Source: Sphingobacterium sp. UBA2700
GTDB lineage: Bacteria > Bacteroidota > Bacteroidia > Sphingobacteriales > Sphingobacteriaceae
Assembly (NCBI GenBank): GCA_002354335.1
Contig: DELI01000034.1
Span: forward strand, 1-60,771
Length of the DNA: 60,771 nt
Reading direction: 5' to 3'
Part shown: piece after piece, positions 1 to 60,771 of the stretch
Position numbering within the stretch: position 1 is the stretch's first letter
Layout of the letters: each line of letters starts with the position of its first letter
Program-made: the position numbers and the translations under genes
The notes under the pieces: generated by a model
Seen by the model: only the letters and a program-made list of their open reading frames with translations
Databases searched by the model: none
What the model was told of the DNA's origin: nothing

Positions 1-52
1 CTTTTTAGACAGCCCCTTCTATTTATGTCGTTTCTTCTAAAAATATTGTATA

Positions 53-901
53 CTAATCTACTTTTTTGAAAAAAGTAGGAACTTTTAAATTATTCGCGAT
101 CACCTTTGGAAGGCTTCTTGAAAACAAGTTACGGAAAAAACTCTTTCGTGTGTAAGAGACCAGTAACACGTCAACATCTTCGTCTTCAACCAACCTTTCG
201 ACTGCATATGTAATTGGTATGTTTACATCCAGGCGATTGACCATTTCGTAATCGTGGTAAGTTACCTCATTGCTGCCCAACGCTTTCATCACCTTCTCTT
301 TCCAAAAAGTTATATCTTCGCTATTGGGTCTCCGTGCAGCTTCATTGATATGTAGCAGGGATACTTTCAGACTTGGACTGGTTCGTGCAATGAACTCATC
401 TAATATATCGATGTCGTTGTCTTTAAAATTGGTTAAAACACCGATTTTTTCTAATCTAAACTCGCCGTAATTTGCCGGAACAGCCAGAACGCCAATCGGT
501 GAATGGCGTATCAGCTCGTACGTATTGCTACCGATAGCGACATTGACCAATCCACTGGCGCCTTTTGTGCCCATCACAATAAACTTAATCGAGTTTTCAT
601 CAATTAGACTGAGAACGATATCATTCAGGTTGCCTTCCATGCAAGCTGCTGTGCTATCAATATCTGGATAGGCGCCTTTAAAGCGATTGTAGAAAATTTC
701 CATATCGTCTTCCGCGGCAGCGATATTGTGTTTACTTACTTCATCTTTAAACTCTTGTGTGGCAAGCAATCGTGAGAACGTTTGATAGACATGGAGAATC
801 TGAATACTCCAGTCATACTTCTTCGCTAATTCTGCAGCGTACTGGGCGGCAACCCATGCATTCTCTGAAAAATCGGTAGGGACGAGTAAGGCATGTTTCA
901 T
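53..901 (-). CDS. universal stress protein, tandem UspA domains
   Basis: A 282-residue protein made of two Usp domains (about 1-145 and 150-282). Domain 1 opens with the typical ALLVPTDFS strand and carries the ATP-binding signature G-x2-G-x9-G-S at G111, G114, G124 and S125, so nucleotide binding is likely; domain 2 lacks a clear copy of that signature. Usp proteins are cytoplasmic and act in stress endurance, but the ligand and partner cannot be read from sequence. A second tandem Usp protein lies at 1547-2395 on the same strand, separated by a small gene and a 405-base gap, and this gene has its own promoter at 927-958. Family assignment is firm; the specific role is open. Confidence 0.93.
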   Translation of the reverse strand: MKHALLVPTDFSENAWVAAQYAAELAKKYDWSIQILHVYQTFSRLLATQEFKDEVSKHNIAAAEDDMEIFYNRFKGAYPDIDSTAACMEGNLNDIVLSLIDENSIKFIVMGTKGASGLVNVAIGSNTYELIRHSPIGVLAVPANYGEFRLEKIGVLTNFKDNDIDILDEFIARTSPSLKVSLLHINEAARRPNSEDITFWKEKVMKALGSNEVTYHDYEMVNRLDVNIPITYAVERLVEDEDVDVLLVSYTRKSFFRNLFSRSLPKVIANNLKVPTFFKKVD

Positions 902-926
902 GATGGGAAAATTAAAAGGTTATTAT

Positions 927-958
927 CAAATATACCCAAATCGTTGGCTGGAAGCAAA
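927..958 (-). promoter_or_regulatory. promoter of the downstream universal stress gene
   Basis: On the minus strand a TTTG (955-958) is followed after exactly 20 bases by TATATTTG (927-934), a full match to the Bacteroidota -33/-7 consensus. The -7 box ends 25 bases before the start codon at 901. The gene is therefore probably transcribed separately from the upstream Usp gene. Confidence 0.7.
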
Positions 959-1079
959 TTAACGGGATGGGAAATGTGGTTATATTGCCACTTAAAATGG
1001 TTTTCTTGTTAAAAATTGTTAAGGTGAAGCGTCAAAAATACGATAGGGGAGATCGCCTCGTTATTATTATAGCAAAAGC

Positions 1080-1174
1080 GCACAGCAAGTGAGTAATAAG
1101 AGTAAGTAATTTCATAATTAGGTTAATAATTGGTTTGTTAAAAATCCTGAGGACCCCAACCTCAGGATTTTTTA
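1080..1174 (+). ncRNA. candidate small RNA, copy A of a three-copy family
   Basis: The segment contains the block TAGGTTAATAATTGGTT (within 1110-1140) shared with 36116-36146 (+) and 45881-45912 (-). It is followed directly by an intrinsic terminator: stem AAAATCCTGAGG (1141-1152) and its complement at 1160-1171, loop ACCCCAA, then a T-run to 1173. The strand is opposite to both neighbouring genes, so it cannot be their terminator in the usual sense. The putative 5' end lies near 1100-1110, downstream of GCAC-N6-TG at 1080-1091, a spacing also present in the other two copies. I do not recognise a named RNA family. No reading frame spans the block. Confidence 0.6.
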
Positions 1175-1221
1175 TTTGTGAATATTTTCCAACAAACCAC
1201 GATCATAAATTTTGCATGCTA

Positions 1222-1309
1222 ATGTCTAAAATCTAAAATCTAATATCTCAATTCTCCCCTCTACTTCCCACCCTAGGTCTAAATACTAACTACTCAATAC
1301 TAACTACTA
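1222..1309. repeat. interspersed composite repeat, copy 1 (partial)
   Basis: Carries a run of TCTAAAATCTAAAATCTAAT-type units, then the core TTCCCACCCTAGGTCTA (1265-1281) and tandem AATACTAACTACT units to 1309. The same parts occur in the same order at 14089-14424, 35691-35923 and, cut by the window edge, from 60718. The TAG stop of the small gene at 1307-1543 lies inside the terminal unit, so the repeat abuts or forms the end of that gene. Confidence 0.7.
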
Positions 1310-1543
1310 TTTCAGCATCATGGCTTCTTTATGGTTCAACACTTGTTGGTAGGTTGGATCACCATGTAGAAATAGGCTTTCATGAAAAGGAGCGGGAATC
1401 AAAACCTTAGCTTCGAACTTATCGAGCGGGATAAAGAATAACACGCCGTGTGAAACCGATTTATCATCGATTATCTGGGTGTATTTGCTGGCCTTGTCTC
1501 CAAGCTTTTTCTCTTTCTCTAGTTTCTTAATCAATAGTTGCAT
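1307..1543 (-). CDS. small hypothetical protein downstream of Usp
   Basis: A 78-residue frame starting 3 bases after the stop of the Usp gene at 1547-2395, on the same strand, which suggests translational coupling in one mRNA. The N-terminal 20 residues are lysine/glutamate-rich and probably helical; the middle part (residues 30-60: hydrophobic strands with VLFFIPL and AKVLIPAPF) looks like a small alpha/beta fold. No signal peptide or membrane segment is visible. I recognise no family. Its last codons run into an interspersed repeat, so the natural C-terminus may have been altered by repeat insertion. The evidence that it is real is position and composition only. Confidence 0.6.
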   Translation of the reverse strand: MQLLIKKLEKEKKLGDKASKYTQIIDDKSVSHGVLFFIPLDKFEAKVLIPAPFHESLFLHGDPTYQQVLNHKEAMMLK

Positions 1544-1546
1544 ATC

Positions 1547-2395
1547 TTATTTTTCCTCATGGAATACTAAAATAGGAACTTTGGAGTGAAATGCTAGGTT
1601 ATTGCTAATGCTATTGTTAAACATACGATCGAAAAAGCTCCTATTGCGTTTCACAACAGCCAGGATGTCAATATTGTTTTCCAATAGGTATGTTGTGATG
1701 GTATTTTCTATGCTTTCTACTTCGTCGAGTAATACATAATTGATGTCTTCGTTAGGAAACTCATGTCGCCAGTTTTCTGTCTGCAATAAAACATCAGCGA
1801 TTTTTGAGTTGTGAAGGATGTTTAAGCAATCCAGTCTGGCATTGACTGCTCTTGCCATGATTATTGCTTCACGGAGCGCTGGTTTATCTTTTTCGCGGAA
1901 GAGCGTAGTGAACACTACGCGGTTGATACCTTGGTATTTTGCATGAGGAGGCACCGCTAATACTGGGTTTTGTATGTTTTTGATCACATTGACGGTATTC
2001 GATCCAATGATTTTGGATAGGAATCCACTTTCTCCGTGGGTACCCATCACGACCAGGTGTATTTTCTCGCGATCCACAATCTTTCTCACCACTGAAGCCA
2101 CAGGTCCTTCCTCAAATAGGAAAACTAGCTCTACATCGGAAGCATCCTCCGCTTCAGCAATCTTCCGCATGCCCTGGGTTTTCTTTTTATACGTTTCGAA
2201 TTGGTTCAGTTCGATGGATTGATAAACCTCTCCAATTAATTCAGGCTGACCGGCATGTGTCGCGGATAATACGGGCTCTACATACGTGTATAACACATAT
2301 ATCTTTGCATCGATCGACTTGGCGATGTGCAAAGCATAGACGAATGCATTTGTTGCAATGTCTGAAAAATCGGTTGGGAATAATAGGGCTCTCAT
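1547..2395 (-). CDS. universal stress protein, tandem UspA domains
   Basis: A 282-residue two-domain Usp protein (about 1-145 and 150-282), a paralogue of the protein at 53-901. The ATP-binding signature G-x2-G-x9-G-S is complete in domain 1 (G118, G121, G131, S132 counted from the ATG at 2395). The frame is open to a GTG at 2416, but the ATG at 2395 aligns with the start of the paralogue and has AAAGAAAG just upstream, so I prefer it. It is followed after 3 bases by the small gene at 1307-1543. Function is probably a nucleotide-dependent stress regulator; nothing in the sequence identifies the stress. Confidence 0.92.
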   Translation of the reverse strand: MRALLFPTDFSDIATNAFVYALHIAKSIDAKIYVLYTYVEPVLSATHAGQPELIGEVYQSIELNQFETYKKKTQGMRKIAEAEDASDVELVFLFEEGPVASVVRKIVDREKIHLVVMGTHGESGFLSKIIGSNTVNVIKNIQNPVLAVPPHAKYQGINRVVFTTLFREKDKPALREAIIMARAVNARLDCLNILHNSKIADVLLQTENWRHEFPNEDINYVLLDEVESIENTITTYLLENNIDILAVVKRNRSFFDRMFNNSISNNLAFHSKVPILVFHEEK

Positions 2396-2607
2396 GGTCT
2401 TTCTTTTTTGTGTCACTTAAATTTACCAAATATTAAGCAGATTGATAATGATAGCAGTCATTATTTCAGTTTATCCTGTAGCATTTTGCTAAGATTTTAC
2501 GTACTCCTAATAAAATAAGTAATTTTGAGGTAATGTTATGGAATAAGGCTAATTAAACGATTTTAGGAAGAGAAGAAATTATGTCAGTATTGGAGCTTAG
2601 ATAACCA

Positions 2608-3216
2608 GTGGGAATTTTAAATAAATACCTTGGAAATAGCACCCCATTGAACCTTAGAGTTGCTTTGGATAAGTGTGCTGTGTCTAACTCAGAGAAGGGC
2701 AAGGCTTACTTGTACAAGAAATATTATGGCTATGTGATGGCCATTGTATTTCGTTACATGAAGCATGAGATGGAAGCAGAGGAACTGACGAATGAGTGTT
2801 TCGTAAAGATATTTTCTAAGATCGAAAGTTTTAGCGTTCATGAGGATGACACCGTTCTGGAGAAGACCTTTAAAGCCTGGATCGGGCGGATTGCTGTAAA
2901 TACCTCAATTGATGCACTTCGCGTTCGCAAGCAGATGTATATGCTCGACGATCTGAACGGTAGTGACACCCTACACTTTTCGGTCGAAGCGGATACCCGT
3001 TTAGAGTACAACGACATTATTGCGCTAATTCGCGAACTGCCGGATATCCAACGAACGATATTCAATATGTATGAAATTGAAGGCTACTCGCATGATGAGA
3101 TCGCCAGAGAATTAAGCATACCAGAGAGCACATCAAGAACTTATTTGACAAGAGCGAAGCAAAAGCTAAGGAAGCTTTATGCAACGCGTATCGATTTAGA
3201 AAGAATACAATCCTGA
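2608..3216 (+). CDS. RNA polymerase ECF-type sigma factor
   Basis: A 202-residue sigma-70 family protein of the extracytoplasmic-function type. Region 2 spans about residues 34-108 (AYLYKKYYGYVMAIVFRYM at its start, WIGRIAVNTSIDALR at its end) and region 4 about 144-187, with the helix-turn-helix GYSHDEIARELSIPESTSR. It should direct core polymerase to a dedicated regulon. The start is a GTG: an in-frame TAA at 2602-2604 rules out anything longer, and AGGAAGAGAAG lies upstream. The next gene begins 13 bases after the stop and has an anti-sigma-like N-terminus, so the two probably form a sigma/anti-sigma pair. There is no FecR-type gene nearby. Confidence 0.95.
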   Translation: MGILNKYLGNSTPLNLRVALDKCAVSNSEKGKAYLYKKYYGYVMAIVFRYMKHEMEAEELTNECFVKIFSKIESFSVHEDDTVLEKTFKAWIGRIAVNTSIDALRVRKQMYMLDDLNGSDTLHFSVEADTRLEYNDIIALIRELPDIQRTIFNMYEIEGYSHDEIARELSIPESTSRTYLTRAKQKLRKLYATRIDLERIQS

Positions 3217-3229
3217 TTCGTAGAGAAAA

Positions 3230-4567
3230 ATGGAAAGCAACAAGAATAAAGACATTATTGATCACATTGTTAGGTCGTTAAGGGATAAGGAGGAGCTACC
3301 TTATCGCGAAGGTGCTTGGGAGAAATTCCAAAGCACCCAATTTGCACCTAAGCGTACAAAGGCCGGCTATTACTATTGGGCTGCTAGTGCAGCTGCCGCC
3401 CTTTTAATTGCGTTTTTTGCAGTTAATAGATGGTCAGAAGCTCCTATTGGAGATCACACGCTTACATCAAACGATTCTAATCCGACCGAGCAAACGACGG
3501 TCCTGCCGGAATTAAATGATTCGCCGGCTGAAACGCCTCATGATTTGTCGGCAGCAAACTCCCTTAGCTCAGGGGTGATAACTGCCCAATCTACAGGGAA
3601 TCTAATAGGTTCCAATTCATCGAATACGAACAAGTATACTGTTGGAGATTTGCAGTTAGGAAGTTTACAGGCTGCGCATGTTGCTTTTGCGCCCTCCATG
3701 ATGAATATTCCTACTTTGAAGGCCGAAGGCGTTGAAGTAAGAAGTGTCGTAAATTTAACGAATACTAAACCTGTTCGTTCAGGAAATATTGAACATAGTA
3801 TGGCTTATCAAGCTGGCCAGTTTGCCATGCAAGCAGATTGGAAAGAGCCGAAGATTGGGCAGAAGAAATTTAGTTTTTCCGAAAAGTTCGATTTAGGATT
3901 ATTCGTTTCTCCAAGTTCGACAAACGAGCAGATGAACTTTGGAGGCGGTATGCTATTGGGCTATAACATCAGTAAAAATTTGAGCGTTCGCACGGGATTG
4001 GCTTATAATCAATATGAAGTTGGCTTAATGAAAGACCCGATTGGAGCCCCTGAGACACAGGTCCTCGCGACATCAGATGTTTTGGAACATGATGCTAAAT
4101 ATAGCATGGTCGCTACCCAAGCGAGCCGTACGATGGTTTTGCCGAATGTGAATGCAGTAAGTGGGAATGTTCAGGCTTTTGAAATTCCTTTAGAGGTGAA
4201 ATATAAAACCAATGCAGGATTATATGCATCTACAGGTATGACCTATGCTGTGGTACTCAATCAGAATCGTTATACCCACTTTATTGAAAATGCAAATGCT
4301 GATTTGTTCGAAAAAGGCTTGCCTACTACGTCGAAAGAAATGAATGATGCTGTACAGCCTGTGACGCGTAAGGTGAAAACTGACGAAGAAAATGTGAATA
4401 CCAATAACTTCGGTGGCTTCGTGAACTTTTCTATTGGAAAAGAGATGCGCGTGAATAAGCGGTTGAACCTGTCTGTAGAGCCTTATGTAAAACTACCTGT
4501 AGGTAGCTTTAAACGAGCGGATATGAATTATACAAACGGCGGTATCCGAATTATTACGAACTTTTAA
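3230..4567 (+). CDS. anti-sigma-like inner-membrane anchor joined to an outer-membrane beta-barrel
   Basis: A 445-residue protein with an unusual order of parts: a charged cytoplasmic-type N-terminus (1-45), one transmembrane segment (about 46-65, YYYWAASAAAALLIAFFAV), a Ser/Thr/Asn-rich linker (66-205) and a C-terminal porin-like barrel (about 213-445) with alternating beta strands that ends in IITNF, the terminal aromatic residue typical of outer membrane proteins. There is no cleavable signal peptide. Starting 13 bases after the sigma factor gene, it is a natural candidate for its anti-sigma factor and envelope sensor. Similar sigma-plus-barrel gene pairs are annotated in Sphingobacteriaceae as 'outer membrane beta-barrel protein'. 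The sensing role is inference. Confidence 0.8.
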   Translation: MESNKNKDIIDHIVRSLRDKEELPYREGAWEKFQSTQFAPKRTKAGYYYWAASAAAALLIAFFAVNRWSEAPIGDHTLTSNDSNPTEQTTVLPELNDSPAETPHDLSAANSLSSGVITAQSTGNLIGSNSSNTNKYTVGDLQLGSLQAAHVAFAPSMMNIPTLKAEGVEVRSVVNLTNTKPVRSGNIEHSMAYQAGQFAMQADWKEPKIGQKKFSFSEKFDLGLFVSPSSTNEQMNFGGGMLLGYNISKNLSVRTGLAYNQYEVGLMKDPIGAPETQVLATSDVLEHDAKYSMVATQASRTMVLPNVNAVSGNVQAFEIPLEVKYKTNAGLYASTGMTYAVVLNQNRYTHFIENANADLFEKGLPTTSKEMNDAVQPVTRKVKTDEENVNTNNFGGFVNFSIGKEMRVNKRLNLSVEPYVKLPVGSFKRADMNYTNGGIRIITNF

Positions 4568-4575
4568 GTCGAAGT

Positions 4576-5187
4576 CTATAGTTGATCGATTCTAACCCAA
4601 GACATTCCTGCAGCGATGGCGCCTTGAACCCCAGGGTCGCCGTCCTCGAATACTAAACAGTCTTTAGGATCTACCTGTAAATGTTCTGCCGCCAATAGGA
4701 AGGGTTGAGGTGATGGCTTTCCAAACTCCGTGTCTCCAGCACAAACTAATGTTTCATATTTCCCTTTCACATCAATAACATCTAAGGTGATATTTAATGT
4801 TGAGCGTGTCCCGCCAGATACAACACCTATTTTCTTAATGCCATGGTAATCCAATAACACTTGGCGAACGAAGTCTACGGGTTGGGTTTGTTGGATAAAG
4901 TCTTGAATGAATATGGCAGATTTCCTTTTGGCAAAAACTCCATAATCTAATGTTACATGATAGCGCTTACTGATCTCTTCAGCAACGGCAATGGTTGGCC
5001 ATCCAGCAGTTTCGTCGATCAAGTCGGGGTCTAAATCAACACCATATTCTTTAGAAACAGCAACATAAGCCGCTTTGTGCGCGTAGATATTGTCGGCTAA
5101 TGTGCCGTCGACATCAAACAATAAAGCTTTGAAGGGAGAGGAGAGTTCTTTTAGTTTAAGGTATTTGTGCAACGATTGTTCATTCAT
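4576..5187 (-). CDS. HAD-superfamily hydrolase, beta-phosphoglucomutase-like
   Basis: A 203-residue phosphatase or phosphomutase of the HAD superfamily. The nucleophile motif DVDGT sits at residues 25-29, the cap domain follows (about 40-100), motif II is SGGT and motif IV is EDGDPGVQGA near the C-terminus. The substrate is probably a small phosphorylated metabolite; closest relatives by motif layout are the beta-phosphoglucomutase/CbbY group. The frame extends upstream to 5232, but that part overlaps the terminator of the upstream gene and precedes the -7 box, so the ATG at 5187 is the likely start. It is convergent with the sigma-linked barrel gene, 8 bases apart. Confidence 0.9.
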   Translation of the reverse strand: MNEQSLHKYLKLKELSSPFKALLFDVDGTLADNIYAHKAAYVAVSKEYGVDLDPDLIDETAGWPTIAVAEEISKRYHVTLDYGVFAKRKSAIFIQDFIQQTQPVDFVRQVLLDYHGIKKIGVVSGGTRSTLNITLDVIDVKGKYETLVCAGDTEFGKPSPQPFLLAAEHLQVDPKDCLVFEDGDPGVQGAIAAGMSWVRIDQL

Positions 5188-5191
5188 GGCA

Positions 5192-5199
5192 CAAAGGTA
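5192..5199 (-). promoter_or_regulatory. -7 box directly before the HAD start codon
   Basis: TACCTTTG on the minus strand matches the Bacteroidota TAnnTTTG box and is followed by only 4 bases before the ATG at 5187. Transcription would begin at or beside the start codon, giving a leaderless mRNA. The -33 region is occupied by the proline dehydrogenase terminator hairpin. Confidence 0.6.
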
Positions 5200-5229
5200 A
5201 GAAAGTCTCCGCAATTGGGAGACTTTCTT
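5199..5229 (-). terminator. terminator of the proline dehydrogenase gene
   Basis: A perfect 12-bp inverted repeat (AAGAAAGTCTCC at 5199-5210, its complement at 5218-5229, 7-base loop) starts 10 bases after the stop codon at 5239. On the minus strand the 3' arm ends in TTTCTT. Its outer edge touches the -7 box of the HAD gene. Confidence 0.7.
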
Positions 5230-5238
5230 CAAGTTGAA

Positions 5239-6429
5239 TTATCTTGATGCTTTACGGCGTTTAAGCTCTTTCATAATTAAGCTTAACTCGCGTCCAGTCT
5301 GTCCTCCAACCGAGGTGTTTTCTTGCGCACGACGGAATAGATAAGGCATTACAGATTTCACAGGGCCGTATGGCATGTATTTAGCGACATTGTATCCCGA
5401 TGCACCTAAATTGAACGACAGGTTATCTGACATTCCTAGCAATTGTGCGAAGAACACATGCGGGTGGTTATGTGGGATATTACGTTTTTCTAGTTCTTCC
5501 GTTAGGATTCGACACGATTCTTCGTTGTGCGTACCTGCCATGAAACCGATACGATCGATATGATCCAACATAAAGTAGATTGCATCGTTGTAGTCTGTAT
5601 CGGAAGCCGGTTTGTTGGGTTGAATTGGCGATTGATAGCCATTTTCTTTAGCTCTTCCACGCTCAATTTCCATATAAGCTCCACGTACGATTTTAGCACC
5701 CAAGAAGAAGTTTTGCGTCTCGGCGTATGCAAAATCAGCCTTCAATGAAGCTAGCTTGTCGTGTCTGTATAATTGATAGGTGTTATAAACAATCGGTTTT
5801 TGCTGATTGTATTTTTCCATCATCTCTCTAGCGATATCGTCGATAGTGTCTTGGATCCAAGAGTGCTCCGCATCGATAAGTACAGGGATATCCGCCTCAT
5901 AACAGGCTTTGCAAATTTGATCACAACGATCGTACAAACGCTCGTACTCTGCTTTTTCCTCGCTTGTTAAAGGCTGTTTAGCATCAATTTTCGCGAATAA
6001 ATCAAATCGACCAAGTCCTGTAGGCTTGAATACACAGAAAGAAATCAACGGATTTGTTTTTGCAGAAACAACGGTTCTAAGGATCTCTTTGCAAGTTTCG
6101 TCGAAACTAGCTTCCGAATCTTCGCCTTCCACGGAATAATCTAGGATCGTCGTGACATTCCCTTTACCTAGATCTTGGATGGCTTGATAACAGTCGTCGA
6201 TACTTTCGCCACCACAGAATTGTTTATAAATTGTGTTTTTAATGATTCCTGTTATTGGAAGTCCAATATTCAGGGAGAAATTGGTAATGGGAGTACCAAT
6301 TTTAATCAAGGTATTGCTTGCTACCATTTTGAACAACCAATAAGCCTTGTTTAAATCTTTGTCACTTTTGTTTTTAAAAGCGATTTCGGTATTGTTAAAG
6401 TCAAGCTTTGTAGGCGTTGATATATCCAT
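5239..6429 (-). CDS. proline dehydrogenase
   Basis: A 396-residue FAD-dependent proline dehydrogenase, the monofunctional PutA-type beta8-alpha8 barrel that oxidises proline to pyrroline-5-carboxylate as the first step of proline catabolism. Recognisable signatures are VLIDAEHSW in the middle of the barrel, KIVRGAYM (substrate and flavin contacts) and the C-terminal LFRRAQENTS, which holds the arginines that bind the proline carboxylate. Length fits the Bacteroidota form. A minus-strand TACTTTTG box lies about 25 bases before the ATG. The pyrroline-5-carboxylate dehydrogenase gene is not adjacent. A perfect-stem terminator follows at 5199-5229. Confidence 0.95.
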   Translation of the reverse strand: MDISTPTKLDFNNTEIAFKNKSDKDLNKAYWLFKMVASNTLIKIGTPITNFSLNIGLPITGIIKNTIYKQFCGGESIDDCYQAIQDLGKGNVTTILDYSVEGEDSEASFDETCKEILRTVVSAKTNPLISFCVFKPTGLGRFDLFAKIDAKQPLTSEEKAEYERLYDRCDQICKACYEADIPVLIDAEHSWIQDTIDDIAREMMEKYNQQKPIVYNTYQLYRHDKLASLKADFAYAETQNFFLGAKIVRGAYMEIERGRAKENGYQSPIQPNKPASDTDYNDAIYFMLDHIDRIGFMAGTHNEESCRILTEELEKRNIPHNHPHVFFAQLLGMSDNLSFNLGASGYNVAKYMPYGPVKSVMPYLFRRAQENTSVGGQTGRELSLIMKELKRRKASR

Positions 6430-6493
6430 GATACTATATTTTATATATTCTGCAAAAGTAGTTAATTAATTGTAGATTATTTTAATGTGAAGG

Positions 6494-6523
6494 TTGTAAA
6501 AAGTTGGCAATTGCATATTTTTG
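6494..6523 (+). promoter_or_regulatory. promoter of the S4-domain gene
   Basis: TTG (6494-6496), a 19-base spacer and TATTTTTG (6516-6523) match the -33/-7 consensus exactly. Only 3 bases separate the -7 box from the ATG at 6527, so the mRNA is expected to be leaderless. Confidence 0.7.
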
Positions 6524-6526
6524 TTT

Positions 6527-6733
6527 ATGCAAACGTTTACATTAAAAGGGGAGTTCATTCAGATGATCCAATTATTGAAAGTCATGAATTGGGTTGAACA
6601 TGGTGCTATGGCTCAATGGGTCGTAGAAGAGGGCTTGGTTAAATACAATGGCGAGGTCGATCTGAGAAAGCGCTTGAAAGTGAAAGTAGGAGATGTCGTC
6701 GAATTTGATGGTAATAAAGTAAAGATAATTTAA
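6527..6733 (+). CDS. S4-domain RNA-binding protein, YbcJ-like
   Basis: A 68-residue single-domain protein of the S4 superfamily (small basic RNA-binding fold found in ribosomal protein S4 and pseudouridine synthases). The pattern LLKVMNWVEHGAMAQWVVEEGLVKYNGEVDLRKR is cut here to its key parts: GAMAQWVVEEGLVKYNGE followed by KVKVGDVVEFDG, the usual second strand pair. E. coli YbcJ has the same size and layout and binds RNA; the target here is unknown. The frame could start at TTG 6521, but ATG 6527 fits the family and the promoter. It lies 35 bases ahead of aroB and may be cotranscribed with it. Confidence 0.88.
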   Translation: MQTFTLKGEFIQMIQLLKVMNWVEHGAMAQWVVEEGLVKYNGEVDLRKRLKVKVGDVVEFDGNKVKII

Positions 6734-6768
6734 CGTTAAAAATCCTATCTTTAGGCTGAAATTACATT

Positions 6769-7833
6769 ATGAAAAAGATAACAAGCTTAGGTTATGACGT
6801 GGTGTTTGAAGACGATTTGAACGAACTACAGTCTTTTTTGATTGATCATGACTACTCCCAACTATTAATACTTGTAGACCGTAATACCAATGATCACTGC
6901 TTACCCGTGTTACAGGCGTCCATTCCAGACATCTTGGATTATGACATTATCGAAGTAGATCCCGGCGAAGAAAATAAGAATATCGATTTCTGTATCGGTG
7001 TATGGAAGACCATGCTTGATTTCGGCGCTGATCGCAAAGCTTTGATGTTAAATCTCGGGGGCGGTGTTGTTACAGACATGGGTGGATTTGCTGCAGCAAC
7101 TTACAAGCGTGGGATAGACTTTATTAATGTGCCGACAACATTGCTATCGCAGGTTGATGCTTCAGTAGGAGGAAAGACAGGTATTGATCTAGACAACGTA
7201 AAGAATATCATCGGAACTTTCACGCAGCCTCAAGCTGTATTTATCTCTACAGCATTTTTGAAAACCTTAGATGAAAGACAGATACGTTCCGGTTTTGCAG
7301 AAATCATCAAGCATGGTTTAATTCAAGATAAAGATCTATACAATAAATGTAAATCTCTAACCCTGCCAGTCGTGCCGAATGAGATTATATTCGAATCAGT
7401 ACAGATTAAGAATAAGGTAATTACGGAAGATCCAACAGAAAAAGGATTGCGTAAAATCTTAAACTTCGGACACACGATAGGGCATGCAATTGAAGGATAT
7501 TCTTTAGTGAATGATCAGTCCCCGCTACTACATGGCGAAGCTATTGCTATCGGGATGATCTGCGAAGCGTACTTATCCCGCCGAGTAAATAATCTTGATG
7601 AGACCGAATTGGAGGATATTTCGCACTATTTGAACGCTATCTACCCGTCCTACTCAATCGATCCATCAATATATCCTGTACTAATAGACTTGATGCGCAA
7701 TGACAAGAAGAACGAGAATAACCAATTAGGCTTCGCCTTGTTGAGAAATATTGGCAACTGCGATTACAATAAATATGTCGATGAAGATCTAATAATTGAA
7801 AGCTTAGATTACTATAGAAACTTAACAAATTAA
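6769..7833 (+). CDS. aroB: 3-dehydroquinate synthase
   Basis: A 354-residue enzyme of the shikimate pathway that converts DAHP to 3-dehydroquinate using NAD and a divalent metal. The NAD-binding glycine stretch LGGGVVTDMGGFAAATYKRG is clear, followed by the phosphate-contact loop PTTLLSQVDASVGGKTG. Metal ligands are in FAEIIKHGLI (Glu), FGHTIGHAIEG (His) and LLHGEAIAIGM (His). Length is typical of bacterial AroB. A weak -7 box (TATCTTTA, 6746-6753) precedes it. The ThuA-like gene follows after 2 bases, so the pair is probably one transcript ending at the terminator at 8581-8609. Confidence 0.97.
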   Translation: MKKITSLGYDVVFEDDLNELQSFLIDHDYSQLLILVDRNTNDHCLPVLQASIPDILDYDIIEVDPGEENKNIDFCIGVWKTMLDFGADRKALMLNLGGGVVTDMGGFAAATYKRGIDFINVPTTLLSQVDASVGGKTGIDLDNVKNIIGTFTQPQAVFISTAFLKTLDERQIRSGFAEIIKHGLIQDKDLYNKCKSLTLPVVPNEIIFESVQIKNKVITEDPTEKGLRKILNFGHTIGHAIEGYSLVNDQSPLLHGEAIAIGMICEAYLSRRVNNLDETELEDISHYLNAIYPSYSIDPSIYPVLIDLMRNDKKNENNQLGFALLRNIGNCDYNKYVDEDLIIESLDYYRNLTN

Positions 7834-7835
7834 GG

Positions 7836-8561
7836 ATGAAAAAGTATGCGGTATTCATGGTGGTATTATTCACTACGATCTTCGGGTTATCCGGCATCAG
7901 TTATGCTGCAGCCAAAAAGGTCCTGATTTTTACGAAGACCGCAGGCTATCGACATGATAATATTGAGAAAGGTGTAGAAGTTTTGAAGAAACTTTATAAC
8001 GATATTGGTATCCAAACGGTGCATTCGGAGGATGCAAATCTGTTCTTGTCCGACACACTCGCTAGTTTTGATGCCGTACTTTTCTTCAGTACCACAGGTA
8101 CGATCTTTAATAAAGAGCAGAAAGAGGCCTTTCAGAAATACATCCGTTCCGGCAAAGGCTTTATGGGCATCCATGCTGCTACAGATACTGAATTCGATTG
8201 GCCTTGGTATAATGAGCTGGTTGGCGCTTATTTCTTGAGCCATCCAAAAGTACAAGAAGCGAAACTCCAGGTCTTAAATCGAATACACCCTGCAACCAAG
8301 CATCTAAACAAGATATGGCTGCACAAGGATGAATGGTATGATTTCAAAGACGTTCAACCAGGTCTCAATGTCTTAATGAATCTGGACGAGGGCTCTTACG
8401 AAGGTGGCAAAATGGGCACGGTGCATCCTATGGCCTGGTTTCGAGAGTTTGAAGGGGCTAGAATGTTTTATACCGGATTAGGACATACCAAAGAATCTTT
8501 TGATAGTATGGCTTTTCAAAAGCATGTCGTTGGCGGAATGCGCTATGTGCTAGGCATGTAA
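7836..8561 (+). CDS. secreted ThuA-like domain protein
   Basis: A 241-residue protein with an N-terminal signal peptide (hydrophobic core about 5-22, cleavage near SYAAA) and a ThuA fold (trehalose-utilisation family, a class I glutamine-amidotransferase-like fold). The opening KVLIFTKTAGYRHDNI and the segment GFMGIHAATDTEFDWPWY are characteristic. The C-terminal motif FYTGLGHTKESF is also family-typical. Exported ThuA proteins in Bacteroidota are linked to sugar use, but the activity is not established. It follows aroB by 2 bases, which is a positional rather than a functional link. Confidence 0.88.
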   Translation: MKKYAVFMVVLFTTIFGLSGISYAAAKKVLIFTKTAGYRHDNIEKGVEVLKKLYNDIGIQTVHSEDANLFLSDTLASFDAVLFFSTTGTIFNKEQKEAFQKYIRSGKGFMGIHAATDTEFDWPWYNELVGAYFLSHPKVQEAKLQVLNRIHPATKHLNKIWLHKDEWYDFKDVQPGLNVLMNLDEGSYEGGKMGTVHPMAWFREFEGARMFYTGLGHTKESFDSMAFQKHVVGGMRYVLGM

Positions 8562-8580
8562 TAAACACTTAGAAAATATT

Positions 8581-8609
8581 AAAGGAGGCTCAATCAGCCT
8601 CCTTTTTTT
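8581..8609 (+). terminator. intrinsic terminator of the aroB transcript
   Basis: A perfect 10-bp stem (AAAGGAGGCT at 8581-8590, complement at 8596-8605, loop CAATC) ends in seven T residues, 20 bases after the stop codon of the ThuA-like gene. Confidence 0.9.
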
Positions 8610-9046
8610 ATCTGTAAAAAAAATGTTGCAAAAATATTTTTTTTATTCAAGGCTTTCCGTAACTTGTAATATAAAACCTAATAATTGAGGAGGGGCGGAT
8701 AGGATTCACCAATTTGAAAGTCCGCATCGTAGAGAGGCCATTTATAAACATTCATAGCTAATTTAAACGAACAAACATGAAACACGCTTACACCCTTTAC
8801 CTTCGCAAAAGTACTTAGTGTAATTCCCACACGATTTGCATTTTTATCCTAGCTAACGTATTTCGATGGCATGGGACACTATTGCGCAAAATTTTGGGAA
8901 TCGACCAAGATATCATAACCTAATAAAGTCTTTCTTTCGTTTCAAGGATTTATTGTAATTATTAGGGCATTCTTTAATTAAAAATATTTGCATATGTAAT
9001 CATTACCCAACTCAAAAAAACAACAAAACAACTAATATATTAAACT
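8610..9046 (+). promoter_or_regulatory. long gene-free leader upstream of susC
   Basis: About 437 bases without a gene. It is AT-rich at both ends. A GAGGAGGGGCGGA stretch (8687-8699) can pair its GCGGA with TCCGC at 8721-8725. A 13-codon frame at 8777-8818 (ATG preceded by ACAAAC, ending TAG) has the sequence context usual for Bacteroidota starts. No full -33/-7 promoter was found. Long 5' leaders before susC genes often host sigma or regulatory RNA control, but nothing here proves it. Confidence 0.35.
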
Positions 9047-12000
9047 ATGGGAAAATCAATTAAATCCATTAGTGGCTCCTATCTTCCTAAAGGGCTACTA
9101 AGGGGTGGTTTCCTGCTTTCTTTGGGACTTTTGTCAATCAGCAATATGGCTGTTGCCGAAGGCAACCTTTGGAATAGGATATCAACCCATCCACTACATG
9201 CGGTACAATCTACCGTAAAAGGCCGTGTATTAGATGCTAATACGAAAGAGCCTATTGCCGGAGCCACTGTTAAAGTGGTCGGCAAATCGACTGCCACTTC
9301 CACCGATGATGCTGGTAATTTTGAGATTAGCGCTTCAGCAAACGATGTGCTTGAAGTATCCTATATTGGGTATCTGAAGGCTTCCTCTGTTGTCACTTCG
9401 CCTTCTCAAAACATTACGATCGAAATGGCTGTTGACAAGACGACCTTCGAAGAGGTCGTGGTAACGGGCTATGGTGCTCAGCGCAAGAAAGACTTGACGG
9501 GTTCTGTTGCTGTCGTTAATGTCAGTCAATTAAAATCTCAACCTGCTGCAACCGCTGTAGAGGCCTTGCAAGGGCGAGCGACAGGGGTACAGATTGTCAA
9601 TGATGGTGCTCCAGGCTCGACTCCTCAAATCCGTATTCGCGGTTACAGTACGATCAACAACAATGAGCCTTTATATGTTATCGATGGTGTTCCGTATGAA
9701 GGAAAGCTAAGCTGGTTCAACCAGAACGATATCGAGACCATGCAAGTACTGAAGGATGCTTCTGCGGCATCCATCTATGGTGCTCGTGCGAATAATGGTG
9801 TTGTGATTATTACAACAAAATCGGGAAAAGCAGGTAAAACCTTGGTCAATGTTGATGCTTATGCTGGCGTCGGCGTGCCGAATAGAGGGGCATTTCCAAA
9901 AATGCTAAGCCCGCAGCAAGTAGTCGATATGAAGAATACCCTGTTCAAAACGAATAACGTAGTGCCCGATTATCTATTGGCTGGTGCAAAAAATAAGGAT
10001 ATCACGGCGGCAGACGTGGACATGGCTAAATATTATTATAACATAAAAGATGCAAACAACTTCTACCAAATAACGAAGGCCAACAAAGAGGGAACCAATT
10101 GGTTCGATGAATTGTCGCAGAATGCGCCTATACAATCTTATCAAATTGGAGCAACTGGCGGTAGCGAAAATGCTACCTACGCATTCTCCGGTGGCTATTT
10201 AGATCAAAAAGGTACGGTTATCCACACCGGCTTCAGACGTTACAACGGACGCACAAATACCCAATTCTCGGCATTAAATAAGAAACTACGTTTCGGTGAG
10301 AACTTACAATATAGTTATACCGAAGGTTATGGCTTCGGGGTAAACCCGAATACTGCCGGAGGGTATATCGGTGAAGGTTCGGTAATGGGTTTTGCATATC
10401 GTATTCAGAATGTTGTTCCGGTATATGATGAAGGTGGAAACTTCGCAGGTACGAAAGGCGGATGGGGTAATGGTCAGAATCCTGTAGCGATGTCCTACCG
10501 CGCGAAAGATAATATGAATCGTCAGAACTTTTTCTTCGGAAATGCATTTGCAGAATACGATATAATCCAGGGATTGACTGCAAGGACTAGTTTCGGTATC
10601 CGTTATGAAAATTATAATGGCTTGAGCTACAACTATCCGAACCCTGAATTCACGGAAGGATCGTTCAATAACGGTATGAGTGAATACCATGGCTATACCA
10701 CCGAATGGACTTGGACCAATACTTTAAACTACAAACCAGATCTTGGCGAAGACCATAGCTTAAATGTGCTCGTTGGTACGGAAGCAATCAGCAATCGCAA
10801 TAGAGGTATCAGCGGCTCTAGAAATGGTTATTTCATTTTGAACAGTTTGGACTATTTCTACCTCGATGCTGGTAGCACGAATATCAATAATGGTGGATCA
10901 GGTTCGGTTGGCTCTATGTTTTCCTTAATGGGTAAGGCTGATTACTCTTACAAAGACCGCTATCTATTAAGTGCTACGGTTCGTCGTGACGGTTCGTCTA
11001 ACTTCGGTGAAAACAATCTATATGGGGTATTCCCAGGTATCAGCGGTGCATGGCGTATTTCGCAAGAGGAATTTGCTCAGGGCGCAGAATGGTTAACTGA
11101 TTTGAAACTACGTGCTGGATACGGGGTAACAGGTAACCAACGCATCAGTGCATACGAATACTTAGCACGCTATAGAGCTTCTTTAACCCAGTCATCTTAT
11201 CCGATTAATAATGAGGTGGTGACAGGTATTTGGAAAAGTAACTACCAAAATCCGGATATCAAATGGGAGCAAGTAAAATCATTGAACTTGGGTATTGACT
11301 TTGCTGTTCTTCAAGGCGACTTAGACGGTTCCATCGATTGGTACAATAAAGCAACAGAAGACATGTTGTTCCGCGTTCCTCTGCCTGCAACTTCAGTAGG
11401 TCGTGCAACTTCGCCATATCAAAATATTGGCGAAATGCGCAATCGCGGTATCGAGGCAAGCTTAGGATATCACTATGGCCGCCGTCAGGAAAAACCATTC
11501 ACATTAGATGTTACCGGTACGATATCAACCTATAAGAACGAGGTCGTATCCTTAGCGCCTTCTATTACGCAAGTTAACTATGGGGCATTCCGCAGTATGC
11601 AGACCTCCTTACTCAAAACAGGGGAAGAGTTCGGTGCTTTCTACGGTTACCAAGCTGATGGAGTTTATAACGACGATGCAGAGCTTAAAAACTCTCCAAT
11701 ATATCCAGGAGCGCGCTTGGGCGGTGCAAAATACAAAGATATCAACGGCGATGGCAAGATCGATCCTGCTGACCGTACGATCATCGGTAGTCCGCACCCT
11801 GATTTTGTGTACTCGTTAAATCTTGCAGCAGCTTACAAGGACTTTGATTTAACCTTATTCTTCTACAGTTCTCAAGGTAATGACCTTTACGAAGCAACGC
11901 GTTACTTCACAGATTTCGGTGTTTTCAATGGACAGTACAGCACACGTTTATTAGATGCTTGGAGCCCTAACAATACAGGTAGTGAAGTTCCATCAATCAT

Positions 12001-12310
12001 CGGTCAGGGCGATCTTAATGAAATGGAGGTTGCTACTTCATCACTATACATCCAGGATGGTAGTTTCTTAAAGCTTAAAAACTTACAGATCGGTTATAAT
12101 TTAAACACAACCAAATTGTTTGGACAGAATACGTCGTTCAATAAAATGCGTATCTATTTTGGAGCAACAAATCTATTCACGATTACGAAGTACACAGGTC
12201 TAGATCCAGAGATTTCAGCTACACCATCGGATTACCCGGCATTGGGTGTTGACTTTGGGGTTTATCCGCAATCTAGACAGTACACTTTAGGCGTGAGCTT
12301 AGGATTCTAG
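9047..12310 (+). CDS. SusC/RagA-family TonB-linked outer membrane importer
   Basis: A 1087-residue TonB-dependent transporter. A signal peptide (about 1-37, hydrophobic core GGFLLSLGLLSISNMAVA) is followed by a carboxypeptidase-regulatory-like domain (about 57-129, VKGRVLDANTKEPIAGATV), the TonB-box-like EEVVVTGYG at 135-143, the plug (about 145-270, with the SusC signature IRGYSTINNNEPLYVIDGVP) and a large beta-barrel ending in GVSLGF. It imports a bound ligand through the outer membrane with energy from TonB/ExbBD. The SusD partner follows 30 bases later. No glycosidase, peptidase, sulfatase or dedicated regulator is next to the pair, so the substrate cannot be inferred. Confidence 0.96.
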   Translation: MGKSIKSISGSYLPKGLLRGGFLLSLGLLSISNMAVAEGNLWNRISTHPLHAVQSTVKGRVLDANTKEPIAGATVKVVGKSTATSTDDAGNFEISASANDVLEVSYIGYLKASSVVTSPSQNITIEMAVDKTTFEEVVVTGYGAQRKKDLTGSVAVVNVSQLKSQPAATAVEALQGRATGVQIVNDGAPGSTPQIRIRGYSTINNNEPLYVIDGVPYEGKLSWFNQNDIETMQVLKDASAASIYGARANNGVVIITTKSGKAGKTLVNVDAYAGVGVPNRGAFPKMLSPQQVVDMKNTLFKTNNVVPDYLLAGAKNKDITAADVDMAKYYYNIKDANNFYQITKANKEGTNWFDELSQNAPIQSYQIGATGGSENATYAFSGGYLDQKGTVIHTGFRRYNGRTNTQFSALNKKLRFGENLQYSYTEGYGFGVNPNTAGGYIGEGSVMGFAYRIQNVVPVYDEGGNFAGTKGGWGNGQNPVAMSYRAKDNMNRQNFFFGNAFAEYDIIQGLTARTSFGIRYENYNGLSYNYPNPEFTEGSFNNGMSEYHGYTTEWTWTNTLNYKPDLGEDHSLNVLVGTEAISNRNRGISGSRNGYFILNSLDYFYLDAGSTNINNGGSGSVGSMFSLMGKADYSYKDRYLLSATVRRDGSSNFGENNLYGVFPGISGAWRISQEEFAQGAEWLTDLKLRAGYGVTGNQRISAYEYLARYRASLTQSSYPINNEVVTGIWKSNYQNPDIKWEQVKSLNLGIDFAVLQGDLDGSIDWYNKATEDMLFRVPLPATSVGRATSPYQNIGEMRNRGIEASLGYHYGRRQEKPFTLDVTGTISTYKNEVVSLAPSITQVNYGAFRSMQTSLLKTGEEFGAFYGYQADGVYNDDAELKNSPIYPGARLGGAKYKDINGDGKIDPADRTIIGSPHPDFVYSLNLAAAYKDFDLTLFFYSSQGNDLYEATRYFTDFGVFNGQYSTRLLDAWSPNNTGSEVPSIIGQGDLNEMEVATSSLYIQDGSFLKLKNLQIGYNLNTTKLFGQNTSFNKMRIYFGATNLFTITKYTGLDPEISATPSDYPALGVDFGVYPQSRQYTLGVSLGF

Positions 12311-12340
12311 GATTTTTATTATTTCAAAAGAACAAATATT

Positions 12341-14041
12341 ATGAAACGTTATAAACTATATACCTATCTAATCGCTGGCACCTTAGCGCTGAGCTCATGT
12401 GGGAAGGACTTCTTGAAGAAGCTACCCCAAGGGGAGCTTTCTGAGCCACAGGTAGGAAATAAAGAAGGAGTTGAAGGTTCCCTTTTAGGAGCCTACAGCA
12501 TATTAAATGGTAATGTAAGTGGAACCTGGGGCAATTATGCATCTGCGCCTAGCCAATGGCTTTTTGGCGAGGTCGCTTCTGATAATGCGCATAAAGGATC
12601 AGAAGGTGGTGACCAACCTTACATGGCTAATATTGAAAGTTATAAAGCAACGAGCGTCAATGATAACTTGAGCACCATGTGGCAAGTTTATTATGAAGGG
12701 GTATTGCGCTGTAACAATACATTGAAACTGCTCGCTGCCGATCAAAGCGGTAAGAAAGAGATCACTGAAGAGCGAGCAAAGCAAATTCAGGGCGAAACCA
12801 AAATGCTGCGTGCGCATTATTATTTCTATTTATGGCGCATCTTCAAAAAGGTTCCATACCTGGATGAAAATACCACCGCCGATGAAGCATTGAAGATTGG
12901 TAACGACGTTGATGTGCTTCCGAAAATAGAAGAAGACTTGCGCTTTGCCGTTGCTAACTTGAGTGAGCAGAAATATAATAACGATGCCGGACGCATGAAT
13001 AAGCGTGCTGCGCAGGCTTATCTTGGCAAAGTGCTTTTGTATAATAAAAAGTATCCAGAAGCGCTCACCTTGTTTAACGCGGTGATGGCAGGAACAGATT
13101 TGACAAGCATGCCTTTCTGGAATAACTTCGATGTAACGAAAGAAAATGGGCCAGAAGCGCTTGTCGTTTCTAAGCATGCCATCAATTCTAACGGTAATGC
13201 AGAGAATGGTAATGTCGGCGATATGCTTTCAGGTTTGTCAGGAACTGCGCCAGTAAACTGCTGTGGTTTTTATCAACCAACGATCGATCTTGTCAATGCA
13301 TACAAGGTCGACGCAAATGGACTTCCTTTGTTAGATAACTACAGAACAAACCCTTACGTTTCTGACTTCGGTTTGCCAGCAGGCCAAAAAGAAGGCTATG
13401 AGTTAAACGTCGATTTGTCGTTTGACCCTCGCTTAGACTATACCGTTGGCCGCCGTGGCGTACAATACTTAGATTGGGGTGTGATGCCAGGCGACTCTTG
13501 GATTAGAGAAGCTGTAACGGGTGGTCCGTTCGTAGGAATCAAAACAATGATACCAAAGTCGCTTTTTGCTGCACAAGCAGCACCAGGCGAGCCATATATC
13601 ACAGGTTTAGATGTTAACATCATTCGTCTTGCAGATGTGTATTTGATGGCTGCAGAATGCGAAATCGAAGCAGGAAGCTTAGCGAATGCATTGAAGTTAG
13701 TCAATGCGGTTAGAACACGCGCAGCATCCTTAGCGCCGAAGAAAACTGAATCTGGCGTCAATGCCGCGAAATATAATGTTAAACCTTATCCATCCTTCCC
13801 CGACAAGAATTACGCCCTTAAAGCGGTGCGATTCGAGCGTCGCCTAGAGTTAGCGATGGAAGGACACCGATTCTTCGACTTAGTGCGCTGGGGAATCGCA
13901 AAATCGACGCTGGAAAGCTATTCAGCATTCGAAGGCAATATCATCCCGACCTACAAAAACTTGGTGTTCAATGCGAACAACGAGTATTGGCCGATACCTC
14001 AAGAAGAGCTTGATAGAAATAGCAATTTGAAGCCTAATTAA
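12341..14041 (+). CDS. SusD/RagB-family surface lipoprotein
   Basis: A 566-residue lipoprotein with a lipobox ending at C20 (LALSSC), hence lipidated and probably displayed on the cell surface as the lid of the SusC channel. The helical SusD core with tetratricopeptide-like pairs is recognisable (MLRAHYYFYLWRIFKKVPYL near residue 145-165; AAQAYLGKVLLYNKKYPEA in the middle) and the C-terminal signature VRFERRLELAMEGHRFFDLV precedes the final WPIPQEELDRNSNLKPN. It binds substrate for transfer to SusC. Its last four codons and stop form the left arm of a long terminator palindrome at 14028-14088. Confidence 0.96.
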   Translation: MKRYKLYTYLIAGTLALSSCGKDFLKKLPQGELSEPQVGNKEGVEGSLLGAYSILNGNVSGTWGNYASAPSQWLFGEVASDNAHKGSEGGDQPYMANIESYKATSVNDNLSTMWQVYYEGVLRCNNTLKLLAADQSGKKEITEERAKQIQGETKMLRAHYYFYLWRIFKKVPYLDENTTADEALKIGNDVDVLPKIEEDLRFAVANLSEQKYNNDAGRMNKRAAQAYLGKVLLYNKKYPEALTLFNAVMAGTDLTSMPFWNNFDVTKENGPEALVVSKHAINSNGNAENGNVGDMLSGLSGTAPVNCCGFYQPTIDLVNAYKVDANGLPLLDNYRTNPYVSDFGLPAGQKEGYELNVDLSFDPRLDYTVGRRGVQYLDWGVMPGDSWIREAVTGGPFVGIKTMIPKSLFAAQAAPGEPYITGLDVNIIRLADVYLMAAECEIEAGSLANALKLVNAVRTRAASLAPKKTESGVNAAKYNVKPYPSFPDKNYALKAVRFERRLELAMEGHRFFDLVRWGIAKSTLESYSAFEGNIIPTYKNLVFNANNEYWPIPQEELDRNSNLKPN

Positions 14042-14088
14042 ATGAAAAGCTGCCTGAAAAGGCAGCTTTTTCATTTAATTAGGCTTCA
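14028..14088 (+). terminator. extended palindromic terminator overlapping the end of susD
   Basis: Left arm 14028-14055 and right arm 14060-14088 pair over 28 positions with a single bulged A and a GAAA tetraloop (14056-14059). The central part (AAAAGCTGCCT ... AGGCAGCTTTTT) is a normal intrinsic terminator. The outer part (TGAAGCCTAATTAAATG) includes the last codons of susD, so a nearly exact inverted copy of the gene's end sits downstream. Confidence 0.85.
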
Positions 14089-14424
14089 GTATTTAGTATT
14101 TAGTAGTTAGTAGTTAGACCTAGGGTGGGAATAGACGTTAGATATAAGGTGTGAGATTTTTGTTTTGAATACCAAGATGGGGAAGATGTAAGGATATGCA
14201 GGATTTTTATCTTGAACCAGGAAAGGAAGGATGAAAAGATTAACATGATCCTGTCAATCCTTAAATCCTTGTTTTCTTGGTTCAAGACAAAACTCATCCT
14301 TCTTTTTCAAAGTTTAAAGACAAACTTTCCTTCCTTTCCTGTCAAAATCTTATACCTAATATCTTATATCTAACGTTTAATTCCACCCTAGGTCTAGTTA
14401 CTAACTACTAACTACTAAATACTA
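14089..14424. repeat. interspersed composite repeat, copy 2 (palindromic)
   Basis: The left edge (TATTTAGTAGTTAGTAGTTAG, core GACCTAGGGTGGGAA at 14117-14131, then GTTAGATATAAG) returns in inverted form at the right edge (TATATCTAACGTTTAATTCC, CACCCTAGGTCTAG, then tandem TAACTACTAACTAC). Inside is a second inverted layer: TCTTGAACCAGGAAAGGAAG near 14210 against TTCTTGGTTCAAGA near 14276. The whole segment is thus a large nested palindrome. No coding sequence is apparent. Confidence 0.75.
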
Positions 14425-14484
14425 CCCAATTCAAACCCCAATCAAACCCGCTCAGAAGCGGGTTTGATTGGGGTTTGAATTGGG
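14425..14484. repeat. perfect 28-bp inverted repeat upstream of dacB
   Basis: Arms 14425-14452 and 14457-14484 are exact complements of one another with a 4-base loop (CAGA). The arms are built of CAAACCC-type units (CCCAATTCAAACCCC, ATCAAACCCGCT). The same unit series, extended to 14497, occurs in opposite orientation at 35927-35957. It has no T-run, so it is not an ordinary terminator. Confidence 0.8.
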
Positions 14485-14574
14485 TTTACAATGGGTTATC
14501 AAGGGTTGTGTCTAATCTTAGGTATCACTTTAATCTATTTCTCTTATATTTACCGATTATTGAAAATCAACCTT

Positions 14575-15873
14575 ATGAAAAGAATCGTTGCGACTTGTTG
14601 TACATTACTGGTCTCTATCGCTGTTTTTGCACAGAATTATAGTGAGCTCAGTGGGCTTTTTCAGAACTCTACAGTGCTGAATAAGCATTATGTGGGTTTC
14701 AGTTTATACGACTTGTCGAACAAGCAATTTGTTTATGGGCAGAATGAGGATAAGCATTTCACGCCGGCTTCCAACACCAAAGTCTTTACGCTTTATACAG
14801 CGTTGAAGCTGATAGGAGACTCTATTCCAGGCCTAGCCTATGTGGAGCGTGGCGACTCCCTGATATTCTGGGGGACGGGCGATCCGACGTTTTTGCATGC
14901 GAAGTTTAAGGATGCTAAGGTTTTCAACTTTCTGAAAGATTCTAAGAAGCAGTTATATTATGCGGCGACAAAATCGCAGGAGCCTTTCTACAGAAATGGT
15001 TGGTCGGTAGAGGATTATGAGTATTATTATCAACCGGAGGTTTCGGTACTTCCGATGTATGGCAATGTGATCTTATTTAAAGAGCAGGCCGGAAAACTAG
15101 AACTTACGCCGCGTTATTTTGATCGATATCTTAGTTATAAGCAGGACACGACGTCTAGGTTCTTGATACACCGAGATTATGGTTCGAATGTGATGGACTA
15201 TAATTCCGTTCCATTGCCAAAGGGGTATATCAATGAGAAACCTTTTCATGTTACGGATTCGTTGCTGGTCAATTTGCTTCAGGACACGCTGAAGAAGTCT
15301 GTTGCTTTGCTGCATGCTCCTTTGGCATCAGATGCGAAAATTATATACTCGGTAAAAACGAGAGATGTGGTACGCGAGATGATGCTGCCGAGCGATAATT
15401 TTCTGGCCGAGCAATTGAACATGGTTGCGTCGTTCGTAAAAAACAGAGCTTTCCATACCAAAAGTCTGCGGCAGCATATGCAAGATGAGTTTTATCGTTT
15501 CTTTCCCGATACGATCGAGTTGAGGGATGGTAGCGGGCTGTCTTCATATAATAAGATTACGCCTCGGAGTATGGTAACCTTATTGAACTGGATTCATTCC
15601 GACATTCCGAACGAAGCCGATAAGTTTTATCTTTTTCCTGCAGGCGGCCTTGAGGGTACTTTAAAGAATGTTTATCCAACGCCGGGAGGGAAGCCTTATG
15701 TTTGGGCAAAAACAGGCACAATCAATTCGGTTCATTGCCAGAGTGGCTATATCGTCACGAAAAAGGGAAGTCGTTTTGCTTTCTCATTTCTAAACAATAA
15801 CTTTCTCGGGAGTGCCAGTCCGGTTCGTAAAGAAATGGTGAAAATAGTTAATTATATCTACGAAAACTATTAG
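14575..15873 (+). CDS. dacB: D-alanyl-D-alanine carboxypeptidase, PBP4 type (S13)
   Basis: A 432-residue periplasmic penicillin-binding protein that trims or cuts peptidoglycan peptides. A signal peptide (1-20, ends AVFAQ) is followed by the three active-site motifs of peptidase family S13: S66-N-T-K69, SDN in LPSDNFLAEQ, and KTG in WAKTGTI. The ATG at 14575 is chosen because the signal peptide begins there; the frame extends to 14491 but that part lies in repeat DNA. E. coli PBP4 is slightly longer (477 residues). The upstream 530 bases are filled by repeats. Confidence 0.94.
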   Translation: MKRIVATCCTLLVSIAVFAQNYSELSGLFQNSTVLNKHYVGFSLYDLSNKQFVYGQNEDKHFTPASNTKVFTLYTALKLIGDSIPGLAYVERGDSLIFWGTGDPTFLHAKFKDAKVFNFLKDSKKQLYYAATKSQEPFYRNGWSVEDYEYYYQPEVSVLPMYGNVILFKEQAGKLELTPRYFDRYLSYKQDTTSRFLIHRDYGSNVMDYNSVPLPKGYINEKPFHVTDSLLVNLLQDTLKKSVALLHAPLASDAKIIYSVKTRDVVREMMLPSDNFLAEQLNMVASFVKNRAFHTKSLRQHMQDEFYRFFPDTIELRDGSGLSSYNKITPRSMVTLLNWIHSDIPNEADKFYLFPAGGLEGTLKNVYPTPGGKPYVWAKTGTINSVHCQSGYIVTKKGSRFAFSFLNNNFLGSASPVRKEMVKIVNYIYENY

Positions 15874-15884
15874 TCGTAATTCAA

Positions 15885-15892
15885 TACATTTG
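15885..15892 (+). promoter_or_regulatory. -7 box upstream of the MFS gene
   Basis: TACATTTG matches TAnnTTTG and lies 21 bases before the ATG at 15914. No clear -33 element is visible. It probably starts the four-gene transcript 15914-19757. Confidence 0.45.
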
Positions 15893-15913
15893 GGTATATT
15901 CGCTTAGCATTTT

Positions 15914-17233
15914 ATGAAAATTATCAAGAAAAACGATAAGCGATTAATTCGTTCATGGTCCATGTATGACTGGGCTAATTCGGCTTACAATTTGGTTATC
16001 ACTTCAACCATTTTTCCTGTTTATTATACAACGATTACAAGTAATAAAGAAACTGGCAATGATGTCGTTTCTTTTTTTGGTATTGAGCTTGTCAACACGG
16101 CATTATCGAATTTTGCCTTGTCGATTGCCTATCTCTTGATGGCGATATCGCTGCCTTTTATCTCGGCCTATTCCGATGCAGCGGGGAAGCGAAAGTTCTT
16201 TATGAAATTGTTTACTTATATAGGCGCAATCGCCTGTATGGGTTTGTTTTTCTTCAAAATCGAAACCCTAGAGTTGGGTATTATATTCTTTGCGCTCGCC
16301 GCCATGGGATACATTGGCGGGGTGGCCTTCAATAACTCGTATTTGCCGGTTATCGCGACGCCCGATCAGCAAGATAGGGTGAGTGCTCAGGGATTTGCCT
16401 ATGGCTATGTAGGCTGCGTAACTTTGCAGCTGATCTGCTTTGTTTTTGTGTTCAAGCCCGATTGGTTCGGCATAACCGACCCCTCTTTACCTGCCAGAAT
16501 ATCCTTTTTCTTGGTAGGTCTTTGGTGGATTTCCTTCGCACAGATACCTTTCCGATTTTTGCCTAGAAATAAGCCTACGATAGAGAACGAGAAGTTATCC
16601 TTCTTTGTCAAAGCGAAAAAGGAGTTTATGTCTGTATTGGGGAAAATTCGTCAGATTCCTGCGATCAAGCGCTTCTTGCCGGCTTATTTTTTTTATGCCA
16701 TGGGCGTGCAGACGATTATGATCGTTGCTGCCGCATTCGGTGAAAAAGTATTGAATTTGGGCGCAACGAAGCTTATCGCTTCTATTTTACTGATCCAGTT
16801 GGTTGCTATCGGTGGAGCCTTTATTATGTCGGGTTTGGCGAAGCGATTTGGGAACATTAAGGTATTGATTTTTGTTGTTACGATTTGGATCTTCATCTGC
16901 ATCGCTGCATACTTCCTGAGCAACGAATACCAATTCTATGGAATGGCATTTTTAGTAGGCTTATTGATGGGAGGGATACAGTCCCTTTCCCGATCGACCT
17001 ATTCCAAGCTTATCCCTACTGATGTTGAGGATACTACCGCATTTTTCAGTTTCTACGATGTTTCCGAAAAGCTAGCGATTGTGATCGGACTGTTCACTTT
17101 TGGGATGATCGAGCAGCTTACGCATAATATTCGTTATTCAGCACTTTGTATGTCTGTATTTTTTATTATTGGGCTATTGTTGTTGTTTCGTGTTTTAAAA
17201 TTTAATAAATTACAGATTATTCAACGCTATTAA
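15914..17233 (+). CDS. MFS transporter, UMF1/Atg22-like
   Basis: A 439-residue inner membrane protein with about 12 hydrophobic segments. The N-terminus RSWSMYDWANSAYNLVITST is the hallmark of the UMF1 (Atg22-like) branch of the major facilitator superfamily, and the motif GLLMGGIQSLSRSTYSKLIP in the second half is also typical. Relatives in yeast export amino acids from the vacuole; the bacterial substrate is unknown. The stop codon overlaps the next start by one base (TAATG), so translation is coupled to the Fe-S protein gene. Confidence 0.92.
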   Translation: MKIIKKNDKRLIRSWSMYDWANSAYNLVITSTIFPVYYTTITSNKETGNDVVSFFGIELVNTALSNFALSIAYLLMAISLPFISAYSDAAGKRKFFMKLFTYIGAIACMGLFFFKIETLELGIIFFALAAMGYIGGVAFNNSYLPVIATPDQQDRVSAQGFAYGYVGCVTLQLICFVFVFKPDWFGITDPSLPARISFFLVGLWWISFAQIPFRFLPRNKPTIENEKLSFFVKAKKEFMSVLGKIRQIPAIKRFLPAYFFYAMGVQTIMIVAAAFGEKVLNLGATKLIASILLIQLVAIGGAFIMSGLAKRFGNIKVLIFVVTIWIFICIAAYFLSNEYQFYGMAFLVGLLMGGIQSLSRSTYSKLIPTDVEDTTAFFSFYDVSEKLAIVIGLFTFGMIEQLTHNIRYSALCMSVFFIIGLLLLFRVLKFNKLQIIQRY

Positions 17234-17964
17234 TGCATAAAGTCGAGCTATTTATACCTTGTTTTATTGATCAACTTTATCCGGAAACAGCCTTCAATAC
17301 GATCAAATTATTGGAGAAGGCTGGCTGTGATGTGATATATAATACAGAGCAAACCTGTTGTGGTCAACCTGCCTATAACGCAGGGTTTTGGGATGATGCG
17401 AAGTCTATTGGTCAAAAGTTTCTAAACGATTTTACGGAGGAGCATCCTATTGTTTCGCCATCAGCCTCTTGTACGGGGATGGTGCGAGAGGGATATGATG
17501 ATCTTTTCACGAATACAACGGACCATAACCGCTGTCGCGGCATTCAGCGCAATATTTTCGAAATATCGGATTTCTTGGTCAACGTGATGAAGAAGGAGTA
17601 TTTCGGTGCCGAGCTGGTGGGTAGGGCGGTTTATCACGACTCCTGCTCCGCGCTTCGCGAGTGTAAAATAAAAGAAGAGCCACGGATCTTGCTTAGCCAC
17701 GTTGGCGGGTTGGAGATTGTCGAGATGCGCGATCAAGAGACCTGTTGCGGTTTTGGCGGTACTTTTGCGGTGAAGTTCGAAGGAATTTCATCGGCTATGG
17801 CAGAACAGAAGGTGAAAAATGCCTTGGCTGTCAACGCGGAATATATCATATCGACCGATGCATCCTGCTTGCTGCAATTGCAAGCATATATTGATAAACA
17901 TCAGTTAGCGATCAAGACGATACATCTGGTAGATGTACTGACTTCTGGATGGGCTAACATTTAA
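17233..17964 (+). CDS. (Fe-S)-binding CCG-domain protein, LutA/YkgE-like
   Basis: A 243-residue protein with two CCG domains: CCGQPAYNAG at 42-51 and CCGFGG at 171-176, each with the double cysteine that binds an iron-sulfur cluster, plus extra cysteines (C80, C138, C144). LutA of the LutABC lactate oxidation complex has this size and layout, as does the C-terminal half of GlcF. The usual partners lutB and lutC are absent here; the neighbours are an MFS transporter upstream (one-base overlap) and a TIM-barrel protein 18 bases downstream. A role in oxidising a 2-hydroxyacid is plausible but not shown. Confidence 0.88.
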   Translation: MHKVELFIPCFIDQLYPETAFNTIKLLEKAGCDVIYNTEQTCCGQPAYNAGFWDDAKSIGQKFLNDFTEEHPIVSPSASCTGMVREGYDDLFTNTTDHNRCRGIQRNIFEISDFLVNVMKKEYFGAELVGRAVYHDSCSALRECKIKEEPRILLSHVGGLEIVEMRDQETCCGFGGTFAVKFEGISSAMAEQKVKNALAVNAEYIISTDASCLLQLQAYIDKHQLAIKTIHLVDVLTSGWANI

Positions 17965-17982
17965 AACACTAATATTTAAACT

Positions 17983-18861
17983 ATGAACTCAAGAAGAGAA
18001 TTTTTAAGAAATCTAGGGTTAGTTGCAGCTGGGGTAACCATTGCACCTTCTTTGGATGTTTTTGCAGCGAAGAAAAGCTGGTTTGATATTTCTTTGGCTG
18101 AATGGTCATTGCATAAGAAATTGTTTAAGGGTGATCTGAAAAATATCGACTTCCCTGAGTATACAGCGAAGAATTTTGGTATTTACGGAGTTGAATATGT
18201 AAATCAATTCTTTAAGGATAAAGCGCAGGACATGACCTACTTAAAGGATTTGAACAATAGAGCAAAAGACAATGGCGTAAAGAACGTATTGATCATGATT
18301 GATGGCGAAGGTTCTTTAGGCGATCGCGATGAGAACAAGCGTCTAAAAGCTGTAGAGAATCATCATAAATGGATTGATGCTGCAAATTTCTTAGGATGCC
18401 GTGCAATTCGCGTCAATGCGGCGGGTGAGGGAACGAAGGAAGAGGTTAAGGACCAAGTGGTAAAAAGTCTTTCTTCATTAGCAGATTATGGTAAAAAAGG
18501 AAAAATTAATGTTATCGTTGAGAACCACGGCGGCATTTCATCGCATGGCGACTGGTTGGCTGATGTGTTGAAAACGGTAAACAAAAAGAACTGCGGTAGT
18601 CTTCCAGACTTTGGCAACTTCTATGAATACGACCGTTATCAAGGGGTTACCGATTTGATGCCGTATGCAAAAGGAGTGAGCGCGAAGTCGCATGCTTTTG
18701 ATGCAAAGGGCAATGAAACAGGTATTGACTATGCTAAGATGATGGATATCGTGAAGAAGGCTGGATATAGAGGCTACGTGGGAATTGAGTTTGAAGGCGA
18801 TAAAATCAGTGAAGACGAGGGTATCAAATTAACGAAAGCCTTGTTGGAGCGTTTTAAATAG
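17983..18861 (+). CDS. Tat-exported sugar phosphate isomerase/epimerase-like TIM barrel
   Basis: A 292-residue protein of the AP-endonuclease-2/xylose-isomerase-like superfamily. The N-terminus SRREFLRNLGLVAAGVTIAP is a twin-arginine signal, so it acts folded in the periplasm or is membrane-attached. Barrel strands with metal-ligand candidates are INVIVENHGG (Glu, His), SLPDFGNF (Asp), KSHAFD (His) and YVGIEFEGD (Glu). Members isomerise or epimerise sugars; the substrate cannot be told. It sits in the cluster 15914-19757 and the next gene starts 2 bases after its stop. Confidence 0.88.
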   Translation: MNSRREFLRNLGLVAAGVTIAPSLDVFAAKKSWFDISLAEWSLHKKLFKGDLKNIDFPEYTAKNFGIYGVEYVNQFFKDKAQDMTYLKDLNNRAKDNGVKNVLIMIDGEGSLGDRDENKRLKAVENHHKWIDAANFLGCRAIRVNAAGEGTKEEVKDQVVKSLSSLADYGKKGKINVIVENHGGISSHGDWLADVLKTVNKKNCGSLPDFGNFYEYDRYQGVTDLMPYAKGVSAKSHAFDAKGNETGIDYAKMMDIVKKAGYRGYVGIEFEGDKISEDEGIKLTKALLERFK

Positions 18862-18863
18862 AC

Positions 18864-19757
18864 GTGGTGAAGAAGTATTTGCATAAAATACTGATACTAA
18901 TTTTAATAAGCTGTGCTACAGTTGCTCAAGGGCAATCGAAAGAAGCGAAGCTTCAAGTATGGCAAGACAGTTTAGCAGGTCTGGGGCGCGCTATGTTCTC
19001 CAGACTTTCTGAACCTGAGCGCATGCAGAAGAACTTTACCTTTGTGAAGACCCTAGTCTCTGCATTGAAAGAAAACAACTCCTATCAGTTTGCTTTTCCC
19101 AAGCTCAAGATGATTTCTATTCTGAACTCTCCGGATCAGAATTTCCGTATTTTTTCATGGAATTTACCTTTAGATGATGGATCCTATCTTTATTATGGTG
19201 CTATTCAGTTCGCAAGCAGTAACGGCGAGTTGGAGTTGATTCCGTTATTAGATAAGACTTTTGAGATCAAGGATCCTTCGAAAGCGATCGTCAAGGCCGA
19301 TAATTGGTATGGCGCGCAATATTATGACATCCGGAAATTGGGGGCGAACGCTTATGTTCTACTGGGTTGGAAGGGGCATCATGCGGATTACACGCAGAAA
19401 GTGATCGATATTGTGGAATTGCAGGGGCCTAAACAGGTTGTCTTTGGTAAAAATGTTTTTACAGACGATCGGACTTTATCGCGAAAGATATTTAAATATA
19501 CGCGTCAGGCGAGTATGTATTTGGTTTTTAATCCAAAGGCGAACCGTTACGAATTTGATCATTTAGTGCCTGCGGATCCCAAATTGGAAGGCAATTCTAA
19601 GTATTATGGGCCCGATTTATCCTATGATGCCTATTATTTGGACAAAGGCTCACTTCGTTTCGTATCTGACGTGGAAGTATCCAATGCCACTCGTGGGGAT
19701 GAAGATAGCTTCTTGGCACCAAATCGGAGGGAGATCAAAAAGGAAAGCGGTTTTTAA
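18864..19757 (+). CDS. secreted hypothetical protein
   Basis: A 297-residue protein with an N-terminal signal peptide (KILILILISCATVAQGQ, about 8-24); the cysteine at about 17 is not in a good lipobox. The start is GTG (18864, or 18867 immediately after), directly following the isomerase stop. The mature part is rich in beta strands and aromatic residues (SYLYYGAIQFASSNGELELIPL, shortened motif YLYYGAIQF; YVLLGWKGH). I recognise no family. Bacteroidota genomes contain many secreted proteins of this type of unknown function. Cotranscription with the upstream three genes is likely. Confidence 0.8.
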   Translation: MVKKYLHKILILILISCATVAQGQSKEAKLQVWQDSLAGLGRAMFSRLSEPERMQKNFTFVKTLVSALKENNSYQFAFPKLKMISILNSPDQNFRIFSWNLPLDDGSYLYYGAIQFASSNGELELIPLLDKTFEIKDPSKAIVKADNWYGAQYYDIRKLGANAYVLLGWKGHHADYTQKVIDIVELQGPKQVVFGKNVFTDDRTLSRKIFKYTRQASMYLVFNPKANRYEFDHLVPADPKLEGNSKYYGPDLSYDAYYLDKGSLRFVSDVEVSNATRGDEDSFLAPNRREIKKESGF

Positions 19758-19856
19758 ATCCTATGGAGATTGTGAATAAAAATTTGTTTATTTGCTTTTT
19801 CAATAAAATTATGTTCTGTAGATAATCACACATAAAACTAAATTAAACGATAATAT

Positions 19857-21440
19857 ATGAATCAAGAGAGAGACGCAGATTTAGTCCAGCACCTTGCCAA
19901 ACAAGGAGTTGACGACAAGATGGTTATGGGCCATCCAGCCAGTCTTTTTGTACTCTTCTTTACTGAGATGTGGGAGCGTTTCAGTTATTATGGGATGCGT
20001 GCATTGTTAACTGTATTTTTAATTACAGAGATCGCAAAAGGCGGTTGGGGTTGGACTAATGCTGAGGCCATGAATTTATATGCATGGTATACAGGACTAG
20101 TATATTTAACGCCATTGATCGGTGGTATGATTGCCGATAAATTAACGGGGTATAGAAAGGCGATTATCTTAGGTGCATTGATCATGACGCTTGGTCATGC
20201 TTCGATGGCATTAGAGACTTTCAATAACTCATATTTCTACATCGGTTTGGTATTGATGATCTTAGGAAATGGTTTATTCAAACCAAATATTTCCTCAATG
20301 GTAGGTCAGCTATATCCGGATAGTAGCTCTAAGAAAGATGCAGGTTATACTATTTTCTACATGGGTATCAACTCGGGAGCTTTCCTAGGGATGTTATTAT
20401 GTGGTTATATTGGTGAGAAAGTAGGTTGGCATTATGGTTTTGGACTTGCTGGGGTATTTATGTTCTTCGGTATGATTCAGTTCTATTTTGCACAAAGAAT
20501 ATTTGGTATCATCGGTGAAAAACCGGGTACTAAACATAATCCAGAGGATAAATTAGTAAGCGTTCAAGAAGAAGATCATACACCTGCAAACGTGGTGAGA
20601 GATCGTCTGATCGTTGTTGCTGTATTGATGATTGCGAGTATCTTCTTTTTCTTTGCGTTTGAACAAGCGGGTGGTTCGATGACCATTTTTGCAAAAGATT
20701 ATACGCAACGGGTGCTCTCAGGTAATTCTGGTGAGATCTTTAAGTGGATCGATGCCGCTTTAACGATTTTCCCGATCATGATCGTGACCTATGTACTCTT
20801 TAAATTATCGCAAAAGATTGTCGCTAAATACCCGCTAACGGTATTATTTACAGCTATATCATTCGCTATTATTTGGGGATTGGGTATATGGAAGGTTTAC
20901 AGAGAATTTAGCTTAGACCAAACAGAAGTAACGGTTTCCTGGTTCCAAATTTTGAACTCTTTCTTTATTATTACGTTAGCTTCCTCATTCAGTAAGCTAT
21001 GGGAAAAGGTGTGGAATCCATCAGGACCGGTGAAGTTTGCCTTCGGATTGCTATTAGTAGGCGTGGGTTTCTTGGCTTTGGCCTATGGATCGATGTCTAT
21101 CCCTCAGGGTGCAAAAACAGCATCGGTTAGCATGATTTGGTTAATTTTAGCCTATTTCTTCCATACGACAGGAGAGCTTTGTCTGTCGCCGGTTGGTTTA
21201 TCTTATGTAAGTAAACTGTCGCCTAAGAAGTTTGCCGGACTATTATTTGGTCTTTGGTTTACAGCTTCGGCAATTGCAAACTTTATTGCAGGTAAAACAG
21301 GATCGTACATTGACTATATCGTTCAGACGTATTCAATGACGACTTTCTTCCTGATCATTGCCGCATTACCAGCGGGAGCAGCTTTATTATTATTGTTGTT
21401 CAATGGTAAATTGAAGAAGATGATGCACGGTATCAACTAA
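19857..21440 (+). CDS. POT-family proton-coupled oligopeptide transporter (12-TM form)
   Basis: A 527-residue PTR2/POT transporter of the inner membrane that imports di- and tripeptides with protons. The proton-coupling motif ExxERF is at 37-42 (EMWERF), the PTR2 signatures GNGLFKPNISSMVG and FYMGINSGAFLG follow, and the second half contains TTGELCLSPVGLSYVSKLSPKKF. Helix 6 (FGLAGVFMFFGMIQFYFAQ) passes into helix 7 through a hydrophilic stretch only, so the two extra linking helices usual in bacterial POTs appear to be missing. First of three tandem paralogues; it has its own terminator. Confidence 0.95.
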   Translation: MNQERDADLVQHLAKQGVDDKMVMGHPASLFVLFFTEMWERFSYYGMRALLTVFLITEIAKGGWGWTNAEAMNLYAWYTGLVYLTPLIGGMIADKLTGYRKAIILGALIMTLGHASMALETFNNSYFYIGLVLMILGNGLFKPNISSMVGQLYPDSSSKKDAGYTIFYMGINSGAFLGMLLCGYIGEKVGWHYGFGLAGVFMFFGMIQFYFAQRIFGIIGEKPGTKHNPEDKLVSVQEEDHTPANVVRDRLIVVAVLMIASIFFFFAFEQAGGSMTIFAKDYTQRVLSGNSGEIFKWIDAALTIFPIMIVTYVLFKLSQKIVAKYPLTVLFTAISFAIIWGLGIWKVYREFSLDQTEVTVSWFQILNSFFIITLASSFSKLWEKVWNPSGPVKFAFGLLLVGVGFLALAYGSMSIPQGAKTASVSMIWLILAYFFHTTGELCLSPVGLSYVSKLSPKKFAGLLFGLWFTASAIANFIAGKTGSYIDYIVQTYSMTTFFLIIAALPAGAALLLLLFNGKLKKMMHGIN

Positions 21441-21845
21441 AGATATCTCGTTAATAGGAAAGCCGGTTTGTTTTACAGACCGGCTTTTTTTGTGAAAGCG
21501 TCTGATTTCAAAGATCTTTAAAGCCTTTCATTCCTTTTGTCGCTTCACTGGAAACATGAAAGTTTTTCTGAACATGTTTGTTTTCAAGGACCATTCTTAT
21601 CCTCATTTTTGTTGCTGTTTCATTGAAAATATGGAATTTTTGCATGGAATTATCCAATTAATCAAATAATAGTTCGCTTAAATTATTACTTTTACACGTT
21701 TGAATAAAATTGATGTTTGGGAGCATCCTTTTTATTTCTTACGATTGTGATCTTCTGTCATGCGTTTCGCTCGATGGGAGTATTGGCGGAGGCTATGGCC
21801 ATTGTTGTTTGAACAATCGTACATTAATCTAAATAGTAATTTTTG
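21441..21845 (+). other. gene-free interval between POT genes 1 and 2
   Basis: Apart from the terminator at 21459-21491, the interval holds no supported gene. A segment ATAGTTCGCTTAAATTATTA at 21668-21687 closely resembles ATAGTTCGGCTAAATTATTA at 25269-25288 upstream of the glycosyltransferase gene; both are followed by a CTTTTACA/CCTTTACA box and may be related promoters. The remainder is AT-rich with no clear structure. Confidence 0.4.
21459..21491 (+). terminator. intrinsic terminator of POT gene 1
   Basis: A 12-bp stem with one G-U pair (AAAGCCGGTTTG at 21459-21470, complement at 21476-21487, loop TTTTA) followed by a run of T. Confidence 0.88.
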
Positions 21846-23636
21846 ATGAATCGAGAATCAGAAGCTTCATTTTCGGAAGAACTAGAGAAGCAGGGGATTG
21901 ACGGCAGCCTCGTATTAGGGCATCCGTCAGGACTTTTTGTGTTGTTTTTTACGGAAATGTGGGAGCGTTTTTCCTTCTACGGGATGCGCGTATTATTAAT
22001 TAACTTCCTTACGAGTGCGGTTATTTCCGGGAGTCCGTTCTCTGGTTGGGGATGGGATCCAGTACAGGCAGGAGCATTATATGGTACTTATGCCATGTTA
22101 TTGTATATCACGCCCATCTTCGGGGGGATAGTTGCCGACAAGTATCTGGGATATCGCTACGCTGTCGTCGTCGGTGCCGCGATTATGACCTTGGGTCACC
22201 TCTTCATGGCATTTGACACGCCATTGTTTCTATATCTGGGTTTAGGTGCCTTAGTACTTGGTACCGGCTTCTTCAAACCTAATATGACTTCTATACTTTC
22301 CGAGATGTATAAGAAATTCCCGCAGAAGAAGGATGGAGCATACACTATTTTCTATATGGGTGTAAACTCTGGTGCTTTCTTCGGGATGATGCTATGTGGA
22401 TATTTGGGAGAGAAAGTAGGCTGGCATTGGGGATTTGGTCTTGCGGGTATCTTCATGTTCTTAGGGACACTGCAGTTTTGGTTCGCAAAACCCATCTTTG
22501 GTAAGGTCGGCGATCCACCAAGTAAAGAGTTGGCTGCGGAGAAGGCTGCTGTTGTTAATACAGACTTGCCGGAGGATAAACCTAATCCTTTTACCAAAGT
22601 AGATTCTATTCTAATCTTTGTGATGACTATTTTAGGATTGGCGTTCGCTTTCAACGATCCGCTTTCGAAGATTGCTGGTGTCGATGTGCTTTCGAACTTT
22701 CAAATTGGATCGATGGCAGGACAGAATGTGGCAATCCTGATTGCGCTAGCATTGTTCTTGTTTGTGGTAATCTCTAGGTTAACTAGATATACGAAAGTTG
22801 TTCGAGATCGCTTGATAGCCGTTATTATATTCGCCTTTTTCGTGGTGTTTTTCTGGATGTCATTTGAACAAGGCGCATCGTCCTTGGTGATTTTTGCCCG
22901 CGAGAATGTGGATAGAAGTCTTTCTGGTAGCTCGTTGACCATCTTTAATATCATCAATACCTTACTTACCGTTGTTCCTTTGGCTTTAGTGACCTACGTG
23001 GTCGTGCTGTTGACAAAGAAAACCTATGGCAAGGCGCCACTGTCTAACGTGGTGCAGTTTATTTGTTTTGCCGGTGTTTGGGCTGTTGCGCTATGGATGT
23101 TGTATAATGAGTTTACGGCGGAGTCTTCGGAGATTACAGTTTCCTGGTTCTCCATCATGAACTCATTCTTCATTATCACCTTTGCAAACTTTGTTTCTAA
23201 AATATGGGATTCTAAATATAATCCGCCAGCGACCTTTAAATATGGCTTTGGTCTAATCATTATGGCAATCGGATTCGGGTTGCTCGCATTCGGTGCTTAT
23301 GGCATTCAGGATGGTATCAAGGTATCCATGGCATGGCTGATATTGGCTTACATGTTCCATACCTTGGGCGAGCTATGCCTATCGCCGGTGGGCTTATCCT
23401 ACGTTTCCAAGCTGGTGCCTGCAAGAATGATCGGATTTATGTTCGGTATGTGGTATCTAGCGATTGCAATCGGTAATAAGTTGGCAGCCATCTTAGGTGG
23501 ACAGATTGAGGTTATTACCAAACAATATTCTTTAAGTACATTTTTCTTGATCTTTACGATTGTTCCAATAGTAGCTGGGTTATTGGTGATGATGCTTCAT
23601 CCGGTAATCAAGAAATTAATGCATGGCGTAAAATAA
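21846..23636 (+). CDS. POT-family proton-coupled oligopeptide transporter (14-TM form)
   Basis: A 596-residue POT transporter. ExxERF is at residues 37-42 and the PTR2 signatures (GTGFFKPNMTSILSEMY, FYMGVNSGAFFG) are intact. Compared with the first paralogue it has about 70 extra residues between helices 6 and 7 with two hydrophobic segments (ILIFVMTILGLAFAF and VAILIALALFLFVVIS), corresponding in position to helices HA/HB of bacterial POTs. The ATG at 21846 is preferred over the adjacent TTG. The third paralogue starts 22 bases downstream, so the two share a transcript. Confidence 0.95.
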   Translation: MNRESEASFSEELEKQGIDGSLVLGHPSGLFVLFFTEMWERFSFYGMRVLLINFLTSAVISGSPFSGWGWDPVQAGALYGTYAMLLYITPIFGGIVADKYLGYRYAVVVGAAIMTLGHLFMAFDTPLFLYLGLGALVLGTGFFKPNMTSILSEMYKKFPQKKDGAYTIFYMGVNSGAFFGMMLCGYLGEKVGWHWGFGLAGIFMFLGTLQFWFAKPIFGKVGDPPSKELAAEKAAVVNTDLPEDKPNPFTKVDSILIFVMTILGLAFAFNDPLSKIAGVDVLSNFQIGSMAGQNVAILIALALFLFVVISRLTRYTKVVRDRLIAVIIFAFFVVFFWMSFEQGASSLVIFARENVDRSLSGSSLTIFNIINTLLTVVPLALVTYVVVLLTKKTYGKAPLSNVVQFICFAGVWAVALWMLYNEFTAESSEITVSWFSIMNSFFIITFANFVSKIWDSKYNPPATFKYGFGLIIMAIGFGLLAFGAYGIQDGIKVSMAWLILAYMFHTLGELCLSPVGLSYVSKLVPARMIGFMFGMWYLAIAIGNKLAAILGGQIEVITKQYSLSTFFLIFTIVPIVAGLLVMMLHPVIKKLMHGVK

Positions 23637-23658
23637 TTCAAATACAATAATTAGCATT

Positions 23659-25191
23659 ATGGCTACAGGAACACACAATACGCTTGAAGAAATTCAAGAC
23701 TTTAAAGGGAAGTATCCAAAGCAGATTTGGAGATTGTTCTTCTCGGAGATGTGGGAGCGGTTCTGTTTTTACGGAATGCGCGGTATGTTGGTTTTTTTCA
23801 TGATTACCCAACTTAATTTCGGGGAGAAAGAAGCTAACTTACAGTATGGAGCGACGCAGGCATTTGTATATGCCTTTACATTTATCGGCGGGCTTTTCGC
23901 AGATAAGATTCTCGGGTTTCGGAAATCGCTGTTCTTCGGCGGATTACTGATGATTACCGGTTCAGTATTATTATCGATTGATACCCATCAGTTTTTCTTC
24001 TTCGGATTAGCATTTATTATTATCGGAACGGGCTTTTTCAAGCCTAACATCTCGACAATGGTAGGGGAGCTGTATAAAGATGGCGATAGCCGTCGCGATG
24101 CAGGATTCTCTTTATTTTATGCGGGTATTAACCTAGGTGCTTTCCTAGGGGGATATATCTGCGTGGCTATCGGAAAAGGTTACATGCTGAGCTCGGTAAT
24201 CGATGAGGCACATCGTTGGAATGTAGCATTTGGTTTGGCGGCTGTCGGAATGTTGATCAGCTTGATCAATTTCCAGTTTACCAAGCATGAGTTAGGACCT
24301 ATTGGCTTGCAACCCGGGCATCCCGATGCCATTGTCAAGTCTAAGCCTTTACCGAAATGGGTTGAATATGCGGTTTACATCGGAACCCTGCTGTTAGTGC
24401 CTTTAATTCAGGTAATGGTTTCTAAAACAGAGTATACAGATTACTTTATGTACACCATCGGACCCTTGACTTTGATCTATCTGTTTTTTGAGATGTCAAA
24501 AGTGGAGAAAAAGGAACGTCATAAGCTAATCGCTGCCCTGATCTTTATTTTATTCTCGATTGTATTCTGGGGAATATATGAGCAGAGTGGGGGCTCCTTG
24601 AGCATCTTTGCTGCCAAGAATTTAAATGATTCAGTATTAGGTGGAGCATTCCGTTTAGATCCAAATGGAGTTAATAATTCCGGTGGAGCCTTCTTCATTA
24701 TCATTTTGGCGCCTGTATTTGGCCTACTTTGGTTGTGGATGGCAAAGCGCAAGATCGAGCCGAATACGGTTATTAAGTTTGGTTTAGGGTTCTTGTTTTT
24801 AGGCTTGGGATTCTATGTGCTGTATGCTACTCGCTTTTTCGCAGTTGACGGAATGACATCTTTAGACATCTTTACGCTAGCTTTATTAGTCATCACGGTA
24901 GGGGAGTTATGTTTGTCTCCAATCGGATTGTCGATCATGACGAAGTTATCGCCTGCGAAGTTGCAAGGTATTATGATGGGGATGTGGTTCCTTGCGAGTG
25001 CCTACGGACAATATGTTGCCGGATTAATCGGCGCAAATATGGCCGAAGCAAGAGAAGGCGATTCGCTTATGGATAAATTAATCACTTACACGGAGGGCTA
25101 TAAGCAACTCGGATTGTATTCTTTGATCGCAGGAGTGATCTTAATAGCACTATCACCAATGATCAAAAAGTTGATGCATGGGGTAAATTAA
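23659..25191 (+). CDS. POT-family proton-coupled oligopeptide transporter
   Basis: A 510-residue POT transporter, third of the tandem set and the most divergent. ExxERF is at 30-35 (EMWERF), followed by GTGFFKPNISTMVGELY and SLFYAGINLGAFLGGY. Two hydrophobic segments between helices 6 and 7 (VEYAVYIGTLLLVPLIQVMV and YFMYTIGPLTLIYLFFEM) correspond to the HA/HB linking helices. The N-terminus is shorter than in the first two. It is translated from the same transcript as the second paralogue and ends at the terminator 25211-25242. Confidence 0.95.
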   Translation: MATGTHNTLEEIQDFKGKYPKQIWRLFFSEMWERFCFYGMRGMLVFFMITQLNFGEKEANLQYGATQAFVYAFTFIGGLFADKILGFRKSLFFGGLLMITGSVLLSIDTHQFFFFGLAFIIIGTGFFKPNISTMVGELYKDGDSRRDAGFSLFYAGINLGAFLGGYICVAIGKGYMLSSVIDEAHRWNVAFGLAAVGMLISLINFQFTKHELGPIGLQPGHPDAIVKSKPLPKWVEYAVYIGTLLLVPLIQVMVSKTEYTDYFMYTIGPLTLIYLFFEMSKVEKKERHKLIAALIFILFSIVFWGIYEQSGGSLSIFAAKNLNDSVLGGAFRLDPNGVNNSGGAFFIIILAPVFGLLWLWMAKRKIEPNTVIKFGLGFLFLGLGFYVLYATRFFAVDGMTSLDIFTLALLVITVGELCLSPIGLSIMTKLSPAKLQGIMMGMWFLASAYGQYVAGLIGANMAEAREGDSLMDKLITYTEGYKQLGLYSLIAGVILIALSPMIKKLMHGVN

Positions 25192-25210
25192 TCCTTAAGA
25201 TCTTATATAT

Positions 25211-25242
25211 AAGCCGGTTTGTAGTAACAAATCGGCTTTTTT
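25211..25242 (+). terminator. intrinsic terminator of the POT gene pair
   Basis: A 12-bp stem with one G-U pair (AAGCCGGTTTGT at 25211-25222, complement at 25227-25238, loop AGTA) followed by T residues. The stem nearly repeats that of the terminator at 21459-21491. Confidence 0.88.
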
Positions 25243-25314
25243 GATTTTTATGCCTTGCTAGAAAGGGTTAATAGTTCGGCTAAATTATTACCTTTACATT
25301 TCAAAAAGTATACA

Positions 25315-26046
25315 GTGTCAGACAGTATTGTTATTATTCCGACTTACAACGAGAAGGAGAATATAGAAAGAATTATCAGAAAAGTGTTTTCATTGGAGAT
25401 TCCATTTCACATTCTAGTGGTGGATGACGGCTCTCCTGATGGTACTGCTCAAATTGTAAAAAGCTTACAACAAGAGTTTCCCGGCGAACTGCACTTGGAA
25501 GAAAGAAGAGGTAAGTTAGGATTAGGAACAGCATACATTCACGGCTTTAAGTGGTCTTTGCAGCGGAACTATGAGTTCATCTTCGAAATGGATGCAGACT
25601 TTAGCCATAATCCGGATGATTTGATGAGATTGCGTGCCGCCTGCTTAAACGATGGTGCTGATATGGCCATCGGCTCAAGATATATTAAAGGTGTCAATGT
25701 TGTGAACTGGCCAATGAAGCGTGTTTTGATGTCCTACTTTGCGTCTGGATACGTGCGCATGATTACGCGCATTGATATTCGCGATGCAACGGCGGGTTTC
25801 GTATGTTTCAGAAGAAAAGTATTAGAGACAATTAACTTAGATAAGATTAAGTTCGTCGGCTATGCTTTCCAGATTGAGATGAAGTTTACAGCAATCAAAT
25901 ATGGGTTCAACGTCGTTGAAATTCCTATCATTTTTACTGATCGAACCCTTGGTACTTCGAAGATGAGTACTAAGATTTTTAAAGAGGCATTTTTCGGAGT
26001 GATCCAGATGAAAATTGCTAGTTTTTTCAAAAATTACAATAAATAA
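25315..26046 (+). CDS. polyprenol monophosphomannose synthase (GT2, DPM1-like)
   Basis: A 243-residue family 2 glycosyltransferase that transfers a sugar from a nucleotide donor to polyprenyl phosphate at the cytoplasmic face. Motifs in order: [12 protein letters not shown] (6-17), [11 protein letters not shown] (35-45) and the DXD-type [10 protein letters not shown] (91-100); the later segment [15 protein letters not shown] is typical of the DPM1 branch. No membrane segments are present, as in bacterial single-domain DPM1. The start is the GTG at 25315, because the family begins just before this strand and the upstream part of the frame carries promoter-like sequence. Confidence 0.92.
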
Positions 26047-26084
26047 CGAATTTTTCTGTTTTATTGAGTAGAGTTGTCCAATAT

Positions 26085-27107
26085 ATGAACGAAAACCTTG
26101 ACCCAAATCCCGAAAGATTGACCCCCACAGATAAAGACTTGGAGCGCGTATTGCGGCCCCAGACTTTTGATGACTTTACGGGGCAAGCTAAGATTTTGGA
26201 GAACCTTTCGATATTTGTTAGAGCGGCAAAGCTTCGCGGTGAAGCTTTAGACCATGTTTTGCTACATGGCCCTCCAGGACTTGGTAAGACAACCCTGTCG
26301 CATATCATTGCAAATGAGATGGGCGTGGGGATTAAGATTACCTCCGGACCTGTATTGGATAAGCCTGGAGATCTTGCAGGACTACTGACAAACCTTGATG
26401 AAGGTGATATCTTATTCATTGACGAGATACATCGGTTAAGCCCCCTAGTTGAAGAATATCTGTATTCTGCCATGGAGGACTTCAAGATTGACATCATGTT
26501 GGAGACAGGACCTAATGCACGTTCTGTTCAGATTTCCTTGAATCCATTTACCTTAGTCGGTGCAACGACGCGTTCAGGATTGCTTACAGCACCATTACGT
26601 GCTCGCTTCGGTATCAACTCAAGGTTGCAATACTATGATGCGAAATTGTTGACTGATATTATCATGCGCTCAGCAATGATTCTTAATGTTCCGATATCCG
26701 AGGAAGGAGCATTCGAGATTGCGCGGCGCAGTCGTGGTACACCACGTATCGCAAATGCATTGTTGCGCAGAACGCGTGACTTTGCGCAGATCAAAGGGAA
26801 TGGTTCTATCGATATGGCCATCGCTCAGTTCGCTCTGAACGCATTAAATGTAGATGAGCACGGACTTGATGAGATGGACAACAAAATATTGAGCACAATT
26901 ATTGATAAATTTAAAGGTGGTCCGGTGGGCGTGAAGACGATAGCGACGGCAGTTGGAGAGGATGAAGGCACCATTGAAGAAGTATATGAGCCCTTTTTAA
27001 TACAAGAGGGATACCTAATGCGAACCTCTAGAGGTAGAGAGTGTACAGAGCTTGCATTTAAACATTTAGGAAAAACAAATCATTACAAAGGAAATACATT
27101 GTTTTAA
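26085..27107 (+). CDS. ruvB: Holliday junction branch migration helicase RuvB
   Basis: A 340-residue AAA+ ATPase that drives branch migration of Holliday junctions with RuvA. Walker A GPPGLGKT is at 62-69, Walker B DEIH at 113-116, sensor 1 VGATTRSG and the arginine-finger region APLRARFG follow, and the C-terminal winged-helix domain ends the protein ([16 protein letters not shown], then [17 protein letters not shown]). The ATG at 26085 matches the usual RuvB N-terminus; an in-frame TTG at 26064 is less likely. The outer membrane protein gene follows after 3 bases. Confidence 0.97.
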
Positions 27108-27110
27108 GTT

Positions 27111-27971
27111 ATGCAGTTGAAAAAAATACTAAGCCTAGGTCTCATCTCGATTCCGTTTCTAATAAATGCCCAAACGCTAAAATGTCCTCCTGTAGATCGC
27201 TATGGAAATGCTAATCAGAAGTTTGATCTAACAGTTGGCGCTGGTCCTACGTTTCTTTATGGTGATATCAACCATAAAACAAATACCGGTTATGCGGGCG
27301 TGTTGAAGTTTGATTATAAACTTTACAAAGGCCTATATATCGGCCTCGAAGGACAGCTAGGACGATTAACGGCTAGAGGCAATGACAATGTATTAGAGCC
27401 GGATTGGGATCCGCGCTTTGTAGAAAATCAGTTCTATGTAACTGGATTGTTTAATGCGACAGTTTACCCGTACCGCTTTTTTGTCAATGAGCGCGATTTG
27501 TTCAGAGCAACAGGGATTGAGAAATATGTGTTGAATGGCTTCTATATCGGAATAGGAGCGGGCGCAATCTTCAATAATTACGCTAAAATAGAACGTGGTA
27601 CATCCTTTAGATTTAGAGCATCTGATGGAACTGAAATTGTTCAGGAAATTCCTGAGGGTATCGTGAATGGTCCTTACGAGTTAGTTGAGCGCTATGATGA
27701 AGCTGGTAATTTAGTTGCGGAAAAGCAATTCAAAAATAAAACAAGAGACTTCTTGTTCCCGGTTGTTAGTGCAGGTTTAGCGGTGCCATTAAATAAGTAT
27801 AGTAGTTATTACAGAGCGGGATATTACAGCCTCGTTGTGAATACACAATTCACGTTCTCACGAGGCGAAGATGTCGACGGATATGATCCTGTGGCAGCTG
27901 ACGGAACTACCGCGAGCAAATATAACGACATGTATAACTTTACCTCTTTAGGCGTTCGTTATACGTTTTAA
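27111..27971 (+). CDS. outer membrane beta-barrel protein
   Basis: A 286-residue exported protein with a signal peptide (1-20, ends FLINAQ). The mature part shows alternating strands (FDLTVGAGPTFLYGDINH, GLYIGLEGQLGRLTA, GFYIGIGAGAIFNNYA) and finishes with SLGVRYTF, the aromatic C-terminus recognised by the Bam machinery. This looks like a small OmpA/PorT-type barrel of about 8-10 strands without an OmpA peptidoglycan domain. It follows ruvB by 3 bases, which is presumably a transcriptional convenience. Its last 24 bases overlap the convergent gene at 27948-28493. Confidence 0.85.
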   Translation: MQLKKILSLGLISIPFLINAQTLKCPPVDRYGNANQKFDLTVGAGPTFLYGDINHKTNTGYAGVLKFDYKLYKGLYIGLEGQLGRLTARGNDNVLEPDWDPRFVENQFYVTGLFNATVYPYRFFVNERDLFRATGIEKYVLNGFYIGIGAGAIFNNYAKIERGTSFRFRASDGTEIVQEIPEGIVNGPYELVERYDEAGNLVAEKQFKNKTRDFLFPVVSAGLAVPLNKYSSYYRAGYYSLVVNTQFTFSRGEDVDGYDPVAADGTTASKYNDMYNFTSLGVRYTF

Positions 27972-28493
27972 TATTCGGTTACCTCGGCTTTTCAGCGCCG
28001 GGGTAGCATCTTTTTCTAAAGCCAATTCTATGCGCAAGCGCAGCTCATTGGCTATCCAATCATGTTTCTTGTTGAGATCAGCTAAGATGTCCATTACATT
28101 GACTTGGACGGCGACAGGGCAGTCGCTAGCATCCAGTATGTTGAACGACTTCTCTAAGATACACTCTTCCTGATCCTCATTAATCGTGATCTTATCGTTT
28201 TGCTTAGACAGCATCCACATCACTAGCTTGCTGTAGCTTCTTAAAACACTCCAATTGCCCGTATGACAATAGATGCGGATAATTTCCGAAGCGTAATCTG
28301 CGAAGAATGCTGTTTTCTTTAAAAAGAAATGCTCCACATACCAGGCAGATCGGAAAGCCAGACGATAATCTGCTGTTTGTTCGCTCCATTCGATCAATTG
28401 CGGAACGGAGAATGATTCGATGGTCTGCTCAGTAATGCCAGCAGCACTATTGTTCAATAGTGCTGCTAACATTTCCTCTTTGTTTATTTTCAT
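27948..28493 (-). CDS. hypothetical protein, helical
   Basis: A 181-residue soluble protein that appears all-helical, with repeated helix pairs (RLAFRSAWYVEHFFLKKTAF, NWSVLRSYSKLVMWML, VAVQVNVMDILADLNKKHDW) reminiscent of HEAT-like repeats. No signal peptide or catalytic motif is visible, and I cannot name a family. It begins one base after the stop of the DPP4-type peptidase gene upstream, so the two are cotranscribed and probably coupled. It overlaps the convergent barrel gene by 24 bases. Confidence 0.82.
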   Translation of the reverse strand: MKINKEEMLAALLNNSAAGITEQTIESFSVPQLIEWSEQTADYRLAFRSAWYVEHFFLKKTAFFADYASEIIRIYCHTGNWSVLRSYSKLVMWMLSKQNDKITINEDQEECILEKSFNILDASDCPVAVQVNVMDILADLNKKHDWIANELRLRIELALEKDATPALKSRGNRILKRITNA

Positions 28494-28494
28494 A

Positions 28495-30984
28495 TTATCT
28501 TCTTACCGGACGATCTCTATTAATCTCCGTCATATCGACTTCGTTAATCTTTGACTCGCCTAATAGGTGTTCGCTGAAATAATCGGCCATACGCCAGAAG
28601 AAGTATTCTGTCATCTCTCCAAAAGCATGGCGTTGTCCTGGAAGTAACACAAAATCAAAGCGTTTGTTTGCTTTAATTAACGCATCAACCATACGGATTG
28701 AGTTCGCCGGGTGCACATTATTGTCAATATCACCAGTGACGATTAATAGCTTACCTTTTAGATTCTTCGCTAAATCCGAATTACGCTCAATCTGATAGTT
28801 AAATGTAGTATCTCCCTTGGTAGATACAGTCTCTTTCACCCCATGGTGTCGCTCGCTCCACCAACGGTTGTAGATATTGTTTTCGTGGTTACCCGCACCC
28901 GAAACAGCAACCTTAAAGAAATCTGGATAGACTAACATAGCTGCAGTAGACATAAATCCACCTCCGGAGTGACCCGTAATACCGACGCGGTCGATATCGA
29001 TAAAGCTGTATTTGTTTGCCAACTGCTCTGCAACGACCTTTTTGTCTTCCAAACCATAATCTCTCAAGTTACCATAACCATAGGTATGATACCATTTAGA
29101 GCGTGAAGGATGTCCACCACGGTTACCAACAGATACGACGATGAAGCCCATCTGCGCCAAGCGGTCGATACGATCCATGCTTCTTCCAAAGCTTTTGTTC
29201 ACAGCCTCAGTTTGTGGCCCTGGGTAAACATATTCAATAATAGGGTAGGTCTTAGTCGAATCAAAGTCAAAAGGCTTATACATCACGCCGTATAGGTCCG
29301 TAACGCCATCGCCAGCTTTTACTTTGAATGGTTCCGGGAATTTATAGCCGGCAGCGAATAACTGTGACAGATCCGACTCCTCTAATTTCATGATCAACTG
29401 CCCATTGGAATTGTATAAATTACTAAGCGGCGCCGTATTCACGCGCGAGAAGTTGTCTACGAAGTAGTTTCCACTTTCGCTGGCAGCAACCTGGTGGTCA
29501 AAATCGCCAGGTGTCAGCAAGCTAATTCTTCCGCCGTTCTTATTCACGGAGTAGAAATACGTGTAATATGGATCAGAATCTTTCTCCTTACCGTTTGCTT
29601 TAAATAGCAAGTTGCCGGTTCCCTTTTGATAAGCCGTAAGCTCATCGCAGTGGAAATCACCTTTAGTAATCTGATGGATTAGTTTTCCCGAAATGTCGTA
29701 TAAGTAGAAATGACCCCAACCATCACGTTGTGACCAATGGATAAATTGCTTGCCATTGTTGACAATATAAGGCTTCTTGACGTCCAGGTAAACATTAGAG
29801 CGCTCTTCCACTAAAGTTCTCACCTTACCATTAACATCCACAGCGACGATATCAATGCGTTTTAAATCTCTGCTTGAACGCGCAATATAGAACTCATTAT
29901 CATCACCATGCCAGTAGTTGATAAAATATTTTCCTTTAAAACTTTCCTTGCTGCGATCCTTATTCCACAGGCTAATCGTTTGGTTTTTGAATGCTTGCAC
30001 ATCTACACGCTTAGGCTTCAGGTCGGCAGCGTCGAAGATAAACAAATCAGTCTCGGTAGAGTCTAATTCGCCAGGCATAAGATACTTGTAAGTCTCTAAA
30101 GTCGGGCGCTTTCCACCTACATTATTGATTACCCATAAAGCACTTAAGTTTCTGTTATCCTTACGTGTTATGGCGAAGTACTTTCCGTTTGGCGACCAGT
30201 TTAACCAAACCGCATTACGCTTTTTCTTTTCTTCGTCTTCCGACTTTTTATCGCCAGTAGTTACGCTGTACGGCTCACCGCCCCAACTATAATACTGCAC
30301 ACCATCCGTTGTAATCTGGTGTTCTACAATAGTCGAGTCTTTCTCATCTTTGATTGCCTTTTGGTAGTTCGCGTAATCCATCCAGTACAGATTGTAATCC
30401 TTGCTAAAGAATACTTTCGTTGTGTCTGGATTGAAGCTTCCCCACGATAGACGATCCTTTTTCTCCGTCGTATCGCTAATTTCCTTCAGATTATTGTTAG
30501 AAAGGTTGTACTCAAAAAAGAAAACCTTCTTCTTTATTGTATCGCTTTTATTGGTCAGCTTTTTAATCTCTTCTTTCGATTTTACCGTGTCTTTAGAACT
30601 CTGCACTTCAAAGCGGACGATATTGTCACTGTTATCTTTAAAACGTAGATTCTGAATCGCTAGATGTTGCGCATCGAATGGATTTCTGACAATGGAAGTG
30701 ATTCTAGCCGCCATCTCTGAGCGGTCGAACATCTCTTTTTTAGAGCGAGCCTTCGGGTCAACAATATACCAGTTCTTTCCCTGCGGGCTACTGTACTCAT
30801 ACCAGAATTTGTCGGAGAAGTTAATCCAGTTCGGGGAAACTTCTGTAGAGAAAATCATTGTTCTTAAGCGTGCCGGTGAAAACTTGGCTGCTTGTTGGTA
30901 ATTTGGTTTTGCGAGGGTGCTCTTTTCCTGGGCGAAAAGTATCCCTGTGCAAATAAATAATAGGCTTAAATAAACTTTTTTCAT
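28495..30984 (-). CDS. S9-family prolyl dipeptidyl peptidase (DPP4-like)
   Basis: An 829-residue exported serine peptidase. A signal peptide (1-19, FICTGILFAQ) leads into an N-terminal beta-propeller (DPP4 N domain, to about 560) and a C-terminal alpha/beta hydrolase domain. The catalytic triad is visible: Ser673 in GHSGGG, Asp754 in GDIDNNVHP and His786 in GQRHAFGE. Family members remove N-terminal dipeptides or cut after proline in peptides in the periplasm, which would feed the peptide transporters encoded at 19857-25191. The small helical protein gene follows one base after. Confidence 0.94.
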   Translation of the reverse strand: MKKVYLSLLFICTGILFAQEKSTLAKPNYQQAAKFSPARLRTMIFSTEVSPNWINFSDKFWYEYSSPQGKNWYIVDPKARSKKEMFDRSEMAARITSIVRNPFDAQHLAIQNLRFKDNSDNIVRFEVQSSKDTVKSKEEIKKLTNKSDTIKKKVFFFEYNLSNNNLKEISDTTEKKDRLSWGSFNPDTTKVFFSKDYNLYWMDYANYQKAIKDEKDSTIVEHQITTDGVQYYSWGGEPYSVTTGDKKSEDEEKKKRNAVWLNWSPNGKYFAITRKDNRNLSALWVINNVGGKRPTLETYKYLMPGELDSTETDLFIFDAADLKPKRVDVQAFKNQTISLWNKDRSKESFKGKYFINYWHGDDNEFYIARSSRDLKRIDIVAVDVNGKVRTLVEERSNVYLDVKKPYIVNNGKQFIHWSQRDGWGHFYLYDISGKLIHQITKGDFHCDELTAYQKGTGNLLFKANGKEKDSDPYYTYFYSVNKNGGRISLLTPGDFDHQVAASESGNYFVDNFSRVNTAPLSNLYNSNGQLIMKLEESDLSQLFAAGYKFPEPFKVKAGDGVTDLYGVMYKPFDFDSTKTYPIIEYVYPGPQTEAVNKSFGRSMDRIDRLAQMGFIVVSVGNRGGHPSRSKWYHTYGYGNLRDYGLEDKKVVAEQLANKYSFIDIDRVGITGHSGGGFMSTAAMLVYPDFFKVAVSGAGNHENNIYNRWWSERHHGVKETVSTKGDTTFNYQIERNSDLAKNLKGKLLIVTGDIDNNVHPANSIRMVDALIKANKRFDFVLLPGQRHAFGEMTEYFFWRMADYFSEHLLGESKINEVDMTEINRDRPVRR

Positions 30985-31073
30985 TTAATAATTATAGAAA
31001 TTGAAGAAACAGCGAAAATATCTCTTTTTCCAGTCAAAAATGCATTCTATCTGTATCATTTTCGATAGGCAGA

Positions 31074-32495
31074 TTAGGAATAGAACTTTTCGTTAAAATT
31101 CACCAGAAATAGCTCTTGTGTTGCCCGAGTGATTGCCGTGTACAGCCAGCGTAAAAACTCGGTATTCAGCATCTCATCGATCATATAACCTTGGTCTACA
31201 AATACCAAGGGCCATTGTCCACCCTGCGCTTTATGGCAGGTAATAGCATACGCAAATTTGATTTGCAGGGCATTATAATACGGATCCTTCTTGATGGCTT
31301 CCAATCGGTCTTTTTTGTATGGAATGTCCGCATAGTCTGCCGCAATTCGTTCGTATAACTCTTTCTGCTGCTCGTATGGCAGGTTTGGCGAGTCCACATA
31401 CAGACTGTCTAATAAAACTCTACAACGGATCGCGTCGCCCTCGTTATTATCCATAAATTCCAGGTACAAGTCCGCGAAGCGGAAGCCGTGCATATCATGC
31501 ACATTGCTGACCTTTTTGATAACAGCCATATCGCCATTGGCGATAAATCCTGTATTCGTTTCATCGTTATCCTGAAGCCAATAATAGTTGTTCCGTACCA
31601 CCATGATCAGGTCGCCACCTGTAATCTCTTCCTCACGAAAGAGAATCTGATTTCGGATATGACGATTGTACAGGTTGGCCGACTTGTTCGAGCGGCAGAT
31701 GACCATACAGTTTTCCAATCCAAACTTGTCGTAAGCATAATGTAGCCCTTCGATCAGCCGGTCTCCATTCATCCGGAAGATATCGCGGTAGCTGCTTGTC
31801 ACAAACTGGGGGTAGCTGTACTCTGGCGCTTCTTCTTCCAAACGTATCTCATTCCTGATCTTGGTGGCATTAAAAAGAATTCCAGAATTTTTATCCTGTC
31901 GAACAACATCAGTGAGCTCGTAGTGCATTACCTGCAAGCCGAAAACATCCGAAAGATAAGCAGGAATCAATGCGGGACTCTCTTCCAGACCCACAGGAGG
32001 AAGCTGGGCAATATCGCCGACAAACATGATGGAGCAATTTTCGCCAGACTGTACATATTGCAATAAATCTGCCAATAAGCCGTTGGAAAACATAGAGATG
32101 CCCTCGTTTGATATCATCGATGCTTCATCTACAATAAACAGCGTGTTCTCGTGTATATTGTCGCCTAGTTCGAAATCCATCTGAATGCTTGCGGCTGATT
32201 TCTTTCTGTAAATTTTCTTGTGAATCGTTAAGGCTTTCCTACCCGAATAGGCAGACATCACTTTAGCCGCGCGCCCCGTAGGAGCCAACAAAACCGATCG
32301 TTTCTGCAGCCTTGGCAAGGCATTCACTAATGCGCCGATAATCGAAGTCTTTCCCGTACCGGCATATCCCTTCAAAACGAAGCAACTATCTTCGGCGAAG
32401 GTATGTAAGAATTCCTCCAACAGCTGGAATACTTCCAGCTGCTGTTGAGTAGGTTGATGCGAGAACTGTTGACGTAGGATATTTTGAATGTGCAC
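31074..32495 (-). CDS. RecD2-like ATP-dependent DNA helicase
   Basis: A 473-residue superfamily 1 helicase. Walker A GYAGTGKT is at 43-50, followed by APTGRAAKVM, Walker B VDEASM, the motif GDIAQLPPVG and a C-terminal UvrD-type part with TCHKAQGGQWP and WLYTAITRA. It resembles the helicase core of RecD2 without the long N-terminal extension. The start is a GTG at 32495: a stop codon in frame 17 bases upstream excludes longer versions, and the -7 box lies 4 bases before it. It probably takes part in DNA repair or replication restart. Confidence 0.92.
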   Translation of the reverse strand: MHIQNILRQQFSHQPTQQQLEVFQLLEEFLHTFAEDSCFVLKGYAGTGKTSIIGALVNALPRLQKRSVLLAPTGRAAKVMSAYSGRKALTIHKKIYRKKSAASIQMDFELGDNIHENTLFIVDEASMISNEGISMFSNGLLADLLQYVQSGENCSIMFVGDIAQLPPVGLEESPALIPAYLSDVFGLQVMHYELTDVVRQDKNSGILFNATKIRNEIRLEEEAPEYSYPQFVTSSYRDIFRMNGDRLIEGLHYAYDKFGLENCMVICRSNKSANLYNRHIRNQILFREEEITGGDLIMVVRNNYYWLQDNDETNTGFIANGDMAVIKKVSNVHDMHGFRFADLYLEFMDNNEGDAIRCRVLLDSLYVDSPNLPYEQQKELYERIAADYADIPYKKDRLEAIKKDPYYNALQIKFAYAITCHKAQGGQWPLVFVDQGYMIDEMLNTEFLRWLYTAITRATQELFLVNFNEKFYS

Positions 32496-32499
32496 ATTC

Positions 32500-32547
32500 C
32501 AAAGTTATCTAAAAGGTTGGTCAATCCAATTTTAAAAACTATTTTTG
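32500..32547. promoter_or_regulatory. overlapping divergent promoters, helicase and DUF3822
   Basis: Minus strand: TTG (32527-32529), 19 bases, TAACTTTG (32500-32507), start codon 4 bases later. Plus strand: TTG (32517-32519), 20 bases, TATTTTTG (32540-32547), ATG at 32570. Each -33 element lies inside the spacer of the other promoter, and together they form the dyad TTGG-TCAAT-CCAA (32517-32529). Confidence 0.75.
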
Positions 32548-32569
32548 TGTTCCTAGCAAAGGCGAAATA

Positions 32570-33355
32570 ATGAATTATACTGCAGCAGATTTTCATCTAC
32601 ACTTTATCGCAAAATACACCCTAATAGTCAAAGCAAACTTCGTGTATGATATTCTATATGTAATTGACCAAGAAGGGCAATTGCTCGTTTACATGAAGTA
32701 TGATAGCAACAAGCCTTCGGAAGAAGCACTGAAGCTATTGAGCTTGCCTTTTCAGCAAGTGTATGTGAGTTTACCACAAAGCAACCTAACCTTTATCCCG
32801 GCGGATCTTTACCAAGAGGACGACCAGGAGCTTTATCAGGACTTTATGGAAAACCCGAATCAAGCAATTGAAGTCGCAGATTTGGACTACCTGCAGATCA
32901 AAGCCGTGTTCCAGTATGATGTGCTTTTAGCACAGCGTTGGAAATCCTTATTTCCTGAAGCACACCTAATTCCTGAGTTCAAGCTGAACCTGATGCAGGT
33001 AAGGCCCCATGTTCCCTTAAAAGGAGAGGTATTAGGCGTTGTGTTCAATGATACAAGCACAGACTTGTTTTTATTCATAAACGGACAGTTCCAGTTCTTC
33101 AATAACTTTGAAGTAATTACAGAAGACGACTTAAGTTATTTCATCTTAAACCTATTTCAGACCTTCGGCATTCAAGACAAGGTAACCAAAGCGATTGTCA
33201 GTGCGGTAGACCTGGAACCTTCTTTCCAACATAAGTTGCAGCAATTAGCAGACGAGGTATTGATCATTAAATCCAATACCAGCGTAAAAACTAACGATGA
33301 AGTACCGTCGGAAGTTACTAGCAGTTATCTATTAGATTTACCTTTATGCGTATAA
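32570..33355 (+). CDS. DUF3822 family protein
   Basis: A 261-residue protein of a family confined to Bacteroidota and known for its place next to rsmD and coaD. The fold looks like an actin/hexokinase-type ATPase remnant (FVYDILYVIDQEGQLLVY at the N-terminus, GVVFNDTSTDLFLFINGQ in the middle), similar in outline to pilus-assembly PilM-like proteins, but this is inference from pattern only. No signal or membrane segment. It overlaps rsmD by 10 bases, so translation is coupled. Function is unknown. Confidence 0.85.
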   Translation: MNYTAADFHLHFIAKYTLIVKANFVYDILYVIDQEGQLLVYMKYDSNKPSEEALKLLSLPFQQVYVSLPQSNLTFIPADLYQEDDQELYQDFMENPNQAIEVADLDYLQIKAVFQYDVLLAQRWKSLFPEAHLIPEFKLNLMQVRPHVPLKGEVLGVVFNDTSTDLFLFINGQFQFFNNFEVITEDDLSYFILNLFQTFGIQDKVTKAIVSAVDLEPSFQHKLQQLADEVLIIKSNTSVKTNDEVPSEVTSSYLLDLPLCV

Positions 33356-33879
33356 TAGGAGGGAAAGCTGCGGGCTTAAGGATTAATCCGCCAACAAGCT
33401 TGCCAGTACGACCTACGACAGATATTGCCAAAGAGGCACTATTCAATATTCTCAATAATCGTATCGACTTTGACGAGATCGAATGCTTAGACCTATTTGC
33501 CGGCACGGGAAATATTTCTTTTGAATTAGCATCCAGAGGCGCCACGTCGGTAGATTCCATCGATCAGCATGCGAAATGCATTCTCTATATTGCCGAGACT
33601 GCCAAAAAGCTTAATCTTACGCAGATCAAAACACGTCGTGCCGATGTATTCAAATACATCAAATCGGCTAAGAAATCTTATGATTTTATATTTGCCGATC
33701 CTCCTTATGATATCGGGCAACTCCCTCAGCTGGCACAGATGATCTTAGAGAATGATCTATTAAAACCCGGTGGGCTATTGGTTGTGGAGCACCCAAGTGC
33801 TAGAAAATTAGTAGAAAGTCCGTATTTTGTAGAAACAAGAGTCTACGGAAACTCTTCTTTTAGCTTTTATACCAAGTAA
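33346..33879 (+). CDS. rsmD: 16S rRNA (guanine(966)-N(2))-methyltransferase RsmD
   Basis: A 177-residue SAM-dependent methyltransferase that modifies G966 of 16S rRNA. The N-terminus MRIIGGKAAGLRI is the family signature, the SAM-binding motif DLFAGTGNISFELASRGA is clear, and the catalytic motif IV is DPPY in FIFADPPYDIG. Length is typical. It overlaps the upstream DUF3822 gene by 10 bases and is followed after one base by coaD; rsmD-coaD pairing is widespread in bacteria. Confidence 0.96.
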   Translation: MRIIGGKAAGLRINPPTSLPVRPTTDIAKEALFNILNNRIDFDEIECLDLFAGTGNISFELASRGATSVDSIDQHAKCILYIAETAKKLNLTQIKTRRADVFKYIKSAKKSYDFIFADPPYDIGQLPQLAQMILENDLLKPGGLLVVEHPSARKLVESPYFVETRVYGNSSFSFYTK

Positions 33880-33880
33880 T

Positions 33881-34360
33881 ATGAAAATTGCAGTCTTTCC
33901 AGGGTCTTTTGATCCCTATACATTAGCACATCATGATCTAGTCGAACGCGCTTTGCCGATGTTCGATAAAATATATGTCGCCATTGGAGTTAATAGTTCT
34001 AAAGTGGGGCTAATGGATGTCGATACAAAAATGGACGCTTTAAAAGAGCTTTATGCTTCCAATCCAAAGATCGAAGTGACAACTTACAAAGGCCTTACGG
34101 TCGATTATTGCAAGGAAGTTAATGCGCAGGTTATTTTACGCGGTCTTCGCAATACGACAGACCTTGACTATGAGAACATCATCGCGCAAAACAACCTATT
34201 GCTAAACCCGAGTGTGGAAAGTTATTTCTTGGTGAGCAGGAGCGGGTTAGCGCATATTTCCTCAACCATTGTGAGAGATATATGGCGAAATAACGGGGAT
34301 ATAAAGCCCTTAGTTCCCGCTCAAATCCTAAAACATATTGAAAAGTTAGACCGTAAATAG
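33881..34360 (+). CDS. coaD: phosphopantetheine adenylyltransferase
   Basis: A 159-residue enzyme of coenzyme A synthesis that forms dephospho-CoA from phosphopantetheine and ATP. The nucleotidyltransferase motif GSFDPYTLAHHD is at 8-19 (the usual form is GSFDPxTxGHxD; here the Gly before the second His is Ala), RGLRNTTDLDYE matches the substrate-binding loop and ISSTIVRD the C-terminal ISSTxVR signature. It follows rsmD by one base. Its last 15 bases overlap the convergent dbpA gene, and a shared terminator hairpin lies in the overlap. Confidence 0.97.
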   Translation: MKIAVFPGSFDPYTLAHHDLVERALPMFDKIYVAIGVNSSKVGLMDVDTKMDALKELYASNPKIEVTTYKGLTVDYCKEVNAQVILRGLRNTTDLDYENIIAQNNLLLNPSVESYFLVSRSGLAHISSTIVRDIWRNNGDIKPLVPAQILKHIEKLDRK

Positions 34361-34372
34361 TCTAACTTTTTT
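34341..34372. terminator. bidirectional terminator in the coaD/dbpA overlap
   Basis: A perfect 11-bp stem (AAAAGTTAGAC at 34341-34351, complement at 34360-34370, 8-base loop). On the plus strand it ends in six T residues and on the minus strand in four, so it can stop both convergent transcripts. The stem lies inside the 3' ends of both coding regions. Confidence 0.8.
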
Positions 34373-35656
34373 ACCTTTTATCTTCGTGTTGTTTCCAGCC
34401 TTGGCAATCGCCGATGCTTTATCGCTTGCCACAGCCACATAAGACTCAAATTCCTTCAGATTAATAATTCCCACGTCTTCTTTCTCCATTTTAGCCAATG
34501 AGTGCAAGAACCCAACAATATCGACCTTATTAATCTTATCTTTTTTACCCGCCGAGATACGTAGGGTCTTGAATGCCGGAGCGTCAGGAAGTGGATAGAA
34601 CTCGTCTAGTTCCAGGACCTGCGCATCTTCAAAATATTCCGGAAAGCGATCTTCAGGCGTAAAGATGCCATAAACTGATCCAGAACTCTGATTCCTGCCC
34701 GTACGTCCATTTCTATGGATAAATTCCTCCTCCTTGTATGGAAACTGGTAATGAATAACATGCTTCATTTCCGGAATATCCAAACCTCGCGAACCTAAAT
34801 CCGTCGTAACGAGGATATGCTCACTGCCGTTCTTGATCTTGATGATCGCCAATTCGCGGTCGTATTGATCCAATCCGCCATGGTAATTGATACATTCAAC
34901 ACCTTTACCGATCAGTAAGCGCTGAATGTGGTCTACCGCCTCGCGATGGTTGCAGAAAATCAAAACCTTCTCCGTACCGATCTTGCAAATCAGCTTGAAG
35001 AGGGATTCCAGCTTCATCTTGCTGCTCGCTTCAACTTGGTAATAACTCAAATTAGGCGTCAATACGCTGTCCGCAAGAAAGTTTAGGGATACAGGATTGT
35101 TCAGCTTCAAGAAAGGTGGGTACTCCTTAATCGCCGTAGCGGAAGTCATAATCTGATTTTTGATATTCGGGCAAGCCTTCAATATGAGATCCAACTGATC
35201 ATGGAAACCCAGTTCCAATGATTTATCAAACTCATCTAAAACTAAGATTTTAACATCTTTCAACAGATCCGGATTGCGGTCGATATGATAAATAATACGA
35301 CCCGGCGTACCAACGATCAAATTGGGAACTATTTCCAGCTTTTTGCGTTCGGCACGTGTATCGCTGCCACCATAAACACAAACTAAGGTGATATCCTTCG
35401 TTAATGCTTTAATTACCTGTTCGATTTGCAAAGCCAGCTCACGCGTAGGAACAATGACTAGGGCCGAGGTGCCTTTCTGTTTTGCTTTTTCCATTAGCTT
35501 CAGCATCAATAATGCGAAGGCTAAGGTTTTCCCACTTCCCGTAGGCGACAAAAGCATGAAGTCTCTATGGTAGTCAAAAGCCGCCAGAGATTCCTCCTGC
35601 ATGGCATTTAACTTCTCGATGCCTAAGTTTTTTAAATATTGTTCTAATGCTAGCAT
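34346..35656 (-). CDS. dbpA: DEAD-box RNA helicase DbpA
   Basis: A 436-residue RNA helicase. Motif I SPTGSGKT is at 37-44, motif Ib TPGR near 117-120, motif III MTSAT and motif VI HRNGRTGR follow. Motif II reads D141-E-F-D144 instead of DEAD. The C-terminal 70 residues (KINKVDIVGFLHSL to KIKGKKVRLFTV) correspond to the DbpA RNA-binding domain, which docks on hairpin 92 of 23S rRNA, so a role in large-subunit assembly is likely. The start codon lies 4 bases after a -7 box. Confidence 0.9.
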   Translation of the reverse strand: MLALEQYLKNLGIEKLNAMQEESLAAFDYHRDFMLLSPTGSGKTLAFALLMLKLMEKAKQKGTSALVIVPTRELALQIEQVIKALTKDITLVCVYGGSDTRAERKKLEIVPNLIVGTPGRIIYHIDRNPDLLKDVKILVLDEFDKSLELGFHDQLDLILKACPNIKNQIMTSATAIKEYPPFLKLNNPVSLNFLADSVLTPNLSYYQVEASSKMKLESLFKLICKIGTEKVLIFCNHREAVDHIQRLLIGKGVECINYHGGLDQYDRELAIIKIKNGSEHILVTTDLGSRGLDIPEMKHVIHYQFPYKEEEFIHRNGRTGRNQSSGSVYGIFTPEDRFPEYFEDAQVLELDEFYPLPDAPAFKTLRISAGKKDKINKVDIVGFLHSLAKMEKEDVGIINLKEFESYVAVASDKASAIAKAGNNTKIKGKKVRLFTV

Positions 35657-35660
35657 ACCG

Positions 35661-35668
35661 CAAAAGTA
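35661..35668 (-). promoter_or_regulatory. -7 box directly before the dbpA start codon
   Basis: TACTTTTG on the minus strand matches TAnnTTTG and is followed by 4 bases (CGGT) and the ATG, predicting a leaderless mRNA. No TTG is found at the expected -33 position. Confidence 0.55.
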
Positions 35669-35690
35669 TCAAAATTTGTTTAGAATATTA

Positions 35691-35923
35691 TTTAGTAGTT
35701 AGTAGTTAGTACTTAGTAGTTAGACCTATGGTGGGAAATTAGAGATTAGATATCAGACATTAGATTTTAGAGTCTGGTGTCTTTGAACTAGGAAAGGAAG
35801 GATTTAGGGATTAGCAGGATCGGGCGTGTTGTGTTGAACCAGGAAAGGAAGAAATGCATGCTTGCCATAGGTCTTAATACTAAGTACTAAGTACTAACTA
35901 CTACCTACTAAATACTTACTACC
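35691..35923. repeat. interspersed composite repeat, copy 3
   Basis: Begins with tandem TTAGTAGTTAGTAGTTAG units and the core GACCTATGGTGGGAAA (35724-35739), continues with AGATTAGATATCAGAC, and holds two copies of GAAC(C/T)AGGAAAGGAAG (about 35784 and 35836). It closes with the inverted edge ATAGGTCTTAATACTAAGTA and tandem AGTACTAACTACT. The parts match copy 2 at 14089-14424 in order. Confidence 0.75.
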
Positions 35924-35926
35924 ACT

Positions 35927-36001
35927 CAAACCCATTGTAAACCCAATACAAACCCCTTTCATAACCCTATCAAACCCGCTTGGAAAGGGCTATGAAAGGG
36001 G
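35927..36001. repeat. CAAACCC-unit repeat with inverted arms
   Basis: Starts with CAAACCCATTGTAAACCC and AATACAAACCCC, which repeats in opposite orientation, with one mismatch, the segment at 14470-14497. An 11-bp inverted repeat follows (CCCCTTTCATA at 35953-35963, complement at 35991-36001) around an ATCAAACCCGCTTGG centre also found in the arms at 14425-14484. Confidence 0.7.
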
Positions 36002-36086
36002 AGTGAATTGCTTATCATATGGGAGTAATTCGAAGAAGGTAGTAGCGTGTCTTTTAAAAAAAGAGAAAATTTACAGGTTCAATAAC

Positions 36087-36186
36087 TTTGGCACACAAAT
36101 TGTGTATTACTTAGTATTCATAATTTAGGTTAATAATTGGTTAGTTAAAGCTTGTAATCTCCCCGATTACAAGCTTTTCTTTTTTA
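36087..36186 (+). ncRNA. candidate small RNA, copy B of a three-copy family
   Basis: Block TAGGTTAATAATTGGTT within 36116-36146, then an intrinsic terminator: stem AAAGCTTGTAATC (36147-36159), loop TCCCC (36160-36164), complement (36165-36177) and a T-rich tail to 36186. Upstream, TTTGGCAC (36087-36094), five bases and TTG (36100-36102) lie about 14 bases before the conserved block. It points away from dbpA and ends next to the stop codon of the convergent DUF2807 gene. No coding potential is visible. Confidence 0.65.
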
Positions 36187-36188
36187 TC

Positions 36189-36950
36189 TTAATTTGCGTT
36201 ATGGATAGTTCCGCCGCTAGATTTTTCGAAGTTTGTTGTTTTTGGGTGTCCTGCATAGTTGACTGTTCCTCCTGAAGAAGCTTCTGCTTTTAAGGTTTCG
36301 CTGACATGTATGCTGATTTTCGCTCCGGTGCTTGCATCTGCGGATACAGTTTTTGCATCTACCTTTGCTGCATTCACGTTTGCATTCGTGCTTGCATCGA
36401 TGGATGCGATTCCAGTTAGGCCTGTTAATACAACCGATGCTGCTGAGGATGCTTCAATATCCAGTTCGTTTACTTTGATCGAGCCGATGGCTAGTTTTGA
36501 AGCCGAGCTTGCATCGATGGATAGTTTACCGGTAGAAATATGCTTTGTTTTTAGGACTCCTGCTGAGGAGAGTGCTATATCTAAGGTACGAACTTCTAAT
36601 GGAACGTTAATCTCTAAACTACCTGCTGAGGAAATTTCAATATGATGTAAATTCGGATTGATGTAAACCGTGGCTTTTAGATTTCTAGAATTTTGAATGT
36701 TACTATTTCGCTTTGCGCGAATAATTAATATGCCATCTTCTATTTTGGTCTCGACTCTGTTTATTTGATAGTGATTTTCAGCCTCTAACACGACTTCATT
36801 CTTGTCGGATTTGACGATTTTTGCTTGAATGCCTGTTGAGACAGCAATTCCGGACGGATTGATTCCAAGTTTTCTGACTTCGGATTGTTGAGCATGGACA
36901 AGAGTAGTAAGCAGGATGAATGCCAGGGTTAGTAATTTTCTCATAATCAC
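36189..36950 (-). CDS. secreted DUF2807 'head GIN' domain protein
   Basis: A 253-residue exported protein with a signal peptide (1-21, ends TLVHAQ). The mature part is a right-handed beta-helix of the putative auto-transporter adhesin (head GIN, DUF2807) family: short repeating strands such as HIEISSAGSLEINVP, LDIALSSAGVL, LSIDASSASKLAIG, LDIEASSAASVVLTG and ASIDASTNANVNAA, each with the S-S-A/S-T turn. Such proteins are surface or periplasmic and of unknown function. Two ATTGCAAT sites 21 bp apart lie 19-47 bases upstream of the start and are likely regulatory. Confidence 0.9.
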   Translation of the reverse strand: MIMRKLLTLAFILLTTLVHAQQSEVRKLGINPSGIAVSTGIQAKIVKSDKNEVVLEAENHYQINRVETKIEDGILIIRAKRNSNIQNSRNLKATVYINPNLHHIEISSAGSLEINVPLEVRTLDIALSSAGVLKTKHISTGKLSIDASSASKLAIGSIKVNELDIEASSAASVVLTGLTGIASIDASTNANVNAAKVDAKTVSADASTGAKISIHVSETLKAEASSGGTVNYAGHPKTTNFEKSSGGTIHNAN

Positions 36951-36968
36951 TTATACTTTATTAATATT

Positions 36969-36997
36969 ATTGCAATTTAAGAATTAGTTATTGCAAT
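36969..36997 (-). promoter_or_regulatory. paired ATTGCAAT operator candidate
   Basis: The palindrome ATTGCAAT occurs at 36969-36976 and 36990-36997, start-to-start distance 21 bp (two helical turns), within the longer direct repeat TTATTGCAATTT. It lies immediately upstream of the DUF2807 gene (start 36950) and about 135 bases before the Crp-type regulator gene at 37132. Confidence 0.55.
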
Positions 36998-37131
36998 TTC
37001 TTGTAGATTTTTGTCTAAATTATTTAAAGTATCACTTTACTGAATCAACAGGGATTTCTCGCCTGAAGGTTTGTTAAGACAGATAAAAAAGCATAATTTC
37101 AACCGATTATTAATCGCACCACTAAAGACCG

Positions 37132-37692
37132 ATGAAATTAATAGAACATTTTAGAAAGTATTATCAAATTGATGATGAGCTAGAGCAAAAGTTAGACATG
37201 ATTATTGAAACCAAGGAGTTCAATAAAGGAGATGTTATTTTCGAGCCTGGCACCTATCTGAAACATATTTATTTTATCGAGGCGGGATTCACTCGAATCT
37301 TTTATTATAAAAATAAGAAAGACATTACCCACTTGTTTTTTGGTTCCAATTCGTTCAGTACGGGTATCGAAAGTGTTTTTTATCGGAAACCTGCTTTCTT
37401 CGGTTTTCAGGCGCTAGCGCCTTCCACCATAAGTTCTATGCCATTTGCTGTTATTGAAGAACTTGCGGAAACGAATATAACGATGAATAAAATAATTCAG
37501 AAAGTACTGTTGGACAATCTGATTCATTTTTCGAACCGTTTTTACAATACGCAATTTGAAACGGCCCACGAACGTTACAATTCGCTTATCCATGAGAACC
37601 CGGAGCTATTTCAAAATGCCACGCTGGGTCATATCGCCTCTTACCTCGGGATTTCACAACAAACCCTATCAGTAATACGCGGACAGAAATAG
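37132..37692 (+). CDS. Crp/Fnr-family transcriptional regulator
   Basis: A 186-residue regulator with an N-terminal cyclic-nucleotide-binding-type beta-roll (about 1-115: FNKGDVIFEPGTYLKHIYFIEAGFTRIFY, here quoted as GDVIFEPGTYLKHIYF) and a short C-terminal helix-turn-helix (about 160-186, LGHIASYLGISQQTLSVIR). The residues needed for cAMP binding (the RxS phosphate cassette) are not visible, as is common in the Bacteroidota members, so the effector is unknown. It lies 75 bases ahead of the TolC-HlyD-permease operon and may control it. Confidence 0.9.
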   Translation: MKLIEHFRKYYQIDDELEQKLDMIIETKEFNKGDVIFEPGTYLKHIYFIEAGFTRIFYYKNKKDITHLFFGSNSFSTGIESVFYRKPAFFGFQALAPSTISSMPFAVIEELAETNITMNKIIQKVLLDNLIHFSNRFYNTQFETAHERYNSLIHENPELFQNATLGHIASYLGISQQTLSVIRGQK

Positions 37693-37767
37693 ATTTCATT
37701 TTTTAAGATATCTGAAAAATCTTTCAACAAACTTGTCAGACCTTTGTGTTGTTAATCAAAAAACACA

Positions 37768-39168
37768 ATGAAAGAAATGGAGTTAACAATGAAAGGTATT
37801 TTTCTCGGTTGTGCTATCACACTCTCCGCTGCGTATTCTGCGACTGCGCAAGAGGGCTTGGTATCATTCAAGGAGCCGGTAGAGAAAGCCATCAACTACA
37901 ACAAATCCATTAAAAATGCGAAGTTAGAAAACGAAAAGGTAGCCCTGGATCGAGAGATGGTGAAAGGGAAGCTGCTGCCTACGGTTTCTGCGAATGCTAT
38001 GTATGGATATGTGAATAGCTTGATCGACCTCGATCTACCGACACAGACCTTGCCAATCACGGGAATTAATTTGTTTGAGGGCAGTCAGAAAGCAAGAGTA
38101 TCCACACAACTGGGGCTTGCTGGCGTGACTGCTACTCAAGTAATTTTCTCGGGTTTGCAAATTACTAATGGACAGAAGGCATTAGAGCAGAAATATAAAG
38201 CTCAGCAATACCTCAGCGAGGCGAGCTACGATGTGGTCGCTCAAGATGTTGTCATGAGCTTTGACCAACTAATGCTGTTAAAGGAAGTCGATCTGTTGAT
38301 TGCGGATTCGGAAAAACGCTTGAACAAGGAACACCTAAAGGTGATTCAAGCGATTGACAACGGATTAGCAATTCCTTATGATCGCGACAAATTGAAATTG
38401 GCGATCCTTGAGTTGGAGAGCAAAAAAGCGGAAGTAGAGAGCAATAGAGAACTGTTGTATTTCAAATTAGAAGAATTGACAGGCATGCCGGTCGACGAGT
38501 TGAAGGCTATACAGTTCGAATTGTCGGAGATTCTTTTGGATAAAGAAACTGCTACGGAGATGAACCGAAAAGAGTTACAGGCATTGGAGGCATCGCAAAA
38601 GGCGTATGAATACGTTTTGAAGAAAGAGAAAGGGGCGAAATTACCGCAGGTATTTGCTTTTGGAAATGTGTCATATTTTAATGCTTTCGGTACGAACATG
38701 AATGTTAAAGATTTGCCTGTAGTAGGCGATTTAAAGTTGTCGAGCAATCATCTGCGCATGGCGCCAAGCTATGCAGTTGGGGTCGGTGCGAAGTGGACGA
38801 TTTTTGAGGGAAAGACGCATCAGTCTTCGATAGACAAAGCGAAGCTTGATATGCAGATCAATGAGAACAAGCTTGCTGATACGAAGGAAAAGCTGTCATT
38901 GTTGCAAAGAAAAACGCTTGTTGATTACGACTTGTCGATGAAGAAAATTCAGGTCAACCAACAACAAGTGGATATTGCGAAAAACAACCTACATTTAGCG
39001 TCTAGACAATTTGAAGAGGGCTTGACCGATGTGACTGAGCGTCTGGAAGCAGAAAATGAGTACTACAAACAAACGTTAAACTATTACAATCAAATCTTAA
39101 ACCAACGTACTGCTGCTTTAGAGCTGCTTAAGGCAAATGGCAATCTGTACGAAACAATAACTCGATAA
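37768..39168 (+). CDS. TolC-family outer membrane efflux channel
   Basis: A 466-residue exported protein of the outer membrane efflux family. The signal peptide (MKGIFLGCAITLSAAYSATA) begins at the internal ATG 37789, which has GGAG eight bases before it; the upstream ATG at 37768 is the longest start and I cannot exclude either. The mature part has the long coiled-coil helices of the periplasmic tunnel (SYDVVAQDVVMSFDQLMLLK; AKNNLHLASRQFEEGLTDVT). It is the exit duct for the HlyD and permease encoded by the next two genes, 3 and 12 bases apart. Confidence 0.92.
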   Translation: MKEMELTMKGIFLGCAITLSAAYSATAQEGLVSFKEPVEKAINYNKSIKNAKLENEKVALDREMVKGKLLPTVSANAMYGYVNSLIDLDLPTQTLPITGINLFEGSQKARVSTQLGLAGVTATQVIFSGLQITNGQKALEQKYKAQQYLSEASYDVVAQDVVMSFDQLMLLKEVDLLIADSEKRLNKEHLKVIQAIDNGLAIPYDRDKLKLAILELESKKAEVESNRELLYFKLEELTGMPVDELKAIQFELSEILLDKETATEMNRKELQALEASQKAYEYVLKKEKGAKLPQVFAFGNVSYFNAFGTNMNVKDLPVVGDLKLSSNHLRMAPSYAVGVGAKWTIFEGKTHQSSIDKAKLDMQINENKLADTKEKLSLLQRKTLVDYDLSMKKIQVNQQQVDIAKNNLHLASRQFEEGLTDVTERLEAENEYYKQTLNYYNQILNQRTAALELLKANGNLYETITR

Positions 39169-39171
39169 ATC

Positions 39172-40137
39172 ATGAAAAAACTAACATATATCATCGCTTC
39201 GCTTGTTTTTTTGCAAAGCTGCTCAAATAAAGAAGGGGGCAAACAAGTAAAGTTAGAGGGAAAGATAGAACGTGATCAATTAGCTGTAACGACAAAAATA
39301 CCGGGTAAGATTCAACGAATTTTGGTTGAGGAGGGACAGCAAGTCCAAAAAGGAGATACTCTAGTGATCCTGGAGTTTCCGGAAGTAGACGCTAAGTCAA
39401 TACAAGCACGAGGTGCGCTTGATGCGGCGCAGGCACAATATGAGATGGCGCTAAAAGGAGCGACCGACGGGCAGATGAAGCAGTTGAACGCGAAAGTTGC
39501 TGGTTTGAAAGAGCAATTTGACTTTGCGCAGAAATCGCTGGACCGCATGAACAACCTGTTGAAGGATTCATTAGTAGCTCAACAGAAATATGACGAGGTG
39601 TATGCAAAATACCAGGGTGCGAAGAACCAATATTTAGCTGCACAAGCTGAAGTTGCCGACGTACAGCATGGCGCTCGCGTAGAGCAACAAAGAATGGCAT
39701 TGGGACAGAAAGAACGTGCGATGGGCGCTGTAAGCGAGGTCAATGTAGCAGCAAAAGAACGTTATATTCTGGCTCCTCAAGACATGACTATCGAGAACAT
39801 CAACCTGCGCGTTGGCGAGTTGGCATTGGCTGGATATAGTTTGGTTTCGGGCTATGTTGTAGACGGTACTTATTTCCGTGTCACTGTGCCGGAAAGCAAA
39901 GTTAAAGACTTTCAAAAAGGAACAGAGAAGACTTTAGTATTCCCTTATTTGAATGATAAGGAGATAAAAGCTCGCGTAGAAACGATCAAATCGTTGAGCT
40001 CTTATGCAAATATCAGCACCGCCTATCCTGATTTCGAAGAACAGGAGACGCTTTTCGAGATCCGCTTAAAGCCAGTTGATTTACAAGGTAGCCGAGAATT
40101 ATTGACGAAAGCGAGTTTTGTTGTTAAACAAGACTAG
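39172..40137 (+). CDS. HlyD-family membrane fusion lipoprotein
   Basis: A 321-residue periplasmic adaptor. The lipobox ends at C17 (VFLQSC), so it is anchored as a lipoprotein. The lipoyl/barrel-sandwich half (KIPGKIQRILVEEGQQVQKG at about 41-60) is followed by a helical hairpin (about 80-190) and the beta-barrel part. It links the permease in the inner membrane to the TolC channel. The gene sits between these two partners in one operon. Confidence 0.92.
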   Translation: MKKLTYIIASLVFLQSCSNKEGGKQVKLEGKIERDQLAVTTKIPGKIQRILVEEGQQVQKGDTLVILEFPEVDAKSIQARGALDAAQAQYEMALKGATDGQMKQLNAKVAGLKEQFDFAQKSLDRMNNLLKDSLVAQQKYDEVYAKYQGAKNQYLAAQAEVADVQHGARVEQQRMALGQKERAMGAVSEVNVAAKERYILAPQDMTIENINLRVGELALAGYSLVSGYVVDGTYFRVTVPESKVKDFQKGTEKTLVFPYLNDKEIKARVETIKSLSSYANISTAYPDFEEQETLFEIRLKPVDLQGSRELLTKASFVVKQD

Positions 40138-40149
40138 GGAGGAGGGGTA

Positions 40150-41319
40150 ATGAAGAACTTTTTAAGTTTATTGAAACGCGAGTTTAGGCTCTTCTTTCAA
40201 AATAAAGTACTGATGGTGTTGTTTTTAGGAGCACCAATTATGTATGGCGTTTTGATCGGCGGGGTTTATAAAAAGGGTAAAGTAACGAACCTACCAATTA
40301 TTGTGGTCGATGAGGACAGAAGTCCTTTGAGCAAGCAGTTGATTGATATGTTCAATGAGAGCGAGGTTATCTATGTCGCTGATGTATTAAACGATGCATT
40401 TAAGGCAAAGGAACGTGCGCTTGAAACGGAATCAACGGTTGTTGTGCAGATTCCGAGGAATTTCTCATCCAACATCAATTACAATAGAAATACTGAATTG
40501 ACAATGTTCGTGAATGCTTCGAACACCTTGACTTCGAACTATGCGATGATGGCAGCGAATGTCGCTGCAGGAACGATGAAGGCGGGGATACAGATTAAGG
40601 CGCAACAGAAGAAAGGTGTTCCTGAGTTTGTCGCAACGCAACAATATGAACCCTTCAAAACGACCATCATCAAACAGAATATCCGCAGTGGAAATTATCT
40701 GTACTTTATGCTGCCGGGGGTGTTATTTACGGTTTTGCAACAGGTTATGATGCTTGGTTTAGCATTAAGTTTTGCCTCGGAATTTGAGAAAGGCACGTTT
40801 GGAGAGCTGGTTGGTCGTTGTAAAAATGTATTCGGGTTGATTCTAGTCAAAATTTTGCCTTACATATTGATGTCGATCTTCATCTTCTTATTGTACTATG
40901 GCTTCTCGGTTTATTACCGCATGCCTTTGCATTTGGAAGGTTTTGCGTTCTATGGCTACACTTTGCTATTCCTGCTGGCGGTTGCTTTTATCGGTATTTT
41001 GGTCAGCATCGCTATACCAAGCCAGTTGAAGGCTACGGAGATTCTGATGGTTATCGCGACGCCTAGCTTTATCCTGAGCGGTTTTACTTGGCCATTAAGT
41101 CAAATGCCGGATTGGATTGTTGCCATTGCCAAGGGAATTCCATTGACGCATTATCTGCAGATTTTCAGAACCATGGTCATTGAACAGGGAACTGCTGCAA
41201 ACGTAAGCAGCTCGGTATGGGGATTAGCAATTATTGCGGGAGTTACCTTATTGCTATCCGTAATTTTATTGCAGTTGAAAATTAAAAAAGTGACGACAAA
41301 AGTTTCAGAAGATATTTAA
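40150..41319 (+). CDS. ABC-2 type export permease
   Basis: A 389-residue inner membrane protein of the ABC-2 permease family (YhhJ/YbhR type): one N-terminal transmembrane helix (about 20-42), a large periplasmic domain (about 45-175) and five further helices (about 185-375), with the signature SGFTWPLSQMPDWI before the last. GAGGAGGGG precedes the ATG. Unlike the operon at 46012-52773 there is no second permease and no ATPase gene here, so energy must come from a subunit encoded elsewhere or a partner has been lost. An inverted repeat directly follows. Confidence 0.9.
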   Translation: MKNFLSLLKREFRLFFQNKVLMVLFLGAPIMYGVLIGGVYKKGKVTNLPIIVVDEDRSPLSKQLIDMFNESEVIYVADVLNDAFKAKERALETESTVVVQIPRNFSSNINYNRNTELTMFVNASNTLTSNYAMMAANVAAGTMKAGIQIKAQQKKGVPEFVATQQYEPFKTTIIKQNIRSGNYLYFMLPGVLFTVLQQVMMLGLALSFASEFEKGTFGELVGRCKNVFGLILVKILPYILMSIFIFLLYYGFSVYYRMPLHLEGFAFYGYTLLFLLAVAFIGILVSIAIPSQLKATEILMVIATPSFILSGFTWPLSQMPDWIVAIAKGIPLTHYLQIFRTMVIEQGTAANVSSSVWGLAIIAGVTLLLSVILLQLKIKKVTTKVSEDI

Positions 41320-41434
41320 AATCCGAATTACTGCGCACAGGGAATAACTATAGCCATAATCCTTGTAATGGTGATTAGTTAACTTACATTTCTTTCATTT
41401 ATGTTCCCTGTGTTCAGTAATTCGGATTATTTTT
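41320..41434 (+). terminator. long-looped inverted repeat and terminator after the permease gene
   Basis: Arms 41320-41344 and 41404-41428 are complementary at 23 of 25 positions (AATCCGAATTACTG and CACAGGGAA parts exact) around a 59-base loop; the right arm runs into ATTTTTT. The first base of the left arm follows the stop codon. It can act as a terminator, but arms this long around such a loop also resemble a miniature mobile element. Confidence 0.55.
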
Positions 41435-41455
41435 TACGCTTAGCTAGCTGATAGC

Positions 41456-41968
41456 CTATCTCCTGGCTGAGGCATCAATGCGATAGATCAGGCTTGGGTC
41501 TTCATTTTGGAAATCACTAAAATAGTCTACCAGTTTGAAGTTACATTTTTCAAGTACATGGATTGACGCTGTATTGCTAGGACGAACCAGAGCGTAAATA
41601 TCCTTTTTCTTAAGCTGATCAAAACCATAGGCTATAGATGTCTTCGCCAATTCAGTGGCATATCCTTTTCCCCAGAATTTTGGCCCTAAGCGATATCCTA
41701 AATTCGTTTGTTGCTTGTCTTGGTATAATTTATTGGATAAACCACCAAAACCTATTATCTCTGGCCTGTTGAGCTCTCTAACCATCCAAATGCCATAATT
41801 ACTGATGTTCCAGTGAAGTAGAATATTATGAAAGACTTCATGTGCGGTCGCAATTGTCATAGGCCCATGCGGATTATGCAGATTCGTTTGTGGATCAGCG
41901 TTGATGGCAAAGTATTCTTGAAAATCATCTTTGCAGGGCCGATGGTAGGATAACCTCTTCGATTTCAT
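41456..41968 (-). CDS. GNAT-family N-acetyltransferase, RimJ/RimL-like
   Basis: A 170-residue acetyltransferase. The acetyl-CoA-binding motif A is GPKFWGKGYATELAKTSIAY, and ASIHVLEKCNFKLVDYF is the usual motif B. The N-terminal SKRLSYHRPCKDDFQEYFAI is typical of the RimJ/RimL group that acetylates protein or small-molecule amines. It starts 4 bases after the stop of the M48 peptidase gene and is probably cotranscribed with it. Substrate unknown. Confidence 0.9.
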   Translation of the reverse strand: MKSKRLSYHRPCKDDFQEYFAINADPQTNLHNPHGPMTIATAHEVFHNILLHWNISNYGIWMVRELNRPEIIGFGGLSNKLYQDKQQTNLGYRLGPKFWGKGYATELAKTSIAYGFDQLKKKDIYALVRPSNTASIHVLEKCNFKLVDYFSDFQNEDPSLIYRIDASARR

Positions 41969-41972
41969 TGAC

Positions 41973-44039
41973 TCAATTTGTTTCTACGGTTGATTGCAGC
42001 ATAATCTCTTTCTGTATGTCCAATATACGCTTCTTTAGCTGAAAGTAATTGTCATTTAACAAGTAGTAATATTGATCCAAACCTAAGCCTAGAAGCTCTA
42101 AATTCTCGTTGATGTAGGCGGCTCCGTCGAAATAGTCGAAGGTATTGCTTATAAGGCGATTTAATTTACCCTCGACCTCGGTATCCAATGTGTTGCTATT
42201 GGCTTTGTGTATCGCTATTAGGTTCTTCAACGCTTCCTTGAAAGCGAGCTCTGCTTTCTTCACTTCCACGGTATGGTAAGCAATTTCAGAATGCGAATGG
42301 TTTTGATAAAAAAAGTTGGTCTTTTGTACCAGATCGAAGTAAAGGTCCATTTGTCCGCTATAGCTTTGCTCGGCGGACATAAAATTTCCATAAGCATCTT
42401 TAAGTTTTGATGCCAAAGGCTGTTCTTGAACGCAATAGTAAAAGTAGTCGAAGACATCACGATTATAACCTTCTATAATTTCTTTAAGCTCAGCAGACTC
42501 TCCCTGCAGTTTCTCTATAACTTCGCTGGTTTCCGTACGCTTATACTTGATGCCATCGTAGTCGAACGTTTCGATATCGATGGTTTTGTTCTCTATTTGG
42601 CGCAGCGTTTCAATGTCAGTCAGGTAAGAATTTAGAAGAAATGTGTCGTTTACTCGCGCAGGACCAAACAAGGTTTCAATGTTCTGCTGTTCGCCATTTT
42701 CCAGTGATAACTCCTCTATCTTGAAAAATGGATTGTTGAATGTATAGTAGTCATTGAAAATAGCATCGAAAGACTCGTTGTCAAACCATGCTTTAAATTC
42801 CTTTGCGAACTCTTCACTAGCCATCCGGCTGGGTTCTTCTGTATAATTTCCCTGTGAAAAGATCATTCGGGTAAACCAATCTGAAGAGCGCGATTGGTTC
42901 TGTAGGATCTGGAGCGCAGGTTCATCGATTGTGTTGCTGAGCTTGATATTGAGCTTGTTAACAGCGGCTATACGATCTGTTTCTGCAGGATGTGATGCCC
43001 ATTGGTTTGTAATGACGAGCTTGGATTTATCAAATTTGTTGAACTCGGCCATGCTGATTTGCGGAATTCCATTGACTTCCGGATAAGCGAACTTGTTACT
43101 TAGGTAATGCGTCGCTGCCCGTTGATCGGCATAGATATCCGCGCTGATGCGGTTCTTTTGCATCTGGGCGCCATAAAAATTGAATACATTGTTAAGACAA
43201 TAATTAGAGAAATTGGATCGGAGGAGGGATGTTTCCACGGCCTTGGAGCCAGCGACTTGAGCAGAGATCGCATCGGCATGGAATTCCATTTCTCTCGATA
43301 ATGCCATGTAACTTTTATTGATCACCTCGTATTGTTTTTGAAGAATCTTCTGCATAACGCCGATGATTGTTTTTGGAAGCCACTGAAAGGCTGCCGCGTA
43401 ATAGCTGGTGTTATACCATTTTTCACTAAGTCTGTTGAGCGACTCATTGTTATAAAGCATGTTGTAGATTGCATGATTGGCATGATACACGTAGCTGCCG
43501 ACGCGCATGCTCCGTTGTGAAAAATGGCCAAATTCATGTGCTAAAACCCCTTTCAGTTCTTGATATGTTACAGAATTGATTAGACCCATGCCGACAATTA
43601 GGTTTTTACGAACAGGGAAGAACATGCTCCAGAAACTCGAGTTGTAAAAAACAGAAGCATTGACTTCGCTGGACAGGTAAACTTTTTTGGGTAATTGTGT
43701 TTCAACTTGTTCTACGATTTCCTCAATCAATGCAAAGAGCTTAGGCTCGGTATCTTGATCGACTTCAAGCAGATGGCTGGTATTCATCCCTTCGAACGAA
43801 AAGATAAACTTAATCAAGAACACAAAGACGAACAGCGAAGAGACAATTAAGCTAATCGCTAAGAACAAGAGTATGAAGTGGGGGAATTTTAAAATTAGCA
43901 CATAGGCGACATAGATTATGGCGGCGCAGAGCCCTATAGTAAATAGTACGAGCAATAAATAGATGAGTCCAAAACCGACGATGGAATACAGGGTTTTATT
44001 TGCTTGTTGTTTGAACTCTGGGGAGATTTCAACTTTCAT
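41973..44039 (-). CDS. M48-family membrane zinc metallopeptidase
   Basis: A 688-residue membrane protein. Two or three hydrophobic segments (about 18-50 and 53-82) precede the peptidase domain with the zinc motif H168-E-F-G-H172 and the downstream EMEFHADAIS that supplies the third ligand (Glu). The long C-terminal part (about 400-688) is helical and charged and does not resemble a known peptidase accessory domain. HtpX-like proteases of this family act in membrane protein quality control. Gluzincin assignment is firm; the substrate is unknown. Confidence 0.9.
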   Translation of the reverse strand: MKVEISPEFKQQANKTLYSIVGFGLIYLLLVLFTIGLCAAIIYVAYVLILKFPHFILLFLAISLIVSSLFVFVFLIKFIFSFEGMNTSHLLEVDQDTEPKLFALIEEIVEQVETQLPKKVYLSSEVNASVFYNSSFWSMFFPVRKNLIVGMGLINSVTYQELKGVLAHEFGHFSQRSMRVGSYVYHANHAIYNMLYNNESLNRLSEKWYNTSYYAAAFQWLPKTIIGVMQKILQKQYEVINKSYMALSREMEFHADAISAQVAGSKAVETSLLRSNFSNYCLNNVFNFYGAQMQKNRISADIYADQRAATHYLSNKFAYPEVNGIPQISMAEFNKFDKSKLVITNQWASHPAETDRIAAVNKLNIKLSNTIDEPALQILQNQSRSSDWFTRMIFSQGNYTEEPSRMASEEFAKEFKAWFDNESFDAIFNDYYTFNNPFFKIEELSLENGEQQNIETLFGPARVNDTFLLNSYLTDIETLRQIENKTIDIETFDYDGIKYKRTETSEVIEKLQGESAELKEIIEGYNRDVFDYFYYCVQEQPLASKLKDAYGNFMSAEQSYSGQMDLYFDLVQKTNFFYQNHSHSEIAYHTVEVKKAELAFKEALKNLIAIHKANSNTLDTEVEGKLNRLISNTFDYFDGAAYINENLELLGLGLDQYYYLLNDNYFQLKKRILDIQKEIMLQSTVETN

Positions 44040-44122
44040 TGGTTAAATTTATTTCGATTCTAAAATAAAAAATTATATCAATAGTACTTTGTATATTCCC
44101 TATTTTTAAGGTTAATCGAGCT

Positions 44123-45172
44123 ATGCGTCTACAGTTAATTTCTTTTTTCCTGCTTCTCACGCTTTCGTTGTTTGGCCAAACACCGGACTCCCTTCTATAT
44201 GAACAATATAAGAAGGATCGCGTGCGCTATGCTGAGTTTGAGAGTAAACATCGGAGTTTCGTTAAAGGGAAGTTTACGACCTTGTCTTTTCTTCATTGGG
44301 GAAATGCATCCGAGAACACATTCATTTGGCTTCATGGCAGTTTTTTAGATGCTTATGATTTCGAACCGTACGCAAATAAGTTAGTAGAGCTAGGCTATCA
44401 GGTTATCTCTGTTGATCATTATGGTCATGGGAAGACTGGGTTTCCAGACAGGGATTTAAGTTTCGAGGACTTTGCAGATGATTTGTCAGCATTGTTAGAC
44501 AGTTTGTCTGTTGAGAAAGCGGTCATTGGAGGGTTTTCTAGGGGCGGATATCTGGCTACTAGTTTTTTTAGTTTTTATCCGAATCGCGTTAAGGCGCTTG
44601 TATTGGAGGAAGGAGGTTCAGCGAAGTTCTATGGGCATTTCTATAAACAGAACAAACAAGAGCAGGGAAAGATATTGAGTGGATTTAACGTCCCTGAGGA
44701 TGTTAGAGAATTATATTTTGGCGAAACGGATACGGAGTTTGAACAGTACAAACAGCTGTATGAGCCGGGTGGCGCCGCCTCGCAATTCCAACTCTTAGGA
44801 TTGATCAAGAATAAGGGCGCAAAATACATTACTTATCAAGGACTGGATACTTACTACCAATTAAAAGATTCGTTGCAAGCAGCGCAAGCTTTGCTGGTAC
44901 CCGAGCGTATCTCTAGGTATGGGAGATCTATCGTAGAGCAGGAACCTTTGGAAATATATCGAAAACTGACAGTGCCGCTTTTATTATTAGAGGCGACTAG
45001 ACAACCCGATGCCTTCCCGCAGGAGGAAGAAAACGAGCTATTGCAAAAGCGGCATCCGCAATGTATTACCCATGTGAAGTTTCCTAATGCTTCACATAAT
45101 ATTCACTATGAAAGTGCTGAGGACTTTATAGCGGTATTAATTCCTTTTCTTTCGGTAATTATTAAGAAATGA
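44123..45172 (+). CDS. exported alpha/beta hydrolase
   Basis: A 349-residue hydrolase with a signal peptide (1-19, LLTLSLFGQ). The oxyanion region WLHGSF (69-74), the nucleophile elbow G137-F-S139-R-G141 and a C-terminal NASHNIHYE with the likely catalytic His fit the fold; the acid is probably in the LLEATRQPD segment. It could be an esterase, lipase or peptidase; the sequence does not say which. It is divergent from the M48 peptidase gene with 83 bases between. Confidence 0.88.
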   Translation: MRLQLISFFLLLTLSLFGQTPDSLLYEQYKKDRVRYAEFESKHRSFVKGKFTTLSFLHWGNASENTFIWLHGSFLDAYDFEPYANKLVELGYQVISVDHYGHGKTGFPDRDLSFEDFADDLSALLDSLSVEKAVIGGFSRGGYLATSFFSFYPNRVKALVLEEGGSAKFYGHFYKQNKQEQGKILSGFNVPEDVRELYFGETDTEFEQYKQLYEPGGAASQFQLLGLIKNKGAKYITYQGLDTYYQLKDSLQAAQALLVPERISRYGRSIVEQEPLEIYRKLTVPLLLLEATRQPDAFPQEEENELLQKRHPQCITHVKFPNASHNIHYESAEDFIAVLIPFLSVIIKK

Positions 45173-45227
45173 TTTAGATATTTTATTTATTATTTTAATA
45201 ATTGAATAAAAATCGTGTGAATATAAC

Positions 45228-45235
45228 TATCTTTG
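45228..45235 (+). promoter_or_regulatory. -7 box upstream of the small membrane protein gene
   Basis: TATCTTTG matches TAnnTTTG; a TTG lies 23 bases upstream (45202-45204), longer than the usual 19-20. The start codon at 45304 is 68 bases downstream, leaving a leader of about 60 bases. Confidence 0.45.
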
Positions 45236-45303
45236 GGTGCTCAGAAGATTGAGGTGTCTACAAACCTTAATCCTTGTTAACCATATTATTAGAGGAAGAG
45301 AAT

Positions 45304-45822
45304 ATGAAATTAGTAGCGTTAAAGCCGTCTTCGATTATTGAATTGCTTTTCGTCGTGGCTATCTTACTAAACATTGCCAATTACCAGTTGATTCAACGTA
45401 CTTTGATTCCTCTTGAATGCGTTGCTTATTACTTCGTTATAGGAATATTTGTTTATTTACTCTTTTCATCTTTGTGTAAATTTCAGTGGATGGGCCGCTT
45501 TGAGCTGTTCATGTATTTCATCAGCATATTCGGAACCTACTTAACCTTTCTTTGTTTAATGGTGAATGTTTTGTTCTCCGGATCAAAAGTACAGGTCAAG
45601 AATTATAAGATGCAACGAATTACCAATAGGCTAGTCGGTCGAGATTTTCATACGCAAAGACAGCAAGTGGGGCTGGTCACTTTTGAGAATGGAAGAAACA
45701 AACGCGTTTATCATGAGCAAATCGTGGGAGCAGAGAATGAGATAATCGACTCTATAGCGGTGCATTTATCTGAGGGGCTCTTTAATTTTCCAATCATTCG
45801 AAAGATTGAAACCATCGATTAG
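45304..45822 (+). CDS. hypothetical membrane protein
   Basis: A 172-residue protein with three hydrophobic segments (about 10-29 IIELLFVVAILLNIANYQL; 40-60 YYFVIGIFVYLLFSSL; 70-97 MYFISIFGTYLTFLCLMVNVLF, quoted in part) and a basic soluble C-terminal half (about 100-172). The ATG at 45304 has AGAGGAAGAG before it and is preferred to an upstream TTG. No family recognised. The C-terminal part faces the cytoplasm or periplasm depending on topology, which I cannot fix. Confidence 0.78.
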   Translation: MKLVALKPSSIIELLFVVAILLNIANYQLIQRTLIPLECVAYYFVIGIFVYLLFSSLCKFQWMGRFELFMYFISIFGTYLTFLCLMVNVLFSGSKVQVKNYKMQRITNRLVGRDFHTQRQQVGLVTFENGRNKRVYHEQIVGAENEIIDSIAVHLSEGLFNFPIIRKIETID

Positions 45823-45845
45823 TATTGATCTTGATAGAACTTCAT

Positions 45846-45942
45846 AAAAAAACTCCTAAAGCGGGGAGCTCTAGGAGTTTTAACTAACCAATTATTAACC
45901 TAAATTATGAAATTTAATAAGATAATATCAAGTTCTGTGCCG
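45846..45942 (-). ncRNA. candidate small RNA, copy C of a three-copy family
   Basis: On the minus strand, the conserved block (45881-45912, containing TAGGTTAATAATTGGTT) is followed by an intrinsic terminator: stem AAACTCCTAGAGC (45868-45880), loop TCCCC (45863-45867), complement with one G-U pair (45850-45862) and seven T residues. Upstream, CGGCAC (45942-45937), five bases and TTG lie before the block at nearly the same distance as in copy B. It is downstream of the efflux operon on the same strand, so here it could also end that operon. Confidence 0.62.
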
Positions 45943-46011
45943 AAGTTCTTTTGAATATTCCATTTAACATTTGTTAACAATTAAATGAAGATTCTCCGCT
46001 TTATTTAAATT

Positions 46012-47133
46012 TTAGATAGTCTTTTTGTATTTAATCAAAGCCCATGCGTTCAAAATGAGGGCGAAAATGATGATGATGACAAAATGCCATCGTATATCCA
46101 TTAGTCCACTCCCTTTTAGGACTAGCATTCTTGTCACGTCGATGAAATAGGTGACAGGACTGCAGTACGCGATCAGTTTTGCCCAATCGGGCATACTGTC
46201 AATTGGCGTGAATAAGCCGCTCATAAGCATAAAGATCATGATAAAGAAGAAGGCGACTGACATGGCTTGCTGTTGGGTATTGGCCATAGTGGATATCAAA
46301 AGTCCCATTCCGAGCAAGGCAATAAGGTAGATAGCTAAGAATAAATATAGCAGCAGTAAATTGTCGAGCGGCACAATACCATAAACCAAGCGTGCTATGA
46401 CGAAAAGTCCGACGCTAAAAATAAAGAGGCCAATAAACCAGAAAGGAATAAGCTTGCCCAGAATGAACTGATATTTTTTAATCGGTGTTACGTTTATTTG
46501 TTCTATTGTTCCCACTTCTTTCTCTTTGACGATGTTTAAAGCGCACATATAGGCGCATATCATCGTGACGAGTATGACTAAAATGGCAGGAACCATGAAC
46601 ATGTTATAGTTCAAGTGTGGGTTGTACCAAAACGAACTGCTAATCGATATCTGCCCGGGACTGATCTGCTCTGCAGAGGGTAGCCACTTAAAACGTATTT
46701 CTTGATTGAAATCCGTAAGGATCTGTCCAATGTAGGAACCACCTAAGCCGGCTTTTACTCCATTGATGGCATTGATCGCGACAAAGAGATCTTGCTTGTT
46801 TTCCCGAATCAGATTTCGTTCAAAGCCGATCGGGATTTCTATGATCAAGTCCGCTTGATCGGATTCGATCTGTTTCAAGGCATCCTTGTAGGAACTACCA
46901 TAGCCTACGGCTCGAAAGTACCCGGAGGATATGATTTTATGATACAACTGTTGCGACATAGTCGAGTGATCATGATCGACGAAGCTGATATTGATATTCT
47001 TTACTTCATAATCTGCAGCGAGTGGTAAGATCAGGAGCTGGATAATTGGCGCAATAAATATTAATGGTAACAATGCCTTATTCCTAAAGATTTGCTTAAA
47101 CTCCTTCTTGAGTAAAAATAGTAGGGTTCTCAT
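46012..47133 (-). CDS. ABC-2 type permease, YbhR-like
   Basis: A 373-residue inner membrane permease of the ABC-2 family: one helix near the N-terminus (about 20-40), a periplasmic domain (about 45-170) and five helices in the second half, with NIVKEKEVGTIEQINVTPIK between helices 2 and 3 and MSGLFTPIDSMPDWA before the last helix. It is the last gene of the efflux operon and overlaps the preceding permease gene by 4 bases. It pairs with that permease to form the membrane core of the exporter. Confidence 0.92.
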   Translation of the reverse strand: MRTLLFLLKKEFKQIFRNKALLPLIFIAPIIQLLILPLAADYEVKNINISFVDHDHSTMSQQLYHKIISSGYFRAVGYGSSYKDALKQIESDQADLIIEIPIGFERNLIRENKQDLFVAINAINGVKAGLGGSYIGQILTDFNQEIRFKWLPSAEQISPGQISISSSFWYNPHLNYNMFMVPAILVILVTMICAYMCALNIVKEKEVGTIEQINVTPIKKYQFILGKLIPFWFIGLFIFSVGLFVIARLVYGIVPLDNLLLLYLFLAIYLIALLGMGLLISTMANTQQQAMSVAFFFIMIFMLMSGLFTPIDSMPDWAKLIAYCSPVTYFIDVTRMLVLKGSGLMDIRWHFVIIIIFALILNAWALIKYKKTI

Positions 47134-48236
47134 TGCAGTCGAGTTTTGAATTTTTTAAAACTTAGAAATAAGAGCAGCAATGCCATGCCGAGTAGGATTA
47201 ACGTCTCTTTCCAAATCGCTGTTATGCCTAAGCCTTTGATTATAATAGACTTCACGATAATGTAGTACCACTTGGATGGGAGGAAATTACTGATGAGCTG
47301 CAAGGGAACTGGCATATTTTCGATAGGGAACATAAAGCCTGTGAACAACATCGTAGGAACAAGCATACCCATCATAGCGATCAGCATAGCAGCTTGCTGA
47401 TTTGCGGTGCTATTGGATATCAACAGTCCCAGCGCAAGCGCTGTAATGATTAGTAAGGTGCTTTCAGCTATCAGCAAGACTAAGTTGCCGTGTATAGGCA
47501 TGTCCAATAAAGTCACGCTTAACGTGAGGATAACAGCAAGATTGACGAGCGAAAGCGCAAGGTAGGGGACAGCCTTCGCGATAATCAGCAGGAACGGGTT
47601 TACCGGCGACACCAGCAGTATTTCCATCGTGCCTTGCTCTTTTTCTTTAACAATGGAAATGGATGTCATCAGCATGCAAACCAGCATGAGAACTAATGCC
47701 ATGACGCCAGGGACAAAGGTGGGAGCTCCTTTCAATTCCGGATTGTAAAGCATCCTGGTTTGCGGAATAATCTGTAGCGGAATATTCGAGCTTGCTAATA
47801 AGTCTTGCTGATAACTCATGATGATTGCATTAGCATATCCTTGGAGTGTACTTGCTGTGTTAGGATCGGAAGCATCAAATATGAATTGAATAGAGGCCTT
47901 CTTGAAGTGGGTTAGATCTTCTTCAAAATTAGAGGGAATGATCATTAACATCTTGATTTTTCCTTCCTGAAAGACTGCTTCTATTTGAGATGCTGAGGAT
48001 ATGCTGTTCTGCAGGCTGAAATACTGACTTGCAGCAAAACGGTTGATGATTTGTTGTGAAGTCTGGTCTTTCGCTTGATCGAATATGGCGATCTTCGCAT
48101 TTCGAATCTCGTTAGAAAGTGCGAATCCGAACAAAACAATCTGTATGATCGGCAATCCGAATAGCATGAGTAGGGTTTTGCTATCTCGGAAAACATGATA
48201 GAATTCCTTGCGGATGAATGTGATAAACTGATTCAT
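47130..48236 (-). CDS. ABC-2 type permease, YbhS-like
   Basis: A 368-residue ABC-2 permease with the same layout as its partner: N-terminal helix (about 20-41), periplasmic domain (about 43-170), five further helices, the cytoplasmic SIVKEKEQGTMEILLVSPV and the late GFMFPIENMPVPLQ. It begins 2 bases after the stop of the ATPase gene and overlaps the next permease gene by 4 bases (ATGA), so both permeases should be made in equal amounts. Confidence 0.93.
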   Translation of the reverse strand: MNQFITFIRKEFYHVFRDSKTLLMLFGLPIIQIVLFGFALSNEIRNAKIAIFDQAKDQTSQQIINRFAASQYFSLQNSISSASQIEAVFQEGKIKMLMIIPSNFEEDLTHFKKASIQFIFDASDPNTASTLQGYANAIIMSYQQDLLASSNIPLQIIPQTRMLYNPELKGAPTFVPGVMALVLMLVCMLMTSISIVKEKEQGTMEILLVSPVNPFLLIIAKAVPYLALSLVNLAVILTLSVTLLDMPIHGNLVLLIAESTLLIITALALGLLISNSTANQQAAMLIAMMGMLVPTMLFTGFMFPIENMPVPLQLISNFLPSKWYYIIVKSIIIKGLGITAIWKETLILLGMALLLLFLSFKKFKTRLQ

Positions 48237-48238
48237 GT

Positions 48239-48979
48239 TTAATCTCCTTTACGTTGTGCTCCGCGAGCTAGCTCGAAGAAAACTTCCTCCATTGAACTGG
48301 CGTTGAAACTCTTTTTGAGGTTGTCGGGCGTGTCTAATGCCTTAATGACACCATCGACCATGATAGATACGCGATGGCAATATTCCGCTTCGTCCATGTA
48401 ATGCGTCGTCACAAAGACGGTGATGCCACGGTCGGAAGCATCATAGATCAGATCCCAGAACTGTCGTCTAGTAACCGGATCTACACCTCCCGTAGGTTCG
48501 TCTAAGAATACAATTTCAGGATTATGGATCGTCGCAACAGAGAAGGCTAGCTTCTGCTTCCAGCCTAAAGGGAGTGTGCCGACAAGCTTTTTGGCTACAT
48601 CATTCAATCCTAAGTTGCTGATCAGCTGTGCACCGCGCTCTTTAATTGCTTTGTTGGACAGACCATAGATACCCGCAAAGAACTCGATGTTCTCAATTAC
48701 TGTCAGATCTTCATAAAGCGAGAACTTCTGACTCATATAGCCTATTCGTTGCTTAATGCGCTCAGTTTCTTTGTAAACATCAAAACCAGCAATACTTGCC
48801 TCTCCCGAAGAAGGGACCGAAAGACCGCATAGCATCTTCATAGCGGTGGTTTTACCAGCGCCATTTGCACCCAAGAAGCCGAATATCTCTCCTTTGTAGA
48901 CATCAAAAGTTATAGCATTTGTTGCGATGAAATCGCCAAATCGCTTGGTTAGCTTATTAGTGCTTATTACCTTTTCCAT
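48239..48979 (-). CDS. ABC transporter ATPase with degenerate signature motif
   Basis: A 246-residue nucleotide-binding subunit. Walker A GANGAGKTT (about 34-42) and Walker B IVFLDEPTGG are intact, and the His-switch is in VFVTTHYMDEAE. The ABC signature reads LPLGWKQ where LSGGQ is usual. E. coli YbhF carries two ATPase domains in one chain and its second domain has a similar LPLG-type signature, so this subunit matches the second half of a split YbhF. It follows the other ATPase gene by one base. Confidence 0.93.
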   Translation of the reverse strand: MEKVISTNKLTKRFGDFIATNAITFDVYKGEIFGFLGANGAGKTTAMKMLCGLSVPSSGEASIAGFDVYKETERIKQRIGYMSQKFSLYEDLTVIENIEFFAGIYGLSNKAIKERGAQLISNLGLNDVAKKLVGTLPLGWKQKLAFSVATIHNPEIVFLDEPTGGVDPVTRRQFWDLIYDASDRGITVFVTTHYMDEAEYCHRVSIMVDGVIKALDTPDNLKKSFNASSMEEVFFELARGAQRKGD

Positions 48980-48980
48980 A

Positions 48981-49895
48981 TTAATGCATTAGTCGAATAA
49001 AACAATCTTCTATCGTTGGCTCGATCTCTTTTAACGTTAGGTCATGATGCCCCTGCTGTTTCAGATAGCTTTCCAGCAAGGGATAGTCTAATGTTTTATT
49101 CTCTTTCCAGGTGATATGATGATACTCTCCAAAGGAATTGCAGGAGCTTACTTCCGGACAAGCACGTAGATCCCGAATCAGCTTAATCATATTATCTGAT
49201 TTAACGGCGTATAGCGGGCTAGGATAGGAGTCTCGTATGCCTTGAGGAGTATCAATCGAAAGAATGCTTCCGCTTTGCATCAGCGCGATACGTTCGCATA
49301 GGTTAGCTTCATCCATGTAGGGTGTAGAAACCAAGATGCTGATACCCTGTGACTTTAGATGCTTAAGCATATCCCAAAACTCTTTGCGAGAAACAGCATC
49401 GACGCCCGTCGTCGGTTCGTCTAAAAAGAGTACACGAGGTTTATGAATCAAGGCGCAACAAAGTGCCAGCTTCTGTTTCATTCCGCCGGAGAGCTTTCCT
49501 GCCCGACGATCTTTAAACGGTTCAATCTGCACGTAGATATCTTTTATCAGATCATAATGATCGGCAACCTTGTGTCCAAACACAGAGGCGAAGAAGGTCA
49601 GATTCTCCTCGACCGTTAAATCCTGATATAAAGAGAATTTGCCGGGCATATAGCCCACCTGCTTACGGATTTGCTTATAATCTTTGATGATATCCATGCC
49701 ATCAACAGTCGCTGTCCCCGAATCAGGAAGTAAGAGCGTGGTCAGGATTCGGAATAAGGTGGTTTTCCCGGCGCCGTCAGGACCTATCAATCCAAAGCGT
49801 TCGCCTTCCTTGACCTCAAAGCTTACCGAATTAACCGCCGTCAGTTCTCCCTTATTAAAGGTCTTATGGATCTTATCTAGAGTTACTGCAGACAT
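48981..49895 (-). CDS. ABC transporter ATPase
   Basis: A 304-residue nucleotide-binding subunit with complete motifs: Walker A GPDGAGKTT (about 38-46), signature LSGGMKQ, Walker B VLFLDEPTTGVD. The switch histidine position reads VSTPYMDEA, with Pro in place of the usual His (compare TTHYMDEAE in its partner). A C-terminal extension of about 80 residues follows the ATPase core. It corresponds to the first half of YbhF. The two ATPases are therefore complementary: one lacks a canonical signature, the other the switch His. Confidence 0.93.
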   Translation of the reverse strand: MSAVTLDKIHKTFNKGELTAVNSVSFEVKEGERFGLIGPDGAGKTTLFRILTTLLLPDSGTATVDGMDIIKDYKQIRKQVGYMPGKFSLYQDLTVEENLTFFASVFGHKVADHYDLIKDIYVQIEPFKDRRAGKLSGGMKQKLALCCALIHKPRVLFLDEPTTGVDAVSRKEFWDMLKHLKSQGISILVSTPYMDEANLCERIALMQSGSILSIDTPQGIRDSYPSPLYAVKSDNMIKLIRDLRACPEVSSCNSFGEYHHITWKENKTLDYPLLESYLKQQGHHDLTLKEIEPTIEDCFIRLMH

Positions 49896-49896
49896 G

Positions 49897-50805
49897 TTAC
49901 TTCAACTTTATCTCACCATACATCCCGATCTTGTAGTTACCATCGTTCTTCACCAGGACCTTAACGGCATAAACCTGATTAGTCCGTTCGTTTTTGGTTT
50001 GTATAGTCTTTGGCGTAAATTCTGCTTTGTCGTTTATCCAAGTAATGGTTCCCTGAGTTTCCTTGAAGGCGCCATTGCCGTCATCCGTAAATACCTTAAC
50101 CTGCTGATTGAGTTTGATTAAAGGAAGTTGATCACCACTGATATAAACTCGTAGTATCAGGCTCGAGAGGTCGGCAATCTTATATAGCGGTTTACCAATA
50201 CTTGCCATCTCATTTGCTTCGGCGTATTTCGTTAATACGGTACCAGCAATAGGATTAACAATCTTGCTTTTCTGAAGCTGATCCTCAATCTGAAGCATCT
50301 GAACTTCGATTGGCTGCACGTCTTTGTCTATACTAGACACAGAAAGGTCCAATGTAGATCGCTGTGCTGCAATCTGCTTACTGATTAAATCAATCTGCGC
50401 ATTGATGTCGTCTAATTGCTTTGCCGGAACGGCATCATCTTTTAATAGATTTTGTATCCTGCCGCGCTCGCGTTGGGCAGTATGGAGTTGAGATTGTAGA
50501 GCAGCTAGCTGTGTATTTACGCTGGGTTTCTTCCCCAATACTGCCTTAGCCTGACTTTCAAGCTGTCTTTTCTTTAGATACAATTGCACGCTGTCAATAT
50601 AGCCTACAAGTTGTCCGGCCGCCAATTGTTGGCCTTCTTGTATGTCAAATGTCTTCAGTGTTCCGTTAGCTTCTGCGGAAATAATTGTTTCGACAGCTTC
50701 GAATGTTCCGGTGGCATCAAACTCGGGCTCTTTCTTTTTACAAGATGAAAAGAGGAGGAAGCCGATTAGGCAGCTGATCATTAGTGGAGTATGTGTACTT
50801 TTCAT
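49897..50805 (-). CDS. HlyD-family membrane fusion lipoprotein, YbhG-like
   Basis: A 302-residue periplasmic adaptor with a lipobox ending at C22 (LLFSSC). The first barrel-sandwich strand set (ANGTLKTFDIQEGQQLAAGQ, about 51-70) is followed by a helical hairpin (about 75-185) and the second half of the lipoyl domain (KIVNPIAGTVLTKYAEANEM). It connects the ABC core to the TolC-type channel encoded directly upstream (7 bases apart). Confidence 0.92.
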   Translation of the reverse strand: MKSTHTPLMISCLIGFLLFSSCKKKEPEFDATGTFEAVETIISAEANGTLKTFDIQEGQQLAAGQLVGYIDSVQLYLKKRQLESQAKAVLGKKPSVNTQLAALQSQLHTAQRERGRIQNLLKDDAVPAKQLDDINAQIDLISKQIAAQRSTLDLSVSSIDKDVQPIEVQMLQIEDQLQKSKIVNPIAGTVLTKYAEANEMASIGKPLYKIADLSSLILRVYISGDQLPLIKLNQQVKVFTDDGNGAFKETQGTITWINDKAEFTPKTIQTKNERTNQVYAVKVLVKNDGNYKIGMYGEIKLK

Positions 50806-50812
50806 AAGTTCT

Positions 50813-52093
50813 TTAATTGCCTATGGTTATTTTTTGATTGTATTGAGATAGTTGGAGCTGTATCTGATGCAGCACCATGTTCTGACGCGCTTGGTCTTCT
50901 TCCGTCACTGCCGTCATGTAGTCATAGGTACTTGCCACACCGTTCTTTAATTGTGCAGCAGTTGCCTTCTTTACCAACTCGCGTAATTGGACAATCTCAT
51001 TGTCCGTATCGATCAGCTTTTGATATTTATTCGTTTCTGCTTTTTGTTGCAAGAGCGTTAAGTCGACGTTGAAGAGAAAGGTCTCTCTTTGTTTTTCCAA
51101 CAACTGTCTGCTGATATCAATATTCTTTTTATTGTTCTTATAGGTGTACAAGCTAGATAGGTTCCAGTTTAGGCGCAGTCCTGCAATGTAGAATCCCTGC
51201 ATATCAGGATTAAGCATATTAAGTCCGGGTCTGCCTACGCCGCCCTGCACGAAAGCACTAAATCGAGGCAAACTCCTATTGTATAATAACTGATTTTGAA
51301 TTGCAATAGCATCTTCCTGATTCTGAAACAATGATAACTCAGGACGATTGATCGCGTTATCTTCTATAGATCCAGATGGTGCAATAAGTTCGACATCCGC
51401 AGATAGCGGCTTTCCGATAAAATAAGCCAGCATCTGTAGATAAGCCTTTTTAGCTGCTCGTTGTTCGGTTTCCCGTTGTTGGACCTTAAGGAGCTCAGCC
51501 TGTAACTTACTGAGGTTACTTCGGGTTGAAGTACCATTTCTTACCGCCGATTCAATCTGTTGTATACCATTTTCTATGTCAGACTTCATCAGGTTAGTTT
51601 GTTTTATTTGAGCATCAACCAACAGAATACCAAAGAAAAGCTGTGTTATTTGGTCGCGGAGTTTGTATAGTTCCACTTCAATCTTCTGTGATTCGACCTT
51701 ATTATTTGCTTCTATCAACCTATGCTGATCCTTGATAAGAAACATATCCGTTAAAGCTTGATTCACTTCTGCATAGGCTTTGTATTGATCCTTAGAAAGG
51801 CTTGGGATACTCATCGAAGGGATAGCAATAGGCAACTTAGTCACATCTGACTGATAAGTAGCTGAGCCATTGATGGAGACTTGCGGGAGGTATGCCTTGT
51901 TGGCATTATCTATCGAAAAATCTTTAGATTGCTGTAGTAGTCCCAATTGATTAATCAATGGAAAGTTTCGCTTGGCCATTTCAAAGCAGGAATCTATTTG
52001 TAAACGGCGTATTTCTTGAGCAAGGACTGTGGATGACACAAAACTCAGCATTGCTGCGATGCTAAGTGATCTTAATGCAATTATTCGATTCAT
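50813..52093 (-). CDS. TolC-family outer membrane efflux channel
   Basis: A 426-residue exported channel protein (signal peptide 1-25, ends TVLAQ) with the two long helical repeats of the family (LRDQITQLFFGILLVDAQIK; VDLTLLQQKAETNKYQKLI). It is the first structural gene of the efflux operon. A near-palindrome that also occurs in front of tetR lies 13-30 bases before its start codon, so the repressor probably binds here as well. The gap to tetR is 50 bases. Confidence 0.92.
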   Translation of the reverse strand: MNRIIALRSLSIAAMLSFVSSTVLAQEIRRLQIDSCFEMAKRNFPLINQLGLLQQSKDFSIDNANKAYLPQVSINGSATYQSDVTKLPIAIPSMSIPSLSKDQYKAYAEVNQALTDMFLIKDQHRLIEANNKVESQKIEVELYKLRDQITQLFFGILLVDAQIKQTNLMKSDIENGIQQIESAVRNGTSTRSNLSKLQAELLKVQQRETEQRAAKKAYLQMLAYFIGKPLSADVELIAPSGSIEDNAINRPELSLFQNQEDAIAIQNQLLYNRSLPRFSAFVQGGVGRPGLNMLNPDMQGFYIAGLRLNWNLSSLYTYKNNKKNIDISRQLLEKQRETFLFNVDLTLLQQKAETNKYQKLIDTDNEIVQLRELVKKATAAQLKNGVASTYDYMTAVTEEDQARQNMVLHQIQLQLSQYNQKITIGN

Positions 52094-52105
52094 TGTTTAT
52101 AATTG

Positions 52106-52123
52106 TTTAATCATTTGATTAAA
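52106..52123. promoter_or_regulatory. TetR operator candidate 1 (upstream of tolC)
   Basis: TTTAATCATTTGATTAAA has perfect 8-base half-sites (TTTAATCA/TGATTAAA) around TT. The 18-base string TTAATCATTTGATTAAAT occurs identically at 52833-52850. Its place between tetR and the tolC start fits a repressor site. Confidence 0.75.
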
Positions 52124-52143
52124 TAAAGTGCAAAAGAAAAGAC

Positions 52144-52773
52144 CTAGGGTCTAATCATATTTTTTACCCACTGCGGGATTAAAGCTTTCCTTTCATTCAT
52201 CATGTCTTGGAATTGTTTCTCTTTAGTTCCTGTGACATTTTCGAAAATAGGCTTCGCGATGAAAGGGAAGATGATAAAACCCATGAGGTTCAATAATAAC
52301 TGTAAAGGATTCACATCGCTAATCTCATTGCGCTCTTTTTTCTCTAGAAATTGCTTATAAAATACCGACTGCAAGACCATGTTCTTAATTGGGATTTTAT
52401 TAGCAAAGCTCTCCGGATTGTTTCGTACAGCGGATATAATAAACAGCGGAATATCAGGCTCATTGCTAAGGAAATCAATGTATCGACTTGCTAATGCCTC
52501 TATTTTTTCTTCGAAACTACTGCTCTCATCATGGAAAACAATCCCTAAGGTGTTCATAAAATTAAAGAGTGTTTCAAAGCTGATGATCTCAAACAATTTC
52601 TCTTTACTTTTGAAGTAATAATTCAGCAGCGCTAAATTCAGTCCGGCTTCCTCCGCAATGTCGCGCGTCCTGGTCGCGGCATAGCCTTTCTGGTGGAACA
52701 CCTTACGGGCGGCTTCCTTAATAATACTTTCTGTCGAGCTATCTAATTCTTTCTTCGGTCTACCTTTTGCCAT
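52144..52773 (-). CDS. TetR/AcrR-family transcriptional repressor, CecR-like
   Basis: A 209-residue regulator. The DNA-binding helix-turn-helix is at about 15-60 (KEAARKVFHQKGYAATRTRD, then IAEEAGLNLALLNYYFKSKE), and the rest is a helical ligand-binding domain. Its position directly ahead of TolC, HlyD, two ATPases and two permeases corresponds to CecR with YbhGFSR in E. coli. The likely operator lies both in front of this gene and in front of tolC, so it should repress itself and the pump. Ligand unknown. Confidence 0.93.
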   Translation of the reverse strand: MAKGRPKKELDSSTESIIKEAARKVFHQKGYAATRTRDIAEEAGLNLALLNYYFKSKEKLFEIISFETLFNFMNTLGIVFHDESSSFEEKIEALASRYIDFLSNEPDIPLFIISAVRNNPESFANKIPIKNMVLQSVFYKQFLEKKERNEISDVNPLQLLLNLMGFIIFPFIAKPIFENVTGTKEKQFQDMMNERKALIPQWVKNMIRP

Positions 52774-52795
52774 GCTGATTTCTCTAGTTGAATAG

Positions 52796-52825
52796 TAAAG
52801 GTAAGACAGCCGGTTTATATTTCAA
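52796..52825 (-). promoter_or_regulatory. promoter of the tetR-efflux operon
   Basis: On the minus strand TTG (52823-52825), a 19-base spacer and TACCTTTA (52796-52803; consensus TAnnTTTG with one change). The start codon of tetR is 22 bases downstream. The operator at 52833-52848 lies 7 bases upstream of the -33 element. Confidence 0.6.
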
Positions 52826-52832
52826 AATTTAA

Positions 52833-52850
52833 TTAATCATTTGATTAAAT
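52833..52850. promoter_or_regulatory. TetR operator candidate 2 (upstream of tetR)
   Basis: TTAATCATTTGATTAAAT, identical over 18 bases to the site in front of tolC; half-sites TTAATCA/TGATTAA with spacer TT at 52833-52848. Confidence 0.75.
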
Positions 52851-52858
52851 ATATAAGC

Positions 52859-52896
52859 GAAGAAAGGGAAAACACTATAGCGTTTTCCCTTTCTTC
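52859..52896. terminator. hairpin downstream of the pirin gene
   Basis: A perfect 15-bp stem (GAAGAAAGGGAAAAC at 52859-52873, complement at 52882-52896, 8-base loop), 14 bases after the pirin stop. The T-run on the minus side is weak (TTTCTTC), so termination is likely but not certain. Confidence 0.6.
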
Positions 52897-52909
52897 TTTA
52901 TTGAAAACT

Positions 52910-53935
52910 TTACGCGGTTGGTTTGTCTATTTCCTTTCCGAAGTTATAGCTAGCAAATCGTCCGGAGTCTTTCGGATTCACAAGATCAGTTTCCTTGTCA
53001 CCCCAAGGCCATCCACCAAATTCAGTGACTTGGTACTCGCGGAATGCATCTTGCAATTCTTGCTGCGTATTCATTACAAAAGGACCATACGCTGCTACCG
53101 GCTCATTAATCGGCTCGCCTTCTAAGATTAAGAATTGCGCTCTGCTATCGCCATTTTTAATGATGATTTCCTCGCCACCGTCTAAATCTGCTAAGTGGTT
53201 GCTCTTCATTTTATAGCTATCCACTTCGATAATGCCAGCGCCATCGTAGAATAATACAAACCTATTCATCGTGCTGGATACTGCCGGAAGTACAAATTCA
53301 GTATTCGGATCCATGTCCACTAATGCAACGCCTACATGGTTCTTAGGATCTGCCGCCCAAGAATGGGTCAACGCTCCACTATCTTTTGTTCCGGCATATT
53401 CTCCCAAAATAACCTTAACAGTTACTTTCTTTCCATCGCCTTGTTCAACCACAGCGGTTGGAATCTTCTCAGCCCAAAGCATTTTATAATTCGGATCGGT
53501 CAATTTGTTTTTACCCGGTAGGTTCAACCAAATCTGAAATAAGCGCAAAGGGTTTGGTTTATCTTCATGAATCAATGGGAACATCTCTGCGTGAAGCACG
53601 CCCGAGCCTGCACTCATCAACTGCACGTCTCCTTGTCCATAGCGACCCTTCGATCCTTTTGAGTCAAAGTGGTCGGCATAGCCTTCCGGAATAATGGTAA
53701 TAATCTCAAATCCTCTGTGCGGGTGGTGCGGGAACCCAGGGATAGTCTCCCCATGATACATGCGCCACTCGTTTTTATTATCAAAGTCACTTCCAATATT
53801 ACGACCGGCTAAGGAAACCTTAGGTCCGAACTTTCCATTGCCCTCCGGGTATTTATCAAAGTGATAAGCACCCATAATATATGGATCGCGTATTGGTAAT
53901 CTGCCTTCGATTTTGCTAATATTCTTTACTTTCAT
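52910..53935 (-). CDS. pirin-family protein
   Basis: A 341-residue bicupin. The metal ligands of the N-terminal cupin are visible as H71-P-H73 and H115-A-E117, matching the His-x-His and His-x-Glu of human pirin and E. coli YhhW. It may act as a quercetin dioxygenase or as a redox-linked regulator; both are reported for the family. The protein is longer than typical bacterial pirins (about 230-300 residues), with extra sequence at the C-terminus. A strong AAAAAAGGAGAA ribosome-binding site precedes the ATG, and two tandem inverted repeats lie upstream of the promoter. Confidence 0.92.
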   Translation of the reverse strand: MKVKNISKIEGRLPIRDPYIMGAYHFDKYPEGNGKFGPKVSLAGRNIGSDFDNKNEWRMYHGETIPGFPHHPHRGFEIITIIPEGYADHFDSKGSKGRYGQGDVQLMSAGSGVLHAEMFPLIHEDKPNPLRLFQIWLNLPGKNKLTDPNYKMLWAEKIPTAVVEQGDGKKVTVKVILGEYAGTKDSGALTHSWAADPKNHVGVALVDMDPNTEFVLPAVSSTMNRFVLFYDGAGIIEVDSYKMKSNHLADLDGGEEIIIKNGDSRAQFLILEGEPINEPVAAYGPFVMNTQQELQDAFREYQVTEFGGWPWGDKETDLVNPKDSGRFASYNFGKEIDKPTA

Positions 53936-53964
53936 GATATTCTCCTTTTTTCTAATGTACTGTA

Positions 53965-53972
53965 CAAATCTA
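53965..53972 (-). promoter_or_regulatory. -7 box of the pirin gene
   Basis: TAGATTTG on the minus strand (TAnnTTTG), 29 bases before the start codon. No -33 element at the usual spacing is seen. Confidence 0.5.
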
Positions 53973-54000
53973 ACGCCATCGCAGGTCGAAATGGCATGGA

Positions 54001-54034
54001 GTTACCCTTCGGTAACTAGTTAACTGATGGTAAC
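54001..54034. promoter_or_regulatory. tandem inverted-repeat operator candidate upstream of the pirin gene
   Basis: Two consecutive sites, GTTACC-CTTC-GGTAAC (54001-54016) and GTTAAC-TGAT-GGTAAC (54019-54034), start-to-start distance 18 bp. They lie 28 bases upstream of the pirin -7 box in a 300-base gap between divergent genes. The rest of the gap (54035-54235) holds no other structure I can support. Confidence 0.55.
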
Positions 54035-54235
54035 CACTGCCTTTGCGAACTGTGGAAGGCACCTGTTCTATTTAACTCATTGGCGGTTCGACAATAACTA
54101 TTGCCATTATGACAGCTTCCTTTGTCCTACTTTATAAAAAAACTAAATACCGTCAGTTTTGTTTAATAAGAAACATAGATAATGAAGCGTGTATACTAGC
54201 CTTCCTTTTCGGGAAGTAGTGAAAGGAAAACAATT

Positions 54236-54421
54236 ATGGAAGAGAACAAAGAATATAACGAAAACGAACCATTGCAGGAGCAGAAAGTGCCTGAGGTGGT
54301 AAAAGAGGAAAAAGATGATGCACCTGCCGGACGCAATATTTGGCGATCCATTATCATTGCTATTATCATTATGGCAATTGTATATTTTATCTATGTACAG
54401 ATGCGCGATGGTGCCTGGTAG
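54236..54421 (+). CDS. small single-pass membrane protein
   Basis: A 61-residue protein: an acidic, glutamate-rich N-terminal half (1-33) and one hydrophobic helix (about 36-55, RSIIIAIIIMAIVYFIYVQM) with a short C-terminal tail. The topology is probably N-in. A GAAAGGAAAAC ribosome-binding stretch precedes the ATG. It lies alone between the pirin and oxidoreductase genes. I know of no function. Composition and the clear start context make it a likely real gene. Confidence 0.72.
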   Translation: MEENKEYNENEPLQEQKVPEVVKEEKDDAPAGRNIWRSIIIAIIIMAIVYFIYVQMRDGAW

Positions 54422-54564
54422 AATAAAATAAACAGAACTTTCATCGGGATGGCTTGATATTCAGTACATTTGATTATATTTAATCAAGCCTACAATAACA
54501 ATATGAACATAGTGCAGCGATAATAACCGAATCCTGCGCTTTTATGAACTTAAACCATTACCCG

Positions 54565-55953
54565 ATGAAAGATAATTTTTCAAGAAGGCAATTTATTGCG
54601 GCTTCCAGTCTATTGCTAGGTGCTGCCGCACTTCCGGCATCCGCTGCAGCGAACACTCAGGATTTACTGAATACTTGGCATCCCAATTCTAGAGGCGCAA
54701 AGTTACGCGTCGCATTGATTGGAACCGGATCTAGAGGCGCAGGGATGTGGGGCCGAGACCTTCAGCGAAATTATTCCAATGAACTCAATTTTGTAGGCTT
54801 ATGTGATAAGAATAAAGGCCGACTTGCCTTTGCCAAGCAGTATATTGGCATAGATTGCCCAACTTACACGGACTTTGAGAAAATGATGAAGGAAAGTAAG
54901 CCCGACTTACTTATTGTCTGTACCATGGATTCGACGCATCATGATTTTATCATTCGTGGGATGGAATTGGGCGCCAATGTTCTGACCGAAAAACCAATGA
55001 CCACCGATGAGAAGAAGGTGCAAGCTATTATTGATGCCGAAAAGCGTACGGGAAAGCAATGTCGCGTTACATTCAATTATCGCTACTCGCCACATCGAGC
55101 AAAGATTTGGGAATTATTGCAGGCAGGGGAGATTGGCGAACTCACTTCCGTGGATTTTCATTGGTATCTCGATACCTCGCATGGAGCGGATTATTTCAGA
55201 CGTTGGCATCGCAAAACCGAAAATAGCGGATCGCTGTGGGTACATAAGGCCACGCACCATTTTGACTTACTGAACTGGTGGATCGAGAGCGACCCAGAAA
55301 CTGTATTCGCATCCGGATCCTTAGATTTCTACGGCAAGAACGGAAAATTCCGGGCAGATAACTGCCGCGAATGTCCGCATACCAGCAATTGCGACTTCTA
55401 TTGGGATGTGACCAAAAATAAATATTACAAAGACTTGTATGTAGATAATGAGCAATACGACGGCTACAAGCGTGACGGATGTGTCTTCAAAGAAGATATC
55501 AATATCAACGATAAAATGGCAGCCACCATCAAATACAAAAATGGGGTTCAGGTATCTTATTCGCTCACCAGCTATTCCCCTTACGAAGGCTATAGGATCG
55601 CGTTCAACGGGACGAAAGGTCGTATAGATGCCTGGATCGAGGAGTCCAATAAATCCAATAATGCCGACTACGATGAAATAGTACTCTGTAAGAACTTTGG
55701 CAAGCGACAATATATCCGTATTCCACATGGTACCTCAGGACATGGTGGCGGTGATAAACTGCTGCAAGATCAGGTCTTCCTTCCGAATGTTCCCGACCCA
55801 TTGAAGCAATCGGCAGGGGCGAGGGATGGCGCATTATCTTGTCTGATCGGAATCGCCGCGAGAAAAAGCATCGAAACAAAGGGCGTAGTAGCAATCAGTG
55901 AACTCACCGATATTGTCTTACAAGCCAAAAAGCCCTATCAACGAATGGTTTAA
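54565..55953 (+). CDS. Tat-exported Gfo/Idh/MocA-family oxidoreductase
   Basis: A 462-residue NAD(P)-dependent oxidoreductase. The twin-arginine signal SRRQFIAASSLLLGAAALP is at residues 6-24, followed by the Rossmann motif ALIGTGSRGAGMWG and the family's EKPMTT around the catalytic lysine. A C-x2-C-x5-C cluster (CRECPHTSNC) in the middle is not part of the standard fold and could bind a metal. Export of such enzymes is common in Bacteroidota glycan metabolism. The frame also has an ATG at 54544, but the Tat signal is closer to normal length from 54565. Substrate unknown. Confidence 0.9.
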   Translation: MKDNFSRRQFIAASSLLLGAAALPASAAANTQDLLNTWHPNSRGAKLRVALIGTGSRGAGMWGRDLQRNYSNELNFVGLCDKNKGRLAFAKQYIGIDCPTYTDFEKMMKESKPDLLIVCTMDSTHHDFIIRGMELGANVLTEKPMTTDEKKVQAIIDAEKRTGKQCRVTFNYRYSPHRAKIWELLQAGEIGELTSVDFHWYLDTSHGADYFRRWHRKTENSGSLWVHKATHHFDLLNWWIESDPETVFASGSLDFYGKNGKFRADNCRECPHTSNCDFYWDVTKNKYYKDLYVDNEQYDGYKRDGCVFKEDININDKMAATIKYKNGVQVSYSLTSYSPYEGYRIAFNGTKGRIDAWIEESNKSNNADYDEIVLCKNFGKRQYIRIPHGTSGHGGGDKLLQDQVFLPNVPDPLKQSAGARDGALSCLIGIAARKSIETKGVVAISELTDIVLQAKKPYQRMV

Positions 55954-56016
55954 TTAGTATAGTTTATTAACTACAAAATAAACCAATCAATTCAAAAGTA
56001 ATGCTTATCATTTTGT

Positions 56017-56083
56017 ATTGCTTGAAATAACCTTACTATTGTTAATCCCTTTAAGGGAAATCGACAAGGTTATCTCAAGCAAT
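56017..56083 (+). promoter_or_regulatory. structured leader upstream of the lipoprotein gene
   Basis: An 18-base inverted repeat with one mismatch (ATTGCTTGAAATAACCTT at 56017-56034, complement at 56066-56083) encloses a second hairpin CCCTT-T-AAGGG (56047-56057). The outer stem ends 7 bases before the ATG at 56091. There is no T-run after it, so it is more likely an mRNA leader structure than a terminator for the oxidoreductase gene. Confidence 0.5.
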
Positions 56084-56090
56084 TCTACTT

Positions 56091-56522
56091 ATGAATAAGA
56101 TTCTCGCCGCGTTTTTTATATTCAGTCTGCAATTTATTTCTTGTAAAAAAGAAGAGCCTATTATTCCTGTGAAGACCTCCAATATTACGGGTACTTGGAA
56201 GTTGAGCCATTCTTATTTGATCATCGATAAGGATACCCTTACACAAATTGACGAAAATGAAAATCGAATCACCTTTCGCGCAAGCGAATTGTATAGCTTG
56301 TCTGGCTATGAAGATGTGATCGTCGATGGGCAGGAAGTACGGAAGATGGTGACAAAAAAAGGTACCTACAAATTTTTAGAGGGTTTGTCATTATTCGAGC
56401 TCAAAGAATTTGACGGAACAACCTTCACCTTCTCCTGTGTAGAATCGACTGGAAGCTCATTCGTTATCAAACTTCAAGAGGAGGGAATGGCAGTTCAATT
56501 CCATTTCTTGAAAGAAAGCTAA
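56091..56522 (+). CDS. lipoprotein, lipocalin-like
   Basis: A 143-residue lipoprotein (lipobox ending at about C18, QFISC). The mature part starts with ITGTWKLSHSYLIID and continues with beta strands (TFRASELYSLSGY, KKGTYKFLEG, TFTFSCVES, FVIKLQEEG), the pattern of the small lipocalin-like domain proteins common in Bacteroidota. Ligand unknown. It is convergent with the methyltransferase gene, 4 bases apart. Confidence 0.82.
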   Translation: MNKILAAFFIFSLQFISCKKEEPIIPVKTSNITGTWKLSHSYLIIDKDTLTQIDENENRITFRASELYSLSGYEDVIVDGQEVRKMVTKKGTYKFLEGLSLFELKEFDGTTFTFSCVESTGSSFVIKLQEEGMAVQFHFLKES

Positions 56523-56526
56523 CAGT

Positions 56527-57294
56527 TTAGCTTTTTACAGCATACATTAAGATCCGTTTGAATGGATATATAGCAGGGAATCGTTTGAAATGATCCTCAA
56601 TACGTGCAAGGAACGTCTGTCTTAATAGCTCTTGTCCTTTATCGTCCAGTCTTTCCATATAAGGAATTAATGTCGATCCAGATATAAAATCATACAAATC
56701 TTTTGCGTTGTCTGCAATAATCGGGTAGGTGCGAACGCTAATATTGATATCGCTTAATCCATTCTCAAAGAGTATCTGCGCGTATTCATCTATGCTAAGA
56801 AGCGGCGATTCTCTTCTGAAACCGTCTAATTCTTTTTGGAAGGGTTCTTCCTGAACTAGTTTATCCAGTAATATATTTAAGGTATTGTCTTTCTGCAAGG
56901 GCATCTGCACCGCCAACTGCCCGTCTTTATTCAGCTTAGAAATCAAGGCAGGAAACAACTTTTCATGATCGTCGACCCATTGTAATGCTGCATTACTAAA
57001 GATCAAATCCCAACGGCTTTCATCAGCGAGAAAAGATGCTATATCTTGTTGTTTAAAGCTTAATCTATCATTCGATAATTCCTTCGCTTCAGAAAGCATT
57101 TCCGAAGATGAATCAATCCCTAAAAAACTGGTCTGCTTAAACTTCTGAGATAGTAAAAAGGTTTGTTCGCCGGTCCCGCATCCTAAATCTACCGCCTTTG
57201 ACTGATGATCATCTATGAGCATGGCCGACAGATCATAAAACGGCTTATATCGAATTTCTTTATACTGATTGTAAACTTCCGGATTCCAAGGCAT
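56527..57294 (-). CDS. SAM-dependent methyltransferase, trans-aconitate methyltransferase-like
   Basis: A 255-residue class I methyltransferase. The SAM motif I is AVDLGCGTGEQTF (about 32-44), motif II is FLGIDSSSEML, and DLIFSNAALQWVDDH is the family's post-II region; this WNP..Y N-terminus (MPWNPEVYNQY) with LQWVDDH resembles trans-aconitate 2-methyltransferase. The ATG at 57294 matches that N-terminus, though the frame is open to 57348. Divergent from the AraC regulator gene with 76 bases between. Confidence 0.9.
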   Translation of the reverse strand: MPWNPEVYNQYKEIRYKPFYDLSAMLIDDHQSKAVDLGCGTGEQTFLLSQKFKQTSFLGIDSSSEMLSEAKELSNDRLSFKQQDIASFLADESRWDLIFSNAALQWVDDHEKLFPALISKLNKDGQLAVQMPLQKDNTLNILLDKLVQEEPFQKELDGFRRESPLLSIDEYAQILFENGLSDINISVRTYPIIADNAKDLYDFISGSTLIPYMERLDDKGQELLRQTFLARIEDHFKRFPAIYPFKRILMYAVKS

Positions 57295-57370
57295 AATAAA
57301 TTTTTCTTTAATTCGAGCTAAAGACGTGCCATGATTTAAATAAAACACACATATATCCTACTTTTAAGCT

Positions 57371-58180
57371 ATGATCAACAAGGCAATTGCTGTAAAAGAT
57401 AAAACGGACCCTGCAAAATTAATTAAAGTAGCGCTCTTCGATCAAAAGAAGCGTATTACGAAGCCACACAAGCATAATGGTTACCTGGAGTTCGTGCTAT
57501 TGGAGCAGACGCAGGGAAAACATTATATCGATGGTCAGGAAATCCAAATTAAGGCGCCCTGTTTATTGATTATCCGTAAAGACAATGTACACCATTGGGA
57601 ACTCAACGAACCGGTTCAAGGTTATGTTCTCTTGTTGAAGCGTGAATTTGTGGACGAGTCCTTGGATTTAGAAATCCGACGCCTCATCGATGAATTAGCG
57701 GGATTAAATACCATTAATTTTACAGACGTTTCTACGCTACATTCGCTGTTTTCCTTACTATCGGCAGAAGAGCATCGAACAGTACAGGAAGCATTGCTAA
57801 AGGCAATCCTGGCGAAATCTGTGCAGCAAGCAGGAGCAGGAAAAACTTTAAAAATTAAATCGAAAAACTTGTTTCTACAGTTGACGCAGGTGTTGAACAA
57901 AGAAAAGCAGATATTGAACAATGTTGCATATTATGCAAACCTGTTACATACCAGCCCGCAAAATCTGAATGCTGCTTGTCAGAGACATGCAGATAAATCC
58001 GCTTCAGAGGTTTTGTCTGGTTATATCATTTCGGAAGCGAAGAGATTGCTTTTCTATACGAACAAAACCGTAGCGGAAGTAGCCTTTCAACTCGGCTTTG
58101 CCGATCAATCCAATTTCTCTAAATACTTCAAACGAGCCGTAGGACTCACCCCACAAAACTATCGCGAGTCGACAGCTTAA
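57371..58180 (+). CDS. AraC-family transcriptional regulator
   Basis: A 269-residue regulator with an N-terminal cupin sensor (about 20-100: KPHKHNGYLEFVLLEQTQG, ending in DNVHHWEL) and two C-terminal helix-turn-helix units (about 180-266), the second with VAEVAFQLGFADQSNFSKYF and the closing VGLTPQNYRES. The ligand is not evident. Possible targets are the divergent methyltransferase gene and the convergent TonB receptor gene, whose stop codon it shares 4 bases with. Confidence 0.92.
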   Translation: MINKAIAVKDKTDPAKLIKVALFDQKKRITKPHKHNGYLEFVLLEQTQGKHYIDGQEIQIKAPCLLIIRKDNVHHWELNEPVQGYVLLLKREFVDESLDLEIRRLIDELAGLNTINFTDVSTLHSLFSLLSAEEHRTVQEALLKAILAKSVQQAGAGKTLKIKSKNLFLQLTQVLNKEKQILNNVAYYANLLHTSPQNLNAACQRHADKSASEVLSGYIISEAKRLLFYTNKTVAEVAFQLGFADQSNFSKYFKRAVGLTPQNYRESTA

Positions 58181-60621
58181 AATTCCTTTTCGCCGAATTC
58201 GCTTTTCGGTAGTTTAAGCACCTGATTCAGGCGTTGTAGATTGATGTTCAGGTTTAATAAGAACACATTCTTCTCGTAGATATAATTTGTTGTGGTATAA
58301 AAATCAGGTGCAGAGGTCGTAATTCGTTGCTCATTAACGCCCCAATTCCCCAATTCGATAAATTGCCATTGCAATTGTGCAGTCATCGCGCCTTTCCAGA
58401 AGGATTTACTCAGGTTAAAGTTGGGCGTAAGAAAGCGCGAGTCCATCCCTTGGACGGTAGGTCTTTCTGATAAATAATTCACTTGCAGCCCTGTACTCCA
58501 GCTTTTTGGAAGGCTAGCCTGCAAGCCTGCGTTGATGCTATAAACCCAATCTTGATTGCTGCGAACATGATCGTAATCCAAAACCTTTCCTGAGATTTTA
58601 TAATTATAGAGATTGATGCCTCCATTTATTTGCAGCCATTGGAATAGCTTGCCTTCGCCACCAAGCTCAACACCAATGCGGTTCGCATAATCTGCATTGG
58701 TGAATACGCGATGCAAGATGGTATCCGCATAGACCGAATTTACCCGTTGAATAGGGTTTTTACTATGTTGAAAATAGGCATTCATAAACAAAGAACCTTT
58801 GTTCAGTTTTTTTACCAAGCCGGTCTCCGCTTGGCTAATGAATTCTGGCAGGAGCTCCGGATCGCCCTGTTCCAAAGTCTCCGAGTGTTCACGCTCGGGG
58901 ATCGGGTTTAGCTCAAAGTTGTTATTTCTCTGCACACGACGCGATGCCGCCATCTTCCAGGACCAACCCTCGCCCAAGTCACGCATCAAATTAATCGAAG
59001 GGTATAGCTGATGAATCGAGTAGGGGAAAGACTGCTGTGTATGTAGCAAGGTCAAATCTCTTTGATAGTACTCATAGCGCAGACCCAAGGAAAGGCTGAG
59101 CTTATCGAACTTCTGATCATATTGTGAATAGACAGCATGCACCGTATTGGTCGCTTGCATCTTTCCGGAAAAGTCAGGTATCAAGCTCAGATCCTTCTCA
59201 TTTCGCTCTGCAGCAAAATATTCAAAATTTCCATCCTGCTCATCTCTTCGGAGTTGATAACCACTATTGATCTTCGCATCGCCGATGCTCCATTGGTGAT
59301 TGGCTGATAGACGAAGACCTTTCAATGGGTTTGTGTACTTGTTGTAGGTACGCTGTATGGTATCGATTTGATTTTCAATATTGCTATTCTTGGTGGAACC
59401 ATAGATGTCTGCATATTCATAAATTGCACCGAGTTGAAGGCTATGTGCGGTATTGATTTTCCAGGTATATGCCAGATCTAACAAATAGAATTTACCCTGT
59501 TTGTTTTGTAAGTTAGGATTGAAATAGTCTAACGTCGATATGGTTTCGCCTGTCGAACGAATAATGCTTCGATTGTTATAATGTATATCAGCAATGCGGT
59601 CTTGAAATCTACGCGACGCTAATACGCCTAGGCTAAGCTGATGCTGCTCGTTTAGATCATAGTTTGCATTCAAGCGCAATCCATAATTGTACTTATCAAA
59701 ACTTCGCTCTCCTTTGGAAGGAAAAAAGGTCTGTTTATCAGCAATAATCGTATTGACATCGCCCTCTCTGAATCCTGCATTATCATTGCGCAGATAGTTT
59801 ACCGAAGCGCTAAGGTCTAATTTCTCTTTTCTATATTGAAACGCGATATCAGCTCCATAACGTTGTTGCTTTTTAAGATTGTCGTAATCGTCGATACTCG
59901 GTAATCCTGCTTGCAAATTCATTACCCACGCAAAGCCTGATGCAGCGGATTTCTTCGTTTTTATATTGATAATACCGCCTTTACCGTCTGGATCGTATTG
60001 GGCCGAGGGACTACTGATATATTCCACTTCACTGACATCATTTGCCGCTATCTGCGTCAGAATGGTAGCAGGATCAACAAGCGAAGGCTTGCCATTCACT
60101 AAAATTAGCATACCGGAATTTCCACGAACAGAAATATTTCCAGCAGCATCGACTGTCGCAGCAGGAAGGTTTTTTACGATGTCTAGCGCTGTTCCACCTA
60201 CCGCATTCTTGTATTGACTTGCTTGATAAACCTGTCGGTCTGCGCTATGTTTCTGTGCTGCCGTTTGACCCTGTATATGCACAGTTTCCAAAGTTTCACT
60301 CTCAGCAGATAATAGAATAGGGTTAAGGTTTATCTGATTTTGAATGCTGAGATCAATTGCTAATTGCCTTTGCTTATAGCCCAATGATTTGATCTGCAGA
60401 AAATAATGCTGCGCCTTTAAATTGGAAAACACAAAGCTTCCGTTCGCGTCCGATATTTGTCCTTCGACAATCTCATTCTTGCCATCTATCACAGCAATAC
60501 TGACGTATGATAGTGGCTCTTTTGACAAAGAGTCTTGAATAATTCCGCTTAGCTTTTTATTTTGAGCATGGGCAATAGTCGAAAGCAAGAATAGGCTAAA
60601 TAGCAGTAATGTTTTTTGCAC
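58177..60621 (-). CDS. TonB-dependent receptor-like outer membrane protein
   Basis: An 814-residue protein: signal peptide (1-19, ends IAHAQ), carboxypeptidase-regulatory-like domain (about 23-100, LSGIIQDSLSKEPLSYVSIA), a plug domain (about 130-220, containing NAVGGTALDIVKNLPAATVD, ISVRGNSGMLILVNGKPSL) and an outer membrane beta-barrel of the OMP_b-brl_3 type. A good TonB box is not obvious. It has no SusD partner. A TATTTTTG -7 box (minus strand, 60640-60647) lies 18 bases before the start codon. Ligand unknown; peptides, siderophores or sugars are all possible. Confidence 0.92.
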   Translation of the reverse strand: MQKTLLLFSLFLLSTIAHAQNKKLSGIIQDSLSKEPLSYVSIAVIDGKNEIVEGQISDANGSFVFSNLKAQHYFLQIKSLGYKQRQLAIDLSIQNQINLNPILLSAESETLETVHIQGQTAAQKHSADRQVYQASQYKNAVGGTALDIVKNLPAATVDAAGNISVRGNSGMLILVNGKPSLVDPATILTQIAANDVSEVEYISSPSAQYDPDGKGGIINIKTKKSAASGFAWVMNLQAGLPSIDDYDNLKKQQRYGADIAFQYRKEKLDLSASVNYLRNDNAGFREGDVNTIIADKQTFFPSKGERSFDKYNYGLRLNANYDLNEQHQLSLGVLASRRFQDRIADIHYNNRSIIRSTGETISTLDYFNPNLQNKQGKFYLLDLAYTWKINTAHSLQLGAIYEYADIYGSTKNSNIENQIDTIQRTYNKYTNPLKGLRLSANHQWSIGDAKINSGYQLRRDEQDGNFEYFAAERNEKDLSLIPDFSGKMQATNTVHAVYSQYDQKFDKLSLSLGLRYEYYQRDLTLLHTQQSFPYSIHQLYPSINLMRDLGEGWSWKMAASRRVQRNNNFELNPIPEREHSETLEQGDPELLPEFISQAETGLVKKLNKGSLFMNAYFQHSKNPIQRVNSVYADTILHRVFTNADYANRIGVELGGEGKLFQWLQINGGINLYNYKISGKVLDYDHVRSNQDWVYSINAGLQASLPKSWSTGLQVNYLSERPTVQGMDSRFLTPNFNLSKSFWKGAMTAQLQWQFIELGNWGVNEQRITTSAPDFYTTTNYIYEKNVFLLNLNINLQRLNQVLKLPKSEFGEKEF

Positions 60622-60639
60622 AGGATTAAGTCTTTTCTA

Positions 60640-60647
60640 CAAAAATA
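60640..60647 (-). promoter_or_regulatory. -7 box of the TonB-dependent receptor gene
   Basis: TATTTTTG on the minus strand matches TAnnTTTG. No TTG at the expected -33 position, so the promoter may depend on an activator. Confidence 0.5.
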
Positions 60648-60717
60648 GAAAAGTATAACTGCGCAGTATAGGGAATTTTAGAATGTACTATTTTATTTTC
60701 AAATAAACCGATATTTG

Positions 60718-60771
60718 TAGTAGTTAGTATTTAGTAGTTAGTATTTAGACCTATGTCTGTCCCTGAATAGT
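60718..60771. repeat. interspersed composite repeat, copy 4 (cut by the window end)
   Basis: Tandem TAGTAGTTAGTATTTAG units followed by AGACCTATG, the same left edge as copies 2 and 3. After this the sequence departs from the GGTGGGA core (TCTGTCCCTGAATAGT), and the window stops. Confidence 0.65.

Follow-up and report, generated by a model that had tools for sequence, protein, structure and literature searches.

The question raised by this locus is what kind of sequence stands three times, in nearly the same form, between unrelated genes of a 60,771-nucleotide contig of Sphingobacterium sp. UBA2700 (hereafter the window). The original prediction was a dispersed regulatory RNA family without a name, in which a constant 5' block is followed by a terminator stem whose pairing, rather than sequence, is kept. 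Computation now establishes the family and describes its structure, spread and promoter-like sites; in one genome it also reveals an excess of complementarity to susC translation starts. Of these findings, the promoter-like sites, a C-rich loop found across the family, copies on viral DNA and the susC complementarity go beyond what had been predicted.

Three copies of one element and its conserved parts

The 17-base block TAGGTTAATAATTGGTT occurs exactly at 1119-1135 (+), 36126-36142 (+) and 45886-45902 (-), with no further site in the window when up to 3 mismatches are allowed; the expected count is 0.31, and none of 100 shuffles reached the three sites that had been claimed. Each copy belongs to an element of about 69 nt (Table 1) made up of a constant unpaired 5' block and an intrinsic terminator with a variable stem. 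As predicted, hairpin and T-run follow the block at once in all three copies, and the stems pair fully in the folds, G-U pairs included. The edges described on either side of the block are found at the three sites, except that copy 1 is one T short (TTTCATAAT-TAGG) and its block ends in TTTGTT, and the block proves longer than 17 bases, being approximately TTCATAATTTAGGTTWATAATTGGTTAGTT in the family. It carries stops in all three forward frames (TAA, TAG and TAA, read from the sequence).

Table 1. Positions of the three elements, their parts and a SusC-type gene in the window
Feature	Position	Strand	Basis
Element copy 1	1110-1177	+	Covariance model R1, 72.6 bits, E 4.2e-14; copy part of R1 training set
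Constant 5' single-stranded block, copy 1	1110-1139	+	Sequence; fold adds a weak hairpin inside the block
Terminator hairpin, copy 1, loop ACCCCAA	1140-1172	+	Fold
Element copy 2	36116-36183	+	R1, 85.2 bits, E 6.6e-17; copy part of R1 training set
Sigma-54-like -24/-12 promoter, copy 2, TTGGCAC-N5-TTGTG	36088-36104	+	Score 12.5/15, start -39
Constant block (proposed seed), copy 2	36117-36146	+	Sequence
Terminator hairpin, copy 2, loop TCCCC	36147-36177	+	Fold
Element copy 3	45844-45912	-	R1, 92.1 bits, E 1.9e-18; copy part of R1 training set
Sigma-54-like -24/-12 promoter, copy 3, TCGGCAC-N5-TTGAT	45927-45943	-	Score 11.5/15, start -42
Constant block (proposed seed), copy 3	45882-45911	-	Sequence
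Terminator hairpin, copy 3, loop TCCCC	45849-45881	-	Fold
SusC-type transporter gene	9047-12310	+	Pfam Plug, TonB barrel, CarboxypepD_reg; 99.6% identical to SusC of G001

The flanking genes are indeed unrelated, their domain annotation differing from copy to copy: two Usp genes beside copy 1, a DEAD helicase and a DUF2807 gene beside copy 2, and a gene of no family and an ABC-2 permease beside copy 3. The universal stress protein genes that flank copy 1 lie at 53-901 and 1547-2416 (-). Over 60,745 bases the window is 98.0% identical to a genome assembled as one contig of 4.37 Mb (G001), in which copy 1 has a syntenic counterpart at 1207812-1207879.

The structure of the family was derived from 184 copies, that is, 202 less 1 at an edge, 6 without a T-run and 11 duplicates, so that the terminator is partly a condition of the set, just as the constancy of the block is partly one of choice because the block formed part of every search pattern. 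The block consensus is UUCAUAAUUUAGGUUWAUAAUUGGUUAGUU; when folded, the elements have a median length of 69 nt (range 63-82), and their 5'-most 32 nt are mostly unpaired (median 31). Compensatory changes occur at all 8 model pairs, with 90.4% of cells pairing in the modelled stem, and the covariation score of 0.624 compares with 0.229 +- 0.018 in shuffles, none of 500 equalling it, and with at most 0.215 when partners are slid. The stem therefore behaves as predicted, but pairing is not all that is kept, since the C-rich loop is retained too (as ACCCCAA in copy 1 and TCCCC in copies 2 and 3). CCC is present in the terminator loop of 174 of the 184 copies, TCCCC forms the loop in 134, and among 333 other terminators in 2.8 Mb of G001 a single one has CCC in its loop. 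With stems that vary and a loop that is nearly fixed, the loop is a second conserved element, and it may have a role of its own.

Distribution, promoter-like sites and viral copies

Allowing at most one mismatch, the block is found in all 36 same-genus genomes, with 5-38 copies in each, and once or twice in 3 of 23 genomes of other genera; a backwards control pattern matched in 3 of the 59 genomes, once apiece. The covariance model R1, built from 59 of the first 60 reference copies (120 available; L017, with its aberrant 5' end, was left out), recovers the element from 98 of the 121 genomes searched in the bacterial family and from 19 of 25 genera, with no more than 31 matches per genome, which answers the search that the original prediction had put forward as a check. 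A sample of the phylum gave matches in 13 of 296 genomes, six of which lie outside the family and have one weak match each (E 6e-6 to 4e-4). Several genomes hold close tandem copies. Conservation at fixed positions disappears outside the unit (179 copies, from 189 matches after removal of edge cases and duplicates). The 5' edge is biased for loci L031-L150 because their retrieval pattern contained TTCATAATT; of 48 copies fetched without it in the pattern, 45 carry TTCATAATT at no more than one mismatch, 33 of them exactly, and in this set the edge at -10 persists, with a T-run in 45 and CCC in 43. No part of the window matches Rfam 15 at curated thresholds, in keeping with the prediction that this is not a named family, and a description of the family was found neither in Rfam 15 nor in the literature searched by words. 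The dispersed RNA family that had been proposed is thus supported by its presence in 36 of 36 genomes, compensation at 8 of 8 pairs, unconserved flanks, stops in all forward frames and promoter-like sites of three kinds, and the element is apparently a small-RNA gene, present in many copies and so far undescribed, that belongs to bacteria of the Sphingobacterium type and to their phages.

An unconstrained scan placed a sigma-54-like site (TTGGCAC-N5-TTGCW, score at least 11/15) upstream of 64 of the 179 copies, and 47 of the 64 sites start at -40 to -37; the corresponding counts were 3.8 per set of shuffles and 12 for a control region. Two other kinds of upstream site were recognised, one a CGTTA box resembling ECF -10 elements, the other a sigma-A-like TAnnTTTG. 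Among 184 copies, 61 have the sigma-54-like site in register, 45 have CGTTA or CGTTT and 16 have TAnnTTTG, compared with 8, 10 and 0 respectively in controls placed 30 nt further upstream with as many start positions. At least one kind is in register in 107 of the 184 copies; window copies 2 and 3 carry the sigma-54-like site, and the 77 copies that match none of the three include window copy 1. A single general promoter is accordingly rejected, the copies being split into at least three kinds with a remainder fitting none. The implied start sites fall at -15 to -8, a range bounded by design since the in-register search was confined to set windows, and position -10 is where the block begins. 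In a third of the copies a -24/-12 promoter-like site stands at the right distance for a sigma-54-dependent sRNA; rpoN, which codes for sigma-54, is present in 59 of 60 genus genomes, and G001 gives four strong matches to sigma-54 activators. According to the parts of PMC9723704 available to us, the sigma-54 regulon of Flavobacterium psychrophilum includes, besides chaperones and envelope-stress genes, a single putative regulatory RNA, and ECF-type promoters in that species are marked by a CGT box; on the strength of these sigma-54 and ECF data, envelope stress may be a signal here also.

The element is also carried on 42 IMG/VR viral contigs (L325-L366), all of them matched by R1. Matches longer than 300 bases link 35 of the 42 into one cluster. 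One contig is identical over 1184 bases (100%) to the stretch of S. mizutaii NCTC 12149 that surrounds the copy there, three are in part 94.5-97.4% identical to a Sphingobacterium metagenome-assembled genome, and L351 codes for portal and head proteins. A near search of named phages gave no match, and a distant search returned one record, Tenacibaculum phage JQ, with 29 bases at 93%. Of the 42 viral copies, 12 have a tRNA T-arm motif in the 45 nt upstream; at a control distance the motif is seen in 3 of 41, and among bacterial copies in 1 of 178. ARAGORN places a tRNA ending no more than 10 nt before the unit on 4 of the 42 contigs (tRNA-Asp in L338 and L351, tRNAs without a resolved anticodon in L352 and L353). 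At such tRNA-linked copies the sRNA might be made as a tRNA trailer and released by tRNA 3' processing.

Complementarity of the block to susC start regions

Candidate targets were sought in 2.8 of the 4.37 Mb of G001, where 2173 genes were called; a non-coding leader of 60 nt precedes 1265 of these, including 29 susC genes. Start codons were taken as the first ATG of each frame, and 56 of 113 candidates were scored for the SusC list. Within this genome, complementarity between the block and susC translation starts exceeds what chance would give. A search made without the sRNA, and limited to 7-mers occurring in at least 4 susC leaders, returned TAACCAA as the most enriched (7 of 29 susC leaders versus 17 of 1236 others, p 4e-7), which is the complement of UUGGUUA in the block; the second, AACCAAA, is nearly as enriched (7 versus 18) and complementary to the block only in part. 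The duplex energy of the block with start regions averages -13.1 kcal/mol for susC and -9.8 kcal/mol for other genes (AUC 0.80), an excess reached by none of 5000 label permutations. Nor did any of 300 dinucleotide-shuffled blocks, compared on 300 of the 1236 non-susC leaders, reach the susC difference (observed -3.30, shuffled -0.50 +- 0.53), although the reversed block also gives some susC excess (-1.38 versus -3.30). Relabelling the SusC set with an HMM made from the scored list (30 leaders) gave the same result, with p 6e-9. In addition, UUCAU at the 5' end of the block can pair with the start-codon context AUGAA.

This is a property of the susC class and not of strong targets at large. 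With a simple duplex score over all genes, the block has 75 strong targets against 76 in 60 base shuffles, which is no excess, while the susC class alone stood out (0 of 60 shuffles). Eight of the 29 susC leaders are within the first 39 of 1265; their ranks run from 6 to 919, most are not among the very best targets, and non-SusC genes hold most of the top places. The window's own SusC-type gene belongs to the predicted target class, and its ortholog in G001 is outside the 50 best-scoring leaders. Other loci of the genus and its kin repeat the result weakly (p 0.017, with 10 SusC-like among 626 leaders and some genes truncated).

The best leader of all 1265, at -25.4 kcal/mol, is that of a fecR-type anti-sigma gene (G001 2262069-2263167 (-); L296:2070-3167), directly followed by a SusC-type gene (HMM E 2.3e-159), and 12 of 13 fecR-like genes have a SusC-type gene next. 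As a target class in their own right, fecR genes were set aside as weak (12 leaders, p 0.036). A cNMP-binding gene of Crp type lies near copy 2 in the window (37132-37692 (+)), and the syntenic gene of G001 (L245:3828-4388), of the same length and domain score, is the ninth-ranked predicted target.

Proposed function and its relation to known RNAs

We consider it probable that the element is a multicopy, trans-acting sRNA that represses the synthesis of SusC-type transporters and works like FopS of Bacteroides. That it is transcribed, that it represses and which signals it answers are matters we infer from the features described above. Each copy would be a free-standing gene for an RNA of about 65-75 nt. 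Depending on the copy, a sigma-54, ECF-type or sigma-A promoter would drive transcription from a point close to the block's edge, and the element's own terminator would end it. The single-stranded block would then pair around the start codon and leader of mRNAs that open SusC/TonB-transporter operons, thereby blocking the initiation of translation. Many copies with different promoters would allow several signals, probably including envelope stress, to feed a single output, namely reduced synthesis of outer-membrane transporters.

The choice of targets is where an alternative carries some weight. The sRNA family could be real and multicopy and yet act mainly elsewhere than on susC, the block serving to bind a protein or as a generic tag against start codons, with the C-rich loop as the effective seed for G-rich stretches of mRNA; the loop nearly equals the block in conservation and is peculiar to the family, most of the top target places fall to non-SusC genes, and strong targets overall are not in excess. 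Against this, susC leaders stand out from both shuffles and permutations, and a k-mer search that knew nothing of the sRNA recovers a complement of the block; we hold such a reading to be unlikely, if worth keeping in mind. It is very improbable that the repeats are mobile or selfish DNA, spread by phage or duplication and kept as neutral terminators. The end of a mobile element had been named as the finding that would overturn the original prediction; nothing of the kind is seen in the chromosomal copies, but viral contigs, 42 in number, do carry copies, and several genomes have them in close tandem. A mobile unit nonetheless accords poorly with flanks that are not shared outside the unit, with stem changes that are compensatory while block and loop stay fixed (the block being part of the search pattern), with promoter-like sites in register, with presence in 36 of 36 same-genus genomes and synteny in G001, and with neighbours of the window copies that lack any transposase domain; nor was a conserved target-site duplication noticed at those copies. 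Least credible of all is a role in cis, as leader or attenuator of the following gene: an element that ends in an intrinsic terminator could serve as one, but each of the three window copies is oriented towards a gene encoded on the other strand and so is not a leader of what follows, and the block remains the same while the neighbouring genes differ and are unrelated.

If the repressing sRNA is accepted, its viral copies invite a further proposal that we regard as doubtful. Sphingobacterium phages may carry a host SusC-repressing sRNA, partly as a tRNA 3' trailer, so as to shut down outer-membrane transporters during infection or lysogeny, for example keeping out other phages for which these transporters are receptors, with the host family acting as a many-promoter envelope-stress hub that phages have copied and that operates with neither Hfq nor an RRM chaperone. 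In the portion of PMC8375218 consulted, TonB-dependent nutrient receptors are named with other surface structures that have been linked to the susceptibility of B. thetaiotaomicron to phages; the use of viral copies against other phages is speculation. The viral copies do make the question of phage-host RNA testable.

It is our impression that most knowledge of sRNA regulation in Bacteroidota comes from Bacteroides and a handful of other species. Here, most Sphingobacteriaceae genomes searched hold a family that combines one RNA, several promoter kinds and a clear candidate target class. Were its proposed function true, post-transcriptional control of SusC would be a wider habit of the phylum rather than a gut speciality tied to RbpB, and one achieved here through another RNA and other sigma factors, in the absence of an RRM protein.

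The closest counterpart is FopS of Bacteroides thetaiotaomicron (RF04319, BTncRNA_FopS). In the sections of PMC11697453 that we draw on, FopS is described as a multicopy RNA (14 copies) with bands of about 65 and 70 nt, in which an unpaired 5' seed precedes the terminator; it has canonical sigma-A(Bfr) promoters, is bound by the RRM protein RbpB and blocks SusC translation by start-codon pairing, and it is known from a Caudovirales phage too. Our element resembles it in size, in its unpaired 5' part and Rho-independent terminator, in its paralogous nature (5-38 block copies per genome), in its occurrence on phage or viral DNA and, by computed complementarity, in having SusC start regions as predicted targets; an alignment shows that FopS shares AGGUUAAUAA with the A-type block, the remainder of the R1' seed matching in part only. 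Unlike FopS, however, window copy 2 scores 29.0 bits against a curated RF04319 threshold of 56, copies 1 and 3 give no match at the gathering threshold at which they were compared, and 20 other loci (L003-L016, L018-L023) give none even at E<=10. The sigma-A-like TAnnTTTG is in the minority (16 of 184), outnumbered by sigma-54-like and CGTTA sites, and the fixed C-rich loop, a family trait here, is not mentioned for FopS in those sections of PMC11697453. A search for RRM_1 proteins gave hits in none of the 36 same-genus genomes but in 13 of 23 other members of the class and in the control Bacteroides, so that a counterpart of RbpB was not found. With a sub-threshold Rfam score and no RRM partner in the genus genomes searched, identity with FopS is rejected. 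RF04319 itself was matched in 1 of 148 genomes of the phylum, below the cut-off, and in the control Bacteroides. The sub-threshold match, of 43.9 bits, lies in another Bacteroidota family at L323:1500-1570, antisense over an apparent gene start, ATGAAAAACAC.

The Qrr sRNAs of Vibrio are likewise multicopy; their genes are sigma-54 driven and they act with Hfq, whereas Hfq was found in 0 of 40 genomes here, and the likeness drawn is in copy number and promoter type. RybB and MicA are sigma-E-dependent sRNAs of enterobacteria, as stated in the part of PMC1804206 used here. The logic we propose is theirs, from stress sigma factor through sRNA to less outer-membrane protein, although the stress link is a supposition here and the sigma factors are different. 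RybB and MicA also differ from our element in copy number. Within the phylum, Rfp36 (sigma-54) and Rfp11 (CGT-box, ECF-type), listed in the portion of PMC9723704 seen as putative regulatory RNAs of Flavobacterium psychrophilum, have the same types of promoter, and it is by this listing, and not by sequence, that they are likened to the present family.
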